Positions 1 through 64,000 of a DNA stretch of 64,000 bases are shown here, one piece after another (positions within the stretch are counted from its first letter, which is position 1; each line of letters opens with the position of its first letter). The stretch comes from Thermoplasmata archaeon. GTDB lineage: Archaea; Thermoplasmatota; Thermoplasmata; Methanomassiliicoccales; Methanomethylophilaceae. Position numbers and translations under genes: made by a program. A model generated the notes under the pieces. The model saw nothing but the letters and a program-made list of their open reading frames with translations, had not been told where the DNA came from and ran no database searches. The stretch lies in assembly GCA_015063135.1 (NCBI GenBank), contig SUTA01000003.1:1-64000 (forward strand). Direction: 5' to 3'.

Positions 1-10
1 CAGGCTCGCA

Positions 11-35
11 GCTTGAATCGGCATTCGATTCAAGC
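11..35. other. Perfect inverted repeat (10-bp stem, 5-nt loop) in the non-coding window start
   Basis: gcttgaatcg-gcatt-cgattcaagc. No convincing ORF in 1-300; possibly part of a structured RNA cut by the window edge. Confidence 0.35.
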
Positions 36-311
36 CTAACTCCCGACATCCGATGCCGGTTATGGGATGCGAGGTCCGAGGTATTCTGCCGTTGTCCCCT
101 TTTGCGGCCATGACCGCCTTCGGAAATTACGGAGTCGACCGACGACCAGGCTCGAAAAGTCATCTTACGGCCATCTGGACCGTCTAAAGTAAATTGCGTT
201 GGCATGACAGGACCGGTGGGTCGGATGCGGGGATCTCCCAGCGTAAGCTATAAACAGCAAGCAAAAACATGCAGTAACAACGCTCGTTTTTGTCAAGTAA
301 ATAGGGATGAG

Positions 312-384
312 CGCCCTGGCCGGAATTTGAATCCGAGTCGAAGCCTCGACAGGGCTTCATGATAGGCCGCTACACTACCAGGGC
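312..384 (-). tRNA. tRNA-Asp (GTC)
   Basis: Reverse complement GCCCTGG...CCAGGGC-G acceptor stem, T arm GGATTCAAATTCC, anticodon loop CTGTCGA with anticodon GTC. Confidence 0.9.
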
Positions 385-502
385 AGTAATCGTGAGTATA
401 GTGGGGTTCTATATAACGTTATCGAACAGCTGGCTTCAAGGCATCCAGGCCAGGCCGGTGTCAATCGTGCAGAGTTATCTACATGCTCGCCGATTATCAT
501 CC

Positions 503-904
503 ATGCCCTTGGGAGATCCGCACGGGGGCCTCTTCGAGTACACCGACGAGGGGCTGCCCGAGACAGTTTTCGCATGCACGGTGCCGGCCAGAGACCCCTC
601 CAGGTCCGCCGCGTTCTACACGGATGTCCTTGGCATGGAGCTCCTGGGCTCCAACGGGGAGCGCGTTTTCCTGCGCAGGGGAACCTGCAACATCGTCCTC
701 GAGAGGTCCGATGCGGTCGGAATCGATACAGGCATCTATCTCGGAGTCGGCAACCCGTACGATACCCGTCGCAGGCTTATAGACGAGGGCGTGGTCTTCG
801 CAGAGCCCCCTGTGAGGACGCCTCTGGGGACCGCGACAGCCATCAGGGACGATGACGGGAACACGCTGCACCTGATCGAGACGGGTGCTGAATTCATATT
901 GCGA
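503..904 (+). CDS. VOC/glyoxalase-family protein; ends at in-frame CGA (902-904), ORF track runs to 931
   Basis: FACTVPARDPSRSAAFYTDVLGMEL...DDDGNTLHLIETG. GC hairpin 912-927 directly after CGA. Confidence 0.75.
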
Positions 905-937
905 GAAGGATGGGGGCCGGGGCCCCCGTGAAAGGTT

Positions 938-2140
938 TCAATCGCCGAGGTTGGCCTGGGCGATGGCCTTGTCGAGCTCCTCCTGGAGCTCCTGCGGCAG
1001 TCCGGATATGCTCCCGGAGAGGAATCCCCTGACGATCATGCTGACGGCCTGGTCCTCGTCGAGTCCCCTGGACATGAGGTACTCGATCTGGTCCCTGGCG
1101 ATCTTCCCGACGGCGGCCTCGTGCGTCATCTCGACGTCCGCGACGTGCGCCTCCAGCTCGGGGACCGCGAGGGTGGAGCCTCCGTCCTTCAGGATGATGC
1201 TCCTGCACTCCAGGTGGGCCTTGACGCCGGGGACGTTGCCCACGAGCCTGCCGCGGGCGCACATCCTGCCGCCCATGGAGATGCTGCGGCTCATGATCTC
1301 GGCCTTGCTCCCCTTGCCGTTGAGGTTGACCATCCCGCCGGTGTCGATGTCGGATCCCTCGAACGCCACGCAGACGGTGTTGTAGGTGGCGGAGGAGTTC
1401 TCGCCGAGGGTGGCCACGGGGAAGCTCTGGAGGCTCCCCACGGGGTTCATGATGACGTAGTTGTTGACGTAGTTGGAGTTCTTCCCGACGACGCAGTTGG
1501 TCCTGGGCCTGACCCCGGTCTGCTTCCCCCAGCTGTGGATCATGGAGAACGTCAGGTTGGCGTTGTCCCCCACGAAGATCTCCGACACGCCGATGTGCAG
1601 CGAGTCGTTGGCGTGGTGGGCGGTGGAGCACCCGGTGATCATCTCCAGGGTGGCACCGTCCTCGACGATGATGATGTTGTGCACGTTCTGGATGCTCTTG
1701 TCCTTGTTGAGCAGCATGCAGGTCTGGACAGGGTTCTTGATGTGGTAGCCTGACTTGACCCTGATGAAGTACCCGTCGGAGTTCTCCAGGTAGGATTTCG
1801 CGGTGTACTTGTCCTTGGTGGGGTCCATGGCCTTCCACATGTAGTCCTTCAGGCCGTCGTGCTTCTCCAGCGCCTTGCTGAGGGACATCATCTCCAGCCC
1901 CTCCTGCCTCTTGGTGCTGCAGTGGCTCATGCCGTTGTCTATGAACATCAGGGTGCCGGCGCGGTTCATCTCGTCCGCCACGACTCCCACGTGCTCCATG
2001 TACTTCTTGTAGTCGGAGGATTCGATGTCGTCGACCTGCTCGGGCTCCCTGGTCCCCTCCTCGTAGCGGTCCAGGTCCAGGTCGGCGCCGTATGCGCCCT
2101 TCTTGCCGAGTGCTTCCCTGATTGTCTTCTCGTCGGCCAT
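938..2140 (-). CDS. sufB: SufB/SufD-family Fe-S cluster scaffold
   Basis: SufBD-type sequence, adjacent to the SufC ATPase. Confidence 0.9.
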   Translation of the reverse strand: MADEKTIREALGKKGAYGADLDLDRYEEGTREPEQVDDIESSDYKKYMEHVGVVADEMNRAGTLMFIDNGMSHCSTKRQEGLEMMSLSKALEKHDGLKDYMWKAMDPTKDKYTAKSYLENSDGYFIRVKSGYHIKNPVQTCMLLNKDKSIQNVHNIIIVEDGATLEMITGCSTAHHANDSLHIGVSEIFVGDNANLTFSMIHSWGKQTGVRPRTNCVVGKNSNYVNNYVIMNPVGSLQSFPVATLGENSSATYNTVCVAFEGSDIDTGGMVNLNGKGSKAEIMSRSISMGGRMCARGRLVGNVPGVKAHLECRSIILKDGGSTLAVPELEAHVADVEMTHEAAVGKIARDQIEYLMSRGLDEDQAVSMIVRGFLSGSISGLPQELQEELDKAIAQANLGD

Positions 2141-2144
2141 CCGA

Positions 2145-2864
2145 TCACTCCTCCCCGTATCCGTTCTCCCTGATGTCCTTCAGGAACTCCATGGGCTTGC
2201 CCTGGCTGACGATCCTCCCGCTCCTCATGATGTAGGCGGTGTCTGCCTCGATGTAGTTGAGGATCTGGCCGGTGTGCGTGATCACGAGGGAGGACACGTG
2301 CCTCCCGACCTCGTTCTTGCCGTAGTTGAGTAGGTCCCTCGTCTTGTTGCCTATGAGGTCGATGATCTCCAGGTCCACCCCGGACTCGGGCTCGTCCAGG
2401 AGAATGAGTTCGGGTTTCTGGGCCGTGAGCTGTAGGAGCTCGGACCTCTTGATCTCCCCGCCGGAGAAGCCGACGTTGACCTCCCTGTCGAGGAACGAGT
2501 CCATCTTGAACGATCCGGCGTCCTTCAGGATCTCGTCCCCGTTCTCGGAGGTGGCTCTTATCAGGTCGCCGAGCTTGACGCCGAAGATGTTCGGGGGCCT
2601 CTGCATCATCATGCCGATGCCCATCTTGGCCCTCTCGTCCACGGTCATGCGGGTTATGTCCACACCCTTGTACAGGATCTGACCGGAGGTCACCTCGATG
2701 GTGCTGTAGCCCATGATGGTGGCCATGAGTGTGGATTTCCCGGACCCGTTGGGGCCGAACAGGACGCACGTCTCCCCTTCGTTCACTGTAAGGTTGACGC
2801 CTTTGAGGATCTCCCTCTCGCCGGCTCTGGCGTGGAGGTCCACTATCTTCAACATCTCGCTCAT
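2145..2864 (-). CDS. sufC: Fe-S assembly ATPase SufC
   Basis: Walker A GPNGSGKST, signature FSGGEIKRSE, LLDEPESGVD. Confidence 0.95.
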   Translation of the reverse strand: MSEMLKIVDLHARAGEREILKGVNLTVNEGETCVLFGPNGSGKSTLMATIMGYSTIEVTSGQILYKGVDITRMTVDERAKMGIGMMMQRPPNIFGVKLGDLIRATSENGDEILKDAGSFKMDSFLDREVNVGFSGGEIKRSELLQLTAQKPELILLDEPESGVDLEIIDLIGNKTRDLLNYGKNEVGRHVSSLVITHTGQILNYIEADTAYIMRSGRIVSQGKPMEFLKDIRENGYGEE

Positions 2865-2966
2865 TGGTAATCAGCCCGATATTCGGATTAAGGCCGAACC
2901 CCGATAAAAAGGTATCACGAGCGCGTGCGCCCACAGTTATATAGGTAGGACGTACTGGACGGTGGC

Positions 2967-3548
2967 ATGAAGGTCCTGGCCCTCAACGGCAGCCCGCGCC
3001 CCATCGGGAACACGTCGAACATCCTGCTGGAGATGCAGGACATGTTCGAGATCGAAGGCATCGAGATGGAGATCATCCACCTCTACGAGTACGAGTTCAC
3101 GAACTGCAACGTCTGCCTCACCTGCGAGATCCGCGGGGACGGGAGGTGCATGGACGAGGACGACGGGCTGAACGACATCCTGGACAGGATGAGGGCGGCG
3201 GACGCGATCCTCCTGGCGGCCCCTACCTACGCCGGGGCGTGCCCCAGCGTAATGCAGGCTTTCATGGAGAGGGCGGCCCTGGTCTTCGAGAAGGGCGACC
3301 TGGGCCTCAGGGGCAAGGTCGGAGGGTGCTTCGCCGTATGTGCCAGAGAGGGCGGGGATATGGTGTACAACCAGATGAGCAGGTTCCTCCTGAGGAACGG
3401 CATGCTCGTGTGCGGCGCCAACCCGGTGCCGATAGTCAGGGCGCTCAACTCGCCCCAGTACGCGGATGACGTCCAGGGCATGAGGGGCATAAAGGCCCTC
3501 GTGGAGGGCATGTCCAGCGCCCTCATGCGCCTGAACGGCTATTATCGA
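2967..3548 (+). CDS. NAD(P)H-dependent FMN reductase / iron-sulfur flavoprotein-like; ends at CGA 3546-3548
   Basis: MKVLALNGSPRPIGNTSNIL, CNVCLTC motif. ORF track overruns to 3677 antisense to the next gene. Confidence 0.85.
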
Positions 3549-3555
3549 ATAGGTT

Positions 3556-4278
3556 TCGGAAGAAGAAGAACCCGCAGCCCTCTGCGGAGCAGATCTTCGC
3601 CACGGCCTCCAGCCTCTCGACGGGGCCGGAGTAGCGGTGCACGGCCATCTTCCCCTCCTCGGGGAGGGCGGTCTTGAGCTTCTCGACCTCGGCCAGCAGG
3701 GCCTCGGCATCCGATGCGGGGAAAACCTTCCCGCTCTCGGCGGCCTCGGGGACGGATGCCACGATGGGGCACCCGTGCCTTGAGGCGATCTCGGGGAGGG
3801 CGCTGTTGCTGGGGCCGAAGGTCCCGATGCACCCGCGGCCCTTGTCCCAGGACAGGGGGCAATTGGCGCACATCTCGTTCATGTCGTCGAAGGACACCAT
3901 GTCCCATCCGGTCACGATGTTCTCGGGGTCGGCTTTGTCCATGGCCCTCTTCCTGTCGGCCTCGGACAGGCCCTCGAGCTCCACCCAGCCGGTGCTGACC
4001 TTCTTGGCTAGGGGCTTCAGGACCTCTATGTCGGAGTCCTTCTTCACCTTGTCCATGTAGACGGCGTCGGTCTCCTCGTTGATCCTGTTCCTCTTCAGGA
4101 ACGCGTCCCAGTCCCCGACGGCCTTCTTGGCGTCGTCCAGGGCGACGATCTCGTCGCTGATGACCAGGTCCTCCAGGCCGGCCTCGTCCAGGAGGTGCAC
4201 TTTCACCACGTTCAGTTTCAGTTCCCTGCAGGGGGCGCTCTTGGCCTCCTTCTCGCATATTCCGATGCTTATTCCCAT
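3556..4278 (-). CDS. Conserved hypothetical protein, Cys-containing; ends at CGA (3558..3556)
   Basis: MGISIGICEKEAKSAPCRELKLNVVKVHLLD...AEGCGFFFF then CGA. ORF track ends at 3523, inside the convergent flavoprotein gene. Confidence 0.7.
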
Positions 4279-4289
4279 TTCACGTCACC

Positions 4290-4895
4290 TCAGCTGTACC
4301 TTCCGCCTACGATCCCCAGCTTGTCCTCTTCCTTGGAGAGCCCGTTGTCGCGGAGGTAGCCCTCCCTGTGGTCGTGGTGGTCGCATGCGACTATCAGCAG
4401 CTTGAGCAGCTTGAACGCCACGGACAGATACAGGGCGCCGGTCACGACTATGTCCACCTTGAGGGTGGTGTCCCCGTCCTTGATCCCTAGGAGCCCGGTG
4501 AGGTCCCCGAAGTTCAGGATGTAGAACAGCCAGAAGATGGAGACTCCAGTGAACGCCACCCAGGCTAGGAGCCTGCCGTTGGAGCCCTTGGCGTAGTATC
4601 CCTTGGGGAACGCCAGGATCACCAGGGGTATGCCTACGTAGAGCCACTTCCACATCAGGTCGACCAGGGCGTCCGTCTCCAGGTGGTCCTGTATGAAGGA
4701 CATGGGGACCAGGACGTTGATGACGATGAGCGGGAAGGCGATGTAGACCAGGGCGGCGATGACCAGGGATACCACGCCCTTCCCGGGCTTGTTCCTGTGG
4801 TCCTCCTCCTCTTTTACCCTGCGGTTGTTGGCTTTGCGCTCCGCCTTGGCTTCTTTCTTGGCCGCCTTCGCAGCCGCCTTTTCCTCACTCGCCAT
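4290..4895 (-). CDS. Hypothetical membrane protein with charged N terminus
   Basis: Lys/Ala/Glu-rich N terminus then hydrophobic segments. Confidence 0.65.
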   Translation of the reverse strand: MASEEKAAAKAAKKEAKAERKANNRRVKEEEDHRNKPGKGVVSLVIAALVYIAFPLIVINVLVPMSFIQDHLETDALVDLMWKWLYVGIPLVILAFPKGYYAKGSNGRLLAWVAFTGVSIFWLFYILNFGDLTGLLGIKDGDTTLKVDIVVTGALYLSVAFKLLKLLIVACDHHDHREGYLRDNGLSKEEDKLGIVGGRYS

Positions 4896-5844
4896 GGAAA
4901 TTCACCTCGATGTATTCGATGGCGGTTATGAACGCCTCGGACATGTCCCCGGGCATTCTGTAGATCTCGTCTCCCATGGACAGGAGGAGGAACCCGTCTT
5001 GCTCGAAGGTCTCCCTCAGGACATCGGATACCTTGCCCTCATCGGACTGGATGACTATCGTGTCGCCGTCCTCGTAGCTCATGTCGCACATGCCGATCGA
5101 GCCTCCGAGGGTGACAGGCACGCTGATGCCGTCCAGGTTGACCAGGGTGATGGTGTCCACTCCTTCGTCGTGGGTATACTTGCCCATGGCATCGTAGTCG
5201 AATGCGGCGTTTAGGTTGACGTCCGCTGACATGAGCCCGGCGTATGAGACCTTGACGTCCACGCGGACCTCGGAGTCGCAGGCCATGGAGGCCATGAGGA
5301 CGACATAGGGGACGGTGACCGCGATGGTAAGGTTGCCGTTGTCCATCTCCCTCTCGGTGTTCCAGGGGACGGTGACCTTGCCGTCCTTGCTGACGGTGGA
5401 GTACCTGAAGTCGATGCTGGAGATCGATGACAGCAGCCCCTCGGTTTTGACACCGGTGGCGACGCCGGTCATCAGTACGGTCCCGTAGGCTATGCTTTCG
5501 ACCTGGGCCGGTGAGCCGTCACCATGTACGACGCTCAGGATCTCGGCCCCGCTCTCCATCGCCTCATGGGCGATCTCGGCGGTGCTGTAGTCGGACATGG
5601 CCATGTGCATGCCCTCGAACGAGGCGTAGAGGTCGTCCTTGTCCTTGAATTTGTCCAGATTCTCTTTCAGGACGTTCTCGTCCATGTATTCTAGGTCGTA
5701 CTCCGCATCCATCCCCAGCGATATGGGGGAGTTGCCGGAGGTCACCATGGGGATGACGGCCAAAATGACCGGCACCGTGACTATAACGAACACCGCAATC
5801 GTCACAGCGAGCTTGACGATGCGTGCGGCGGTTCCCAACTTCAT
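4885..5844 (-). CDS. Hypothetical membrane-anchored protein
   Basis: N-terminal TM segment IVKLAVTIAVFVIVTVPVILAVIP; overlaps the next gene by 11 nt. Confidence 0.65.
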   Translation of the reverse strand: MKLGTAARIVKLAVTIAVFVIVTVPVILAVIPMVTSGNSPISLGMDAEYDLEYMDENVLKENLDKFKDKDDLYASFEGMHMAMSDYSTAEIAHEAMESGAEILSVVHGDGSPAQVESIAYGTVLMTGVATGVKTEGLLSSISSIDFRYSTVSKDGKVTVPWNTEREMDNGNLTIAVTVPYVVLMASMACDSEVRVDVKVSYAGLMSADVNLNAAFDYDAMGKYTHDEGVDTITLVNLDGISVPVTLGGSIGMCDMSYEDGDTIVIQSDEGKVSDVLRETFEQDGFLLLSMGDEIYRMPGDMSEAFITAIEYIEVNFHGE

Positions 5845-5970
5845 GCGGAGCGTATGTGCCTCGCGCGTAATAAACTCGACCCCGTGCCGAACCCGAGGGC
5901 CGGGGCAAAGTAGGATGATTCATCCAAGGTTTTATCAGAATAACGCGAGATTAGATGTCGGGAGATCAAC

Positions 5971-6798
5971 ATGTACCAGCTAGCGGTCTACGGGAAGGGC
6001 GGCATCGGGAAGTCCACGATGTCCGCGAACATCTCCGTCTCACTGGCCCTCAGGGGCCGCAGGGTGATGCAGATCGGATGCGATCCGAAGCACGATTCCA
6101 CCAGGCTCCTGCTCGGCGGCAGGCCGCAGAGGACCGTCCTGGATTACGTGAGGGAGGTCCCGGCCGGCCAGCGCGACCTGCGCGATGTCATAGAGGAGGG
6201 CTCCGCAGGGGTCCTCTGCGCCGAGGCCGGGGGGCCGGAGCCGGGCATAGGGTGCGCAGGCCGCGGAATACTCACGACCTTCGACACCCTTAGGAAGCTG
6301 GGCGCGGACGCCATAGAGACCGATTACCGCATCTACGATGTCCTGGGGGACGTGGTATGCGGCGGCTTCGCCGTCCCGCTAAGGGGGGAGTACGCCGACG
6401 GCATAATCCTGGTGACGTCCGGCGAGTTCATGTCGATGTACGCCGCGAACAACATCATGAAGGGCCTGAGGAACTTCGACACCGGCAGGCCCAGGCTCAT
6501 AGGCATCGTGCTGAACTCCCGCGGGGTCGAAGGCGAGGAGGAGAGCGTTCGCAGGTTCGCGGAGGCCGCCGGCACAGAGGTCATAGCCGTCATCCCGAGG
6601 GACGGTCTGTTCGCCGATGCCGAGTCCAAGGGCCGCACCGTAAGGGAGCTGCACCCCGACAGCCACATCTCCAAGGCCATCGATTCCATAGCGGACAGGC
6701 TGGAGGCAGTGGCCTCCGGCCGGGTCCCGGCGGTGGACCCGAAGCCCCTCGACGACGATCAGATGACGGATCTGGCCGCCGGCAGGCCGATACGCTAG
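5971..6798 (+). CDS. NifH-like ATPase of a nitrogenase-like system; ORF ends at TAG 6796-6798
   Basis: YGKGGIGKSTMSANIS P-loop, GCDPKHDST, CAGRGI and DVVCGGFAVP cluster cysteines. Confidence 0.9.
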   Translation: MYQLAVYGKGGIGKSTMSANISVSLALRGRRVMQIGCDPKHDSTRLLLGGRPQRTVLDYVREVPAGQRDLRDVIEEGSAGVLCAEAGGPEPGIGCAGRGILTTFDTLRKLGADAIETDYRIYDVLGDVVCGGFAVPLRGEYADGIILVTSGEFMSMYAANNIMKGLRNFDTGRPRLIGIVLNSRGVEGEEESVRRFAEAAGTEVIAVIPRDGLFADAESKGRTVRELHPDSHISKAIDSIADRLEAVASGRVPAVDPKPLDDDQMTDLAAGRPIR

Positions 6799-6822
6799 GG
6801 CTGCGGCGCCGGAGACGTCCCG

Positions 6823-8112
6823 ATGGCCTGCGGCGGCTGCGGGAGGAGGACCTCCATAAAGGAGACGCACCTCATGCAGTCATGCGCCGCGTACGGCGCA
6901 GCCGCATCGTTCCTGAGACTGAACGACGTGGGCGTGGTACTGCACGGCCCCAGGAGCTGCGCCTACCTCATGGACTCGTCGAGGAGCAAGGCTGTCCTGG
7001 AGATGTACGACGAGGGCCTCTACGGGACCGCTCCAGCCAGGAACCTCAGGTGCTCCGGGATGGACGACGCCGCCTCCATATTCGGGGGGACCGCCGACCT
7101 GGAGAGGTGCATAAGGGAGACAGCCGCCGAGGGGTACGGGGACATCGCCGTCATCACCACCTGCATGCCCGGCATCATAGGGGACGACTGCCTCGCTGTG
7201 ATTGAGAGGATGTCCGTGGAGTACTCGGACGTCAGATTCCATTACGTTCCGGCTGACGGGGACATCGCCGGGGATTACACCGACGGGTTCATCATGGCCG
7301 CCACCTGCATCGCCGGGATGGTGGACACGAGCATCCCACGCGGGAAGGGCGGCGTGAATCTCATAGGGTCCACCTTCTTCGACCTTCACACGCCGGCCCA
7401 GAGGGACGACCTCCGCAGGGTCCTAGCCCTCTTCGGCCTCCACGAGCATGCGAGGTTCGTGGACGAGGGCCCGTCCGACCTCATCAGGCGGTACAACGAG
7501 GCCGAGTTCGACATGGCGATCAACGACACCATGGCCACCAGGGAGATGGTGGACGTGCTGCGTGGAGCTACCGGGAGGTCGCCGGAGCTGCCGCCCCTGC
7601 CCACCGGGATCAGGGAGTATGCCGAGTGGCTACGCGCGGTCGGGAGGCTCACCGGGCGCCCGGAGGCCGCCGAGGAGGAGATCTCCAGGGCCGAAGGGTC
7701 ATACCGCGGGTTCGTGGAATCCCACAGGGCGAGGTTCGCAGGGAAGAGGGTCATGATCTTCACCAGGCTCAACATGAACATAGATTGGCTCATCGACCTC
7801 CTGGACGACCTCGGGGCCGAAGTGCCCAGGATAGCGTTCGGGAGGAGCTCCAGGAAGAGGGGGGCCGCCCCCGTGACCCGCTATCCGGACAGGATCACGG
7901 CGGAGTACGACGACGAGGGGTTCAACGACGACCTCGCATCGATCCGCCCGGACATAGTCATTACCGACTATCCGCGCGGGGACGAAGCCTCGTGGAGGCA
8001 TGCCAGGATAGGCAAGGTCGGCATGGGCGTGGCGCCGGTGCTCAGGTACGCCGAGTACCTGGAGGACCTCATGCGCCTGCCCATGGCCGAGGGATGGAGG
8101 GAACTGGGATGA
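6823..8112 (+). CDS. NifD/NifE-like nitrogenase-family component 1 subunit
   Basis: SCAAYGAA..., HGPRSCAYLMDSS, adjacent to NifH-like gene; same frame as the upstream gene after its TAG. Confidence 0.75.
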   Translation: MACGGCGRRTSIKETHLMQSCAAYGAAASFLRLNDVGVVLHGPRSCAYLMDSSRSKAVLEMYDEGLYGTAPARNLRCSGMDDAASIFGGTADLERCIRETAAEGYGDIAVITTCMPGIIGDDCLAVIERMSVEYSDVRFHYVPADGDIAGDYTDGFIMAATCIAGMVDTSIPRGKGGVNLIGSTFFDLHTPAQRDDLRRVLALFGLHEHARFVDEGPSDLIRRYNEAEFDMAINDTMATREMVDVLRGATGRSPELPPLPTGIREYAEWLRAVGRLTGRPEAAEEEISRAEGSYRGFVESHRARFAGKRVMIFTRLNMNIDWLIDLLDDLGAEVPRIAFGRSSRKRGAAPVTRYPDRITAEYDDEGFNDDLASIRPDIVITDYPRGDEASWRHARIGKVGMGVAPVLRYAEYLEDLMRLPMAEGWRELG

Positions 8113-9377
8113 GGAGGACGCTGCCCGACGGGTTCACAGGAGCCGTGATGGCGGTCGAGAGCATCTCGGATGCGGTCGCCTTCCTTCACGGCCCTGGAGG
8201 ATGCAGGATCCGCCATATGGTGCATTCCAGCGCGGTGTTCCCGCGCATGAGCGGTCCAGGGGACGTGGATCTCAGCTGGTTCTACTGCGGCTATCCCCGC
8301 GTCCCGGCCACCTATCTGGACGAGTACGATTACGTCAACGGCGGCTCCTACAAGGTCCGGGAGGGCCTGGAGCACATTTCGGGGAAGAAGCCCTCGCTGG
8401 CCGTCGTGATAAACTCCCCCGGGGCCGCGCTGATAGGCGATAACCACGAGAAGGCCATAGCCGACTCGGGCATAGAAAGGGCGGTGTTCATGGACGAGTC
8501 GCTGGTCTCCATGCCATATACCCGCTGCTACGCGCACATGCTGCTGACCATACTGAGGAGCGTCGCCGAGGAGGGGCGCCCGACCAGGAAGGGCACTGCT
8601 GTGATACTTGGGATCACGATCATGGACAAGGACTGGGCGGCTTCCGCCGAGGAGCTCTCGGCATACGTGGCTTCCATGGGACTGGAAGTGCTCTGTATCC
8701 CGGGAGCGGGGGCATCGGTGGACGATCTGGCGCATTCGGTGGAAGCTGAGTATGCCATAGTGGTCTGCCCCGAGGCATGCGACGGCCTGCCGGAGTTCTA
8801 CGCCTCCCGCGGGGCCAAGGTGGTGCGTTCCCCGGACGGCGCCCCCGTCGGATTGGACGCCCTGGAATCGTGGATAGGAGCCATAGCGGGCGCCACCGGG
8901 CGCGACCCGTCGAAGGCCCTCGATGCGGTCAGGGCCGAGAGGGCAAGGATCCGCGACAAGCTGATGGGCATGAGGTACAACTCCATGAGGATCAAGGGCC
9001 TGAGGTTCTCCGCGGCCGGAACGGCATCCGTGGTGAGGCCGCTGGCATCGTGGCTGTACCGCTACCTCTCCATGGCCCCGACAGCCGTAGCCGTCGATCC
9101 CGGGGCGGACCCGGATGAGGCGGCTGCGCTGAAGGCCTTCCTGGAAGCTGCGGACTACGGCGATTCGTTCGGAAGGGAGCCGGTGGACGGCTGTGACGTG
9201 GTCCTGTGCGAGGGCTTCACGGCGGAGACCATGCGCCTCGCCGGCCAGTGCAGGATAGGCATCCCGATAGGATACTCATCGATGGGCCTGGACGACGTGA
9301 TCCCGAGGCCCATCTACGGCATACAGGGCGCCAGGTACATCCTCGATGAGCTGCTCCACGGCGTGCGCGGGAGCTGA
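8109..9377 (+). CDS. NifK/NifN-like nitrogenase-family component 1 subunit
   Basis: SDAVAFLHGPGGCRIRHM, VINSPGAALIGDNHEKAI; ATGA overlap with the upstream gene. Confidence 0.75.
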   Translation: MRRTLPDGFTGAVMAVESISDAVAFLHGPGGCRIRHMVHSSAVFPRMSGPGDVDLSWFYCGYPRVPATYLDEYDYVNGGSYKVREGLEHISGKKPSLAVVINSPGAALIGDNHEKAIADSGIERAVFMDESLVSMPYTRCYAHMLLTILRSVAEEGRPTRKGTAVILGITIMDKDWAASAEELSAYVASMGLEVLCIPGAGASVDDLAHSVEAEYAIVVCPEACDGLPEFYASRGAKVVRSPDGAPVGLDALESWIGAIAGATGRDPSKALDAVRAERARIRDKLMGMRYNSMRIKGLRFSAAGTASVVRPLASWLYRYLSMAPTAVAVDPGADPDEAAALKAFLEAADYGDSFGREPVDGCDVVLCEGFTAETMRLAGQCRIGIPIGYSSMGLDDVIPRPIYGIQGARYILDELLHGVRGS

Positions 9378-9411
9378 GAAGTGGGAAAGGGGCCGGAGCC
9401 CCTGGAGTGTT

Positions 9412-12363
9412 TCACTCCATCGGCGTGATGCCGATGGTGATGTCCTTGCCGGTGACGTCCCAGGTCTTGACCTGCGCGCCCTTCGGCTCGGCGGTGAAGT
9501 TCAGCTGCTTGGCGCGGACTTCGTTGGCGATGTGGTCTTTCCAGTCGCCGAAGAGGCCGATGAGTCTCTCCTCGGCGGCGACGTCGCAGGAGATGTACTG
9601 CTCAACGTTGAGCTTCATGTCCTTGCGCATCTGCTGGATCCTCCTGATGAGCTCCCTGGCGTAGCCCTCGGCCTCGATCTCCGGGGTGACGTTGAAGTCG
9701 ATGAACACGGTGCCCTCGTCGAATGCGACGGGCTCGATGTCCTTCTCGACCGCGGGGATCTCCTCCTTGCCGAGGTACACGACCTTCTTGATGTTGCCCT
9801 GGTCGGCCAGGACGGAGTCGAACCTCTTGACGGCCTTGTTCACGTCAGCATCGTTGCCGCGGACGAAGACCTGCAGGAGGGGCCACCTGAGCTTGGATCC
9901 CATCTTGGCCCTCTCGGCTGCGATGAGGTCCACGATGCCCTTGACGAGGGACATGCTGTGCTCCACATCGTCGTCCATGAGGGACTCGTCTGCCACGGGC
10001 CAGTCCTCCATGTGGATGGTGGGCAGATTTCCCCCCATGTGCTGGTAGACCTCCTCCGCGATGTGCGGGGCGATCGGCGCAATCACCAGGGCGGTCCTCA
10101 TGATGGCATAGTGTAGGGTGAAGTACGAGGCGTTCTTGTCGGCGGCCATGTCGCTGTCCTCGGACCAGGACCTGTCCCTGACCAGGCAGACGTACCATCT
10201 GGAGAGGTCCTCCATTATGTAGTCGTCCAGCGCCCTAGCCAGCTTGTGCAGCTCCCTGGTCTCCAGGTACTCGGTGGCGGTCTTCACGATCTTCTCGGTC
10301 CTGGAGATCATCCAGCGGTCCTCGTCGCGCAGGTACTTCTTCATCTCTTCCATGGAGTGCGCATCGGGGTCGTAGCCGTCTATGAGCATGTAGGTGGATG
10401 CGAAGTTCACGACGTTCCAGTAGGTGTTCAGCACCTTCCTGGCGTTCTTCGGGCCGTCCTTCTGGAAGGCGGTGTCCTCCCAGGGGGCGTTGCTCTTGAT
10501 CAGGTAGTAGCGCAGGGAGTCCGCGCCGACCTGGTCTATGAGCTCAAGGGGCTCGATGACGTTGCCGAGGGACTTGGACATCTTCTGGCCCTTGGGGTCC
10601 AGCACCCATCCGTGCATCATGACCTCGTCGTAGGGGGCGCGGTCGAACGAGATGACCCCCGCTCCCAGCTGGGAGTAGAACCATCCGCGGGTCTGGTCGT
10701 GGGCCTCGACGATGAAGTCGCAGGGCCACCATTTGTCGAACTCCTCCTTCCTGTGGGGGTAGCCCAGGGAGGCCCAGGCCGCGACACCGGAGTCGAACCA
10801 GACGTCCAGGACGTCGGGGACCCTGCGCATCTCCTTGCCGCACTCGGGGCATTTGAAAGTGACGTTGTCAATCCAGGGGCGGTGGGTATCCATGCCGTCG
10901 GTGTAGCCGGTGCCCTCCTTGAGCTCCTCGTACTGGCCGACGACCCTCTTGGCGCCGCACTGGCACTCCCAGACCGGCATGGGGATGCCCCAGTACCTCT
11001 GCCTGGAGATGCACCAGTCCCTGGCGCCCTCGACCCAGTTCTTCTCCCTGGATTCGCCGGCCCAGTCGGGGACCCACTTGGCGCGGTCGATCTCGCTCAG
11101 CATCTGGTCCTTGACCTCGGGGACGCTGACGAACCACTGCCTGGTGTTCCTGTAGATGATCGGGGACTTGCACCTCCAGCAGTGTCCGTACCTGTGCTTG
11201 ATCTTGCCCTGGTTGTACAGCCTCCCGTTCTCGTCCAGGTACTTGATGACGTCGTCGGCGACGGTCTTTACCTTCTTGCCCGCCAGGAGCGGGAACTCGT
11301 CGGTGTACCTCCCGCTCTCGGCGACGGGGCAGAATGGCTCGATGCCGTACCTCTTGCCGGTCTCGTAATCGTCGGGACCGTGGCCGGGCGCGGTGTGGAC
11401 CAGGCCGGTGTTGTCGTTCTCGACGTAGTCGGCGGTGACGACCTTGAACGTCCACTCGTTGCGGGGCTGCGCGGCCAGGTCGAAGACCGGGACGTACTCC
11501 AGGCCCTCCAGCTGCTTGCCCTTGCACCTCTCGAGGACCTCGAAGCTGTCGTATCCGCCCTTCTGCATGACGAACTCCGCCTGGGATTCCAGGACGATGA
11601 GGGTCTCCTCTCCGGAGGCGCCCTTCATCCTGACCTTGGCGTAATCGAAATCGGGGTGGACCGCGACCGCGGCGTTGGCGGCTAGGGTCCACGGCGTGGT
11701 GGTCCAGATGAGCAGGTTGGCGGACCCATCCTTGAGCGGCATCCTGACCATGATCGAGGGGTCGGTCTCGTCCCAGTACTCGATCTCGGCCTCTGCGAGG
11801 GCGGTCTCGCACCTGGGGCACCAGGTGACCACCCTGCTGGCGTCCTTGAGCAGGCCCTTCTCGTAGGCGCGCTGCAGGGTCCACCATGCGGACTCGATGT
11901 AGTCCAGCTTGATGGTCTGATAGGGGTTGTCCCAATCCATCCAGACGCCCAGCTGCTTGAACTGTTCCGTCATGTCGGCGTGGAGGCCCAGTGCGAACTC
12001 CTTGCAGGTGGTGACGAACTTGTCGATCCCCATCTCCTCGATGTCCTTCTTGGTGTGGACCCCGACGTTCTTCTCGACCTTGACCTCGATGGGCAGCCCG
12101 TGCATGTCGAACCCGGGCTGGTCGCGGACGTTGTAGCCGTTCATCCTCCAGTACCTGATGAGGATGTCCTTGACGGTCTTGTTCATGGCGGTGCCCAGGT
12201 GGATCGCGCCGGTGGTGTACGGCGGCCCGTCGACGAAGTAGAACTTCTCTCCGTCCTTCCTGGACTCCTTGGTCTTCCTATAAGCGTCTGTGGACCTCCA
12301 GAACTCCTGGACGTCCTTCTCGATGCCTTTGGCATCGTAGTTCGCGCGGATTGGCTTTATCAT
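9412..12363 (-). CDS. ileS: Isoleucyl-tRNA synthetase
   Basis: DGPPYTTGAIHLGTAMNK (HIGH-like), KMSKSLGN, class I IleRS architecture. Confidence 0.97.
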   Translation of the reverse strand: MIKPIRANYDAKGIEKDVQEFWRSTDAYRKTKESRKDGEKFYFVDGPPYTTGAIHLGTAMNKTVKDILIRYWRMNGYNVRDQPGFDMHGLPIEVKVEKNVGVHTKKDIEEMGIDKFVTTCKEFALGLHADMTEQFKQLGVWMDWDNPYQTIKLDYIESAWWTLQRAYEKGLLKDASRVVTWCPRCETALAEAEIEYWDETDPSIMVRMPLKDGSANLLIWTTTPWTLAANAAVAVHPDFDYAKVRMKGASGEETLIVLESQAEFVMQKGGYDSFEVLERCKGKQLEGLEYVPVFDLAAQPRNEWTFKVVTADYVENDNTGLVHTAPGHGPDDYETGKRYGIEPFCPVAESGRYTDEFPLLAGKKVKTVADDVIKYLDENGRLYNQGKIKHRYGHCWRCKSPIIYRNTRQWFVSVPEVKDQMLSEIDRAKWVPDWAGESREKNWVEGARDWCISRQRYWGIPMPVWECQCGAKRVVGQYEELKEGTGYTDGMDTHRPWIDNVTFKCPECGKEMRRVPDVLDVWFDSGVAAWASLGYPHRKEEFDKWWPCDFIVEAHDQTRGWFYSQLGAGVISFDRAPYDEVMMHGWVLDPKGQKMSKSLGNVIEPLELIDQVGADSLRYYLIKSNAPWEDTAFQKDGPKNARKVLNTYWNVVNFASTYMLIDGYDPDAHSMEEMKKYLRDEDRWMISRTEKIVKTATEYLETRELHKLARALDDYIMEDLSRWYVCLVRDRSWSEDSDMAADKNASYFTLHYAIMRTALVIAPIAPHIAEEVYQHMGGNLPTIHMEDWPVADESLMDDDVEHSMSLVKGIVDLIAAERAKMGSKLRWPLLQVFVRGNDADVNKAVKRFDSVLADQGNIKKVVYLGKEEIPAVEKDIEPVAFDEGTVFIDFNVTPEIEAEGYARELIRRIQQMRKDMKLNVEQYISCDVAAEERLIGLFGDWKDHIANEVRAKQLNFTAEPKGAQVKTWDVTGKDITIGITPME

Positions 12364-12527
12364 CGCTGATCCCTCTCGCCGGGTGTTATCTTTCCCGGGG
12401 ATGGGACGGCTATCCCGCCATGTGTTATAAAATTAAGGGGAGGGAGAAGAGTTAAGGGGTTTAAGGGGAAGGACCCCCGGGTTCAGTGGTAGGAGGAACT
12501 CGGGCGGGGGTCCTTCTGTTTACCGCA

Positions 12528-13196
12528 TCAGTTCTTGAACTTAGCGGAGAACTTGGCAGCTGCGTCGTTGGCGTTCTCGGAGTAGATGTCCGCTCCGATC
12601 TCGTCGGCCCACTGCTGGGTGACGGGGGCTCCACCGACGTTGGTCAGGCACTTGCCCTTCAGGCCGGCCTCCTTCATCATCTCCTCGAAGGTCTTCTGTC
12701 CGACCATGGTGGAGGTCATGAGAGCGGAGGTACCGACAGCGATGGCGTTGTGGTCCTTGCAGGCCTGCAGGATGGTCTTGAGGGGAACGTCCCTTCCGAT
12801 GTTGAAGACGTTGAACCCGGCGACCTTCAGCATGATGGCGACGATGTCCTTTCCGATCGAGTGGATGTCTCCCTCGATGGAGCAGATGACGACGTTGCCG
12901 AGACCCTCGCCGACGGATCCGCCGCGCTTCTCGATCTCGGGGACGATGATGTCCATGCCGGCGGTCATGGTGTTGGCTGCGGCCATCATGTGGGGCAGGA
13001 AGATCTTCTTGGCGTCGAACAGGGCTCCGACCTCGGTGATTCCCGCGGAGAAGCCGTTGTTGATGATTGCCAGGAGGTCGCTGTTGGGGTCTGCGACTGC
13101 CTCGTTCGCGACTTTTTTAGCGTCCTCGACCTTGTAGGCCATGACTGCTGCTTTTGCTCTTGCGCTGTATTCCTCTGTTGTTGCCATTGATTTCAC
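12528..13196 (-). CDS. mttC: Trimethylamine corrinoid protein
   Basis: Corrinoid motif GDIHSIGKDIVAIMLKVAGFNVFNIGRDV; 4-nt overlap with mttB. Confidence 0.88.
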   Translation of the reverse strand: MKSMATTEEYSARAKAAVMAYKVEDAKKVANEAVADPNSDLLAIINNGFSAGITEVGALFDAKKIFLPHMMAAANTMTAGMDIIVPEIEKRGGSVGEGLGNVVICSIEGDIHSIGKDIVAIMLKVAGFNVFNIGRDVPLKTILQACKDHNAIAVGTSALMTSTMVGQKTFEEMMKEAGLKGKCLTNVGGAPVTQQWADEIGADIYSENANDAAAKFSAKFKN

Positions 13197-14692
13197 TCCT
13201 TCTGAGACTTAAGGAAGTCCGCGTCTGCCTTCTCGACGACGGCCTTCATTGCGGCGAGCCTGTCCTCGGGGATAGGCAGCACCTGGTAGTTTGCGAACAC
13301 GTCCTCGACGATCTCGTGGGCCCTGGTCACGGTGTCCTTGGATCCGTTGGCCCTCCACTCGCCGAGCATGGTCCTGTCGAAGACGACGGGGTTGGAAGCC
13401 GCCTCGAAGTACTCCATGGTGGACATGTGTCCGAGGAAGTCGTTACCGACTCCGATCTCCTTGATGACGTCGACAGCCAGGGTCTCCTCGGTGACGGGGA
13501 CTCCCTCGAGCGCCTTGAAGTTCATGGCGATGATGTCGTTGTCGATGACGACCTGCTCGTGGGACCAGGTCTGTCCGAGCTCCAGCATACCGGATCCGTA
13601 GATGGAGTTGGCTCCGGCGAGAGCGGGGAGCAGGGAGGTGATGGTCTTCTCGTGGGCAGCCTGGGAGTCAGGCACCTTGGCGTCGGTCTACATACCGGCC
13701 ACGAAGACGGGCAGTCCGTAGTACTGTCCGAGCTTTGCGACGGCCGCGCTAATCAGAGCGAGTTCGGGAGCGCCGACGGGGGCGGTTCCGTACCTGAGGT
13801 CGAAGGTGGTGGTCGAGGAGCCGTAGAAGACGTCCGCACCGGGCTTGGTGATCTGGGCCAGGACGATACCGGACAGGATCTCGGCGTTGTGCGTGACGAG
13901 GGTTCCAGCCAGGTGGATCGAGGAGGAAGCTCCGGACATGGCCATGGACAGGACGTTGACGGGGATTCCGTAGCGGGCACCCTTCATGATGACCTGGCAG
14001 GCGTTGTAGGAGAGCTCGAGGGGGCTGGTGGGGCACACGAGCATGGACATGATGGGTCTCTCGCGGGCCATCTTCTCGTCTCCGCCGTAGTAGGCTTTGA
14101 GCATCTCCCAGTAGTAGTCGACACGGTCTCCGACGGGGTCGATGTGGTGGAAGTGCTTGGAGGTGTTCATGATAGAGGTGAGCATCTCGTGGACATCCTC
14201 GGCTCCCTTACCGGCCCAGTCCCTGGCGGAAACCGCGAGGGAGTAGTAGTCGATGTTGGGGAGGTAGTCGACGATCTTCGCGGTCTTGGCGAGGTCGGCG
14301 TCGGTGGAGTCCCTGGTCTCGAACTTGTTGTTTCCGAGGTAGTCGCAAACCTGGATACCGGTTCCGAAGTTGGTGTAGTGGACACGGCCCTTGTGGGTCT
14401 GCTCGAGGGTCGCTTTCTCGTCCCTTCCGTAGATGTAGAACCTGGAAGGAGCGGAGGCGAGCGCCTGGTTGAGCAGGAACTCGGGGATCTTGACCATCTT
14501 GGTCTCGTAGTTGACCTCGCATCCGTGTTTCTCGAAGACGCCGATAGCCTCGTCGTCGGAAACCTGGACACCGTAGTGGGACAGGATGTCCCTGGTCGCG
14601 TAATCGATCTCGCGGACGTCGTCCTCAGAGAACATCGTGAGGGTGATGCCGCTCTGCTTGGATCTGCCGGTGAATCTGCCTTTCATTTCCAT
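13193..14692 (-). CDS. mttB: Trimethylamine methyltransferase with in-frame amber (Pyl) codon at 13690..13688
   Basis: ORFs 14692-13688 and 13687-13193 are in the same frame, separated only by TAG (codon 335); MttB-like on both sides. Confidence 0.93.
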
Positions 14693-14958
14693 TTTGTTTC
14701 CTCCTTGTGTAGCTCGACCCCGGGGGGACGAGATACATCCCACGTTGGATGGATGCAACGTGCACCTTACATGCAGTCTCCTTTATATAGGGAGCACGTT
14801 TTTTCCCTAACGTTGAGCTGACAATGTGTCGTTCTATATTTAAGGCTAACGGGAGCCATTTCCATAGTCTTAAATAATGAATTGACATGTCAACATTCAT
14901 ACGAGGTCTAACTCGTAAAAAAGGTAGGGATTCCTACCTAATTAAAGAGGTATGAAAA

Positions 14959-15600
14959 ATGGCATTCGAAAACGAGCAGAAAGCCCTGCACGACGCCCTG
15001 GTTTCGTGCAAAGTTCCTGACATCAAGAAAGCAGTCGAGAACGCCCACGCGGCCGGCATGCCCGCGGGCGACATCATCAACGTACTCGGTGACTCCATGT
15101 CCGAGGTCGGTGTTCTCTTCGAGAGGGGAAAACTCTTCCTGCCCCACGTTCTGAGCGCCGCCAACGGAATGAAGGTCGCTATGGAGATCCTCGGACCCGA
15201 GCTCTCCCAGGCCGACACTGACAGCCAGGTCAAGGCTTCCGTCGTCATGGGAACCGTCGAGGGAGATGTCCACGACATCGGAAAGTCCATCTGCTCCACC
15301 ATGCTCCAGTGCGCTGGATTCGACGTCCACGACCTTGGAAGGGATGTGCCCAAGGATTCCTTCATCAACGAGGTCAAGGGAGGCTGCACCTTCTGCGGAA
15401 TGTCCGCTCTGATGACCACCACGATGACCGTCCAGAAGGACATCATCGAGCTGCTCAAGGCGCAGGGACTCAGGGACAAGGTCACTGTGATGGTCGGAGG
15501 CGCCCCCGTCACTCAGGCCTACGCTGACAAGATCGGAGCCGATCTGTACGGCGAGTCCGCCAGCGAGACCACCAGGAAGGCAAAAGAGCTCGCTCTGTGA
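14959..15600 (+). CDS. mtbC: Dimethylamine corrinoid protein
   Basis: GDVHDIGKSICSTMLQCAGFDVHDLGRDV; next to mtbB. Confidence 0.88.
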   Translation: MAFENEQKALHDALVSCKVPDIKKAVENAHAAGMPAGDIINVLGDSMSEVGVLFERGKLFLPHVLSAANGMKVAMEILGPELSQADTDSQVKASVVMGTVEGDVHDIGKSICSTMLQCAGFDVHDLGRDVPKDSFINEVKGGCTFCGMSALMTTTMTVQKDIIELLKAQGLRDKVTVMVGGAPVTQAYADKIGADLYGESASETTRKAKELAL

Positions 15601-15625
15601 AACTCTAATACAATAGGTGAAAGCA

Positions 15626-17026
15626 ATGTCATTCTACACAAGGTTGGGAGACGGAAAGAGGGTCGAGATGACCAAAGAGGAGGCCTGGGCAGACATGCAG
15701 GCCGGAACCGCGGACGCCGCCGACATGGCAGACATCCCGGCTCTGTCCACCGAGGAGCTCGAGACTCTGTACGACATCATCTCCGCTGACGGAAGGCTCG
15801 TCGGTGTCGAGCCTGGCCACGAGGTCGTCCTGACCTACGATATCGGCCAGCTGGACTTCACCGGTGACAACGGAAACTCCGGAAACGGAGTCGACATGGG
15901 CAGGCTCGAGGCCGCCCTGCTGCACGAGAGGGCCCTCGGAGCCGATACCTTCGAGCTCGCTCACTCCGACTACTCCATCAAGCCCGTGAAGCCTGTCATC
16001 TCCATGGAGATGCAGACCATGGAGGAGATCCAGGCTGAGATCATCGCGCCCTACTTCTACGGCGCCATGCCCAACATGGGTCTCTACTACGCCCCCGACG
16101 GTCCCTACGGCAACCCCGCAGACCTGATGAGGGAGTTCAAGATCGACGAGTCCATGGCTTCCTCCGAGGCTGCTTCCGAGCACATGGCGAGGGACATCGA
16201 GTTCGTCGGAACCAAGATCATGCAGGCCGGTGCCGATGGATTCAACTTCGACACCACCGCCTCCGCCGGTGACGCTGACTTCGTCGGTGTCCTGAAGGGA
16301 GTCGAGGCCCTGAGGAAGGCATGCCCCAACGCATACATCAACGTTGGAATGGCTGGAGAGTCCGTCATGGGTATCCACGGAATGATCGAGTACGACGGAC
16401 AGGTCGTCGCCGGTTTGTACCCCCACCAGCAGTGCCACCTTGCCGCCAAGGCCGGTGCCGATGTGTTCGGTGCTGTCGTCAACACCAACACCAGCAAGAG
16501 CCTGGCCTGGAACCTCGCCAGGGCCGTCACCTTCGTCAAGCAGTGCTGCATCGACTGCCCCATCCCCGTCCACGTGGACATGGGAATGGGAGTCGGCGGT
16601 ATCCCGATGGCCGAGGTCGTCCCCATGGACGCGGTCACCAGGTGCAACAAGGCCATGGTCGAGATCGCCAAAGTCGACGGTGTTTAGGTCGGCGTGGGCG
16701 ACACCGCAGGAATGACTGTCGCTCACATGGTCGCATCCGGAATGGGTGGAATCAGGACCTCCGGAGACCTCGTTGCGAGGATGGAGTACGCCAAGCACAT
16801 GAAGCTGAAGGACGCCAAGGAGTTCGTCGCCAAGAAGCTCGGAGTCAACACCATCGACATGGCCGATGAGGTCGTCATGAGGGAGCTCCGTGAGGAGATG
16901 AAGCTCGGAGTCGTCACCGCTGTGCCCAACGCACCCCGCGGAATCGCCGCCAAGCTGAATATCGAGGAGCTGCTCGGCATCAAGATCAACAGCTGCGAGC
17001 TGTTCCGCCAGCAGACCAAGAGATAA
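15626..17026 (+). CDS. mtbB: Dimethylamine methyltransferase with in-frame amber (Pyl) codon at 16685-16687
   Basis: [40 protein letters not shown] is continuous in one frame (codon 354). Confidence 0.93.
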
Positions 17027-17040
17027 ACGAGTTGAAACCT

Positions 17041-17056
17041 GGGGGCTTCGGCCCCC
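17041..17056 (+). terminator. Hairpin downstream of mtbB
   Basis: GGGGGC-TTCG-GCCCCC. Confidence 0.6.
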
Positions 17057-17511
17057 TACCCTTATTCTATTATAATATCAAAATGCGGAGTTCCCTAGAA
17101 GGGGGAACCTCTCGGTTGCCGATCCTTTGATCGGTGCCAATGTTTCGTTGTCCTGTCTTCTTTTTCATTGCGCAGTACGTGAGAATGCAGAGGACTCAAC
17201 CTTTGTGATGAAATTACATCATAATGTCGTTATAGAAATTGGTAAAATGCAATATTTTGTACATTGGATTCTGTTAGTATCAGTCAACAGGCAATAAATT
17301 TAAATATAGTATGTTGACGACTTAGATGGATGAATTGGTTCTTTGAAAAGTAGTATATAAACTAATTGTGTATGATGACACGTCCTCATTATTATTATAT
17401 TTAAATATAATCATATTTTATGATAGTTTTAAATATTATAAGCGCAGATTTTTAATCGTCCGATGCAGGATCCATATTGATTGGATGGATGCATCTGCGG
17501 AGAGATTACAA

Positions 17512-18990
17512 ATGGCAGAGAACGCAAACGAACTGGCCCGCTCTGTGAGCTGGAAGGAGGGACTTTTTATTGCCCTCGGTGTCCCGCTCCTGATCCTGCC
17601 GTCCCTGTGCGACGTCTCCTCCATCATCTGGGGGATGTGCGTGCTCGTATGGACGGTATCGGTGCTGCAGGGCTTCGTGCAGAACCTCGCGTACGGCGAG
17701 ATGGTCACCGCTTTCCCCAAGGCGACCGGTCTCCCCGGATGCGCGCAGGCCGTATTCACGAAGGGAAACAAGGATGGAATAGACAAGGGGAAGCTCATCG
17801 GAGCATTCAGCGCATGGTGCTACTGGTTCGCCTGGTGCCCTGTGGTCGCGATCTTCACGATGATGATCGGCGATTACCTCATGCAGATGTTCTCACTCGA
17901 TATCTCCGGATGGGGAGTAGTCGGCCTCTACATGGCCGTCGGAATCGCCATCGTCAGTCTGATGTTCGTCCTCGGCTCCCGCGGTCTCGAGGGCGGTGCG
18001 AAGGTCGGAATGATCCTCGCCATCGCTTCCATAGTCCCCATCGTCATCATCCTCGTCGGCGCCCTCGCCACCGGGATGTTCGACTTCTCCGTCATCACCG
18101 ACAACTTCTACCGCGCAGAATGGTCCTGGAGCGTCCAGGATATCGTGCTGGTCCTCGGATGCTTCGGCCTCGCCCAGTGGAGCGCCTGCGCCTGGGAGAC
18201 CGCTGCCATCTACGGCCCCGAGTACAAGAATCCCGCCAAGGATGTTCCAAAGGCGCTGTTCGTCTGCGGAATCATCTGCCTCGTCATGTACTTCTTCGTG
18301 TCCACCACGGTCTACGGTTCCCTCGGACAGGAGGGCATCACCGCCGCCGGAACCGCCACCCTCGCCCCCATCGCCGAGTTCGCGTTCGGGGAGATCGGCT
18401 CCTACATCGCGCTGTTCTTCCTGATAGTCGCCATGATCCTGATCATCCAGACCGGGTTCCTCGGATCCGCCAGGACACTCCATTCCATGGCCGGCGAGAG
18501 GAATCTGCCCAAGTGGTTCAGCAAGGTCAACAAGAACGACATGCCGACCAACGCGATGATGTTCGTGGTCTTCTTCAACCTGGCCCTGGTCTTCATCATC
18601 AAGTTCAGCGGCGAGATCCTCGCGGCAGAGACGACCACCATGACCCTGCTCACGGCATCCGCCCTCGGATACTGCATCGCCAACGGAATCGCACTCGCAG
18701 CATATGTGGTCACCCACACCAGCGACCGCTTCAAGAACCTCGAGAGGCCATTCAAGGCCCCCAGGGGATGGCACAGGGTCATCGCCGTCATGGTCTGCAT
18801 CCAGTTCGGCGTGTGGCTCCCCTGCCTCATGTACTGGAGCTACTACCTGTCCGGCGGCGTCATCGCCATCGTCCTCGGCCTAGTCATCCTGGCCTTCTTC
18901 ATCCCGCTGTGGTTCTTCGTGCAGTCGAAGAACGCCGCGGACGATCTCCAGGAGAACTGCATCCCTGAGACGACCGAGTCCAATAGCCGA
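17512..18990 (+). CDS. APC-family permease, probable methylamine transporter; ends at CGA 18988-18990
   Basis: 12-TM-like APC sequence, 492 aa; paralogue of 21563-23029 (488 aa). ORF track overruns through a terminator hairpin to 19071. Confidence 0.85.
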
Positions 18991-19000
18991 TCCAAAAACC

Positions 19001-19020
19001 GGGGGCTCTGCCCCCATTTT
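19001..19020 (+). terminator. Hairpin plus T tract directly after the permease CGA
   Basis: GGGGGC-tct-GCCCCC followed by attttc. Confidence 0.7.
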
Positions 19021-19254
19021 CATCAAACATTTTTCAAATGCAATGATTTTTTTCTCATTGTATATAAATAATGCTTATTATCCGAGGATATCAAGTTGGC
19101 GGATAAATATGTATTTATATACTAATAAAAAAATTGAGTTGTCAATATTAAAAGTTTATATACTATAATTCAAAACATTTTGAAAATAAGAATAGTATTA
19201 AATACTACATGCACCAATATTTTATTCAGTCCCGTAAGGGATGGAGGAATTGAA

Positions 19255-19893
19255 ATGAGCAACGAACAGATTCTCGCAGATCTGAAGAAGGCAATCGAGA
19301 CCTGGGACGTCAAACTCGTCCAGTCCGCATGCCAAGCAGCTATGGATGCAAAGATCCCCGTCGGAACCATCATCGGAGATGGCCTCGGAAAGGGAATGGA
19401 GACTATCGGAGTCAGGTTCGACCAGGCCGAGATCTTCCTGCCCCAGGTCGTCGCCGCTTCCAAGACCATGGAAGTCGCCCTGAAGATGCTCGAGCCCCTC
19501 ATGACCGCCGGAGACGGCGCCCTGCGCGGAACCGTCGTCATGGCCACCGTCGAGGGAGACATCCACGAGATCGGAAAGAACGTCTGCTGCGCTATGCTCC
19601 GTGGAGCCGGATACAATGTCATCGACCTCGGCTGCGATGTCACCGCCCAGGACTTCCTGGACGCCGCCGACGAGAACGAGGCCCAGGTCCTCGGAGGATC
19701 CGCTCTCATGACCACCACTCTCGAGGCCCAGAGGGAGCTCGTCGAGGCAGTCAAGGAAGTCGAGGCCCCCTACAAGTGCATCTTCGGAGGTGCACCCTGC
19801 AGCAAGGCCTGGTGCGACGAGATCGGCGCCGATGGATACTCTGAGACCGCCAACGAGATCATCGACCTCGTCGGAAAGCTCTGCGCGGAGTGA
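19255..19893 (+). CDS. mtmC: Monomethylamine corrinoid protein
   Basis: GDIHEIGKNVCCAMLRGAGYNVIDLGCDV; next to mtmB. Confidence 0.9.
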   Translation: MSNEQILADLKKAIETWDVKLVQSACQAAMDAKIPVGTIIGDGLGKGMETIGVRFDQAEIFLPQVVAASKTMEVALKMLEPLMTAGDGALRGTVVMATVEGDIHEIGKNVCCAMLRGAGYNVIDLGCDVTAQDFLDAADENEAQVLGGSALMTTTLEAQRELVEAVKEVEAPYKCIFGGAPCSKAWCDEIGADGYSETANEIIDLVGKLCAE

Positions 19894-19898
19894 TTTGA

Positions 19899-21317
19899 AT
19901 GGCAGCTACTAGGCCCCTCACCATCACCGACGTCTACGAGAGATTCGTCAAGGGAAAGAAGGTCAAGGTCGAGGACTGGGACTACAAAGTCATCCCCGAG
20001 AACCTGACCGCCCTGAAGGAGAAGTACAACATCAAGATCGAGAACGACTCCATCATCCCCGAGGACAAGGAGCTCATCAACAACCTGTTCCAGGCAGGAC
20101 TCGAGATGCTGGTCACCACCGGCTACTACTGCCAGGACCTCGGTCGCGTCATGCACGTCACCGAGGAGGAAGTCTGGGAGGGAATCAAGAAGACCCCCAA
20201 GAAGCTCATCCTCGGAGAGGGAAGGGACATCGCCAGGTTCTACCCCAGGCGCGGAAACAGCCCTGTCAAGCCGATCATCCAGGGAGGACCCACCGGAAGC
20301 CCCCTGAGCGAGGACTACTTCATGAAGATCATGCAGACCTACGCCCAGGAGGGACAGGTCGACACCCTCGTGAACGGTGTCATGACCACCATCGAGGGAA
20401 AGCCCGCCAAATCCAAGACCCCCTACGAGATCCGTGCCACCATGGCCGAGCTCAGGGCCACCAAGGAAGCAAGGACCAGAGCCGCCAGGCCCGGCCTGGG
20501 TGTTTAGGGACCTGAGACTCCCCTGTCCGAGGCCGCCAGGCTGGTCGCGGACTGCCCCAACGCGGGACACAGGATCACCGACCCCCACGAGTGCTCCCAG
20601 CTCAACGAGCTGAAGATGGATATGACCGGACTGAACATGCTGGCCGGCTGGACCGTCTCCGGCGACACCATCATGATCGAGCAGATGCCCATCCTCGGTG
20701 GATACACCGGAGGAGTCGAGGAGACCGCGATTTGCGACATCGCGACCACCCTTGGATCCTTCGCCTGCTTCAGCGGTAACTTCCACCTGGACGGACCTAT
20801 CCACATCAGGTGGGGAACCACCATGGCCCGCGGAACCCTCCAGGTCGCCGCCCACGCCGCCGCTGCGATCGATGCCAACACCGACCTGCTCCTGGCCAAC
20901 CAGTACTACCCCATCGCCGGGCCCTGCACCGAGATGTGCCTGCTGGAGACCGCCGCCCAGGCGATCACCGACACCGCCTCCGGTAGGGAGCTCCTGTCCG
21001 GTTCCGCCGCCGCAAAGGGTGTCGTCCAGGACAAGACCACCGGAATGGAGGCCAGGATCATGGGACAGGCCGCATCCACCACCGCCGGCATGAAGATCTC
21101 CGACGTCAACGAGATCCTCAACAAGCTGATCCCCATGTACGAGGCCCACTACACCGACGCACCCGCCGGAAAGACCTTCCAGGAGTGCTACGATGTGACC
21201 ACCGTCAGGCCCACCGCCGAGTACCTCGAGGTATACGACAAGGCCTGCAAGACCCTCGCTGACATCGGCTTCGACATGAGCCCCTGCAATGACTCCTACA
21301 TCAGAGTCCCCTACTGA
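19899..21317 (+). CDS. mtmB: Monomethylamine methyltransferase with in-frame amber (Pyl) codon at 20505-20507
   Basis: PGLGV-TAG-GPETPLSEAARLVADCPNAGHRITDPHECSQLNEL; continuous frame, codon 203. Confidence 0.95.
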
Positions 21318-21562
21318 TTAAACCGGCCGGGCAACCGGCCATTATCCTCCAAACCTGCCCTGCCCCGGGGGCCACCCCCCGGGGAACAAGGCAATTCCCC
21401 CTTCTGATAAGTTTATATCCGCCCTTATCTATGGCAACAAGCAGATTCGCCGAGTGCCAGCATATTTTTTCTGGACACGTGTGGCGGACCGTTTACCTTA
21501 AAATACTAGTTTATTGATAGGTCCTCATAACATCCCAAGTTGGATGTATCAGAGGACAAAAA

Positions 21563-23029
21563 ATGAGCGAGAATGCGAGCGCATCCTCCCACGAACTCGT
21601 GAGGAGCATCGATTGGAAACAGGGACTCATCATCGCGATGGGGATCCCCATTCTCATCGTCCCTTCCCTTTGTGACCTGTCCGTGAACCTTTGGGCCATG
21701 AGCATCATCATCTGGGTGCTCTCGGTTCTTTCCGGATTCCTCCTCAACCTCCCCCTCGGGGAGATGTGCGCCACATTCGGCGTTGCTGGAATCGGGGGCT
21801 CCATACAGCATGTCTTCAGGGACGACGAGAAATACAAGAACAAGAGGATCAACACCGGACGCATGATCGGTTCCTTAGGGGCCTGGGCTTATTTCGCCAC
21901 ATGGGTCCCCGTCATCCCGATCTTCACCATCATGACGGGAGAGTATCTCCGCGGCTACTGGCCCGACATCTTCGATTTCGACGGTTTCGTCCTCACCGGA
22001 TTCTACCTCCTCCTGGGTGCGCTGATGTACGGTTTCATCATCCTCTCCGGAAGGAAGGGGCTCGAGGGCGGCGCCAAGACTCAGCTCATCCTCGCAATCA
22101 TCACCATCATCCCCATCCTGGTCATCGTCATGATCCCTCTGTTCAACGGGGACTTCAGCCTCTCCAACATCACCGGTCAGATGACGCCTACCGGCTGGGA
22201 GTGGAACGGCAATACCATTCTGATGATACTCGGCTGCTTCACCGTTGCCCAGTGGAGCGCAGTCGGTTGGGAATCGGCCGCCACCTACGGTGCAGAGTAC
22301 AAGGATCCCGCAAGGGATGTCCCCAAGGCGCTCCTCGCCTGTGGGCTGCTCTGCCTGTTCATGTACTTCGTGATCGCTTTCTGCATGTACGGGACCCTTG
22401 GAATCGAAGGTATCATCACAGCTCCCGCCGCTGGTGCTGCGACCCTGATCCCTATCGCCGAGGGCGACTTCGGTAATATCGGAGGGGCGATCGCCGTCAT
22501 CCTGCTCATCGCCGGAATGGTGATGATAGTTCAGACTGCGTTCCTCGGAACCGCCAGGACCATCCAGATCATGGCCAAGGACGGGAATTTCCCCCTGTGC
22601 TTCGCCAAGACCAACAAGTATGGCGTTCCCATGAATGCCATGTACTTCGAGGCCGGTATCGGATTCTTCATCATCCTCGCCGGAATCACCGCTTCCCAGA
22701 TCCTTGCCGTCTCCGCTCTCGGATTCGCCATCGCCCTGGGCATGTGCATGCTAGCTTTCATCAAATCCCGCCGCGACCCCAGGTTCAAGGACGTCGAGAG
22801 GGTGTACAGGGTCGGAAAGATCTGGTACGCCGGCGCATGGTTCATGTGCATCTTCGAGTTCTTCTTCATGATTCCCGGTCTGCTGTACTACGTCAACGAT
22901 CTCATGGGATTCTTCTATGTGATCGTCGGTATCTGCGCCACACTGCTGTACATCCCATTCTGGATCGGTCTGCAGTACTGGAACAAGACCCGCCACCCCG
23001 AGATAGTCTGCGGAATCAATGATGTCTGA
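21563..23029 (+). CDS. APC-family permease, probable methylamine transporter
   Basis: Paralogue of 17512-18990 with the same N-terminal SxxWKxGLxIAxGxPxLIxPSLCD pattern; ends with TGA. Confidence 0.85.
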   Translation: MSENASASSHELVRSIDWKQGLIIAMGIPILIVPSLCDLSVNLWAMSIIIWVLSVLSGFLLNLPLGEMCATFGVAGIGGSIQHVFRDDEKYKNKRINTGRMIGSLGAWAYFATWVPVIPIFTIMTGEYLRGYWPDIFDFDGFVLTGFYLLLGALMYGFIILSGRKGLEGGAKTQLILAIITIIPILVIVMIPLFNGDFSLSNITGQMTPTGWEWNGNTILMILGCFTVAQWSAVGWESAATYGAEYKDPARDVPKALLACGLLCLFMYFVIAFCMYGTLGIEGIITAPAAGAATLIPIAEGDFGNIGGAIAVILLIAGMVMIVQTAFLGTARTIQIMAKDGNFPLCFAKTNKYGVPMNAMYFEAGIGFFIILAGITASQILAVSALGFAIALGMCMLAFIKSRRDPRFKDVERVYRVGKIWYAGAWFMCIFEFFFMIPGLLYYVNDLMGFFYVIVGICATLLYIPFWIGLQYWNKTRHPEIVCGINDV

Positions 23030-23205
23030 CGCTCAAGCCTAGTAGCTGAGATAAACCCCTTAGTTATTCCTCCAGGTTCCGGCGGAATCCGACGCCGCCG
23101 GAACCCACTATTTTTTGTTCGACCTACTTATGTTGAGTAGTCAATATATTCCAAACACTAATCCAATTCTGATAAGGGTTATAAAGCAGAGGTTGATGTT
23201 GGATT

Positions 23206-23823
23206 ATGCAGCCAACCATACAGTGCGAAGCTATTCTCTCGTGCCCCGGCGTCATACGCATGGAGGGATTGGATAACGAAGCGCTTATGGACGCCATGAA
23301 TACGGAGCTTGCCGTGGATCGCATTTCTGGCGGTATGAAGCTCGAGAACATAGGCGTGGTGCAGTGCTGCCGCAAGCAGTTCGTCGGAGTTATGTTCTGC
23401 AGGGGCGAGTTCAGGCGCCCCGATGCTTGCTCCATGTATATCATCAATGACAAGGGGATCGTCATCGGTCGCGAGGTCACGAAGGTCGAGAAAGAGGCAA
23501 TGAAAGACGATCCCAATGTGGCTTGGCTTTCCTCCACCATGGCGATGTTCCTGGACAAGGTGGATAGTAATGATGCCAGGTTCGTCATTTCCGCGATGCC
23601 CTTCAAACCCGAGGGAATGCCCCGGGGCATGGAGGCTGTGATCTACTACCCATCCGTGGTAACCGCGAAGAAGCTCAACGAGATCTATGGGGTGGATGAC
23701 GAGAACAGCACCGTCTCCACAATTCTCATAGGTATCAACGGCATCAGCACCGAGTCCGACATGATCGCTTCGCCTGTAGGTGTTGCAATCGGAACAGGTG
23801 CAATCGGCAGCAGGATCAATTGA
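23206..23823 (+). CDS. Uncharacterised protein, paralogue of 54320-54934
   Basis: 205 aa; RISGGMKLENIGVVQCCRKQFVGVMFCRGEF... shared with RISGGMELDNIGIMQCAHRQFVGAMFCTGEF. Ends TGA. Confidence 0.7.
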   Translation: MQPTIQCEAILSCPGVIRMEGLDNEALMDAMNTELAVDRISGGMKLENIGVVQCCRKQFVGVMFCRGEFRRPDACSMYIINDKGIVIGREVTKVEKEAMKDDPNVAWLSSTMAMFLDKVDSNDARFVISAMPFKPEGMPRGMEAVIYYPSVVTAKKLNEIYGVDDENSTVSTILIGINGISTESDMIASPVGVAIGTGAIGSRIN

Positions 23824-23908
23824 TCCAAGCCTGCGCCGGCAACGCTGGATCGGATCCGTACCAGTGATGTTGGCAAGCTGAGATTGATGTCAATAAAAGA
23901 ATAAGGAA

Positions 23909-23925
23909 GGGGGGACATGCCCCCC
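23909..23925 (+). terminator. Hairpin
   Basis: GGGGGG...GCCCCC followed by cggttttt. Confidence 0.5.
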
Positions 23926-23933
23926 GGTTTTTC

Positions 23934-24068
23934 TCAGATCTCCTTGAAGATCCGGTAGGCTTTCCACAGTCCGAACGCGCAGAGGGCTACTATGAAGATC
24001 GAACTGATCTCTGCGGCGTAGGGTATACCGTTGTCGAAGTATGCGGCGTATGCGTCCCACATGCTCAT
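23934..24068 (-). CDS. Small (44 aa) single-TM protein, absent from the ORF track
   Basis: MSMWDAYAAYFDNGIPYAAEISSIFIVALCAFGLWKAYRIFKEI; follows the transporter/wHTH genes on the same strand. Confidence 0.55.
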   Translation of the reverse strand: MSMWDAYAAYFDNGIPYAAEISSIFIVALCAFGLWKAYRIFKEI

Positions 24069-24078
24069 GTCTTTCACC

Positions 24079-24372
24079 TCACGAAATCCTGTTCACGATT
24101 TCCTGGTACATGTCCTTGCCCAGGCCGGTGATTGTATAGTGGTGGAGGAGGTGTCCCTGCCAGAACTTGCCCTCCTCGTCGATCACAGTCTCTCCCTCGG
24201 AGAGGAATCCGGCGGAAACGAGCTCGACGATATCGTATGTGATCATCCCTCTGCCGTAATCGCTCTCGAGGTTATACTCCTTCTGAAGCACGGGAACGAT
24301 GTCCTGAAGCCACCAGTCCTTCTCGTTGAAAAGCTCCAGCATGCGGAACTTTATGGGCTGTCCCTCCATCAT
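24079..24372 (-). CDS. Small winged-helix-like protein
   Basis: KFRMLELFNEKDWWLQDIVPVLQKEY...; start overlaps the CGA end of the upstream transporter (CGATG). Confidence 0.6.
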   Translation of the reverse strand: MMEGQPIKFRMLELFNEKDWWLQDIVPVLQKEYNLESDYGRGMITYDIVELVSAGFLSEGETVIDEEGKFWQGHLLHHYTITGLGKDMYQEIVNRIS

Positions 24373-25475
24373 CGCTGATCACCGTCCTTCTGATCTCTCA
24401 GGGAGACGAGTCCTTCTGTATCCTCTGTTGCAAGCAGGAAGCTACCAATCAGACAGATGATGAGTCCGAGGATGGTTGATCCGACAATGATGAGCATACT
24501 GTCATCATCGTATCCCAGAGCACCCGCGGGTCCGCAGAATATGCACAGGAAGATGACGGCGCAAGCGGCATACAGACTTCCTACCGCCTGTCCACGGGCG
24601 ACTCCAAGGAGCGGGAACGACTTGTACCAGGTGACGTAGCACCAGGCGAAGGAGAGTCCCAGCAGGATGAAGACGAAGAATGTGGCGGGGTCGAGGATCT
24701 GTCCGATGGTGCTGAAGATCGGGATGCCAGTGCAGGCGATGATGATCATGACGATGATCCAGAAGATGGCCTCGAAGCAGAACCTGAGGTGAAGTCCGAT
24801 GTCGGGTTCGCAGAAGTCCAGAGCCTTTCCGGCGCAGACTCCCTCGAATCCCCATCCGACCGCAGCCATGATCCCACCGATAATACCGATGGTGGGGTTT
24901 CCGGTTCCGGTGACTCCTCCAGAGATGATGGAACCGGAGTACAGCGTGATGCCTCCCACGAGAAGGACGATAACCGCGAGGTATCCCCTCTTGGAAACCT
25001 TCTGCTTCAGGTACAGAACAGACATGATCGTACCGATGATCGGGTAAAGCAGTCCAGCGATGGCGGCGAATCCTGCACTCAGGTTGAAGGACGCCAGGTA
25101 TGTACCGGAAACGGCACAGGCGCCGCAGATACCGGCCATCATGAAATATTTGCTGGCTCCCTTGACCTGAACCAGCTCCCTCTTGAACTCGGGGAGCTTT
25201 CTGAGCCCGCCGTTCCAGATAAAGAGCACAGCGGCGCAGAAAATGGCATTGAGGCCGGTCAAGAATATACAGACAATGATGTTCATAAGGTCCACATCAA
25301 TGTTGGGCTTATCGACGAGGATGTTCACATACAGGTCGTTGAGGATATCGAGGTTCCAAACGGCATATCCGGGAACGTACCAGATGCCCCAGTAGAGGGC
25401 GCACAGGATACCCATAAGAAGACCGATGCGGATCTTCTTCTTGTGATCCAGTATTTTCATTTCTTCTACGTCCAA
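24372..25475 (-). CDS. EamA/DMT-like multi-TM transporter; ends at CGA (24374..24372), immediately followed by TGA
   Basis: Ten hydrophobic segments; C-terminal SLRDQKDGDQ-CGA-TGA. Confidence 0.7.
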
Positions 25476-25807
25476 GTTATTTCCTCCAGTATTTGTCTGG
25501 TGTAAGACGATTGGAATGAAATCCGTGTCATGTGTATTTAATGGTAACTCATAAAAACAGTAACCTTTAAATATGATACTTTAAGGATGATTATATTGAG
25601 GCCTCAACTTAATAATTGGGTATATAAATGTTCTTAAAATGATGATTTTTCAACAAAAACCGCTTAACCAGTTATATTTATATTTTTCTATAATAGGATG
25701 TATACTGGCCATTAACCGTACCAAGGCGGGGCAGTCAGATGAGGTTCTATCTCCTGCATACAGGAGATTGATAGGGAAAATTGCATCCAACCATGTAAGG
25801 TGTAGAT

Positions 25808-26449
25808 TCGGCTATCGGAGAAGAGCGTCCTTACGAGTTTGACGATCTCGGCGCCGGATGCAGAGTAGCCGTCCCCGCCGATCTCCTGCACCCATTCGTC
25901 GGTGCAGGGTGCGCCGCCGAAGATCGTGAGGATGTGGAGGCCGCTCTCCCTGATGACGCGGACGATATCCTTCTGCTGGTAGAGGCTGGTCGTCATGAGG
26001 GCCGACCCTCCGACAATCGAGGCGCCGTTGGCCCTGGCCGCCTCGACGAACGCATCTGGGGAGACGTCGCTGCCGAGGTCCACCACCCTGTAGCCGGCGC
26101 CGCGCAGCATGGCGCAGCAGATGTTCTTGCCGATCTCATGTATGTCGCCCTTGACGGATCCCATGATGATGACGCCGTTCAAATCGGCGTCGCCCTTCTC
26201 CATTTTAGGTTCCAGGACTTCGAGGGCGGCATCCATGGCCTTGGCGGCGGCCACGATCTGCGGGAGGAAAATCTTGCCCTCATCGAAGCGGTTGCTGATG
26301 GTCTGCATGCCCTTAGCAAGTCCGAGGTTGACGGCGTCGAAGGGCGGGATGCCGGCATCTACGGCCTTCTGGGCGCTCTCGCGCGCAAGGGCGACGTTCC
26401 CGGTCTCCACCGACGTCTGAAGATTCATCAGGGCCTCGTCTTTGGGCAT
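25808..26449 (-). CDS. Corrinoid (MtxC-like) protein without adjacent methyltransferase; ends at CGA (25810..25808)
   Basis: GDIHEIGKNICCAMLRGAGYRVVDLGSDV; 213 aa with CGA as end, same length as mtbC and mtmC. ORF track overruns to 25712. Confidence 0.85.
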
Positions 26450-26615
26450 ACGCTCTTGTAATCGCGTCTGTCTAAAATAAGTTACGCGTGTAAATTAGAT
26501 GTTGGACGCATCCGCCCCGATAACCTGCGTACCGTCACTATAACGCCCGTTAAGGCAATCGTTTTTTATAGGCAGCATATTGACAACTTAACAGCCCTAA
26601 AACAAGGTGTGATTG

Positions 26616-28613
26616 ATGAGCAGGATTGGTTTAGGATTCGATACCGGCGGAACATATACTGATGCGGTCATCATGGACCTGGACACCGATGAGATACTCG
26701 CGCGCTCCAAGTCTCTGACGACCAGGAACGACCTTTCGCTGGGCATCCGCGGTGCGATCGAGGGATTCGACCGTGCCCTGCTCGACAGGATATCCACCGT
26801 CTCGCTGTCGTCCACCCTAGCCACGAACTCCATCGTCGAGGGCAAGGGGTGCCGCGTAGGCCTTATCTGCATGGGCGACGAGCTCAGCATCGAGGCCCAC
26901 GTCGACGAAAAGATCACGCTCAACGGATTCATCACCCCCATGGGAAAGGAGGAGGAGCTCCTGGACGAAGAGGGCGCCAAGAGGTTCCTGGAGTCCGTCA
27001 GGGGCAAGGTCGACTGCATAGCGGTCAACGGTTTCATGAGCGTCAGGAACCCGAAGCACGAGCTGCGCATCAAGGAGATGGCCAGGGAGATCCTCGGCAT
27101 CCCCACGGTCTGCGGCCACGAGCTTTCCTCCGGGCTGGGATTCAACGAGAGGGCCATCACCTGCGTGATGAACGCCCGCCTCATACCTATCATCGACGAG
27201 CTGCTCGTCTCCGTCAAGAAGGTCCTGGATGATTTCCACATCGATTCCCCGCTGATGGTCGTCAAGGGCGACGGATCTATCATGAGCGAGGCCGTCGCCA
27301 GGGAGAGGCCCATCGAGACCATCCTGTCCGGCCCCGCATCCAGTATCAACGGCGCCAACAAGCTGGCTGGCTGCAAGGACTCCGTCGTCGTCGACATCGG
27401 AGGTACCACCACCGACATAGGTGTCATCAGGGACGGCAAGCCCCACCTCGACCCCGAGGGGGCCATCATCGGCGGGTACCGCACCAGGGTCATGGCTGCG
27501 GAGATCACAACCGCAGGGCTGGGCGGCGACAGCAGGATCATCCTCAACGGGAAGAAGCTGTACATGTCCGCCCTCAAGGTCATGCCCGTGTGCGTGGCCG
27601 CGCACAAGTACCCCGCCCTGGTGGAGAGGCTCCAGGGCATCCTCGAGCGCCCCATGGTGGAGTTCAAGGAGGCCAAGTACGAGAAGAACATCATGATGGA
27701 CACGGAGTTCTTCATCAAGCTGAAGGAACCCAAGCCTGGCATGCTCAACGAGCTCGACACCAGGTTCGTGCAGTACATTTCCGATATGCCTCGCTCTCTG
27801 GACCAGGCCAAGTGGGCCCTCAAGGAGAACCCCGTCATGTTCGGCATAGCAAGGATGGAGGAGCTCGGGCTCATCCAGAGGGTCGGTCTCACCCCTACGG
27901 ACATCATGCACGTCCGCGGAGTCTTCACCCAGTACAACGCGGAGGCGTCGCTGCTCGCCATCAAGATCGTCGCCAGGAAGCTCGGATGGGATGTCGACCA
28001 GTTCGTGAAGAAGATCGATGCCATGGTCACCGAGAAGATCGCCTCCGAGATCATCAGGAAGGTCATCTACGAGGACTCCGGGGAGACCCAGCTCGAGGGA
28101 TTCGGCCTGGACCTGATGGACAAGGCCATCAACGCCAAGGAGGCGGCCGACTTCAAGGTCAACATCACCATCACCAAGCCCCTGGTGGGCATCGGCGGTC
28201 CCACCTACGATATGCTTCCCCAGGTCGCCGAGAGGCTGGGGACCAAGCTGATCATCCCCGAGAATTACGATGTCGGCAATGCCGTCGGAGCGATCATAGG
28301 GAAGATCGAGGAGACCATCGAGATGATCGTCAGGCCCGCTGCGAGCACCAGGATGTCCGACCCTGCGTGCACCATCTTCTCCAGGCTCGGCAGGGTGTAC
28401 ATGGAATCGTACAACGCCGGCCTGCAGTACGCCGAGGAGAGCGGCAGGAAGTTCGTCCTGGAGAGCGTCCTCAGCATGGGCGCCGAGGATGTCGAGGTCT
28501 TTGTGGACAAGAAGGTCGAGGGCCTCATCTTGGCCGACGGCGTCCTGAACCCCGCCCCGGAGATAACGTACATCATCAAGGCCGTGGGCAAGCCGAGGTC
28601 CAGGAAGGACTGA
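26616..28613 (+). CDS. Hydantoinase/oxoprolinase (HyuA)-family protein
   Basis: GLGFDTGGTYTDAVI, VVDIGGTTTDIGVI ASKHA motifs. Confidence 0.85.
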   Translation: MSRIGLGFDTGGTYTDAVIMDLDTDEILARSKSLTTRNDLSLGIRGAIEGFDRALLDRISTVSLSSTLATNSIVEGKGCRVGLICMGDELSIEAHVDEKITLNGFITPMGKEEELLDEEGAKRFLESVRGKVDCIAVNGFMSVRNPKHELRIKEMAREILGIPTVCGHELSSGLGFNERAITCVMNARLIPIIDELLVSVKKVLDDFHIDSPLMVVKGDGSIMSEAVARERPIETILSGPASSINGANKLAGCKDSVVVDIGGTTTDIGVIRDGKPHLDPEGAIIGGYRTRVMAAEITTAGLGGDSRIILNGKKLYMSALKVMPVCVAAHKYPALVERLQGILERPMVEFKEAKYEKNIMMDTEFFIKLKEPKPGMLNELDTRFVQYISDMPRSLDQAKWALKENPVMFGIARMEELGLIQRVGLTPTDIMHVRGVFTQYNAEASLLAIKIVARKLGWDVDQFVKKIDAMVTEKIASEIIRKVIYEDSGETQLEGFGLDLMDKAINAKEAADFKVNITITKPLVGIGGPTYDMLPQVAERLGTKLIIPENYDVGNAVGAIIGKIEETIEMIVRPAASTRMSDPACTIFSRLGRVYMESYNAGLQYAEESGRKFVLESVLSMGAEDVEVFVDKKVEGLILADGVLNPAPEITYIIKAVGKPRSRKD

Positions 28614-28729
28614 CGTCTCGCCCGTAGACCGGATATCGCGCGCCGTTCCGGGCCATATATACATTTTAACGATTGTTAATGTATCCCACTTCGGTCATCT
28701 TTATCATCCCGATCCTGGATGACCGTAGC

Positions 28730-29027
28730 GTTGGGAGATGGAGGACGGCCGACGGTAGCCGAAAGGCAGCTGAGGAAGTTCCCCCCTCCAAGGGCAAGGT
28801 GGACGTGCGCAAGCACGTACGGAGAGATCCGTGGCAAGGGCTCAGAAACGACACAGCTCCGGTGCAGGATGAACCGCTAGGCGGGGACGTTCCCGGAGAT
28901 CTGATGAAACGGCGACTCCCCACCGGAGCAAGTCCATACAGCGGGAAAGACCGGCCCGGGACCCGCGGGTAGGATGCATAGTCGAATGCCGTCTGAAACA
29001 GAAGGGGGGCTACTACCACCACCCAAC
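28730..29027 (+). ncRNA. rnpB: RNase P RNA
   Basis: GAGGAAGUUCCCCCCUCC (CR-I), CAGAAACGACACAGC, GAUGAAACGGCGACUCCCCACCGGAGCAAG, terminal ACAGAAGGGGGGCUAC, P1 pairing GUUGGG/CCCAAC. Confidence 0.87.
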
Positions 29028-29045
29028 ACCACAGGAGATGCTAGG

Positions 29046-30263
29046 ATGATGTTGGAACGCTGCCCGAAGTGCTCCCCCGACACGGGGATACGCATAATGC
29101 CCCCGGAGGAGACCCTGAAGAGGGTGCTGCCCCTGCTGAAGACGGCGGGGCTGGGCGAGCCGGAGGACATCACCGACAAGGACAACATCGGCATCCCCGT
29201 ATTCTCAGTCGACAGGCAGGAGACCGCGCTGGGCAAGCCCAAGTACTACAACGGCAAGGGCGCCACCAGGGAGCAGGCCGAGGCCTCGGCGGTCATGGAA
29301 TCGATTGAGAGATACAGTGCCGAGCAGCGCGATACCGACGAGATCGTCTACGGGACCTACGAGCAAGCGTGCGACGTCATGATGGCCGTGAACCCCGTGG
29401 ACCTCATCCTCCCCCTGAGGGTGCTCGACCACCTGCAGGGCCAAGAGATCGCGTGGGTCGAAGGCTTCGAGATGTTCAGGGGGTGCCCTATATGGGTCCC
29501 TGCATGCGCGGTGTTCTATCCGTACGTGCCGGACACGGACTACCAGCTGTTCAGGTGGCACACCAACGGCATCGCATCCGGCAACACCATGGAGGAGGCG
29601 ATCCTCCATGCGCTGTTCGAGGACATCGAGAGGGACGCGTGGTCTATTGCCGAGTTCCAGGACAGGACCAACGCCGACATCCTGATCAGGGACAAGGATT
29701 CGGTCCCTGCGAAGCTCATCGAGAAGTTCGAGTCGCAGGGCATCGAGATCCATCTGAAGGATCTGACCACGGACCTGGGCATCCCGACGATAGGCGCATC
29801 GGCCGACGACACCGTGACCAAGGATCCCGAGCTCCTGACCATCGGCGTCGGGACCCATCTCAACCCCGAGATTGCAGCCATCAGGGCGATCACCGAGGTG
29901 GCCCAGAGCAGGACCACCCACAAGCACGGGATGAAGATTAACGCGCAACTGCAGAAGGTCTCCCAGGACATGGGCTATGAGAAGATCAAGAAGGTCAACC
30001 ACATGTGGTTCGGGGAGAACCAGAAGAAGATCTACCTGGAGGACATCCCCGACAAGTCCACCCCTTACGTCCTGGACGATATCGAGGTCGTCCTCGGGAG
30101 GCTCATGGAGTGCGGTTTCGATCAGGTGGTCGCAGTGGACCTCACCCGCCCGGAGCTGGGGGTGCCCGCGGTCAGGATGATCGTCCCCGGCCTCGAGGTC
30201 AGCACCATGGACCCAGAGAGGGAGGGCGGCAGGCTCAGGGGCATGTGGCCCCCGGTCAGATGA
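29046..30263 (+). CDS. YcaO-family protein
   Basis: SAVMESIERYSAEQ, ALFEDIERDAWSI, HLNPEIAAIRAITEVAQSR. Confidence 0.85.
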   Translation: MMLERCPKCSPDTGIRIMPPEETLKRVLPLLKTAGLGEPEDITDKDNIGIPVFSVDRQETALGKPKYYNGKGATREQAEASAVMESIERYSAEQRDTDEIVYGTYEQACDVMMAVNPVDLILPLRVLDHLQGQEIAWVEGFEMFRGCPIWVPACAVFYPYVPDTDYQLFRWHTNGIASGNTMEEAILHALFEDIERDAWSIAEFQDRTNADILIRDKDSVPAKLIEKFESQGIEIHLKDLTTDLGIPTIGASADDTVTKDPELLTIGVGTHLNPEIAAIRAITEVAQSRTTHKHGMKINAQLQKVSQDMGYEKIKKVNHMWFGENQKKIYLEDIPDKSTPYVLDDIEVVLGRLMECGFDQVVAVDLTRPELGVPAVRMIVPGLEVSTMDPEREGGRLRGMWPPVR

Positions 30264-30363
30264 TCCGCCATAATGGCCAGAAATCGATTTTCATCGCCGG
30301 CGGGACGACCGCCGGTCTCTTAAAATTATGAAGGGTGCCGGGCCATGGGCCCGGCTTGGAATT

Positions 30364-31365
30364 TCATTCCCACTCGATGGTGGCGCAGGGCTTGGGGGAG
30401 AGGTCGTACAGGACGCGGTTGACGCCCTTGACCTCGGCCAGGATGCGCTGTGTGATCTTGTTGAGCAGCGGCCAGGGGATCTCCTCGACCGTGGCGGTCA
30501 TGGCGTCGGTGGTGTTCACCGCGCGGATGACCACGGGCCAGTCCCACAGCCTCTTTCCGTCCTTCACCCCGGTGGAGCGGTAGTCGGGGACGATGGTGAA
30601 GTACTGCCAGACTTTGCCCTCGAGACCGGCCTTGGCGAATTCCTCGCGCAGGATCGCATCGGACTCCCTGACAGCCTCCAGCCTGTCGCGGGTGATGGCG
30701 CCGGTGCACCTGACCCCCAGGCCGGGGCCGGGGAAGGGCTGCCTGAATACCATGGAGTCGGGAAGTCCGAGCTGCTTGCCGACCACGCGGACTTCGTCCT
30801 TGAACAGGAGCTTGACGGGCTCGACGAGCTCGAATCCGAGCCTCTCGGGGAGCCCTCCGACGTTGTGGTGGGCCTTGACCCCGTTGCTCTCGAGGATGTC
30901 GGGGTAGATGGTGCCCTGCCCGAGGAACTTCACGCCCTCGATCTTCTTGGCCTCCTCCTCGAAGACCACGATGAACTCGGCCCCGATGATCTTCCTCTTC
31001 TGCTCGGGGTCGGAGACTCCGGCGAGCTTGTCGAGGAACCTGTCCGTGGCGTCGATGTACACGAGGTTCGCGCCGAGGTGGTTGCGGAACACGTCGACGA
31101 CCTGCTCGGCCTCGCCCTTGCGGAGCAGGCCGTGGTTGACGTGGACGCAGGTGAGGTTCTTGCCGATGGCCTTGATGAGCAGCGCGGCGCACACAGAGGA
31201 GTCCACGCCTCCGGAGAGGGCCAGGAGCACCTTCCCGTCGCCGATCTGTTTCCTCAGTGCTTCGATCTGTTCGTTGATGAACGCATCAGCCAGCTCGGGG
31301 GTGGTGATGCGGACCATAGATTCGGGGCGTACGTTTCCGTCCATGACTTGCACTTCCGTTCTCAT
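30364..31365 (-). CDS. guaA: GMP synthase (glutamine-hydrolysing) subunit B
   Basis: [34 protein letters not shown]-like [32 protein letters not shown]-term IEWE. Confidence 0.95.
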
Positions 31366-31468
31366 TGGCGGGCGTCCGCCCGCACGATGGCCGGGGGATG
31401 ATTCTGATTCAATATAATCATGAGGGAACTGCGACACGGTTATCTATCCAACATCCGATGCATGCGCC

Positions 31469-32143
31469 ATGTCAGGGACCATAAAGGCGGTGGGGTTCGA
31501 CCTCGACGGGACTTTCCTCAAGACCCATGTCGATTATCCGAGGCTGAACGGCGCCGACCTGGAGGTGCTGGAATCCCACGGCATCCCGTGGGAGGAGATA
31601 GATTTCGGCGACTCCCCCAAGAGGCCGAGGCGCCCCATCAGGGAGTGGCTCGAGGCCAACGGGAGAGGGTCCGAGTTCCCGGAGATATCCAGGGAGATAG
31701 ACGATGTGTTCACATCCATCGAGCTGGAGTTCGTCCACGAGGCCGTGGCATTCCCCGGGAGCAAGGAGTGCATCCCCGCCATCAAGGCCAGGGGGCTGAA
31801 GGTCGGCCTCCTTACGCGCGGCTCCAGGCGCTACGCCGAGGCCGCCCTGGAGGTCAACGGTCTGTCTGGCGCTTTCGACGTCGTCATGGGCAGGGACCAT
31901 TCGGAATACGACAACGCCAAGCCGTCGCCGGTTGCGATGATGGAGTTCGCCGGGGAGCTCGGGGTCTCGCCATCGGAGGTCCTCTACGTGGGGGACAACA
32001 AGACCGATTGGATGTCCGCCAGCGGGGCCGGCGCGATGTTCGCCGGGGTGCTGTCGGGCTCCTGCAGGGAAGACGACTGGAAGGAGCTGGACCCGGACAT
32101 GCCGGTGATCCCCTACGCCGGGGATGTTCTCAGCCTCCTGCGA
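31469..32143 (+). CDS. HAD-superfamily hydrolase; ends at CGA 32141-32143
   Basis: VGFDLDGTFL, LLTRGS, KPSP, YVGDNKTDWMSA; ORF track overruns about 600 nt antisense to the RecJ-like gene. Confidence 0.85.
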
Positions 32144-33556
32144 TCGCTCCACCTGGGCGGAGACGAGGTCCTCGACGATGTCGAGGAAGCGCTCCGTGCT
32201 GCCGGGAGGTATGGTGGCCCCGGCCGCCACGCTGTGACCCCCGCCGAACCCGCCGACGAGCTCGGCAGCGGTCTTCATCACCCTGGAAAGGTCGAGCCCG
32301 CGGTCGACCAGCGACCTGTTGGCCCTTGCCGAGACCTTGATCCCATCGTCCGCCTCCGCGAAGGCGATGATCGGGAGGTCGGACCTGCATTCTGGGGTGT
32401 TCAGCATCATGCCGGCCACTATCCCCACCACCGTCTCCCTGATCTCGGTGCCGGCCTCGAAGTACTGGATGAAGCGCCTCTCCCTGATCAGGTGGTTGTT
32501 GCGGATGTACGTCATCGCGGACGAGATGTGCTTCCTGTGCTCGGCGCGGTTCCTGTCAGCGTCCGCGAGGGCCGTCGGGTCGCCGCAGCATATCCTCAGC
32601 CCGGTCTCGGCATCATCGTACCTCCCGCAGGAGTTCAGTATCGTGGCGAATTCCTTGGCATCCCTCAGGCCGGTGCCGGCGGGCTGCTTCGGGAAGGTGT
32701 ACATCTCCCCGAAGATCTTGCCCGAGTCGCCTGGGGGCATGAGTGACAGAACCGCATCGCAGATGCTTTCCTTCTCGTCCGGGGACAGGTCGTTCCAGAC
32801 GCGCAGCTTGCCGTCGCGCTTGATCGGTATGTCCAATCTGTCGACCAGGTCGGAGCAGGCGCCCGGGTTGTCGGACAGCCCCGGGATCTGGGGGTCGCTG
32901 CTGTACTGGAGCAGCTGGATGACGGGACGGGTCTCCCTACCGAACAGCCTGAGGTCCTCCTCGACCACCAGGTCGCCGTTGCCGACGGCGTCCCTCACGA
33001 TGGATTTGTTGAGGCCCACGAGCCTGGATTCCGATGTGTCCTGGAAGTCGCCAACGGCCCCGACGACCGCCAGCCAGGCGAGATCGATGTTCGTGGGGTC
33101 GACCTCCTTAGACAGTAGATAGGTCATGCCTGCGCCGCAGGCCTCGAAGGAACCGTCCATCCCGTAGCAGTGCGGGTTGATGTGGTGGATGTCCGAGAAG
33201 CTCTCCAGGGTGGTCTGCTTCCTCCTCCACTGGGGGTCCGGCACATGATGGTCGGTTATGATCACCGAGGGCCTGGTGAACCTAGACAGGTAGGCGCTGC
33301 CGAGGTCGCATATCCATACGACGTCCCTCTCCGAGGAGTTCACCATCTCGACGGTCTCGTCGGTGATCTTCTTCTGGAAAACCGTCTCCCTCTCCATTCC
33401 GAGGCGGTCGGCGGTGGTGCTCGCTATGCTTCCGGCGGATATCCCGTCGGCATCGATGTGGGTGACGATGAGGACGTCCTTGGAATCCTTCAGGAGGGCC
33501 GCCGCGGAGGCGATGTCCCTGCCCATGCGCTTGAGGTCGCCATCTGTAGCCGGCAT
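32144..33556 (-). CDS. DHH-family single-strand exonuclease, RecJ-like; ends at CGA (32146..32144)
   Basis: VLIVTHIDADGISAGSI, VIITDHHVPD, C-terminal GGFGGGHSVAAGATIP; ORF track overruns to 31472. Confidence 0.88.
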
Positions 33557-34298
33557 AATCGGTCACCAGCCTGCCATATATCTTCTCGGCGATGGTCTCG
33601 AGGTTTATCGTATCGGCGCGGTTGTACTCGGTGAGTATCTCCAGGGCGTCCTCGTCCCCGTGCCTCGCCCACTGGTGCCACAGGTGCACGGCCTCGGCTC
33701 CGTCCACGCCGATGATGTCCTCGTCCCTCGATATCCCCATCTCGACCTCCAGGTGCTTCAGGCCGCCGCTGTATCCGACCTTCCTGGAAGCGAAGCGCAG
33801 GTCGAACTGCGGCATGTCGAAGTCGATGCTGGGGAAGCTGTTGCGGAGCACTGGCACGTCGAAGCAGCTGCCGTTGAAGGTGACCAATATCTTCGTCCCG
33901 TCGAGGGCATCGGACAGGGATGCGGCATCCAGGTCGATCCCCTCCGTAAGCGTCACGGTCCGCCCGGGCCTGTGTACGGTCACCACGGTCACCAGGGCGT
34001 CCCTGCTGAGGCCGTCCGTCTCTATGTCCAGATAGGCGGCGTTGGCCTTGAAGCGGTCGAACATCCTCCAGTGCTCCCTCTTGGGCACCATGTCGCCCAG
34101 GAGGCGGGTGTCGCCGTCGTCCAGGAGCTCGGCGGCCTGCGTGAGCGCGGCGATCCCCTTCTCCCTCAGGGCGGGCTTGACGCATCCCGGGCAATCCCCG
34201 TTGAGGAAGTCGTCCCAGGTGAGAGTGCCAGCTTCCCATATGGCCATCTCCTTCTTGGCCCCGACCGACGGTATCAGCTGGAAGGTGTGCTCTATCAT
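33537..34298 (-). CDS. RNase H-like exonuclease (YprB-type); ends at CGA (33539..33537)
   Basis: AYLDIETDGLSRDALVTVVTVH, ILVTFNGSCFDVPVL, EYNRADTINLETIAEKIYGRL. Confidence 0.8.
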
Positions 34299-34378
34299 TA
34301 TGCATACCCGATATGCGCGGTGTTTGAAAAACAAGACGGTCGCTAAGTTGATTACCGCTGTCCCGCATACGGGGGCCG

Positions 34379-35101
34379 ATGCGTTCCAAGGAGATCCTGC
34401 CCGGAGTCACCATCACCAGCGACCGCTGCCTGGTCCTGGACGAGGGCCCCACCGTCGTGCTGGGGGACCTCCACCTGGGGTACGAGCGGGCGCTGGAGCA
34501 GGAGGGGATGTACGTCCCCCGCACCAACACATCCGCCATAAGGGACTCCCTCAACGAGATCATCTGCCGCTACGAGCCGTCCAGGGTGGTCCTCCTGGGG
34601 GACGTGAAGCACGACTTCAGACGGTCGGGCTACGAGGAGAAGAGGGAGGTAAGGAGCATCATCGAGCTGATAGCCGAGGCCGCGGAGGCCGTGGTCATCC
34701 GCGGGAACCACGACAACTACCTCCAGAACATCATATCGGACCTCGGCGTGCTGGCCGTGGACTACGTGGACATCATGGGCTTCAGGCTGGAGCACGGCCA
34801 CTCCGACTCCGGCGTCAGGCCCGTGATAATCGGCCACGAGCACCCGTCGGTGAGGATCCCGGGCTCCGTCGGCGGCGGGCTGAAGATCCAATGCTTCGTG
34901 CATGCCAGGGCGGACGGGGTCATCGTCCTTCCGCCGTTCAGCCCGTTCTCCTCCGGGAACGACCTCGTGGTCGATGAGAAGTGCGTCATGGCCCCGGCCC
35001 TCCGCTCGGCCGACTTCGCCTCCGCCGAACTCTACGGCGTGACCGACGTGGGGCTCATCGACCTCGGCACGTTGGCCGACCTCGAAGGCATCTCCATACG
35101 A
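34379..35101 (+). CDS. Metallophosphoesterase; ends at CGA 35099-35101
   Basis: VLGDLHLGYE, LLGDVKHDF, VIRGNHDNYL, IIGHEHPSV. Confidence 0.85.
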
Positions 35102-35242
35102 TTTCATGGTTGGAGACTACATCCACTCCGCGCTTTGACTGCTGGTTTGTGTTTGTTGGATGCAGATTACTTCCTAACTGTCGGTCTCATGGTTCCTCTT
35201 TAAGTATTATGAAGATGTTCCCGCTCACAAGGAGAAATTCCT

Positions 35243-36289
35243 ATGGCAATGAATGCTAGAGAGAGAGTTTTGGCCGCAATGAAAAAGGAGTCCCTCGACA
35301 GGCCTCCGGTCGCGATCTTCACCCAGTCTGCCACCCTTGGCATGATGGACAAATACGGTGCCGCCTGGCCCGAGGCCCACAAGGACGCCAACCTGATGGC
35401 CACCCTTGGTGCCGCCCAGGCCGAGATGTTCGGCTTCGAGTGCGTCCGCGCACCCTTCTGCCTGACCGCCGAGACCGAGAGGCTCGGAGGAAAGGTCGCC
35501 GTCGACAAGAGGGACGCCTCCCCCATGATCAAGGAGCACCCCTGCAAGTTCGACCCCATGTCCGGCGAGTACGATGACCCCGCCAACCTCATGCCCGTCG
35601 ACGAGTTCGTCAAGGGCGGACGCCCCGCTGTCGCCATCGAGGCCATGGGCATCCTCAAGAAGAAATACGGCGAGACGCACGCCGTCGTCGCTGGAAACAC
35701 CGGACCCTTCACCCTGACCGGAAACCTCGTCAACACCGAGAACCTGGTCTTCGGAATGATCATGGCCCCCGAGGAGGTCGAGAAGTGGGTCAGCGCAGTC
35801 AACCCCATCGTCAAGGGATACACCGCCGCCCTGCACGACGCCGGCGCCGATGTCGTCCAGTGCTCCGAGCCTTCCGCGTCCACCGACATGCTGTCCCCCG
35901 ACATGTTCGACGGTGCCTCCGGAAAGTTCGTCGCCGAGTCCCTGAAGCCCAGCCCCGCCAAGGACAAGTTCACCGTCCTGCACATCTGCGGAAACACCGA
36001 GCCCACCCTCGCCATGATGGCCGCCACCGGTGTCACCGGATGCTCCATCGAGGAGAAGGTCGACCCCTTCAAGGCATGCGAGATCGCCAAGGACAAGACC
36101 GTCCTCGTCGGTAACGTCGGATCCGTCAGGCCCCTGTTCCAGGGAACCCCTGCCGAGGTCAAGGAGGGAGCGCTCAGGTCCGCTCAGGCTGGATTCCACG
36201 TCATCTCCTCCGGATGCGGTATCGCCACCGCTACCCCCAACGAGAACATGCAGATGCTCGTTGACACCATCAAGGCCTTCAAGTACTGA
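35243..36289 (+). CDS. mtbA: Methylcobamide:CoM methyltransferase (MtbA/MtaA family)
   Basis: UroD-like MtbA fold, QCSEPSASTDMLSP, LHICGNTEPTLA. Confidence 0.88.
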   Translation: MAMNARERVLAAMKKESLDRPPVAIFTQSATLGMMDKYGAAWPEAHKDANLMATLGAAQAEMFGFECVRAPFCLTAETERLGGKVAVDKRDASPMIKEHPCKFDPMSGEYDDPANLMPVDEFVKGGRPAVAIEAMGILKKKYGETHAVVAGNTGPFTLTGNLVNTENLVFGMIMAPEEVEKWVSAVNPIVKGYTAALHDAGADVVQCSEPSASTDMLSPDMFDGASGKFVAESLKPSPAKDKFTVLHICGNTEPTLAMMAATGVTGCSIEEKVDPFKACEIAKDKTVLVGNVGSVRPLFQGTPAEVKEGALRSAQAGFHVISSGCGIATATPNENMQMLVDTIKAFKY

Positions 36290-36311
36290 TTCAGCTTTGA
36301 TCAAACCCTTT

Positions 36312-36325
36312 ACCCCTTCGGGGGT
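36312..36325 (+). terminator. Hairpin after mtbA
   Basis: ACCCC-TTCG-GGGGT. Confidence 0.5.
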
Positions 36326-36407
36326 CTTTCCTATATGATTGATGAGAGCGATGGCTGCGGCCATAGCACATTTTAAGGTTTGACAAGCCATCCAGGTAAT
36401 CGGTTTC

Positions 36408-37481
36408 ATGTCAATCGATGCCAGGGAGAGGGTCCTCACCAGGATGAGGGGCGAAGAGACAGACCGCCCGCCGGTAGCTATTTTCTCGCAGTCCGCGACA
36501 ACGGGTATGATGGCCATGTACGGCGCATCATGGCCGTCCGCCCACAATGATCCCATGCAGATGGCGGTCCTGGGCGCCGCCCAGGCGGATATGTTCGGAT
36601 TCGAGTGCGTCCGCGCCCCGTTCGGCCTCACAGGCGAGGCGGAGAGGCTGGGCTGCGGCATCCTGCCCGGCGGCAAGTCCAAGAGGCCCGTCGTCACTGA
36701 TTACGCGTACAAGCTCGACCCCCTGATGTCCCGGTTCGACGATCCATCCGTCCTGATGTCGCCCGAGATGTTTGTGTCGGGCGGGGCCCCGGCCGTGGCG
36801 CAGGAGGCCGTGTCCATCCTGAAGAAGTTCTACGGCGAGGATTATCCCGTGGTCGCCGGGAACGCCGGCACGCTGACCCTCACGGGCATGCTGGTCAATC
36901 CCGAGAACCTGGTGTTCGCCATCGTCATGGCCCCGGATGAGGTGCAGAGGTGGCTGAAGACCGTCGCGCCCATCGTTGCCGCCTACACCGGCGCGCTGTT
37001 CGAGGCGGGCGCGGACATCGTCCAATGTTCCGAGCCCATATCGTCGGGCGACTGGATGACCAAGGACATCTTCGAGAACACCTGCGGCAGGTACGTGTTC
37101 TTCACCCACTGTCCGGACCATTCCAGGGACAGGTTCACGGAGCTCCACGTCTGCGGCAACTCCCTGCCGATCGTCGATGCCCTGTTCGGCACAGGCGTTT
37201 CAGGCGTCTCAATTGGAGATGTCGTGCAGCCCTCGTCCGTCGCGGACCTCGCGAAGGGCAGGGAGGTCGTGATCGGCAACATCGGCATCGGGCAGCCTCT
37301 GATGAACGGCTCCCCGGAGCAGGTGGAGGCCACCGTGGAGGACTGCATGAAGGAGGGATTCGACGTCATCGCTCCCGGCTGCGGCCTGCATCCGGAGACC
37401 CCCGACGACAACCTCCGCGCCATGGTGAGGAAGGTGACCGGCAAGGACCACGAGCCGGTGCCCAGCAGGATAACTGCCTGA
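36408..37481 (+). CDS. Second MtbA/MtaA-family CoM methyltransferase
   Basis: Paralogue of 35243-36289: QCSEPISSGDWM, LHVCGNSLPIV. Confidence 0.85.
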   Translation: MSIDARERVLTRMRGEETDRPPVAIFSQSATTGMMAMYGASWPSAHNDPMQMAVLGAAQADMFGFECVRAPFGLTGEAERLGCGILPGGKSKRPVVTDYAYKLDPLMSRFDDPSVLMSPEMFVSGGAPAVAQEAVSILKKFYGEDYPVVAGNAGTLTLTGMLVNPENLVFAIVMAPDEVQRWLKTVAPIVAAYTGALFEAGADIVQCSEPISSGDWMTKDIFENTCGRYVFFTHCPDHSRDRFTELHVCGNSLPIVDALFGTGVSGVSIGDVVQPSSVADLAKGREVVIGNIGIGQPLMNGSPEQVEATVEDCMKEGFDVIAPGCGLHPETPDDNLRAMVRKVTGKDHEPVPSRITA

Positions 37482-37531
37482 TAACGATAGTTTAGCGTAC
37501 CTATTTACGCTGGGCTGGATATCATCGGGCC

Positions 37532-38242
37532 ATGTCGGCCATTCTCGATAAGAACAAGGAGTACGCGCAGGTCCTGTCGTCCGTCATCGGTCTCAGGTCC
37601 GAGCCCGTCGCGATCAAGCTGGTCAGGGAGGGAGAGGAGTTCCCCGCCGGATACAGCGAGCCCGAGGCGCAGATGAGCCACTGCCAGGCCGTTTTCAGGG
37701 CCAGGCACGGCGAGTGCCTCAAGATGCCCATCGCATGCCACAACTGCAAGGTCGGTACGTCAGCCCTCAACATGACTGCCACCGACGAGAAGGTCGCGTC
37801 CGGCGAGTTCCACGCCGGCATCGGCATGCACGACAGCGCGGCCGCAGCCGGGAAGATGATCTCCGAGAGGATGATCCCGTCCTTCAAGAGCAAGGGCGAG
37901 GTCGTGTGCCCCTTGAAGGACGCGGACTTCGAGCCCGACGTCGTCGCCATCATCGACATTCCCGAGCGCGTCTACTGGGTCGTCCCCCTGTCCACCGCCG
38001 AGGAGGGGGGCAGGGCCGTTTTCAGCACCTCGCCCTTCCAGTGCGCCTGCGAGGACGTGACCGCGGTGCCCATCGTCACCGGCAAGCCCAACGTGTCCCT
38101 CGGGTGCTTCGGGTGCAGGAAGAAGACGGACATGGCCGCCGACGAGCTCGCCTGCGGCATCCCATACGCCCTGATCCCGGGCTTCGTGGAGCACCTCAGG
38201 AAGTACGGAACCGGCGTCATGACCAAGGCGAAGCGCGAGCGA
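37532..38242 (+). CDS. DUF169-family protein; ends at CGA 38240-38242
   Basis: GLRSEPVAIKLVREGEEFP, SHCQAVFRARHGECL, LGCFGCRKKTDM. ORF track overruns to 38371. Confidence 0.78.
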
Positions 38243-38533
38243 ACCAGCCGAGTATTACCAATAAACCATTTACTTCTTCTTTTCTTCATACTAATATTAG
38301 AATTCGTATGCATCGAAGAGCCAGAATGCGATGTATTAAATACTAAACTCTGTACAGTTGCCTGGATATAGCCTACATCCATCTATATCCAACCACAAAA
38401 ACAGACGATTTTTCCCGTGGTTTTCGAGCGTTTTGGGGTTCCCTTTATATTATTAGAGAAAATATCGGAAAATGCAAGGGGTAATGCGGATTCGGAAGGA
38501 TTCGCACCATTTATCGAACAAAGGAGGTATAAA

Positions 38534-39868
38534 ATGCCAAAATACGAGGACGTAATCGACTTGTATGACGACAACGGGAAACGCATCGCGAAAGACATCC
38601 CGTTGGAAGCCATCAGTCCGTTGCGCAACAATGCGATCAAGAAGATCGTGTCTCTGACCAAGAGGACCTGCGCCATCAACCTGGCCGGGATCGAGAAGGC
38701 CCTCAAGACCGGTTCCATGACCGGTGGCGGCGTCATCATCAAAGGAAAAGAGATCGACATCCCGCTCGTCAAGAACGCTGACAAGATCGCAAAAATCGTG
38801 AAGGAGAAGGTCCAGGTCTACGACGGCGACGGAACCGAGGTCAAAGTCAAGTCCGACGGCAAGAACATCATCGTCATCGTTCCCGAGGAGAGGATGAGCG
38901 CCGGTATCGAGTACACCACTGGATTCACCGCCGTTGCCGCAGCCGCCACCGAGGCCATCATCGACGAGTTCAAAGTCCCGATGTACAAGGCCAACATGGT
39001 CAAGGCCGCCGTTTGGGGAAGGTACCCCCAGACCATCACCTTCCAGGGCGCCAACGTCAAATCCATCCTCGAGGTTCCCCAGAACAACGAGGGTGCCGGA
39101 TTCGCCCTGAGGAACATCATGGCCAACCACGTCGTTGCCCTGGTCAACAGGAACGCCATGCAGGGAACCGCCCTCTCCGCCATCTACGAGCAGTGCGGAT
39201 CCTACGAGATGGGTGACCTGATCGGTAACTTCGAGAGGGGCGGACTTCTGTCCCTGGCCTACGAGGGACTCAACGCCAACAACATGCTGTACACCCTCGT
39301 CAAGAAGAACGGAAAGACCGGAACCGTCGGTACTGTGATTGCCTCTCTGATGGAGAGGGCCATCGACGACGGCGTCATCAGCGTCAAGAAGACCCTCCCC
39401 AGCGGATACAAGGTCTACACCACCAAGGATCTCCCCTTGTGGAACGCCTACGCCGCCACCGGAATGGTCGCAGCTGTCATGGTCAACGTCGGAGCCGCCA
39501 GGGCCGCCCAGGGTGTCCCCGGAACCATCCTGTACTACAACGACCTGCTCGAGCACGAGTCCGGACTCCCCGGAGTCGACTACGGTCGTGCTGAGGGAGT
39601 CGGAGTCGGTATGTCCTTCTTCTCCCACTCTATCTACGGAGGAGGAGGCCCCGGTCTGTTCCACGGTAACCACGTCGTTACCAGGCACGCCAAGGGAGTC
39701 GTTATCCCCGCCATCACCGCCGCGAACTGCCTCGATGGTGGAACCCAGACCTTCTCTGCTGAGGCCACCTCCGGTCTTTTCAAAGAGGTCTTCGGCGACA
39801 TGGAAGAGTTCAGCAAGCCCATGCAGTACGTCGCTGCTGAGGCCAAGAAGGTGAAAAAGAAACTGTGA
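38534..39868 (+). CDS. mcrB: Methyl-CoM reductase beta subunit
   Basis: McrB sequence; AGGAGGT upstream of ATG. Confidence 0.96.
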   Translation: MPKYEDVIDLYDDNGKRIAKDIPLEAISPLRNNAIKKIVSLTKRTCAINLAGIEKALKTGSMTGGGVIIKGKEIDIPLVKNADKIAKIVKEKVQVYDGDGTEVKVKSDGKNIIVIVPEERMSAGIEYTTGFTAVAAAATEAIIDEFKVPMYKANMVKAAVWGRYPQTITFQGANVKSILEVPQNNEGAGFALRNIMANHVVALVNRNAMQGTALSAIYEQCGSYEMGDLIGNFERGGLLSLAYEGLNANNMLYTLVKKNGKTGTVGTVIASLMERAIDDGVISVKKTLPSGYKVYTTKDLPLWNAYAATGMVAAVMVNVGAARAAQGVPGTILYYNDLLEHESGLPGVDYGRAEGVGVGMSFFSHSIYGGGGPGLFHGNHVVTRHAKGVVIPAITAANCLDGGTQTFSAEATSGLFKEVFGDMEEFSKPMQYVAAEAKKVKKKL

Positions 39869-39877
39869 GGCCTTCTG

Positions 39878-40312
39878 ATGACGAGTACCAACGAACCGAC
39901 CGTAGAGTACGCTGGGAAGCCCCTTCCCGAAGTCCAGATCATCACGAATCGCCTGCTGGCTGCCGAGACCACCGAGAGGGTGCTCAACGCCCTCGATGTG
40001 ATCCCCCAGATCCGCCAGATCAATATGACCGGAGAGAGCCTGCCGAAGACCATCAACAGCGGTCCCGGCAAGGGCCTGCAGAACAACCACTCGGAGCGCC
40101 AGATCATCCATGTCGGCATGCACGAGGTTGAGCTGCGCTACCTGGTCGGCGCATTCTACATAGAGCTGGACGTCGAGGATGAGGAGGAGCTCGACGCGGT
40201 GCTGGAGACCATCAAGTCCGCCTGCAACGCTAACATCGAGCACGGCTACACCCTCCAGGTCGGAAGGTACACGAAATTCAGACCCACACTTCATGATTAT
40301 AGGAGTGCATAA
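39878..40312 (+). CDS. mcrD: Methyl-CoM reductase operon protein D
   Basis: McrD-like, between mcrB and mcrG. Confidence 0.9.
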   Translation: MTSTNEPTVEYAGKPLPEVQIITNRLLAAETTERVLNALDVIPQIRQINMTGESLPKTINSGPGKGLQNNHSERQIIHVGMHEVELRYLVGAFYIELDVEDEEELDAVLETIKSACNANIEHGYTLQVGRYTKFRPTLHDYRSA

Positions 40313-40313
40313 T

Positions 40314-41087
40314 ATGGCATATCAGAGACAGTTCTACCCGGGTAACAGCGTCCCCGCCAAAAACAGGCGCAGATACATGGACCCGAAGAAAAAGCTGAAG
40401 AAACTCCGCGATGTTTCCATGGACGATGTCGTCCGCATCATGGGACACAGGGTCCCCGGAGAGAACTACAAGTCCATCCACGCCCCTCTCGACGAGGGCA
40501 ACGAGCCGGACTGCCCGATCAGGAAACTGGTTGTCCCCATCGAGGGAGCCAAGAAGGGAGACCGTGTCAGGTACATCCAGTTCACTGACTCCGTCTACTT
40601 CGCCCCCATCTCCCCCTACCAGAGGGCCTGGATGTACCTGTCCAGGTACAGGGGAGTCGACACCGGAACCCTGTCCGGAAGGCAGATCATCGAGGTCCGC
40701 GAGCGTGACCTCGAGGTCATGGCCAAAGAGATGATCGATAACGAGACCTTCGACCCTGCCCTCACCGGTATCAGGGGAGCTACCGTCCACGGACACGCAT
40801 GCCGTCTGGACGAGCACGGACTCATGTTCGACGGCTGGCAGAGGTACATCTGGGACGACAAGAAGAAAGAGGTCGTCTACGTGAAGGACCAGGTCGCCAT
40901 CCCGCTCGACAGGAAGATCTCCGTCGGAAAGCCCGCAAGCATGAAGGACCTCAGGAGCAGGACCACCATCTTCAGGGCCGACGGCGTTGACATGAGGGAC
41001 GACAAAGAGGTTACCGAGTACGGACTCAGGATCCACAAGCTGAGGACCCTCGGCGGCTACCAGCCCTGGAAGGTTAAGGGAGAGTGA
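40314..41087 (+). CDS. mcrG: Methyl-CoM reductase gamma subunit
   Basis: MAYQRQFYPGNSVPAKNRRRYMDP. Confidence 0.97.
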   Translation: MAYQRQFYPGNSVPAKNRRRYMDPKKKLKKLRDVSMDDVVRIMGHRVPGENYKSIHAPLDEGNEPDCPIRKLVVPIEGAKKGDRVRYIQFTDSVYFAPISPYQRAWMYLSRYRGVDTGTLSGRQIIEVRERDLEVMAKEMIDNETFDPALTGIRGATVHGHACRLDEHGLMFDGWQRYIWDDKKKEVVYVKDQVAIPLDRKISVGKPASMKDLRSRTTIFRADGVDMRDDKEVTEYGLRIHKLRTLGGYQPWKVKGE

Positions 41088-41093
41088 TTTTAA

Positions 41094-42758
41094 ATGGCGA
41101 AACAGGCAAAGGACAAGCTCTTCATGGACGCATGCAAGAAGAAGTTCAAGGAAGAGCCCACTGACATGTCCACCAAGTACTACTGCTACGGTGGATGGAA
41201 ACAGTCGAAATCCAAGGTCGAGTTCCAGAACTCCGCCATGGAGATCGCGAAGAAACGTGGCATCCCCATGATGAACGAGGACATCGGTGTCCCGCTCGGA
41301 CAGAGGTCCTGGATGCCCTACCAGCTGTCCCACACGGACATCTACGCCGAGGCAGATGACCTGCACTGCGTCAACAACACCGCTATCCAGCAGGCTTGGG
41401 ACGACATCAGGAGGACCATCCTCGTCGGACTCGACAGCCCCCACCAGACCATCGAGAGAAGGCTTGGAAAGGAGGTCACCCCCGAGACCATCAACGAGTA
41501 CCTCGAGACCGTCAACCACACCATGCCCGGTGGAGCAGTCGTTCAGGAGCACATGGCTGAGGTCAACCCCGCCCTCGTCTACGACTCCTACGTCAAGGTC
41601 TTCTCTGGAGACGATGAGCTGATCGACGAGATCGACAAGAGGTTCGTCATCGACATCAACAAGCTCTTCCCCAAGGACCAGGCCGAGCAGCTGAAAGGCG
41701 CCATCGGAAAGACCCTCATGCAGGCTGTCCGCGTCCCGACCATCGTCGGAAGGCTCATGGACGGTGCCACCGTTTCCAGGCATGCCGCCATGCAGATCTC
41801 CATGGCTTTCATCTCCGCCTACAAGCTCGCAGCCGGAGAGGCCGCCATCGCTGACTTCGCCTACTCCGCGAAGCACCAGTCCCTCGGAATGGGAACCATG
41901 ATGCCCGCAAGGCGCGCCAGGGGACCCAACGAGCCCGGTGGAATCCCCTTCGGATACATGGCAGATATCGCCCAGTCCGACCGTGTCTACCCCGACGACC
42001 CCGGCCGTGCAGCCCTCGAGGCTGTCGCCCTCGGAGCCGCCGTCTTCGACCAGATCTACCTGGGAGGATACATGTCCGGTGGAGTCGGATTCACCCAGTA
42101 CGCCACCGCTGCGTACACCGACAACATCCTCGAGGACTACGTCTACTACGCCATCGACCAGATCAAGTCCAAGTACGGCGGCTTCTGCAAGCTCGACCCC
42201 AAGGACATGGACAAGCTCATGGCCCTCGGAGACGACATCAACTCCTACGCCCTTGAGATGTACGAGAGGTACCCCGCTGTCATGGAGACCCACTTCGGTG
42301 GATCCCAGAGGGCTACCGTCGCAGCCGCTTCCACCGGTATCGCCGGTGCAATGGCTACCGGAGTCGCTGACTGCGGTCTGAATTGCTGGTACCTGTCCAT
42401 GCTCCAGCACAAGGAGAGGACCGGAAGGCTCGGATTCTACGGATTCGACCTGCAGGACCAGTGCGGTTCCGCGAACTCCTTCGCGTACAGGTCCGATGAG
42501 GGTCTCCCCATGGAGGTCCGTGGACCCAACTACCCCAACTACGCCATGAACGTCGGTCACCTCTCCGGATACACCGGTATCCCCAAGGCGGCCCACGTCG
42601 CACGCGGAGATGCATTCACCGCCAACCCCTTCGTGAGGGTGGCCTTCGCAGACCCCAACCTGGTCTTCGATTTCGCCAACGTCACCAAGGAGATCGGTCG
42701 CGGAGCCCTCAGGGAGTTCGTGCCCGCCGGTGAGCGCAGCGCTGTCATCAAGGGATGA
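41094..42758 (+). CDS. mcrA: Methyl-CoM reductase alpha subunit
   Basis: [21 protein letters not shown] and [10 protein letters not shown] active-site regions. Confidence 0.98.
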
Positions 42759-43042
42759 TGTCCTTGCAGAAGGGCGACCTCCTGAAGTACATCCCGACAT
42801 CAACGGTCGGGAAGGTGACGGACGTCCAGGAGAGGGACGGGAAGGTCTGGGTCAGACTGGACTTCACCGACCTCTACTACGACTCCGAGTACCTCATCGC
42901 CGCCGATCCCTCGGAGTACATCGAGGTCTCCTACAAGGAGCGCAAGACCGTGTACGAAGGAAGCATGAAGTCCATCGAGGACGTGAAGAGAGAGGCCGAA
43001 GAGGTCGATGTCTCCGAATTCATGCCTTCCGGAGGCGGATAA
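42755..43042 (+). CDS. DUF2098-like small protein, overlapping mcrA stop
   Basis: [47 protein letters not shown] overlap with the mcrA TGA. Confidence 0.7.
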
Positions 43043-43062
43043 ACGCTGAAGCAAACCCCTTA

Positions 43063-43078
43063 CGCCCCTTCGGGGGCG
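43063..43078 (+). terminator. Hairpin after the mcr operon
   Basis: CGCCCC-TTCG-GGGGCG. Confidence 0.55.
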
Positions 43079-43402
43079 GTCAACCATTTATCCGTCGTTG
43101 CTTCTCCTCACTCCATTTCGGTACTTGTTTTTCCCCGATGCTGGCACATGTGTTCCCATTCTCAATTGGATTTTTAAACCAATATCAATATTGATACTTT
43201 ATCGACCGGGGATCGCAGGACAGTCCAGCATGCTCCGGGGGAGCTCCCGGGGCCTTCGCGCCGTTATGTATAAGGATGGTAATTTCCGACAGCGTCTCCA
43301 GGCGGACGGCGGTAAAAAATTAAGCTTACCACTAAATAAATCGTGGATGGTTAATCCGAGATTCGACAACAATCAAATACTCAAAAACAACTCAAAGGCA
43401 CT

Positions 43403-44401
43403 ATGGAGATGACCATGCAGTACTGCCCCTACTGCGGAGGGGATGTCGAGGGTGGCGAAGGCCTCCACGATGTCTGCAGCAGTTGCGGCAAGAAGCTGTA
43501 CAGGTTCAGATCCGACTTCGAGAGGTTCCCGGAGACCGTCGGGAAGGTCGAGAAATTCTCCCCGGTCATCGCCATGATGAAGGACGACAACCTCCAGCGC
43601 GCACTCGATACCGTCCGCGAGATGATCGAGGCCGACGGCGGCGAGGACCCGGACGAGATACTGCTCCTCGGATGCATCTACATGAGGATGCGCGAGGACG
43701 GCAAGGCGTTCATCGAGTGGAAGAACGCCGTGGAGAAGCTGCAGACCTTCCAGAACATCGACGGCTACGTCTGCATGATGTCCTACATGATCTCCGACCA
43801 CATCTATTACACGGAGACCGAATTCGTCGTCTTCGACTACATAAAGTACATCGACCGCCTCGGAGAGACCATCTACGGCATCATGGGCGAGCCCTGCACT
43901 TATGTCCTATACCTCACGATCAACCGCATCTTCAGGCAGAAGATCGTCTCGGAGGGCATCGAGGTCATCGATTCAGATCTCACCGAGGTCCTGCTGAGGC
44001 TGTTCTGCAGGATCATCGAGTACAACCGCAACTGCCGCAATGTCGACTACCTCGTCAGCTCCATGCTCAATTTCCTCGGCTACGAGGAGGAGACCTATGT
44101 CGAGGACGAGAACCTCGTCTGCCATGCCCTGGACCTTTTCCGCAACTACGTCAACGCGTACCTGGAAGAGCTCTCCGAGGACGATGTGGACAAGATACGC
44201 TACCACTGGAACGACGAGAGCTCAAAGAAGCTCGTGGCGCTGTTCGAGGATATGCTCGAGAAGGCATCGTCCTCTGGTGTCGGAGCGCTCGGCCTCCTGA
44301 AATCCAAGAAGGAGGGCTTCGATCTCGCAGCTGCCGTCAACTCATATGTGAGGAAGTATCTCCTCATCGAGGACTCGTCGGAAGAGACCGAGCCCGCTTA
44401 A
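43403..44401 (+). CDS. Zinc-ribbon hypothetical protein
   Basis: CPYCGGD...CSSCGKKLYRF, helical remainder; ends TAA. Confidence 0.65.
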   Translation: MEMTMQYCPYCGGDVEGGEGLHDVCSSCGKKLYRFRSDFERFPETVGKVEKFSPVIAMMKDDNLQRALDTVREMIEADGGEDPDEILLLGCIYMRMREDGKAFIEWKNAVEKLQTFQNIDGYVCMMSYMISDHIYYTETEFVVFDYIKYIDRLGETIYGIMGEPCTYVLYLTINRIFRQKIVSEGIEVIDSDLTEVLLRLFCRIIEYNRNCRNVDYLVSSMLNFLGYEEETYVEDENLVCHALDLFRNYVNAYLEELSEDDVDKIRYHWNDESSKKLVALFEDMLEKASSSGVGALGLLKSKKEGFDLAAAVNSYVRKYLLIEDSSEETEPA

Positions 44402-44935
44402 GAGCGTCTTCACGCCTATTATTATCAGGATGCACCCGCCGATGGTGCCTGCATGCTTCACCCTGTCCGCGCCGAACTTCCTCCCGATCACGGCCCCGCA
44501 GAAGCTTATCGCGAACGTGACCGCTCCGATGATCGCCGCCGGGATGAGCACTTCCGATGACTCCATGGACATGGATATGCCGACGATGAACGCGTCTATG
44601 CTCGTGGCCACTGCCAGAGTAGCCATGGTCGCCAGCCCCATGTCGCCGTCGCCGTCCTCCTCTCCGAACAGGTCCTCCCTGATCATGTTCAGGCCTATGA
44701 GCAGCAGGATGGCGAAAGCGACCCAGTGGGCGTACTCGGACACTATGTCGTACACCGCAGTGCCGAGAAGGAACCCTAAGCAGGGCATCAGGAACTGGAA
44801 GAAGCCGAACCATGCCCCGGTCATGAGTCCGACCGTCAGGAGGGCCTTCCTGGACATCAGGCCCTTTATGACTGAGACGGCGAAGGCGTCCATCGCCAGG
44901 GCTATTCCCAGCAGCAGGGGTGTAACGATGTCCAT
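44378..44935 (-). CDS. mntP: MntP-type manganese efflux pump; ends at tandem CGA CGA (44380..44375)
   Basis: LLGIALAMDAFAVSVIKG, AVATSIDAFIVGISM; ORF track overruns to 44342. Confidence 0.85.
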
Positions 44936-45015
44936 CGCCTGTGGAAACGGTCTTATTTATTTAAAGGGGCGACAACGGCCACTTTCGGTACTTTCGGGGA
45001 CCTCCCCCTCAGAGG

Positions 45016-45024
45016 CTTAAATAC
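45016..45024 (+). promoter_or_regulatory. Archaeal TATA-box-like element upstream of 45046
   Basis: CTTAAATAC, 22 nt before ATG. Confidence 0.4.
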
Positions 45025-45045
45025 TCCGCAAGCGTCGTTCCAATC

Positions 45046-45150
45046 ATGGGAAGAACGGCAGCATTCTACGGCAGGACAGCTCCCTGCAGCATCGCGGACG
45101 ATTATCGCATCGCAGAGGTCAGGGTCGCGACCCACAGGCAGACCTTCCGA
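45046..45150 (+). CDS. Putative 34-aa small protein, defined only if CGA 45148-45150 is a stop
   Basis: MGRTAAFYGRTAPCSIADDYRIAEVRVATHRQTF; TATA box upstream; end abuts the DUF1848 end at CGATCG. Confidence 0.35.
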
Positions 45151-46140
45151 TCGGAGATAGTCGCCCAGGCGGGCGGCCTCGCGCGTGGACAGGTCCACAA
45201 TCTGGTCGCGCGGTGTCAGGCAGTTCCAGAGCATCTCCGATTCCGGCATGTAGACCTTCGATGCGCGTTTCTCGATGTCGGGGCGGTTGGCATAGCAGTA
45301 GACACAATCGTGCATGCAGGTATCGTATTCACCGATGTCTATGCTGCGTATGCACCCGCAGCGTTCCCTCATGGGGCTGGAAGAAACTTCATAGGGGATG
45401 TTGAGGGACCGATAGGTAGTGGCGTCCATGCAGGGCCTGTTGATGACTCCATACTCTGAGAGGTCCTCTTTGGCGCAGCAGCTCGTGACGGTCATGCCGT
45501 ACTCGTCCGCCGTGCGGGCGGCCATCCTCGCGAAGGCCGCCTTTTCTTCCCTGGTTATGGCTCTGATGGTGCCCTCCTCGGCGACTCTGGACAGCTTGCT
45601 GTAGAAGTCCACGAAGCTTATGATGCACCTGTCGGTCCATTGGGACGCCTCCCCGCACATCATCTCGAACTTCCGCCTGTGGTAGTCGAGGCCGATGCGT
45701 CCGTTGAGGATGACCGGGTCGTACCTCCAGGTCATCCTGTCCCTCCCTATCCTGTCAGCAATGCGGATGCAACAGTCGTTTATGTCCGCCTTGAAGGGGA
45801 CGCCAGGTTCAAGATCCTTGCTGTAAGGGGTGAGTGTGACCTGGAATGTGTAGATGTGCCCCATCGACCCGATCTCCCTCAAGTGCGGCTCCAGCGGCAT
45901 CGGGTTCTTCGTGATGAATGCGATGCAGTCGACGTTCCTGCGGGACAGGTCCACCCTGTAGACGATGTTCTTCGCCACAGGGTTCCTCACCAGCACATAG
46001 CCCGCCCTGAGACGGTTCATCAGCCATTCCGAATGGAACGCGGGGATATCTGTGCGGCGGCTGGCGGAGATTATCACGATGCTCCCAAGGCTCTCGGCGG
46101 ACATAGAATTATCCCCCTCCGGCCAGCAGGCATCAAGCAT
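45151..46140 (-). CDS. DUF1848-family protein; ends at CGA (45153..45151)
   Basis: IISASRRTDIPAFHSEWLMNRL, CGCIRSIDIGEYDTCMHDCVYCYAN. Confidence 0.8.
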
Positions 46141-46173
46141 CTACAAATATCCGCCAAGCCAATCTAGAACCTC

Positions 46174-46650
46174 GTGCGCGGACCCAGGATATACTCGTAC
46201 CTGACGCTGATTGGGAGGATCAGCATCACGGAGGACGGAGAGGGGAGGATAACGGGCGTCTACCTCCCCTGCATGAACCTGCTTCCGATGGAAGAGGAGG
46301 AGACGCCGGCCATAGCGGATGCTGCAGACCAGATCGAGGGCTACCTGTCGGGTGCCATCAGGGATTTCGACGTCGAGACCCTGGTAGAAGGCACCGAGTT
46401 CCGCAAGGACGTCCTGTCGGCCATCTCCCGCATCCCGTACGGGGAGACGCGCACATACTCGCAGGTCGCCGACGAGTCGGGTCATCCGGGCGCGTCCCGC
46501 GCCGTCGGCACCGTCTGCGCGGAGAATCCGCTGCCGATCATAATCCCCTGCCACAGGGTCGTGCCCTCCTCCGGGGGCCTGGGAGCCTACAGCGGCGGCA
46601 GGGCCCTGAAGCGTACCCTTCTAGCTCACGAGGCCGAATCCGATGATCGA
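46174..46650 (+). CDS. ogt: Methylated-DNA-protein cysteine methyltransferase; ends at CGA 46648-46650
   Basis: SRIPYGETRTYSQVA, NPLPIIIPCHRVVPSSGGLGAYSGG; ORF track overruns into alkD. Confidence 0.9.
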
Positions 46651-47326
46651 TTACGCCTCACGCATAATGGAACTCGCCGACCCGGACAACGCCGCCTTCG
46701 TGTCCAAGCTCACGCCGGGCAAGGAGGGCATCCTCGGCGCGAGGGTGCCCCAGATACGCGCTCTGGCCAAGGAGGTCGTGGCCGACGATTGGAGGGCCGT
46801 TCTGGAGAACGAGCCTGCCTACTTCGAGGAGGAGATGCTCTTCGGCCTCGTGATAGCGACGGCGAAGATGCCCGTGGAGGAGCGCATCATGCGCACTGAG
46901 GCATTCCTGCCCCGCATAGACAACTGGTCGGTCTGCGACACCTTCTGCTCCGCCTGGAAGGCCGCGAAGGGAGAACGCGACGCGGCATGGGGCTTCTTCT
47001 CGTCACTCATGGATTCGGGCGAGGAGTTCCCGATGAGGGTGTCGCTCATCGCCAGGATGTCGATGTTCAAGGACGAGGAGAGCACGCGCATGCTCCTCGA
47101 GGATATCATGTCCCATGACAATCCGGGGTATTACTACAGGATGGGCGTCGCATGGGCGGTGTCGGTGTGCTATGCCAGGTTCCCGGGGATGACCGAGGAT
47201 GCCCTCAGGTCCGGCCGCCTCTGCGACTGGACTCAGAATAAGTCGATCCAGAAGATTCGCGAGTCCTACCGCGTGTCAGCCGAGGACAAGGAGCGCTTGA
47301 ACGCCCTCAAGCGCAGATCTGCCTGA
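46643..47326 (+). CDS. DNA alkylation repair protein (AlkD-like)
   Basis: GARVPQIRALAKEV, NWSVCDTFCSAWK, HEAT-like. Confidence 0.85.
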   Translation: MIDYASRIMELADPDNAAFVSKLTPGKEGILGARVPQIRALAKEVVADDWRAVLENEPAYFEEEMLFGLVIATAKMPVEERIMRTEAFLPRIDNWSVCDTFCSAWKAAKGERDAAWGFFSSLMDSGEEFPMRVSLIARMSMFKDEESTRMLLEDIMSHDNPGYYYRMGVAWAVSVCYARFPGMTEDALRSGRLCDWTQNKSIQKIRESYRVSAEDKERLNALKRRSA

Positions 47327-47867
47327 CGATCCTCTCGATCTCATCGGCGTTCTCGTCGCCGACGCGGGCGCCGGAGCGCTCGAGGAAGTGCCAATGCTTT
47401 GCCTCGACCCTCTCCTTGAACTCGGGGCTGGTGACCGCCACTACGCAGCCGTCGCGGATCTGGTCGGCGTCGAGGAACAGCCTGAACATCTCCTTGGGGA
47501 TGCAGAAGATCACGAGGTCGAAGGGCTGCGTGAGGTACGATACCGTCTCCACGTACTGCTTCTCCTCCTGGCATTTCTCATAGCCATCCTTGCTGTCCAT
47601 GACCTCGTCGTAGCCGGTGACCATGTAGTTGCCGGGGACGAAGCCGTACTTGGTGGTTATGACGCCGTAGGATACGTCGCAGAGCTTGTTGCCCTTCTCG
47701 TTCTTAGCGGTGTCCAGGCGGGCGACCAGATGCTTAACCTCGGTCGTCCTGCCCTCGAACATCTCCCATGCCGAGAGCAGCCTCTTCTTGTCCTTGAACA
47801 CCGTGGAATCGTTGGTTATGACGAGGATCCTCTTCCTCAGCACCGTCTCTGTCATCAGCTTTGCCAT
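47307..47867 (-). CDS. Conserved hypothetical protein following hypD
   Basis: MAKLMTETVLRKRILVITNDSTVFKDKKRL... Confidence 0.6.
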   Translation of the reverse strand: MAKLMTETVLRKRILVITNDSTVFKDKKRLLSAWEMFEGRTTEVKHLVARLDTAKNEKGNKLCDVSYGVITTKYGFVPGNYMVTGYDEVMDSKDGYEKCQEEKQYVETVSYLTQPFDLVIFCIPKEMFRLFLDADQIRDGCVVAVTSPEFKERVEAKHWHFLERSGARVGDENADEIERIVRQICA

Positions 47868-47869
47868 GT

Positions 47870-48955
47870 TCGCAGCCTCTTGGAGCCGAGCCTGTAAGCT
47901 ATGCTGCAGTTGCCCTCGGCAGACACCATGCAGGGACCCATGGGGTTCATCGGCTTGCAAGCCTTCCCGAACATGGGGCATTCCTCTGATTTTATGAGCC
48001 CCCTGAGCACGTCGCCGCACCTGCAGCCCTTCGCCTCGGCATCGACCTCAGGGGTGTTCCTGAGGATGTCCTCGTGGACCTTCGTCGCATCGTGGTCAGC
48101 GAATCTCGGCTTGAGCGCCAGGGCGCTCTTGGGGATGAGGGGGAAGCCTCTCCAGTGGCGGTCCACCGGGTCGTAGGTCTCCTCCATGAGCTTCATGGCC
48201 ACGGGGTTGCCCTCGGGCCTCACCAGGCGGGAGTACTCGTTCTCGACTTCGTGGCGGCCCTCCTTCAGCTGCTTGCACAGCATGTAGACGGCCATGAGCA
48301 GGTCCAGGGGCTCGAATCCGGCGATGACCTGGGGGACGGGCCTGATCTTCCCGAACTCCTCGAACATCTTGGTCCCGGTGATGACGGCCACGTGGCCAGG
48401 CTGTATGATCCCGTCGATCCTGTTCTCGCCCAGGCTGAAGATTGTGTCCAGGATGGGAGGGCAGATCCTGTGGCAGCTGTAGACGCTGAAGTTCTCGGGG
48501 CAGTCGTCCCTGTGCAGGGGGACGCATGTGGATGGGGCGGTGGTCTCGAACCCCACGCCGACGAACACCAGGGGCTTGTCGGGCTGCTGCCTCGCCATGG
48601 AGACCGCGTCGTCGATGGAGTAGACGACCCTGACGTCGGCGCCGTCGGTCTTGGCCGAGAAGAGGGAACCTATGGTGGTGGGGACCCTCATCATGTCGCC
48701 GAAGGCGGTCACGGTCACGCCGTTCCTCGCGAGGGTGATGGCATCGGCCACCTCGTGGCTGGTCGTGACGCACACGGGGCATCCGGGCCCCTGGGCGATC
48801 TGCACGCCCACGTCGTTGAGCATCTCCTCCAGCCCGAACCTCACGATGGTGTCCTGGTGCGTTCCGCAGATGTGCATGAACTTGTAGTCCACATCCATCG
48901 CCCTGATGCCGTCCAGGATCTTCCTGGCAGTCTCCTCGTCCCTGTATTTGAACAT
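47870..48955 (-). CDS. hypD: Hydrogenase maturation protein HypD; ends at CGA (47872..47870)
   Basis: FMHICGTHQDTI, GPGCPVCVT, C-terminal CRCGDVLRGLIKSEECPMFGKACKPMNPMGPCMVSAEGNCSI. Confidence 0.95.
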
Positions 48956-49335
48956 CGCTGACTCTCCTCGATGTCTATGTATTTGACCGTGCACGACTGC
49001 CCCTTCACCACGGTCACATGGCCGCCGCACTCGGGGCATGCCAGGACGGGTATCGAATGGGATTCGAAATCGGGGTCCTTCAGTATCTTCGCCGGTCCCT
49101 CGAAGCCGCACCCGTCGCAGCGGAGCTCGATGGGCTCGTGCTCCACTATGAACTCGGAGCCCTCGAGGATGGTACCGCGGGTGACGATCTCGTACGCGAA
49201 GCGCATCTGCTCCTCGCCGAGGTTGGTCAGGTCTCCGATGACGGCGGTCACGCTGTTGACCTTGGTGACGTCGTACTTCTCGAGCTCGAGGAGGACGCCC
49301 CTGACCAGGTTGGACACGACGGATACTTCGTGCAT
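48955..49335 (-). CDS. hypA: Hydrogenase nickel incorporation protein HypA; ends at CGA (48957..48955) overlapping hypD ATG
   Basis: MHEVSVVSNLV, RCDGCGFEG, CPECGGH. Confidence 0.93.
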
Positions 49336-49376
49336 CGGCCACAGTATGCGCGCGCACGTTTAAAGGGTTGTATGCG

Positions 49377-50045
49377 TCGCCGCTCCCCGTGCTCCTCGGA
49401 GAAATGCCTGCAGAACCGGGATACCTTGCACTTCTCGCACTTCATGTGATTGGGCAGGCAGGTGACCTGGCCGTGCCTGACGAGGTACCTGTTGATGTCG
49501 GACCATCTCTCCTCGGGGGTGATGTCCATGAGGGCGAACTCGGTCTCCGTGGGGTCCTTGGTATCCACCAGCCCCATGAGGTTGGAGATCCTGTGGACGT
49601 GGGTGTCCACGCACACCGACGGTATCCCCATGGCGTAGGAGCGGACGCATGCGGCGGTCTTCCTGCCCACCATCGGGAGCTTCATCATCTCGTCGGTGTC
49701 GCTGGGGACCTCGCCCCCGTACTCGTCCCTGAGCATGATGCAGCACTCCACTATCGCCTTCGCCTTCTGCTTGGGGAACCCGGCCGGCCTGACCAGCTCC
49801 GCCACTTCGTCCACGTCAGCGGCGGCGATGGCATCGACGGAATCGTACTTGCGGAACAGGTTGTCCGATGCCTTGCGGGTGTTGTCGTCCCTGGTGCGCT
49901 GCGAGAGTATCGTGGCGATGAGGACGTGGAAAGGGTCCGGGGGCCACTCGGGGTTCAGGCCCTCCGAGTTCCTGCCCGGGAAGCATCCGTGGAAGTACTC
50001 GCCGGCGAGAATGTCGAGTATCGTGCAAATCTCTTCTGAAGCCAT
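49377..50045 (-). CDS. nth: Endonuclease III-like DNA glycosylase; ends at CGA (49379..49377)
   Basis: LPMVGRKTAACV, CVDTHVHRI, C-terminal CLPNHMKCEKCKVSRFC Fe-S motif. Confidence 0.93.
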
Positions 50046-51262
50046 ATCAGCGCCTCCTCCGCCATCCTGAACGATCCGGTCACCAGGACGTTGTCGTCGC
50101 CCCTGGCATCCATCGCGGCGTCGAGGGCGGAATCCACATCGGGGAACGGCCGAGCATCGTCGCGGAAAGCCGACATCGCCGCCGCCATCCTCTCCACGGG
50201 AGCCGCCCTGGGCGACTGCGGCGCGGTGACGTAGACCTTCGATGCGACCCCGGCCAGCTTGGAGCACACGCCGCTCAGGTCCTTGTCCTCCAGCATCCCT
50301 ATGACGAGGACGACCTCCCCGTAGATCTCCCCGATGTCCTCGGCCAGGCGGGCCGCGCCGGTCGATGTGTGGGTGACATCGATGATCAGGGGCATGGCGA
50401 TGTGCTTCTGCATCCTGCAGGGCCAGGAGACCGAGGCCAGACCCTCCTGAACGTGCTCCGCGATCCTCTCCCCGTAGTCGGGGAGCTGGGAGAGCGCGGC
50501 TATCGCCAGGACGGCGTTGCCGGCCTGGAACCTGCCCGGGAGGCCCACGGTCATGAGCTCTCCTCCGAACAGCATGTCGATGGAGTCCGGCTTGGTGTTG
50601 ACTACCTCCGCATCGGACGCGGAGACGGCGACCAGCGGCGCTCCAACCCTGTCGCAGTAGGCGGCGATGGCCTCCAATGCCTCGCCGGTGTTGACGGTGA
50701 CGCACGGGGCGCCCTTCTTGGCGATCCCCGCCTTCTCCGCGGCGATCTCCCCGAGGGTCGATCCCAGGAACCTGGTGTGCTCCACGCCCACCCCGTTGAT
50801 CACGGAGACCTCCGGATCGACCACGTTGGTGGCGTCGAGCCTGCCGCCCATGCCGACCTCCACCACGGCAATCTCCACCGAGAGGAGCCTGAACAGGACG
50901 AGGGCCATGGCGGTGAGCACCTCGAACCTGGTGCACTCCATGCCGATCGAGGCCATGTCCTCGGCATGCGGGCGGATGGCCTCCAGGGCCATCTCGAGGT
51001 CCTCGTCGGACACGTCCTCCCCGCCGATCATGATGCACTCGTTGACCCTCATAATCTCGGGCGACGTGAACATGCCCGTGCGGTACCCGGAGCACCTGAG
51101 GACGGATTCCATCATGGCGCAGACGGAGCCCTTGCCGTCGGTGCCCGTGACGTGGATCGTGCGCATGCCCTTCTGGGGGTTCCCCAGGCGGTTCATGAGC
51201 TCAGTGATGTTGGCCAGCCCGGGATGGACCCCCCTTCCGGAGAGCCCCTCGAACCAGCCCAT
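50021..51262 (-). CDS. folC: Folylpolyglutamate/dihydrofolate synthase-like Mur ligase; ends at CGA (50023..50021)
   Basis: HVTGTDGKGSVCAMMESVLRCSGYRTGMFTSPEI. Confidence 0.88.
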
Positions 51263-51370
51263 GTTCCCTTCGGGATTCAATACAATCTCCGTGTGTCGGA
51301 ATGCGTTCCTTCTTTTCAAAATATCCCCCGGGTCGGAAGTATTGTGTATGGATAGATTGGTTATCGCGTC

Positions 51371-52225
51371 ATGCGCGGAGCCATGGTGGTCAATGGATTC
51401 CTCGCCGGCGGGAAGTACGACGAGCCGGCGGCAATGATGTCCGCCGCGGCCAGGGGGATGGGCATAGGGCTCACCGTCCTGCGCAACTGCGACCTGTGCC
51501 GCCCCATCGGGGAGTCCCCGCTGGAGGATGCGGACTTCGTGGTGTTCTGGGATAAGGACGTGACCCTCGCCATGTCGCTGGAGGCGGCGGGCCTGAGGCT
51601 GTTCAATCCAGCCCAGTGCATCATGGACTGCGATGACAAGGCCAGGACACATCTGGAGCTGGCGAGGGCGGGGGTCCCCAGCCTTAGGACCATCGCCTGC
51701 CCCAAGACGTTCGAGGGCGTCGGCTACACCGACAGGGGCTTCCTGGGGGAGGCCGCCAGCACCCTCGGGTTCCCGATGGTGGTGAAGGATTGCTTCGGCT
51801 CCTTCGGCCAGCAGGTCCACCTTGTTCGCGACATGGCGGAGCTTGAGGCGCTGGTCGCCGGCGACCGCCCGATGATCATGCAGGAGTACGTCGAATGCGG
51901 AGGCGAGGACCTCAGGATAGAGGTGGTGGGCGGCGAGGCGGTAGCGGCCGTGCGCAGGAAGGCGAAGCCCGGGGAGTTCCGCGCCAACGCGACCCTCGGG
52001 GGGACCATGCACCCGCATGAGCCCACCCGCGAGGAATCGGAGCTCGCAGCGGCCGCGGCGGAGGCCCTGGAGGCGGACTTCTGCGGAGTGGACATCCTCA
52101 GCGGGCCGGACGGGCCGGTCGTCATAGAGGTCAACTCCAACGCCCATATGAGGAACATCACCGAATGCACGGGCATCGATATCGCCTCAGCCATAATGGC
52201 CCACATCCGCTACACGGTGGGTCGA
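51371..52225 (+). CDS. ATP-grasp (RimK-like) ligase; ends at CGA 52223-52225
   Basis: MVVKDCFGSFGQQVHLV, MQEYVECGGEDLRIEVVGG, VIEVNSNAHMRN. Confidence 0.85.
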
Positions 52226-52226
52226 C

Positions 52227-53021
52227 ATGGAGTGCTGGATCCTGTACGATGCGCCAGACCTGGAGAAGAACAGGTTCTTCGCCGAGAGGCTCAGGGACTC
52301 CGGCAACTCCATGGGGCTCAGATGCGAGATAGTCGCCGCGGGAAGCGCCGATCCCGGGGACGCGCCAGACGTGGTGGTCTCCCGCAGCAGGGACCATCGC
52401 CTCGTAAGCGAGATCGAGGATTGCGGCGCCACGGTGTACAACAGGTCGTCGGTCACGAGGATATGCTGCGACAAGGCGGAGACCCTCCGCTTCGCCGGCA
52501 GCCTCGGCGTCCCGGTACTGCCCTACAGCCTCGCCGCGGACGAGCTCCCTCCGGGGCCCCCGTGGGTGGTCAAGTCGAGGATGGGGCACGGCGGCTCCGA
52601 GGTGTTCGAGGCCTGTTCCGGGGACGAGGTCTCGGAGCTCTTCGATGCAAATGCCGACCGCCTGCCGATGGTGCAGCAGATGGCGCCGGTCCGCGGGAGG
52701 GACATGAGGTGCTACGTCCTAGGCGGAAGGATCATCGCATCTGTGATGCGCTCTAGCGACAGGGACTTCAGGGCCAACTTCAGCCTCGGCGGGAGAGCGG
52801 AGCTATGCGAGTCCCCGGACGCGGCTGTCAGGATAATCAGGAAGGTCGTCCCCGAGCTGATGCCCGACTTCGTGGGCTTCGATTTCCTGTTCGGGGAGGA
52901 TGGGGATGTCTATCTCAACGAGATCGAGGACCCGGTCGGGACCCGCATGCTCTACGAGCTCACGGATCTCGACGCGGCATCCCTCTATATGCGGTACGTC
53001 GCCGCCCGTTCGGGCCTGCGA
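52227..53021 (+). CDS. ATP-grasp (RimK-like) ligase; ends at CGA 53019-53021
   Basis: VVKSRMGHGGSEVFEA, VRGRDMRCYVLGG, YLNEIEDPVGTRML. Confidence 0.85.
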
Positions 53022-53022
53022 A

Positions 53023-53817
53023 TCACTCGAAGATGTCCTTGTAGATGGACTCGACGAGTTCGGAGTAGGTCATGCCCTTCTGCTTGGCCACGTCCCTGAC
53101 CAGGTCCATGGTTCCGGAGCCGTACTGGGCGGCCTTCTTCTTCTTCTCGGCGATGAACGGGTAGCCGAGGTTCCTGGCGACCTGCTTGAGCAGGACCTTC
53201 CTGTTGTCGGCGTCCTTGGGCATCAGGTCCTTGAGGTCCATGGAGCTGACCTCCATGGTCACGAGGGGGTCGAGGTAGGGGTACAGGATCTTCTTCCCGA
53301 AGTGGTCCGCGACCTTGGTCTCGTGGGGGATCGTGGAGGTGATGAGCTTCCCGATGTCGGACTTCCTGGCCCTGTTGAGCTCCTCCTCGGACAGGCCGAT
53401 GTACTTAGAGTATCCGGCGAACATCTCATCCGATCCCTGGCCGCCCAGGACCAGCTTCTCATGGACGGTCCTGCAGACGAAGAACAGGGGCAGCTCGAAG
53501 GACAGCGTCAGGGGGCTGGAGGTGGCGGTGATGCTGATCATCTCCCTGAGCCTGGCCTCGATGTTGTCCTCGGTGATCGGTATGTGGAGCCACGGCAGAC
53601 CGAGCTGCTCGGACATCTCGCGGGCCATGACCACGTCGTAGGACTGGTCCTTGCCGGAGGTGTACAGGGTGACGGACCTCGCGTAGTCCTTGGCGATGGC
53701 CGCCACGAGGCCGGAGTCGAGGCCTCCTGAGAAAGCAACTGCTATGTCCTGGTCCTCCACGCCGTTCCTCACCGCGGAGACGATGGCGTTTTCGAGATTC
53801 TCGGTGTTTGCTGCCAT
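53023..53817 (-). CDS. Asparagine synthase-like PP-loop protein
   Basis: IAVAFSGGLDSGLVAAIA, LVLGGQGSDEMFAGYSKY. Confidence 0.85.
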   Translation of the reverse strand: MAANTENLENAIVSAVRNGVEDQDIAVAFSGGLDSGLVAAIAKDYARSVTLYTSGKDQSYDVVMAREMSEQLGLPWLHIPITEDNIEARLREMISITATSSPLTLSFELPLFFVCRTVHEKLVLGGQGSDEMFAGYSKYIGLSEEELNRARKSDIGKLITSTIPHETKVADHFGKKILYPYLDPLVTMEVSSMDLKDLMPKDADNRKVLLKQVARNLGYPFIAEKKKKAAQYGSGTMDLVRDVAKQKGMTYSELVESIYKDIFE

Positions 53818-53877
53818 GACCCAGTCATCCGCGCGCTACGATATAAACCTTAATTACTCGATTATTGATACTCGGCC

Positions 53878-54318
53878 ATGGACGGAGTAACACGCATCGG
53901 CGTATCCCTCGAACCCGAACTTCTGAAAGCATTCGATGACTCGATTTCCAAGAAGGGGTACGTCAGCCGCTCCGAGGCCATCCGCGACCTGGTCCGCGAT
54001 TCCCTCGCCGAGAACGAGTGGAAGAACGACGAGGAGTGGATGGTCGGCACCGTGGTCATGGTCTATGACCACACGTCCACCTCCATCAGCGACAGGCTTA
54101 CCGAGGTGCAGCACGAGCACGGCCATATGGTCACCACCAGCGTCCACATCCACCTCGACCACGACAAGTGCATGGAGATCCTCATCTGCGAGGGCAAGCT
54201 CGGCGACCTCAAGGCGTTCGCCAACGAGATCACCTCCATGAAGGGCGTCCTGAGGGGCAGGCTCACCATGGCGGCCCCGTCCACCGGGAACCTCCACCAC
54301 ATCGGCCACAGGCACCGA
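53878..54318 (+). CDS. nikR: NikR-family nickel-responsive regulator; ends at CGA 54316-54318
   Basis: GVTRIGVSLEPELLKAFDDSISKKGYVSRSEAIRDLVRD (RHH), HxHxH region. Confidence 0.9.
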
Positions 54319-54319
54319 T

Positions 54320-54934
54320 TCGGGCGCGGTTGCTCGACCGCGTGACCGATGCCACGGGTTCGCTGATCTCCGCCGCGATGCCCGGGGACGGGAACAGACC
54401 GTCGACCCCTATGATCAGCGTCCAGACGGCGTTGCTGGTGTCGTCGACGCCGAATCTCCTGTTGATGATCCTGGCGGTGCTGACCGACGGATAGTAGATG
54501 ACGGCCTGCATGCCGTCCTCCAGTCCGGCCGGGGCATAATTGACCGCCGATATGACGAACTTCGCCTCGTGGCCGGTTATCTTGTCGCGGAAGATGGCCA
54601 TGCTGTCCGAGAGCCAGATTATGTTGGGGTCGGAGGCCATGGCCTCCCTCTCGCCGGGGACGACCTCCCTCCCGATGATGTTCCCCATCGAGTCCACGAT
54701 GAACATGGACGTCTCATCGGGGCGCTCGAACTCGCCGGTGCAGAACATGGCACCGACGAACTGCCTGTGGGCGCACTGCATGATGCCGATGTTGTCGAGC
54801 TCCATTCCGCCGGAGATCCGCCTGATCGACATCTCCTGCTCCACCGCCGCCATGAGGGTCTCGGAGTCGAGGGGCTCGAGGCGGAGCACCCCCTTCTGCG
54901 ATAGCAGCGCTTCCCTCATGATGGTTGGATGCAT
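54320..54934 (-). CDS. Uncharacterised protein, paralogue of 23206-23823; ends at CGA (54322..54320)
   Basis: 204 aa with CGA end vs 205 aa in the TGA-ended paralogue. Confidence 0.75.
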
Positions 54935-55075
54935 AATCCTATAACGCGCACACGATATATAACGCGCGCGTTGGACGGATGATTCGTGGACAGAAATGCA
55001 CTCGTGTTTGGGAGCAGCCAGCACTGCTCCTCATCTATTAATTATTAAATACGCCCAGCCCGTTTTATATGGGCG

Positions 55076-57364
55076 ATGAGGAAGCTCATAATCACCGAGA
55101 AGGCCAACGCGGCGCGCAGGATCTCCACCATCCTTTCCGACGGGAAATCGCACTCGTCGGCCAGCGGAGGGGTCACCGTCATCACGTTCGAGAAGGACGG
55201 CGACGAGTACAGCGTCGTGAGCCTCAGGGGGCACATCATCGAGCTCGACTACCCCAAGGAGTACAACGACTGGGGGGCGACCAAGCCCGAGGACCTTGTG
55301 TACGTGCCGCAGGTGAAGGCCGTCAGGGTCAAGAGTATCCTCACAGCGCTCAAGGAGATCGCCGCGCAGTGCGATGAGGTCATCATCGCGACCGACTTCG
55401 ACAGGGAGGGAGAGCTCATCGGCATGGAGACCGTGCGCGAGATGGGCGTCGACCTGTCCATAGTGAAGAGGGCCAGGTTCTCCGCCCTCACCAAGGGCGA
55501 GGTGGAGAAGGCCTTCGACGACCTCGCGCTCCCCGACACAAACCTGGCCGACGCCGCCGAGGCCCGCCAGATCGTGGACCTCTCATGGGGTGCCGTCCTC
55601 ACCAGGCTCATATCCCTCTCCTCCGGACAGGTCGGGAAGAACTTCATGTCCGTAGGCAGGGTCCAGAGCCCCACGCTGAAGCTCCTGGTGGAGAGGCACG
55701 AGGAGATCGAGAGGTTCGAGCCCGTCCCGTTCTGGAACGTGGTCGGGAAGTTCGGCATGCTCGCGTTCAAGGGCGAGCATACCGGGAACCCCTTCTGGGA
55801 CAGGGAGCAGGCCGAGGCCGTGATGGCCAAGGTGTCCGCCGAGAAGGTCGGCACCGTCACGGGCTACGAGGTCTCCCCCAAGGAGGAGTACAGGCCGGCC
55901 CCGTTCGACACCACGCAGATGCAGGTCGAGGCCAACAAGATCGGCATACCTCCCACGGTGGCCATGAAGCTCGCCGAGGATCTGTACACCGGCGGATACA
56001 TCTCGTACCCCCGTACCGAGAACACAGAGTACCCCAGGAGCCTAGGTCTGAAGTCCATCCTCGAGAAGCTCAAGGACACGGAGTTCAAGGCGGAGGCGGA
56101 GGAGATCCTGAAGCAGGAGAAGATCGTCCCCTCCAAGGGCAAGCGCAGGACCACGGACCACCCGCCCATATACCCCACCGCCGGGGCCTCCTCGGACAAG
56201 ATGAAGGGCGACAAGTGGAAGCTCTACGAGCTCATCGTCAGGAGGTTCCTGGCAACCCTCGGCGAGGTCGCCGAGGCCGAGGTAACGGAGGTCACCATAG
56301 AGGTGGCCGGCGAGCAGTTCAAGTCCGAGGGATACGTCCTCAAGAAGGCCGGATGGAAGAAGTACTACGGCAAGTACCTGAAGTCCACCGAGACCAAGCT
56401 CCCGAAGATGGCCGTCGGCGACGAGGTCGACGTGCGCTCCATGCAGATGGTCGATTCCGAGACCAAGCCCCCGTACAGGTACAACCAGGGTTCCCTGATC
56501 CAGGAGATGGACAGGCTGCAGCTGGGTACGAAGTCGACCAGGCACGACATCATCGGCAAGCTGTATTCCAGGAACTACGTCCAGGGCAACTACATGATTC
56601 CCACCCCCAGCGGGATCGCCCTCACGAAGTCGCTCGAGGTCCACGGAGGAGGCATCACCGAGCCGGAGATGACCGCCAGGCTGGAGGCCGACATGCTGAA
56701 GATCACCGACGGCGAGCGCACGCTCGAATCCGTGGTGAAGGAGTCCCAGGACATGCTGCACGACGTCGCAGTCAAGATCTCCTCGGAATCCGCGGAGATC
56801 GGCCAGGAGATCCGTTCGGCGCTCCACTCGCAGCAGCACATCGGCATCTGCCCGTCCTGCGGCAACAACATGACCGTCAAGAGGTCCAAGAACGGGAACT
56901 TCATCGGATGCGACGGCTACCCCGAGTGCAAGATGGCCTTCCCGATGCCAAGGGGCGCCCTGGTGCAGACCACGGACAGCAAGTGCCCCGTGTGCGGCCT
57001 GCCCCAGCTCAGGATCATCAGGAAGGGTAACCCGCCGTCCGTGCAGTGCATCGACCCCAAGTGTCAGAGCAACATCGAGAAGAACGACCTGGGGGTCTGC
57101 CCCACCTGCGAGAAGGGACACATCAGGATAATGTTCTCCAAGGCCGGCAAGAGGTTCGCGGGATGCTCCGAATGGCCCGCGTGCACGCAGACCTATCCGT
57201 TGCGCCCCCGCGGCACCATAAAGGCGGCCGGCCGCTCCTGCTCGATATGCAAGGCACCCATGATTTCCCTTGGAACTATCGATGAGTGCATCAACCCCGA
57301 TTGCCCAGGCAAGAAGAAATCATCGAGGGCCAAGAAAGCTGTCGAGAAGAAGGCCTCAGAGCGA
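55076..57364 (+). CDS. topA: DNA topoisomerase I; ends at CGA 57362-57364
   Basis: TDFDREGELIG, SVGRVQSPTLKLL, ISYPRTEN, C-terminal zinc ribbons. Confidence 0.95.
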
Positions 57365-57430
57365 GTCCCGATACGGTAACACTAATATTGACATTTGTGT
57401 TATTTTAACGTATAATTCAAAGGGGCCCGA

Positions 57431-57619
57431 TCGCTCGGAATAGACGTCCTCTTCGGAGATGCCGAGGTAGTGGTTGTTCATCTCGTCGATCTCGCGGTCG
57501 ATGCGGGAGTTGCGGCACTCCATGCACTCGAGTTCCTTGTCGAGCTTCAGCTTGAGGACCATCTCGGCGCGGTCGAGCACCACGATCTTCCCGCAGCGGC
57601 AGTACACGCTCATGGTCAT
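57431..57619 (-). CDS. Small (62 aa) zinc-ribbon protein; ends at CGA (57433..57431)
   Basis: MTMSVYCRCGKIVVLDRAEMVLKLKLDKELECMECRNSRIDREIDEMNNHYLGISEEDVYSE. Confidence 0.6.
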
Positions 57620-58078
57620 GGATGCTGGAACCTTGTCCAGAGTTGTGTATCCGGTATGGATTTCCCCACAGCTTTCGCTGTCCAGTGAGTACCTGTGGTG
57701 CAATACGCTCTCCCCGCAACGCGACCTTCCTGAGGGCATCAAATCCCATCCATCCCCCTCTCGGGACGCGCATCTGCCCCTATGCTCAGGCACGATATAA
57801 GCCTTGTTCCCGGCCCAAAAACGGGGCTTATAAACCACACGTGAGTAACATCGTTAACCGCTGTTTTCGACAAGAATTCAATGGGTAAACTTTATATATG
57901 TAAAATATGGCGATTTCCGCCGATTTTTCCGACCCGGAGGTTCCCGGAAGTAGGTTATAAATAGGGATTTACGCAACCGAGAAGGTGCACAGTGGGATAA
58001 ATAATCCAACTCATGCACGTACCATTCGTACAGTGGAAACGATGGGGGGTATTCCCCCCCTGAAAAGTTTGGAAAAGT

Positions 58079-59353
58079 TCAACTGCGGAACTGGGAGATC
58101 CCGGGGAACTTGGCCTTGGAGCCGAGCTCCTCCTCGATCCTCAGGAGGCGGTTGTACTTGGCCGTCCTCTCGCCGCGGGCGGGAGCGCCGGTCTTGATCT
58201 CGCCGGATCCCCATCCGACGGAGAGGTCCGCGATGGTGGTGTCCTCGGACTCCCCGGACCTGTGCGATACGACGACGTTGTACTTGTTGTCGTAACTCAT
58301 CTGTGCCGCATCGCCGGACTCGGATATGGTTCCTATCTGGTTGACCTTCAGCAGCAGGGCGTTGGCCGCGCCGCAGTCGATTCCGCGGGACAGGCGCTTG
58401 ACGTTGGTGACGAACAGGTCGTCCCCGACGATCTGTACATGGGACCCTATCTTGGAAGTGAGCTCCGCGGTGGTCTCGAAGTCATCCTCGAAGAACGGGT
58501 CCTCGATGCTGATGATGGGGTGGATCTGCGTCAGCTCGACGTAGTGGTCTGCGAGCTCGCCGGCTGACATCTCCTCTCCGTCGACGTAGTACATGCCGTC
58601 CTTGTAGAACTCGGAGGAGGCGGCATCCATGGCGAGGAAGACCTCTTTGCCCGGGGCGTAGCCGGCATCCGAGATGGCGGCGACGATGATGTCCATGGCC
58701 TCCTCGACGGTATCCACCGGGGGAGCGAAACCGCCCTCGTCGCCGATGTTGATGGCGCTGACCCCGTACTTGCTCTTGAGCAGGGTCTTGAGGTGCATGT
58801 AGACCTCTGTGGACATCCTCAGGCAGTCCGAGAAGGACTTGGCGCCCGCCGGGATGATCATGCACTCCTGGATCTTCAGGTTGCCTCCGGCGTGCTTCCC
58901 GCCGTTGATGATGTTCAGCATGGGGACGGGGAGGGTGCGGTGGTCCTTCCCGATGTGCTCGTAGACCGGGACGCCCTCGCACATGGCGCCCGCCCTGGCG
59001 ACGGCCAGGGAGACGGCCACGGTGGCGTTGCCGCCGAGCCTGGTCTTGTTCTCGGTGCCATCGAGCGCGATGAGCGCGTCATCGATGGCCCTCTGGTCGG
59101 TGGGGTCCATGCCGGTGATCCTCTTGGCAACGTCGCCGCGGATGTTCTCCACGGCCTTCAGGACGCCTTTCCCTCCATACCTGTCGCCGCCGTCGCGGAG
59201 CTCATGGGCCTCCCAGGACCCGGTGGATGCGCCGGAAGGCGCTATCGCGGATATCCTGTGTCCGCCTACGGTAATCTCTGCCTCGACAGTGGGGTTGCCC
59301 CTGGAATCCAGGACTTCCCTCGCCCAAACCTTCTCTATCTGCATTGTCGTCAC
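58079..59353 (-). CDS. eno: Enolase
   Basis: AREVLDSRGNPTVEAEI, SIEDPFFEDDF, GDDLFVTNVKRL. Confidence 0.97.
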   Translation of the reverse strand: MTTMQIEKVWAREVLDSRGNPTVEAEITVGGHRISAIAPSGASTGSWEAHELRDGGDRYGGKGVLKAVENIRGDVAKRITGMDPTDQRAIDDALIALDGTENKTRLGGNATVAVSLAVARAGAMCEGVPVYEHIGKDHRTLPVPMLNIINGGKHAGGNLKIQECMIIPAGAKSFSDCLRMSTEVYMHLKTLLKSKYGVSAINIGDEGGFAPPVDTVEEAMDIIVAAISDAGYAPGKEVFLAMDAASSEFYKDGMYYVDGEEMSAGELADHYVELTQIHPIISIEDPFFEDDFETTAELTSKIGSHVQIVGDDLFVTNVKRLSRGIDCGAANALLLKVNQIGTISESGDAAQMSYDNKYNVVVSHRSGESEDTTIADLSVGWGSGEIKTGAPARGERTAKYNRLLRIEEELGSKAKFPGISQFRS

Positions 59354-60288
59354 TCCCTGTACTCTTTCATTTTGCTGAGCAGTATGTTGCGCTCTTTCGC
59401 ATTCACGCGGCCGGGGTCCACCGAGAGCGCAATGGTGGCCTCCTTCCTGAGTCCGGTGATAAGCTGGTTGACGAAGACCAGCGTGGAGTTCATGCCGTTG
59501 GCCTCCAGCAGGTCCTTGAAGTTGTCTATGATGATGACGGGGCGGTCGTGCTCGTCCGCGAACTCGAGGAGCGTCTCCATGAGGGTCCCCAGGCCCCTGA
59601 TGGACAGCGACCCCGCCTTAGGGTTGGCGGACAGGGTTATGATCGTCTGTTCGTCCGTGTCGAAGTAATCGCGGAAGGCCTTCTGCTTGTTGGAGGACAC
59701 TATGGCGACCGAGAACACCTGCGGGTTGAATTTGGCTGCAAGGAGATAGATGTCCTCGGGGACCTCCTCGAACACCAGGTACTTGGTCCCGAAGTCGACG
59801 CCTTCCGCCGCGGCGGCCTTGGAGACCCTGACCGTGGGCTCCTTCTTCTTCCTGCTGAAGAACCCTCCGCTCTTCTTCATCGCGGCGTTCTTCTTCGGCT
59901 TGCGCTTCTTCCCGGAATCGTTCATCCTGCGCTCGTCCGCCACGGCTATGGACATGTCCACGGCGGCGAGGACCTGTTCGGATTTGAACGGCTTGTCGAT
60001 GCTGGTGACGATCTCGGGCATGTCGGTGGGGACCGGCTCCGAGGGGCTCTTGACCAGGACGACGTAGAGCTCGTCGTCGGGATAGATCTCCGCATGGCGG
60101 GAGATCAGATGCAGCCCTTCGTCGGAGCCTACCTTGGTGTCGAGGAAGACGATGTCCGGCTTGGAATCCAGCTTGTCCACGGCCTCGTCGAGTGTGCTGG
60201 CCATCGTGACCGCATGGCCCTTCGTCGTCAGGATGTCCTTGAAAATCTCCCTAATGGCTGCGTTGTCGTCCACTACGAGTATGTTCAT
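59350..60288 (-). CDS. Response-regulator receiver domain protein with C-terminal DUF835-like domain
   Basis: MNILVVDDNAAIREIFKDIL, PDIVFLDTKVG. Confidence 0.8.
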   Translation of the reverse strand: MNILVVDDNAAIREIFKDILTTKGHAVTMASTLDEAVDKLDSKPDIVFLDTKVGSDEGLHLISRHAEIYPDDELYVVLVKSPSEPVPTDMPEIVTSIDKPFKSEQVLAAVDMSIAVADERRMNDSGKKRKPKKNAAMKKSGGFFSRKKKEPTVRVSKAAAAEGVDFGTKYLVFEEVPEDIYLLAAKFNPQVFSVAIVSSNKQKAFRDYFDTDEQTIITLSANPKAGSLSIRGLGTLMETLLEFADEHDRPVIIIDNFKDLLEANGMNSTLVFVNQLITGLRKEATIALSVDPGRVNAKERNILLSKMKEYRE

Positions 60289-60443
60289 CGGAAACGGCTC
60301 CGAGAGGGCGAGGTATTTTGGGTAGATAACTGATGCGCCTGCGCGCGAGGAAGGATGCCGGCCCCGTCGGCCATAGCCGCAGCTATGGGGAGAAAAGATA
60401 CCGGCCGGGGCCGGCCGTAAAATTCAATATGGAAGAGCCGGAA

Positions 60444-60593
60444 TCACTGCTTCCTGCTCTCTTTTGCCTTGGGCCTGAGGTTCTTGTATCCGCACTTCCT
60501 GCATTTGTCGGCCTTCTTGGGGTTGGTCGCGTAGCAGTTCATGCAGACAGTCTTGTCCAGGAGCCTCTTCTCAGCCTCGGGGAAACGTGCCAT
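60444..60593 (-). CDS. Ribosomal protein L40e
   Basis: [33 protein letters not shown]. Confidence 0.9.
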
Positions 60594-60641
60594 CTGTATA
60601 CCTCTGACGCTACCCATTAGGCAAGTCATATAAAAGGATGA

Positions 60642-61583
60642 TTATGGGAGGAGGGACCGCTGCTGCCTGAAGTCGTTGAGGGGCCCGTTGATCTTGCCAG
60701 GCAGCTCGTGGATGACGTAGTCGGGGGACACCGTCTCGATGATCCTCCTGCATGACGGATCGGTGAACGCCCGGTGCTGGTCTATTGCGGACACGTGCTT
60801 GTAGGAGCCCCAATAGAAGTCTACCGGCGCCGTGTCACCCATGTCCACCTCCTCGAACGTCTCCCTGTATTCCCCGGACGCGCTGAAGTGGAAGTGCACC
60901 GCGGACAGCCTGGACAGGAGGTCCTCGTCGTATCCCGAGACTATCTCCATGACTCCCTCGATGCCGTCCTGCTCGGTGTATACGCGGGGGATGGTGCTCA
61001 TGAGGTGGCCGGTGTCCAGGCAGATGCCCCAGTTGTCGAACTCGATCAGGTCCTGGACCAGGCGGAACCCGGCGTTGTCGGTGAGCCTCATGCCGGGCCA
61101 CCAGAGGTTCTCGAAGACGATCTTGAACGGGGGCTCCCCTCCGGGGAAGCGCTCTGCGACCTGGTTCATCATGTCGCAGAACTGCTCGATGACGTAGGCA
61201 TCCTCTCTGCTGGCCCCGTGCTTCCTGACGCACGGGAGGTCGGCGTTGCAGGCATGCATCACGCCGTGGCCGGGGCGGAGGGGCTCCGCCATCCTGATGC
61301 TGCGGGCGACGGAATCCAGGAGCTCCTCGCGGGACTTTCCGTACATGAGGAATAGCGCGGTCTTGTCATCGATGTCGTAGGGCCTGTCCTCCCATGCAGC
61401 GAGCCAATCAGGTGCGTACGGCAGGTGCACTGTCTCGGTGAGCGGTGCGTAGCACTGCGGGACCTCTTCGAACGATGTGAGGAGCTCCAACCCGTCGCAT
61501 CCGATGCCGGCCAAGGTGGCCGCCGCATCCTGGCCGAACAGCTCCAGGTCCTGGTAGACGGAATAGCTCAGCAGATGCTTCAT
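60642..61583 (-). CDS. Xylose-isomerase-like TIM-barrel sugar isomerase/endonuclease
   Basis: ICLDTGHLMST, VHFHFSASGEYRETFEEVDMG. Confidence 0.75.
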   Translation of the reverse strand: MKHLLSYSVYQDLELFGQDAAATLAGIGCDGLELLTSFEEVPQCYAPLTETVHLPYAPDWLAAWEDRPYDIDDKTALFLMYGKSREELLDSVARSIRMAEPLRPGHGVMHACNADLPCVRKHGASREDAYVIEQFCDMMNQVAERFPGGEPPFKIVFENLWWPGMRLTDNAGFRLVQDLIEFDNWGICLDTGHLMSTIPRVYTEQDGIEGVMEIVSGYDEDLLSRLSAVHFHFSASGEYRETFEEVDMGDTAPVDFYWGSYKHVSAIDQHRAFTDPSCRRIIETVSPDYVIHELPGKINGPLNDFRQQRSLLP

Positions 61584-62167
61584 CGGAACAGCGCCAGAGC
61601 AGCGGTGATGGCCGCCTCGATGGCGGAGGCCTTGGTCATTCCGCCGCCGATGATGAGGGCGTCGGATGGGCCGAGACCGTAGTCTTGGCGGATGACCTTG
61701 GCGATCTCGGGCTGATTCTGGTCGATGTTCCAGTCGGGTGGCATCATGAGGATGCCGTCGCGGATGACGATGGTCGTGCACCCCGTGGCCCCCACTTTGA
61801 TCCCGGCATCCCTCTGCTCCATCCCGTTGTTCACCTTGGTGGCGCAGCCGCGGACGATGACCCCCTGCTGGTAGTCGCCGATGACGGAATCGGGCAGGAA
61901 GACATCCACGGGCTCCATGGGCATCTGCTCGAGGAAGTTCTGGCCGGCCTTGGTTATGGTGATGCCAGTCTGCTTGATCGAGATGAAATCCCAGTCCTTC
62001 AGGGTATCGATGATCCTGCGCATGCTGCCTTCTCCGATGCCGACCTCCTCGGCCAGCCTCTTCCTTCCCATGCGCTTCCCGTCGGAGAGCACATAGAGAG
62101 ACCAGTAGACGTTCGCATCGTTGAATCTGAACATTGGGCCGAACTGTGGTTCATCGATGATCTTCAT
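61583..62167 (-). CDS. Winged-helix regulator with DUF4443-like C-terminal domain; ends at CGA (61585..61583)
   Basis: MGRKRLAEEVGIGEGSMRRIIDTLKDWDFISIKQTGITITKAG. Confidence 0.65.
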
Positions 62168-62340
62168 ATTGGATACCCTTGGGTTGGAATCCCATCATCG
62201 TCTTTTAATAATTTGTGTTAGGGGGGGACAAAAAACAGTTCATGGTCAACCCATCCAACTGACATGCTGGCCCACCATCGCCGCAGGCGGGGTTGGATGA
62301 ATGGTAAAGAGGGGGTCGGGAGACCCCCATAGATGGTTTA

Positions 62341-63570
62341 TCAGAAGGTGCGGACCTTGCCCTCGACGATCATGTCGGAGACCTTGTCGACGTTGTCGAG
62401 CCAGTCTGCGGCGATGGCTTCGGCCTCCCCGGTCCACTTCGAGAGTTTGGGGTTGGAGGTGGCGTCGGGCAGGACGATCTGCACGGAGGCGTTGAGGGGC
62501 TGGGAGACGGGCTTCCCGATCTGGGAGAGCAGCCTGACCCTGATCTCGGCCTCGTTGGTGACCTTCTTGGCCACATCGTCGGCGATGAGCTTGGACATGA
62601 CGTTGTAGATCTTGCCGATGTGGGTGATCGGGTTCTTCCCGGAGGTGGCCTCCATGGACATGGGCCTGTAGGGGGTGATCAGGCCGTTGCACCTGTTGCC
62701 CCTTCCGACGGATCCGTCGTCTCCCATCTCCTGGGAGAGGCCGGTGCAGGTCAGGTAGTAGACGCCGCGCTTGTAGTTGTCTCCGGTGTTGATGTCCAGC
62801 TTGAACTTGACCTTCTCCTTGCCGATGATCTTCAGGGCGTTGTCGGTGACGAGGTCGTACATCTCCTCGATGGCGGACTGGTAGTGGGCCGCATCGGGGA
62901 TGTGCTTGTCGACCATGGCGCAGGCGATGGTCATGGTGATCTTGTCGTCCACACGGGAGGCCATGACCTTGACGTCCTGCCCGGTCTCGGGCAGCTTCTT
63001 CTTCATGGGGCCGTTGATGTACTCCTCGGTCTTCAGGACGAGCTTGTCAGTGATGGAGTAGGGGGCGTATCCGACGCCGAAGGAGGTGTCGTTGGCCAGG
63101 TGGCCGGATGCTTTGTATACGCCGGTAAGGTCGTCGGATCCCATTCCCAGCTTTGCATCCAGGATGACCTCGGAATCGACATCCAGGTTGGGGAAGGTCT
63201 TGTCGAGGTAGTCGTGGGCGGCTTTGAGGGCGGTGGGCTTGCAGGGCAGGTCCTTCAGGTTCTTGCCCTCGCCGGCGTGGGTGGTGGCGCGGCCGACAAG
63301 GAGGATGTAGACGGGGTCGATGATGGTTCCGCCGCCGAACTTGGGCTTGGCGGATCCGGCTGCGATCTGGGTCTCGTCGGTGTTGTGGTGGAGGACGTGT
63401 CCGAACTCCTTCTTGTACATCCTGCAGAGTGCCTTGGAGACCTCCTCGGCCAGGGCATCGGAGACGGAGTCGGGGTGCCCGATTCCTTTCCTCTCGACGA
63501 TCTCGACTTTCCTCATGGGTGCGGGGATCTCGTTGAGCCCCTCGACGTAAATGTTCTTCTTAGTTGCCAT
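62341..63570 (-). CDS. mat: Archaeal S-adenosylmethionine synthetase
   Basis: VEIVERKGIGHPDSVSDALAEEVS, LTGLSQEMGDDGSVGRGNRCNGLITPYRPMSMEATSGKNP. Confidence 0.95.
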   Translation of the reverse strand: MATKKNIYVEGLNEIPAPMRKVEIVERKGIGHPDSVSDALAEEVSKALCRMYKKEFGHVLHHNTDETQIAAGSAKPKFGGGTIIDPVYILLVGRATTHAGEGKNLKDLPCKPTALKAAHDYLDKTFPNLDVDSEVILDAKLGMGSDDLTGVYKASGHLANDTSFGVGYAPYSITDKLVLKTEEYINGPMKKKLPETGQDVKVMASRVDDKITMTIACAMVDKHIPDAAHYQSAIEEMYDLVTDNALKIIGKEKVKFKLDINTGDNYKRGVYYLTCTGLSQEMGDDGSVGRGNRCNGLITPYRPMSMEATSGKNPITHIGKIYNVMSKLIADDVAKKVTNEAEIRVRLLSQIGKPVSQPLNASVQIVLPDATSNPKLSKWTGEAEAIAADWLDNVDKVSDMIVEGKVRTF

Positions 63571-63663
63571 ATAGAATGCACTCCTATGTGCATCGGAATA
63601 TTTTCCTATTTATAAAGAATACTGATAATAATATTCATATAAGAATAATCAAATCCATCATAC

Positions 63664-64000
63664 ATGAAATTCCCTCCCGCAACGGACGTCCGTAGGCTCA
63701 GGAAATCGCTGGACATAACCCAGGTGGAGCTGGCGCATGCATCCGGCATAAGCCAGAGCACCATCGCCAAGATTGAGTCTGGCAAGATCTCCGCGAGCTA
63801 CGATACGGTGGTGAGGCTATTCGAGACCCTGGACGACATGAAGCACAGGGACAACAGGAGCCTCACGGCGGCGGACGTCTGCTCGAAGGGCGTAGTGGCG
63901 ATCCAGAGCGATTCCCTGGTTCACCAGGCCTCCGAGCTCATGAGGACGGCGGGGTACTCCCAGCTGCCGGTGATGTCCGGGGACGTGTCCGTGGGGAGCA
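63664..64000 (+). CDS. XRE-family HTH plus CBS-domain regulator (truncated by window end)
   Basis: DVRRLRKSLDITQVELAHASGISQSTIAKIESGKI...SKGVVAIQSDSLVHQASELM. Confidence 0.8.
   Translation, partial: MKFPPATDVRRLRKSLDITQVELAHASGISQSTIAKIESGKISASYDTVVRLFETLDDMKHRDNRSLTAADVCSKGVVAIQSDSLVHQASELMRTAGYSQLPVMSGDVSVGS

What the first reader, a model, noticed from the sequence alone, without database searches (positions are those of the whole stretch)
32141..32146. Convergent HAD and RecJ-like genes share the palindrome CGATCG as back-to-back stops
The HAD frame reads ...DVLSLL-CGA and the opposite RecJ-like frame reads ...VSAQVE-CGA. The two codons are the two halves of CGATCG (32141-32146). With standard stops, the two ORFs overlap antisense by over 1.2 kb; with CGA they abut with zero overlap. 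This mirrors a canonical TGATCA bidirectional stop.
Basis: seen in the sequence. Interest (0 to 1): 0.85.

Follow-up and report, generated by a model that had tools for sequence, protein, structure and literature searches.

The report
CGA as a stop codon in archaea
In this gut methanogen genome the arginine codon CGA is not used inside genes but marks the end of about a third of them, and the genome has lost the tRNA that reads CGA, so a codon that normally means an amino acid appears to have become a fourth stop signal, which to my knowledge has not been reported for any genome outside organelles.

Summary
At 32141-32146 the HAD gene (+) and the DHH/RecJ-like gene (-) end on the two halves of CGATCG; orthologues end there with TGA or TAA. 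In about 450 kb of this genome, 47 of 168 genes whose end is fixed by orthologues end on CGA, against 4 of 417 in five relatives. No convincing CGA lies inside a true gene in about 24,000 conserved-context codons. Essential genes (argS, pheS, pheT, pyrH, adk, the release-factor gene itself) end on CGA where family models end. The CGA-reading tRNA-Arg(UCG) of congeners is missing here; its syntenic site (ybhB-hypE) is intact but empty. Two adjacent aRF1 residues beside the NIKS loop are changed only in this genome. Unexpectedly, aRF1 carries one conserved in-frame CGA in every congener (Arg77, 35/35) and in a sister clade (Arg24, 11/11), in genomes that otherwise hardly use CGA. Three other genomes use CGA ends in 11-25% of genes while keeping the tRNA. 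Best reading: aRF1 terminates at CGA; here CGA has become a pure stop. Protein-level proof is lacking.

The parts
32141..32146 (.). CGATCG: two abutting CGA stop codons on opposite strands
   Evidence: sequence; orthologue ends coincide
31469..32140 (+). HAD-family hydrolase, 224 aa, ends DVLSLL before CGA 32141-32143
   Evidence: Pfam PF00702/PF13419/PF13242 within residues 5-213, none in the table-11 extension; homologues L160, L161 end there with TGA
32147..33556 (-). DHH/DHHA1 (RecJ-like) phosphoesterase, 470 aa, ends SAQVE before CGA 32146-32144
   Evidence: DHHA1 model matched to 101/102 at residue 466; most congeneric frames are 472 codons
33537..33539 (-). CGA stop of the upstream gene on the same strand (frame 33540-34406), overlapping the start of the DHH gene by about 20 nt
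   Evidence: orthologue in G019, 74% identity, ends here
35099..35101 (+). CGA stop of a calcineurin-like phosphoesterase gene (frame 34352-35098)
   Evidence: G014 and G033 orthologues end here with TGA; PF00149
38240..38242 (+). CGA stop of a DUF169 gene
   Evidence: G014 and G033 orthologues end here with TGA; PF02596 matched to 208/209 at residue 220
3546..3548 (+). CGA stop of an NADPH-dependent FMN reductase gene, convergent with the next part
   Evidence: orthologue end in G014; PF03358
3556..3558 (-). CGA stop of the convergent gene (frame 3559-4284), 7 nt from the previous CGA: a second convergent CGA/CGA junction
   Evidence: orthologue end in G014, 68% identity
25808..25810 (-). CGA stop of a corrinoid (B12-binding) protein gene
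   Evidence: G033 orthologue end; PF02310 and PF02607
902..904 (+). CGA stop of a glyoxalase-fold gene
   Evidence: G014 orthologue end; PF00903

Best explanation
CGA is a translation stop codon in this archaeon (a Methanomassiliicoccales genome whose relatives are rumen and gut methanogens). Shown by sequence comparison: CGA is absent from the inside of genes, sits at the ends of about 28-33% of genes beside TGA, and the only tRNA that would read it, tRNA-Arg(UCG), is missing. Inferred: the single archaeal release factor aRF1 reads CGA in the A site and releases the protein, as it does UGA, since CGA differs from UGA only in the first base and the flanking context of CGA and TGA stops is alike. 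Also inferred: CGA was already partly read by aRF1 in the ancestor, in competition with tRNA-Arg(UCG). That would explain why relatives keep CGA out of their genes except for one conserved CGA inside the aRF1 gene, where termination would act as negative feedback. In this lineage loss of the tRNA ended the competition, the aRF1 CGA is replaced by CGC, and TGA-to-CGA changes at gene ends became harmless. My step probabilities: CGA is a stop 0.95; read by aRF1 rather than another factor 0.8; the aRF1 CGA is autoregulatory 0.6; the K65N/N66H changes matter for recognition of C in the first position 0.4.
For: Ends: 47/168 own genes end on CGA against 4/417 in five relatives; 29 of the CGAs at exactly offset 0; own CGA aligns with TGA in G014 in 21 pairs. 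Interior: the 26 CGAs left among 23,943 conserved-context own codons all lie in one frame upstream of argS that runs through the aRF1 gene, not in a gene read in its own frame. Families end on CGA at the last model positions: ArgS 569/569, PheS 323/324, PheT 550/551, PyrH 221/222, Adk 211/212, AcnA 875/876, RtcB 961/961; aRF1 ends RYKVS-CGA. tRNA: the own tRNAs found by Rfam were typed, Arg TCT, CCT, GCG, CCG only; TCG is found in congeners; the site between a ybhB-like gene and hypE holds it in congeners and is empty here on an intact contig. aRF1: K65 (101/101 relatives) and N66 (94/101) are N and H only here, human eRF1 positions 69 and 70 by alignment. aRF1 CGA at Arg77 in 35/35 congeners (22/22 distinct genes) and Arg24 in 11/11 of a sister clade; own CGC and AGG. 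Tandem CGA after CGA stops in genomes that keep the tRNA, 10/27 against 2/63 after TGA, but not here, 3/54.
Against: No protein or ribosome-profiling data. The genome is a fragmented assembly (40 contigs, 87% complete by the held estimate), so a tRNA-Arg(UCG) elsewhere is not fully excluded, though the syntenic site is empty. The NIKS and YxCxxxF motifs of aRF1 look normal, and three other genomes use CGA ends without the K65N/N66H changes, so what lets aRF1 accept C in the first position is not identified. 7 of 54 read-through genes lack CGA near the expected end (alignment slack or true extensions). Only about 450 of 1860 kb was analysed.
Confidence: 0.88

Rival explanations
1. CGA is unassigned: with no tRNA, ribosomes stall there and a rescue pathway (aPelota/ABCE1) frees them; ends on CGA are tolerated stalls, not true termination.
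For: tRNA-Arg(UCG) is missing; CGA is known to stall ribosomes in yeast, which lacks tRNA(UCG), and Dom34/Hbs1 was proposed to act there (PMC6755126).
Against: A third of genes, including argS, pheS, pheT, adk and aRF1, end on CGA, which is hard to reconcile with rescue that yields no released product; three genomes that keep the tRNA also use CGA ends.
Confidence: 0.08
2. C-to-U editing of mRNA turns CGA into UGA at gene ends, so the code itself is standard.
For: CGA and TGA ends interchange between orthologues and differ by C/U only.
Against: No special context around CGA ends compared with TGA ends; CGA is common out of frame; editing would not explain loss of the tRNA or the CGA kept in aRF1 of relatives.
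Confidence: 0.02
3. Ordinary stop-loss: CGA is arginine and the genes carry C-terminal extensions to the next TAA/TAG/TGA.
For: The frames are open under table 11, and three other genomes with CGA ends have a tRNA for CGA.
Against: Extensions reach hundreds of codons, partly antisense to neighbours, contain more CGAs, have no domains and no counterpart in orthologues; CGA is absent inside genes; no tRNA reads it here.
Confidence: 0.01
4. Assembly or sequencing artefact.
For: Fragmented assembly, 87% complete.
Against: The effect is codon- and frame-specific, spread over the sampled contigs, and recurs in three other assemblies.
Confidence: 0.01

Closest known systems
Sense-to-stop reassignments in organelles (UCA/UCG in Scenedesmaceae mitochondria, UUA/UUG in Marsupiomonadales mitochondria, UUA/UCA in peDinoflagellate plastids, AGA/AGG in vertebrate mitochondria)
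   Same: A former sense codon occurs only at gene ends; in the plastid case the cognate tRNA is also missing; changes in the release factor near the codon-reading site are proposed as the cause (PMC12574857).
   Different: A cellular archaeal genome; an eRF1-type factor of a different fold; first base C; TGA stays in use. PMC12574857 (2025) calls the plastid case the first known outside mitochondria.
prfB (RF2) autoregulation by an in-frame UGA and +1 frameshift in bacteria
   Same: A codon read by the release factor sits early in its own gene and is conserved across a large clade; the motif is lost in lineages with high demand for that factor (PMC12421855).
   Different: Here the codon is CGA, the frame does not shift (a tRNA would read it as Arg), and the factor is aRF1. 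Autoregulation is inferred, not tested.
Bacterial reassignments of arginine CGA/CGG to other amino acids (Absconditabacteria, Firmicutes)
   Same: The same codon box, with rarity of the codon and loss or change of its tRNA (PMC8629427).
   Different: There CGA or CGG becomes another amino acid; the Codetta survey, which infers amino acids only, reported no changed sense codon in 2309 archaeal species.
eRF1-mediated premature termination at rare codons in Neurospora
   Same: An eRF1-type factor acts at non-stop codons, and CGA is among the stalling codons (PMC6755126).
   Different: There it is a cost of rare codons, not a code change.

Membership tests
Sense-to-stop codon reassignment | Codon absent from the inside of protein-coding genes | tested here: met
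   no true-sense CGA found among about 24,000 conserved-context own codons
Sense-to-stop codon reassignment | Codon present where orthologues end | tested here: met
   47/168 genes, peak at offset 0
Sense-to-stop codon reassignment | No tRNA for the codon | tested here: met
   43 tRNAs found, none typed as Arg UCG; syntenic site empty; genome 87% complete
Sense-to-stop codon reassignment | Release factor changed near the codon-reading site | tested here: inconclusive
   K65N and N66H unique to this genome, but other CGA-ending genomes lack them
Sense-to-stop codon reassignment | Protein C termini at the codon | not testable with these tools
   needs mass spectrometry
prfB-type release-factor autoregulation (considered for the relatives) | Conserved in-frame codon of the factor's own specificity early in its gene | tested here: met
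   CGA at aRF1 Arg77 in 35/35 congeners and Arg24 in 11/11 sister genomes; that CGA is read by aRF1 is inferred from CGA ends in four genomes
prfB-type release-factor autoregulation (considered for the relatives) | +1 frameshift at the codon | tested here: not met
   the same frame continues after CGA; it may work like prfB but is not a member
prfB-type release-factor autoregulation (considered for the relatives) | Expression falls as the factor's level rises | not testable with these tools
   needs a reporter assay
CGA reassigned to another amino acid | CGA aligns with one amino acid in conserved columns of genes | tested here: not met
   no in-frame conserved-column CGAs remain in own genes

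The most novel reading that the evidence does not exclude
Across a family of host-associated methanogens CGA is a dual codon, read by tRNA-Arg(UCG) or terminated by aRF1, and a single conserved CGA in the aRF1 gene makes a release-factor feedback loop, to my knowledge the first in archaea. Different lineages sit at successive stages of turning CGA into a stop, and the genome studied here has completed the change by losing the tRNA: a sense-to-stop reassignment caught in progress in cellular genomes.
Probability: 0.6. Interest if true: 0.96.

Novelty: new variant of a known kind. Interest (0 to 1): 0.93.

Why it matters
Known sense-to-stop changes are confined to organelles with few genes. One in a cellular archaeal genome, with relatives apparently at intermediate stages, would show how a full-sized genome can gain a stop codon and would let the codon-capture and ambiguous-intermediate models be tested directly. 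It would also mean that an eRF1-type factor can accept C in the first position, which bears on how stop codons are recognised. Practically, gene ends in such genomes are wrong when called with table 11: proteins get false C-terminal tails and spurious antisense overlaps.

Tried and rejected
(1) That tRNA loss is common in the genus: DNA and pattern searches suggested that several congeners (such as G003, G007, G012, G013, G016, G019, G030) lack tRNA-Arg(UCG), but typing G007 and G009 showed divergent copies; the others were not typed fully. G007 and G019 keep CGA77 in aRF1, and G007, G019 and G030 do not use CGA as a stop. (2) That CGA ends occur only where the tRNA is gone: G060, G061 and G064 have the tRNA and CGA ends. 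(3) Apparent interior CGAs lie upstream of starts, in antisense or other frames, or in rRNA; one true one in G030 looks like a transposase. (4) Special sequence context of CGA stops: none at -1, +4 or +5. (6) The treekit display failed on overlapping labels; FastTree was used. (7) Literature searches for a prior report found none; that library holds open-access papers only and no preprints.

Full report
The observation. The window lies in contig 18 of a 1.86 Mb genome in 40 contigs, 87% complete. At 32141-32146 the sequence is CGATCG. Read on the + strand the HAD gene gives ...DVLSLL followed by CGA; read on the - strand the DHH gene gives ...EDLVSAQVE followed by CGA. Under table 11 both frames continue, to 32746 and 31472, and overlap in antisense by 1.27 kb. 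Pfam puts HAD domains within residues 5-213 and the DHHA1 domain at 369-466, and nothing in the extensions. In the nearest relatives the DHH frame is mostly 472 codons and stops at the own CGA, mostly with TGA.

Genome-wide test. I took about 450 kb of the own genome (window plus 20 stretches) and 400 kb each of a congener (G014) and of another genus of the same family (G033). Among reciprocal best matches that reach the relative's C terminus, the own codon at that place was CGA in 25 of 62 genes against G014 and 14 of 68 against G033. With more relatives, 158 own genes had an orthologue-defined end; 50 had no TAA/TAG/TGA by end+6, and of these 38 had CGA at the expected position +/-1, 29 at exactly 0, the next best codon being TCG with 7. 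In the final count 47 of 168 own genes end on CGA, against 1/63, 2/103, 0/45, 1/70 and 0/136 in G007, G014, G019, G030 and G033; Fisher p = 2e-23. Counting slightly offset ends too, usage is TGA 101, CGA 54, TAA 6, TAG 2 (two of the 54 are short frames that are probably spurious). Independent family models agree: ArgS, PheS, PheT, PyrH, Adk, AcnA and RtcB models are matched to their last positions directly before CGA, and the own aRF1 gene ends on CGA.

Inside genes. Apparent interior CGAs in own frames lie upstream of start codons or in wrong frames. With the requirement of conserved context against genomes outside the genus, the 26 own cases all fall in one frame upstream of argS that runs through the aRF1 gene; none is in a gene read in its own frame, out of 23,943 codons.

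The tRNA. The 43 tRNAs found in the genome were typed; arginine is served by TCT, CCT, GCG and CCG, and none has TCG (one intron-containing gene is called Ser CGA with an intron, as in congeners). Congeners have tRNA-Arg(UCG), including two, G007 and G009, whose copies were too divergent for the first search. In several congeners the gene sits between a ybhB-like gene and hypE; in the own genome hypE is on an intact 118 kb contig and the interval has no tRNA or recognisable remnant (best local score 34, against 94 and 142 in two congeners).

The release factor. One aRF1 was found, with NIKS intact. Compared with about 101 aRF1s of the order, the own protein differs at two adjacent positions where no relative shares its residue: K65 (101/101 K) is N and N66 (94/101 N) is H. 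They follow the NIKS loop and align with positions 69 and 70 of human eRF1. That this region affects stop-codon specificity in eRF1 is from my own knowledge. Whether these changes help to read C in the first position is an inference.

The aRF1 gene of relatives. In 35 of 35 congeners (22 of 22 distinct genes) codon 77 of aRF1 is CGA; in 11 of 11 genomes of a sister clade codon 24 is CGA. Third positions of the congeners' genes are only 66% identical on average, and codon-invariant positions otherwise carry mostly common codons. In the same genomes CGA is otherwise almost absent from genes: among 137,000 conserved-context codons of the genus the recurring true-sense case is aRF1 codon 77, and the rest, by inspection, are wrong frames, rRNA or one probable transposase. 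In the own genome codon 77 is CGC and codon 24 AGG. The base before CGA77 is T in all 22 distinct genes (GCT or TCT), where the own codon is GCC. I read this as a feedback site, by analogy with prfB (PMC12421855), but no frameshift is involved and there are no expression data.

Other lineages. Named GTDB loci around aRF1 and further stretches show CGA ends in G061 (Methanomassiliicoccaceae archaeon COG_1; 15/60), G060 (Tb.RUG.172; 7/47) and G064 (RGIG6908; 4/35). These have tRNA-Arg(UCG). In G060 and G061 a second CGA follows within four codons after 10 of 27 CGA stops, against 2 of 63 TGA stops (p = 6e-5), but in the own genome after only 3 of 54, as expected if CGA is leaky where the tRNA persists and tight where it is gone. 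On an aRF1 tree the own genome, G060/G064 and G061 fall in separate places, so CGA ends have arisen or expanded more than once.

What is known. The open-access papers searched describe no CGA stop and no sense-to-stop change in a cellular genome; a 2025 paper calls its plastid case the first outside mitochondria (PMC12574857). The Codetta survey found no changed sense codon in archaea, but it infers amino acids only (PMC8629427). CGA stalls eukaryotic ribosomes when its tRNA is rare, and eRF1 was reported to cause termination at rare codons in Neurospora (PMC6755126). I file this as a new variant of sense-to-stop reassignment, the first I know of in a genome that is not an organelle's.

Limits.

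Noticed in passing
window 3546-3558: A second convergent gene pair whose stops are both CGA, 7 nt apart.
   Followed up: partly
aRF1 loci of congeners, e.g. L122, L290, L301: The base before the conserved CGA77 is T in all 22 distinct genes, although other synonyms are possible; perhaps a tuned context.
   Followed up: partly
L169, L175, L188 and other sister-clade aRF1 genes: CGA24 is followed by GGA AGA GGC, a purine-rich stretch, possibly part of the same regulatory site.
   Followed up: no
L252-L268 (G061, G060): Tandem CGA codons (such as CGA NNN CGA) at gene ends in genomes that keep tRNA-Arg(UCG).
   Followed up: yes
L125, L133, L175, L188: Single genes with CGA at the orthologue-defined end in further genomes, suggesting low-level use of CGA ends elsewhere in the family.
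   Followed up: partly
L028 (C7:41813-41917), L085, L360: An intron-containing tRNA that ARAGORN calls Ser(CGA) in own and congeners; it may be tRNA-Tyr, which was not otherwise found in the own genome.
   Followed up: no
L233 948-2247 (G030): A probable transposase with a true-sense CGA in a genome that otherwise avoids the codon.
   Followed up: no

Follow-up and report, generated by a model that had tools for sequence, protein, structure and literature searches.

At the junction between hypA and hypD in a genome of the Methanomethylophilaceae (order Methanomassiliicoccales), the HypA frame runs into a CGA codon, which overlaps the start codon of hypD. In the ordinary code CGA stands for arginine, and the locus raises the question of whether CGA acts as a stop codon here. 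The window that was analyzed comprises bases 1 to 64,000 of contig C18 of this genome, designated G000 (1.86 Mb in 40 contigs, 87% complete, GC content 60%). Judged by the release factor aRF1, its relatives are gut methanogens from ruminants and other animals, chiefly represented by MAGs, and the aRF1 tree placed G000 as sister to all other 19 members of the genus. Orthologues were compared to those of G014, a relative with a complete, closed genome.

The initial annotation had claimed that CGATG replaces the stop/start overlap TGATG at three operon junctions of the window. All three pentamers were present. The HypA-HypD junction (CAG-CGATG-TTC, 48957..48953) was clean, and the HypA frame showed no standard stop for about 38–40 further codons. 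For the scoring of gene ends we took the first stop-like codon not more than 12 codons away from the expected end and defined d as the offset to the end of the G014 orthologue. The CGA of hypA (48955..48957, minus strand; next standard stop 38 codons on) had d=0 relative to the TGA of G014. The coding region in front of it (48958..49335, minus strand, 126 aa) matched PF01155 with 85 bits, covering Pfam HypA in residues 1–121 of 126. The homologous junction of G014 reads ATC GAG GAG GCT GAT TGA TG (then TTC), which is TGATG. An overlap between the upstream stop and the downstream ATG was seen at HypA-HypD only, as CGATG in G000 and as TGATG in G014. The hypD gene itself (coding region 47873..48955, minus strand, 361 aa; PF01924, 435 bits, residues 10–355) also ended with CGA (47870..47872, minus strand), with d=0 relative to a G014 orthologue that is 84% identical and TGA-ended.

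The other two junctions did not hold as evidence. Both EamA-wHTH (24374..24370) and wHTH-isomerase (61585..61581) read CGATGA, with a standard TGA in frame right behind the CGA (EamA: CGA at 24372..24374, TGA at 24371..24369; wHTH: CGA at 61583..61585; all on the minus strand). They are uninformative and carry no weight, because one extra arginine, a TGA stop and an ATGA overlap fit both of them. In 270 kb of G000, NGATG pentamers were also counted at same-strand junctions where NGA is a codon in the frame of the upstream gene and ATG one in that of the downstream gene, a comparison that the initial annotation had set out. CGATG was found 9 times, TGATG 6 times, and GGATG and AGATG 4 times each, a trend that favors the claim. 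When the NGATGA cases were removed, as a standard stop follows there anyway, 8 CGATG, 2 GGATG and 1 AGATG were left. Among the 8 informative CGATG cases, the one between Nth and HypA is probably located downstream of where Nth really ends. Translational coupling by reinitiation at CGATG, as predicted from the overlap, is plausible. The decisive support for CGA as a stop codon comes from genome-wide data and does not depend on the junctions.

Within the window, gene segments defined by codon usage (about 18,600 codons) contained a single CGA, located in a dubious overlap tail, and 23 of the 61 segments reached CGA ahead of any standard stop. On the plus strand, CGA ended a RimK-like ATP-grasp gene (52223..52225; d=0, next standard stop 177 codons on, PF08443 matched to residue 279 of 284), a second ATP-grasp gene (53019..53021; d=0, 26 codons, PF08443), a DUF169 gene (38240..38242; d=0, 43 codons, PF02596) and a methylguanine methyltransferase-like gene (46648..46650; d=1, 84 codons, PF01035). 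On the minus strand, it ended an Mntp-like gene (44378..44380; d=0, 12 codons, PF02659), a DUF1848 gene (45151..45153; d=-1, 65 codons, PF08902), a corrinoid (B12-binding) protein gene (25808..25810; d=-5, 27 codons, PF02310 and PF02607) and a Mur-ligase/FolC-like gene (50021..50023; d=-2, 20 codons, Pfam Mur_ligase). The last of these CGA codons lies inside the start of the endonuclease III-like gene nth (49377-50045), about 20 nt downstream of its ATG. The nth gene itself seems to be CGA-ended too: CGA at 49377..49379 (minus strand) was the first stop-like codon, and a standard stop followed 58 codons past the end of the segment (PF00730).

Since the segmentation by codon usage may be biased, the gene ends were also determined by orthologue comparison. 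The reference set comprised 579 genes of G014 with standard stops (534 TGA, 40 TAA, 5 TAG). These genes were compared by alignment with 413 kb of G000 sequence, which corresponds to about one fifth of its genome. The references were filtered by codon usage; a set of all ORFs was swamped by antisense shadow ORFs, as they occur in GC-rich DNA. Counting the ORFs between stops with varied sets of stop codons was uninformative. Among the 93 G000 genes with aligned C-termini, 45 ended with CGA, 41 with TGA, 6 with TAA and 1 with TAG. The CGA was found at d=0 in 28 of its 45 cases. Of the 40 CGA ends located no more than 3 codons from the expected position, 31 had their next standard stop more than 12 codons away. 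When all sense codons were treated alike and the next standard stop had to be more than 3 codons off, CGA occurred 24 times at the exact expected position, and no other sense codon had a count above 2. Inside genes, CGA was nearly absent: 33,272 aligned codons of G000 contained 2 CGA, at residue 3 and at a penultimate residue, together with 1320 AGG, 547 CGC, 70 AGA, 38 CGT and 29 CGG. The orthologue C-termini, the near-absence inside genes and the change from TGATG in G014 to CGATG in G000 support the core of the initial annotation, that CGA replaces TGA as a stop. A function of CGA as a stop codon throughout the G000 genome is thus strongly supported by the sequence comparisons.

TAG ended only 1 of the 93 genes, and pylS is present in G000 (G000:C18:72418-73092, 8.4 kb past the end of the window; PylS match of 268 bits, above the cut-off). 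TAG may therefore be partly taken by pyrrolysine, and it is probably also decoded as this amino acid in G000.

We also searched for the tRNA that would read CGA. A tRNA-Arg(UCG) was not found among the 43 tRNAs of the 87%-complete G000 assembly, in which the arginine anticodons TCT, CCT, GCG and CCG were present. The same search in G014 revealed a nearly identical set plus TCG. With the tRNA-Arg(UCG) of G014 as DNA query, the only full-length match in G000 was Arg-GCG (76%). By a looser pattern and DNA search, tRNA-Arg(UCG) was present in many relatives, including G001, which uses CGA stops; CGA is therefore ambiguous there. An apparent loss of the tRNA across most of the genus, obtained with a search pattern for the T-arm GGTTCRAATC, was rejected, since the tRNA of G014 has the T-arm GGTTCGATCC. 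In six relatives (G007, G019, G091, G003, G012 and G013), nothing closely homologous to the tRNA-Arg(UCG) of G014 was found, and the CGA in aRF1 described below was kept wherever it was read. G000 also harbors a near-identical pair of tRNA-Pro(UGG) genes 1.7 kb apart (G000:C4:9149-9221 and 10851-10923), the first of which has a mismatched acceptor stem.

The aRF1 protein of G000 is intact, with the motifs NIKS, YRCDSxFF (YxCxxxF) and GGQ. These motifs are unaltered and therefore provide no proven basis for the reading of C instead of U as the first base. Just behind NIKS, G000 carries the unique exchanges K66N and N67H; both sites are invariant in 19 relatives. N67 aligns with S70 of human eRF1, which was proposed as a class-specific decoding site (PMC4698671). 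The aRF1 proteins of G001, a partial user of CGA stops, and of G006 show NIRS in place of NIKS.

The aRF1 gene of the relatives harbors a conserved CGA. Codon 78 (Arg78) was an in-frame CGA in all 19 relatives of the same genus whose aRF1 gene was read, and it was CGC in G000. In 10 genomes of other families, residue 78 was arginine encoded by AGA, AGG, CGC, CGG or CGT. The context of the site is xCT-CGA-CTN, with CT-CGA-CT invariant in the 18 relatives compared codon by codon and alanine or serine as the preceding residue. The frame runs through the CGA as arginine, and there is no programmed +1 frameshift. Elsewhere in the sampled genes CGA is rare. G014 showed 28 CGA among 208,414 segment codons, and by inspection all except that of aRF1 precede a plausible ATG or lie in the last few codons. 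In G001, G009, G007 and G018 together, the aRF1 codon was the sole CGA in 50,060 aligned codons. Family-wide, 48 of 53 CGA-poor loci carried CGA in aRF1, and 36 contained exactly one. The CGA share of arginine codons was 67/1168 in aRF1 and 84/13,450 in neighboring genes, corresponding to an odds ratio of 9.7 for species that are related and not independent, which inflates the p-value of this comparison. Across genera the sites are mostly early (codons 78, 25, 27, 50, 123 or 11), and the aRF1 tree requires several separate origins for them. An early CGA that is kept while its position shifts is what one would expect of a sensor codon and not of a constrained residue.

CGA was also found at gene ends of relatives, in graded amounts. 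At orthologous positions, CGA ended 6 of 30 genes in G001, 6 of 48 in G021, 2 of 41 in G009, 1 of 59 in G007, where TGA follows directly behind, and none of 16 in G018. CGA at orthologous ends was also seen in the independent assemblies L136 (the same genome as G001), L140 and L142 and, in another genus, in L168 and its relatives; an artefact of a single assembly is therefore excluded. In another Methanomethylophilaceae clade (L168, L171, L176, L178, L182 and L183), a gene ends with ILDAVRV-CGA, followed by ATG after about one codon, and the frame stays open for about 330 codons into the gene that follows. L203 shows the same arrangement with an offset of 4 codons, and L194 has TGA there. This site may be either a CGA stop that is conserved beyond the genus or a fusion produced by regulated readthrough.

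Could these patterns arise while CGA remains an ordinary arginine codon? In a GC-rich genome, stop-loss mutations with tolerated C-terminal tails may accumulate, and some of the tails are indeed short. Apart from CGA, the codons that a single change produces from TGA (TGG, TGC, GGA, AGA, etc.) were seen only 0–1 times at the exact position at which CGA was found 24 times, and stop-loss drift is therefore no explanation. Furthermore, the tails would extend up to hundreds of codons and cross downstream genes, and CGA is absent inside genes; we regard this possibility as practically negligible. C-to-U editing of the mRNA would convert CGA into UGA and leave the stop an ordinary one, with an identical genomic pattern. 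No mRNA editing system of this kind is known in archaea; hundreds of sites would need to be edited, and the in-frame CGA in aRF1 of the relatives would have to escape editing or be tuned. Editing is very improbable for these reasons, even if the plastids of peDinoflagellates provide a case in the opposite direction, from UGA to CGA (PMC12574857).

A stop at CGA could also come about without aRF1. CGA may merely be unassigned in G000, so that the ribosome stalls there and is freed by a Pelota-type rescue factor. The search for tRNA-Arg(UCG) in G000, which found none, and a second, Pelota-like gene with eRF1 domains in this genome are in line with this idea. Rescue would, however, be needed for about half of all genes, G001 has the tRNA and yet uses CGA ends, and aRF1 itself is implicated by the CGA conserved in its gene, which makes the unassigned state unlikely. 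It is likewise doubtful that the CGA in aRF1 of the relatives is a relic of codon usage with no regulatory role. Conservation of a single site inside one genus could be due to inheritance, and several further arginine codons of the aRF1 gene are invariant too. Nevertheless, the site is the sole internal CGA in the sampled codons of G014, different genera carry CGA at different, mostly early codons of aRF1, and the codon in front of codon 78 is always xCT although the amino acid varies.

We therefore favor the view that CGA was reassigned from arginine to a fourth stop codon in G000, that aRF1 reads it, and that it serves feedback on the aRF1 gene in the relatives; considering all sequence evidence, we assign a probability of roughly 0.9 to this reading as a whole. 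CGA, formerly an arginine codon, would now close roughly half of all genes of G000, and the single archaeal release factor aRF1 most likely recognizes it besides UGA. In the relatives, aRF1 may already act on CGA inefficiently and in competition with tRNA-Arg(UCG); we infer this activity because CGA is avoided in their genes. CGA would thus have been nearly purged from these genes, save for one in-frame codon in the aRF1 gene, where termination versus insertion of arginine may set the aRF1 level by negative feedback. In some relatives, CGA appears to have become a genuine stop that closes as much as about one fifth of the genes. In G000, the tRNA would then have been lost and the sensor codon changed to CGC, leaving CGA as an unambiguous stop; the pattern is visible in the genomes, and the mechanism is our interpretation of it. 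It is also likely that the eRF1-type factor of the family reads CGA, at the sensor at first and later at gene ends (intermediates with 0%, 2–20% and about 50% CGA ends), and that G000 represents the first cellular (non-organellar) sense-to-stop reassignment.

If this is true, stop codon reading by an eRF1-type factor is not restricted to codons that start with U. The series from a rare sensor codon to an ambiguous codon and to a full stop would make models of codon reassignment directly testable, and the sequence data point to a new genetic code in the making. It is also implied that gene calls in Methanomethylophilaceae gut methanogens are wrong, with proteins fused or overlong. A literature search for CGA as a stop codon in archaea found nothing; few subscription papers were within its reach, and bioRxiv preprints were outside it.

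Sense-to-stop changes were previously known from organelles only (PMC12574857): AGR in vertebrate mitochondria, and UUA/UCA in the plastids of peDinoflagellates, described in 2025 as the first outside mitochondria (PMC12574857). As in G000, the codon is gone from gene interiors and placed at the ends, and earlier annotations had falsely fused genes. The organelles use bacterial-type release factors, whereas in G000 the change concerns CGA in an archaeal cell whose release factor is of the eRF1 type. The Codetta screen identified bacteria in which the arginine codons CGA, CGG and AGG changed their meaning (PMC8629427); rare arginine codons are reassigned there as in G000, although to another amino acid. 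In archaea, it assigned no sense codon to a different amino acid and left 218 codon cases uninferred; since its "?" model also covers stops, a sense-to-stop change would show as uninferred (PMC8629427). Methanomassiliicoccales that decode pyrrolysine show a stop-to-sense change at UAG (PMC4153887). They share the order and the ambiguity of a stop codon with G000, whose genome also has pylS and in which the change is sense-to-stop at CGA. The bacterial prfB gene (RF2) has a conserved early in-frame codon that is read as a stop by its own product and was lost in some lineages (PMC12421855). The aRF1 gene likewise has a conserved early codon that was lost in some lineages and that we take to be read as a stop, which suggests an archaeal counterpart to prfB autoregulation. 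The aRF1 site differs from prfB in that the codon is CGA, the frame is kept without a frameshift and the factor is archaeal; even so, prfB autoregulation looks like its closest functional analogue.
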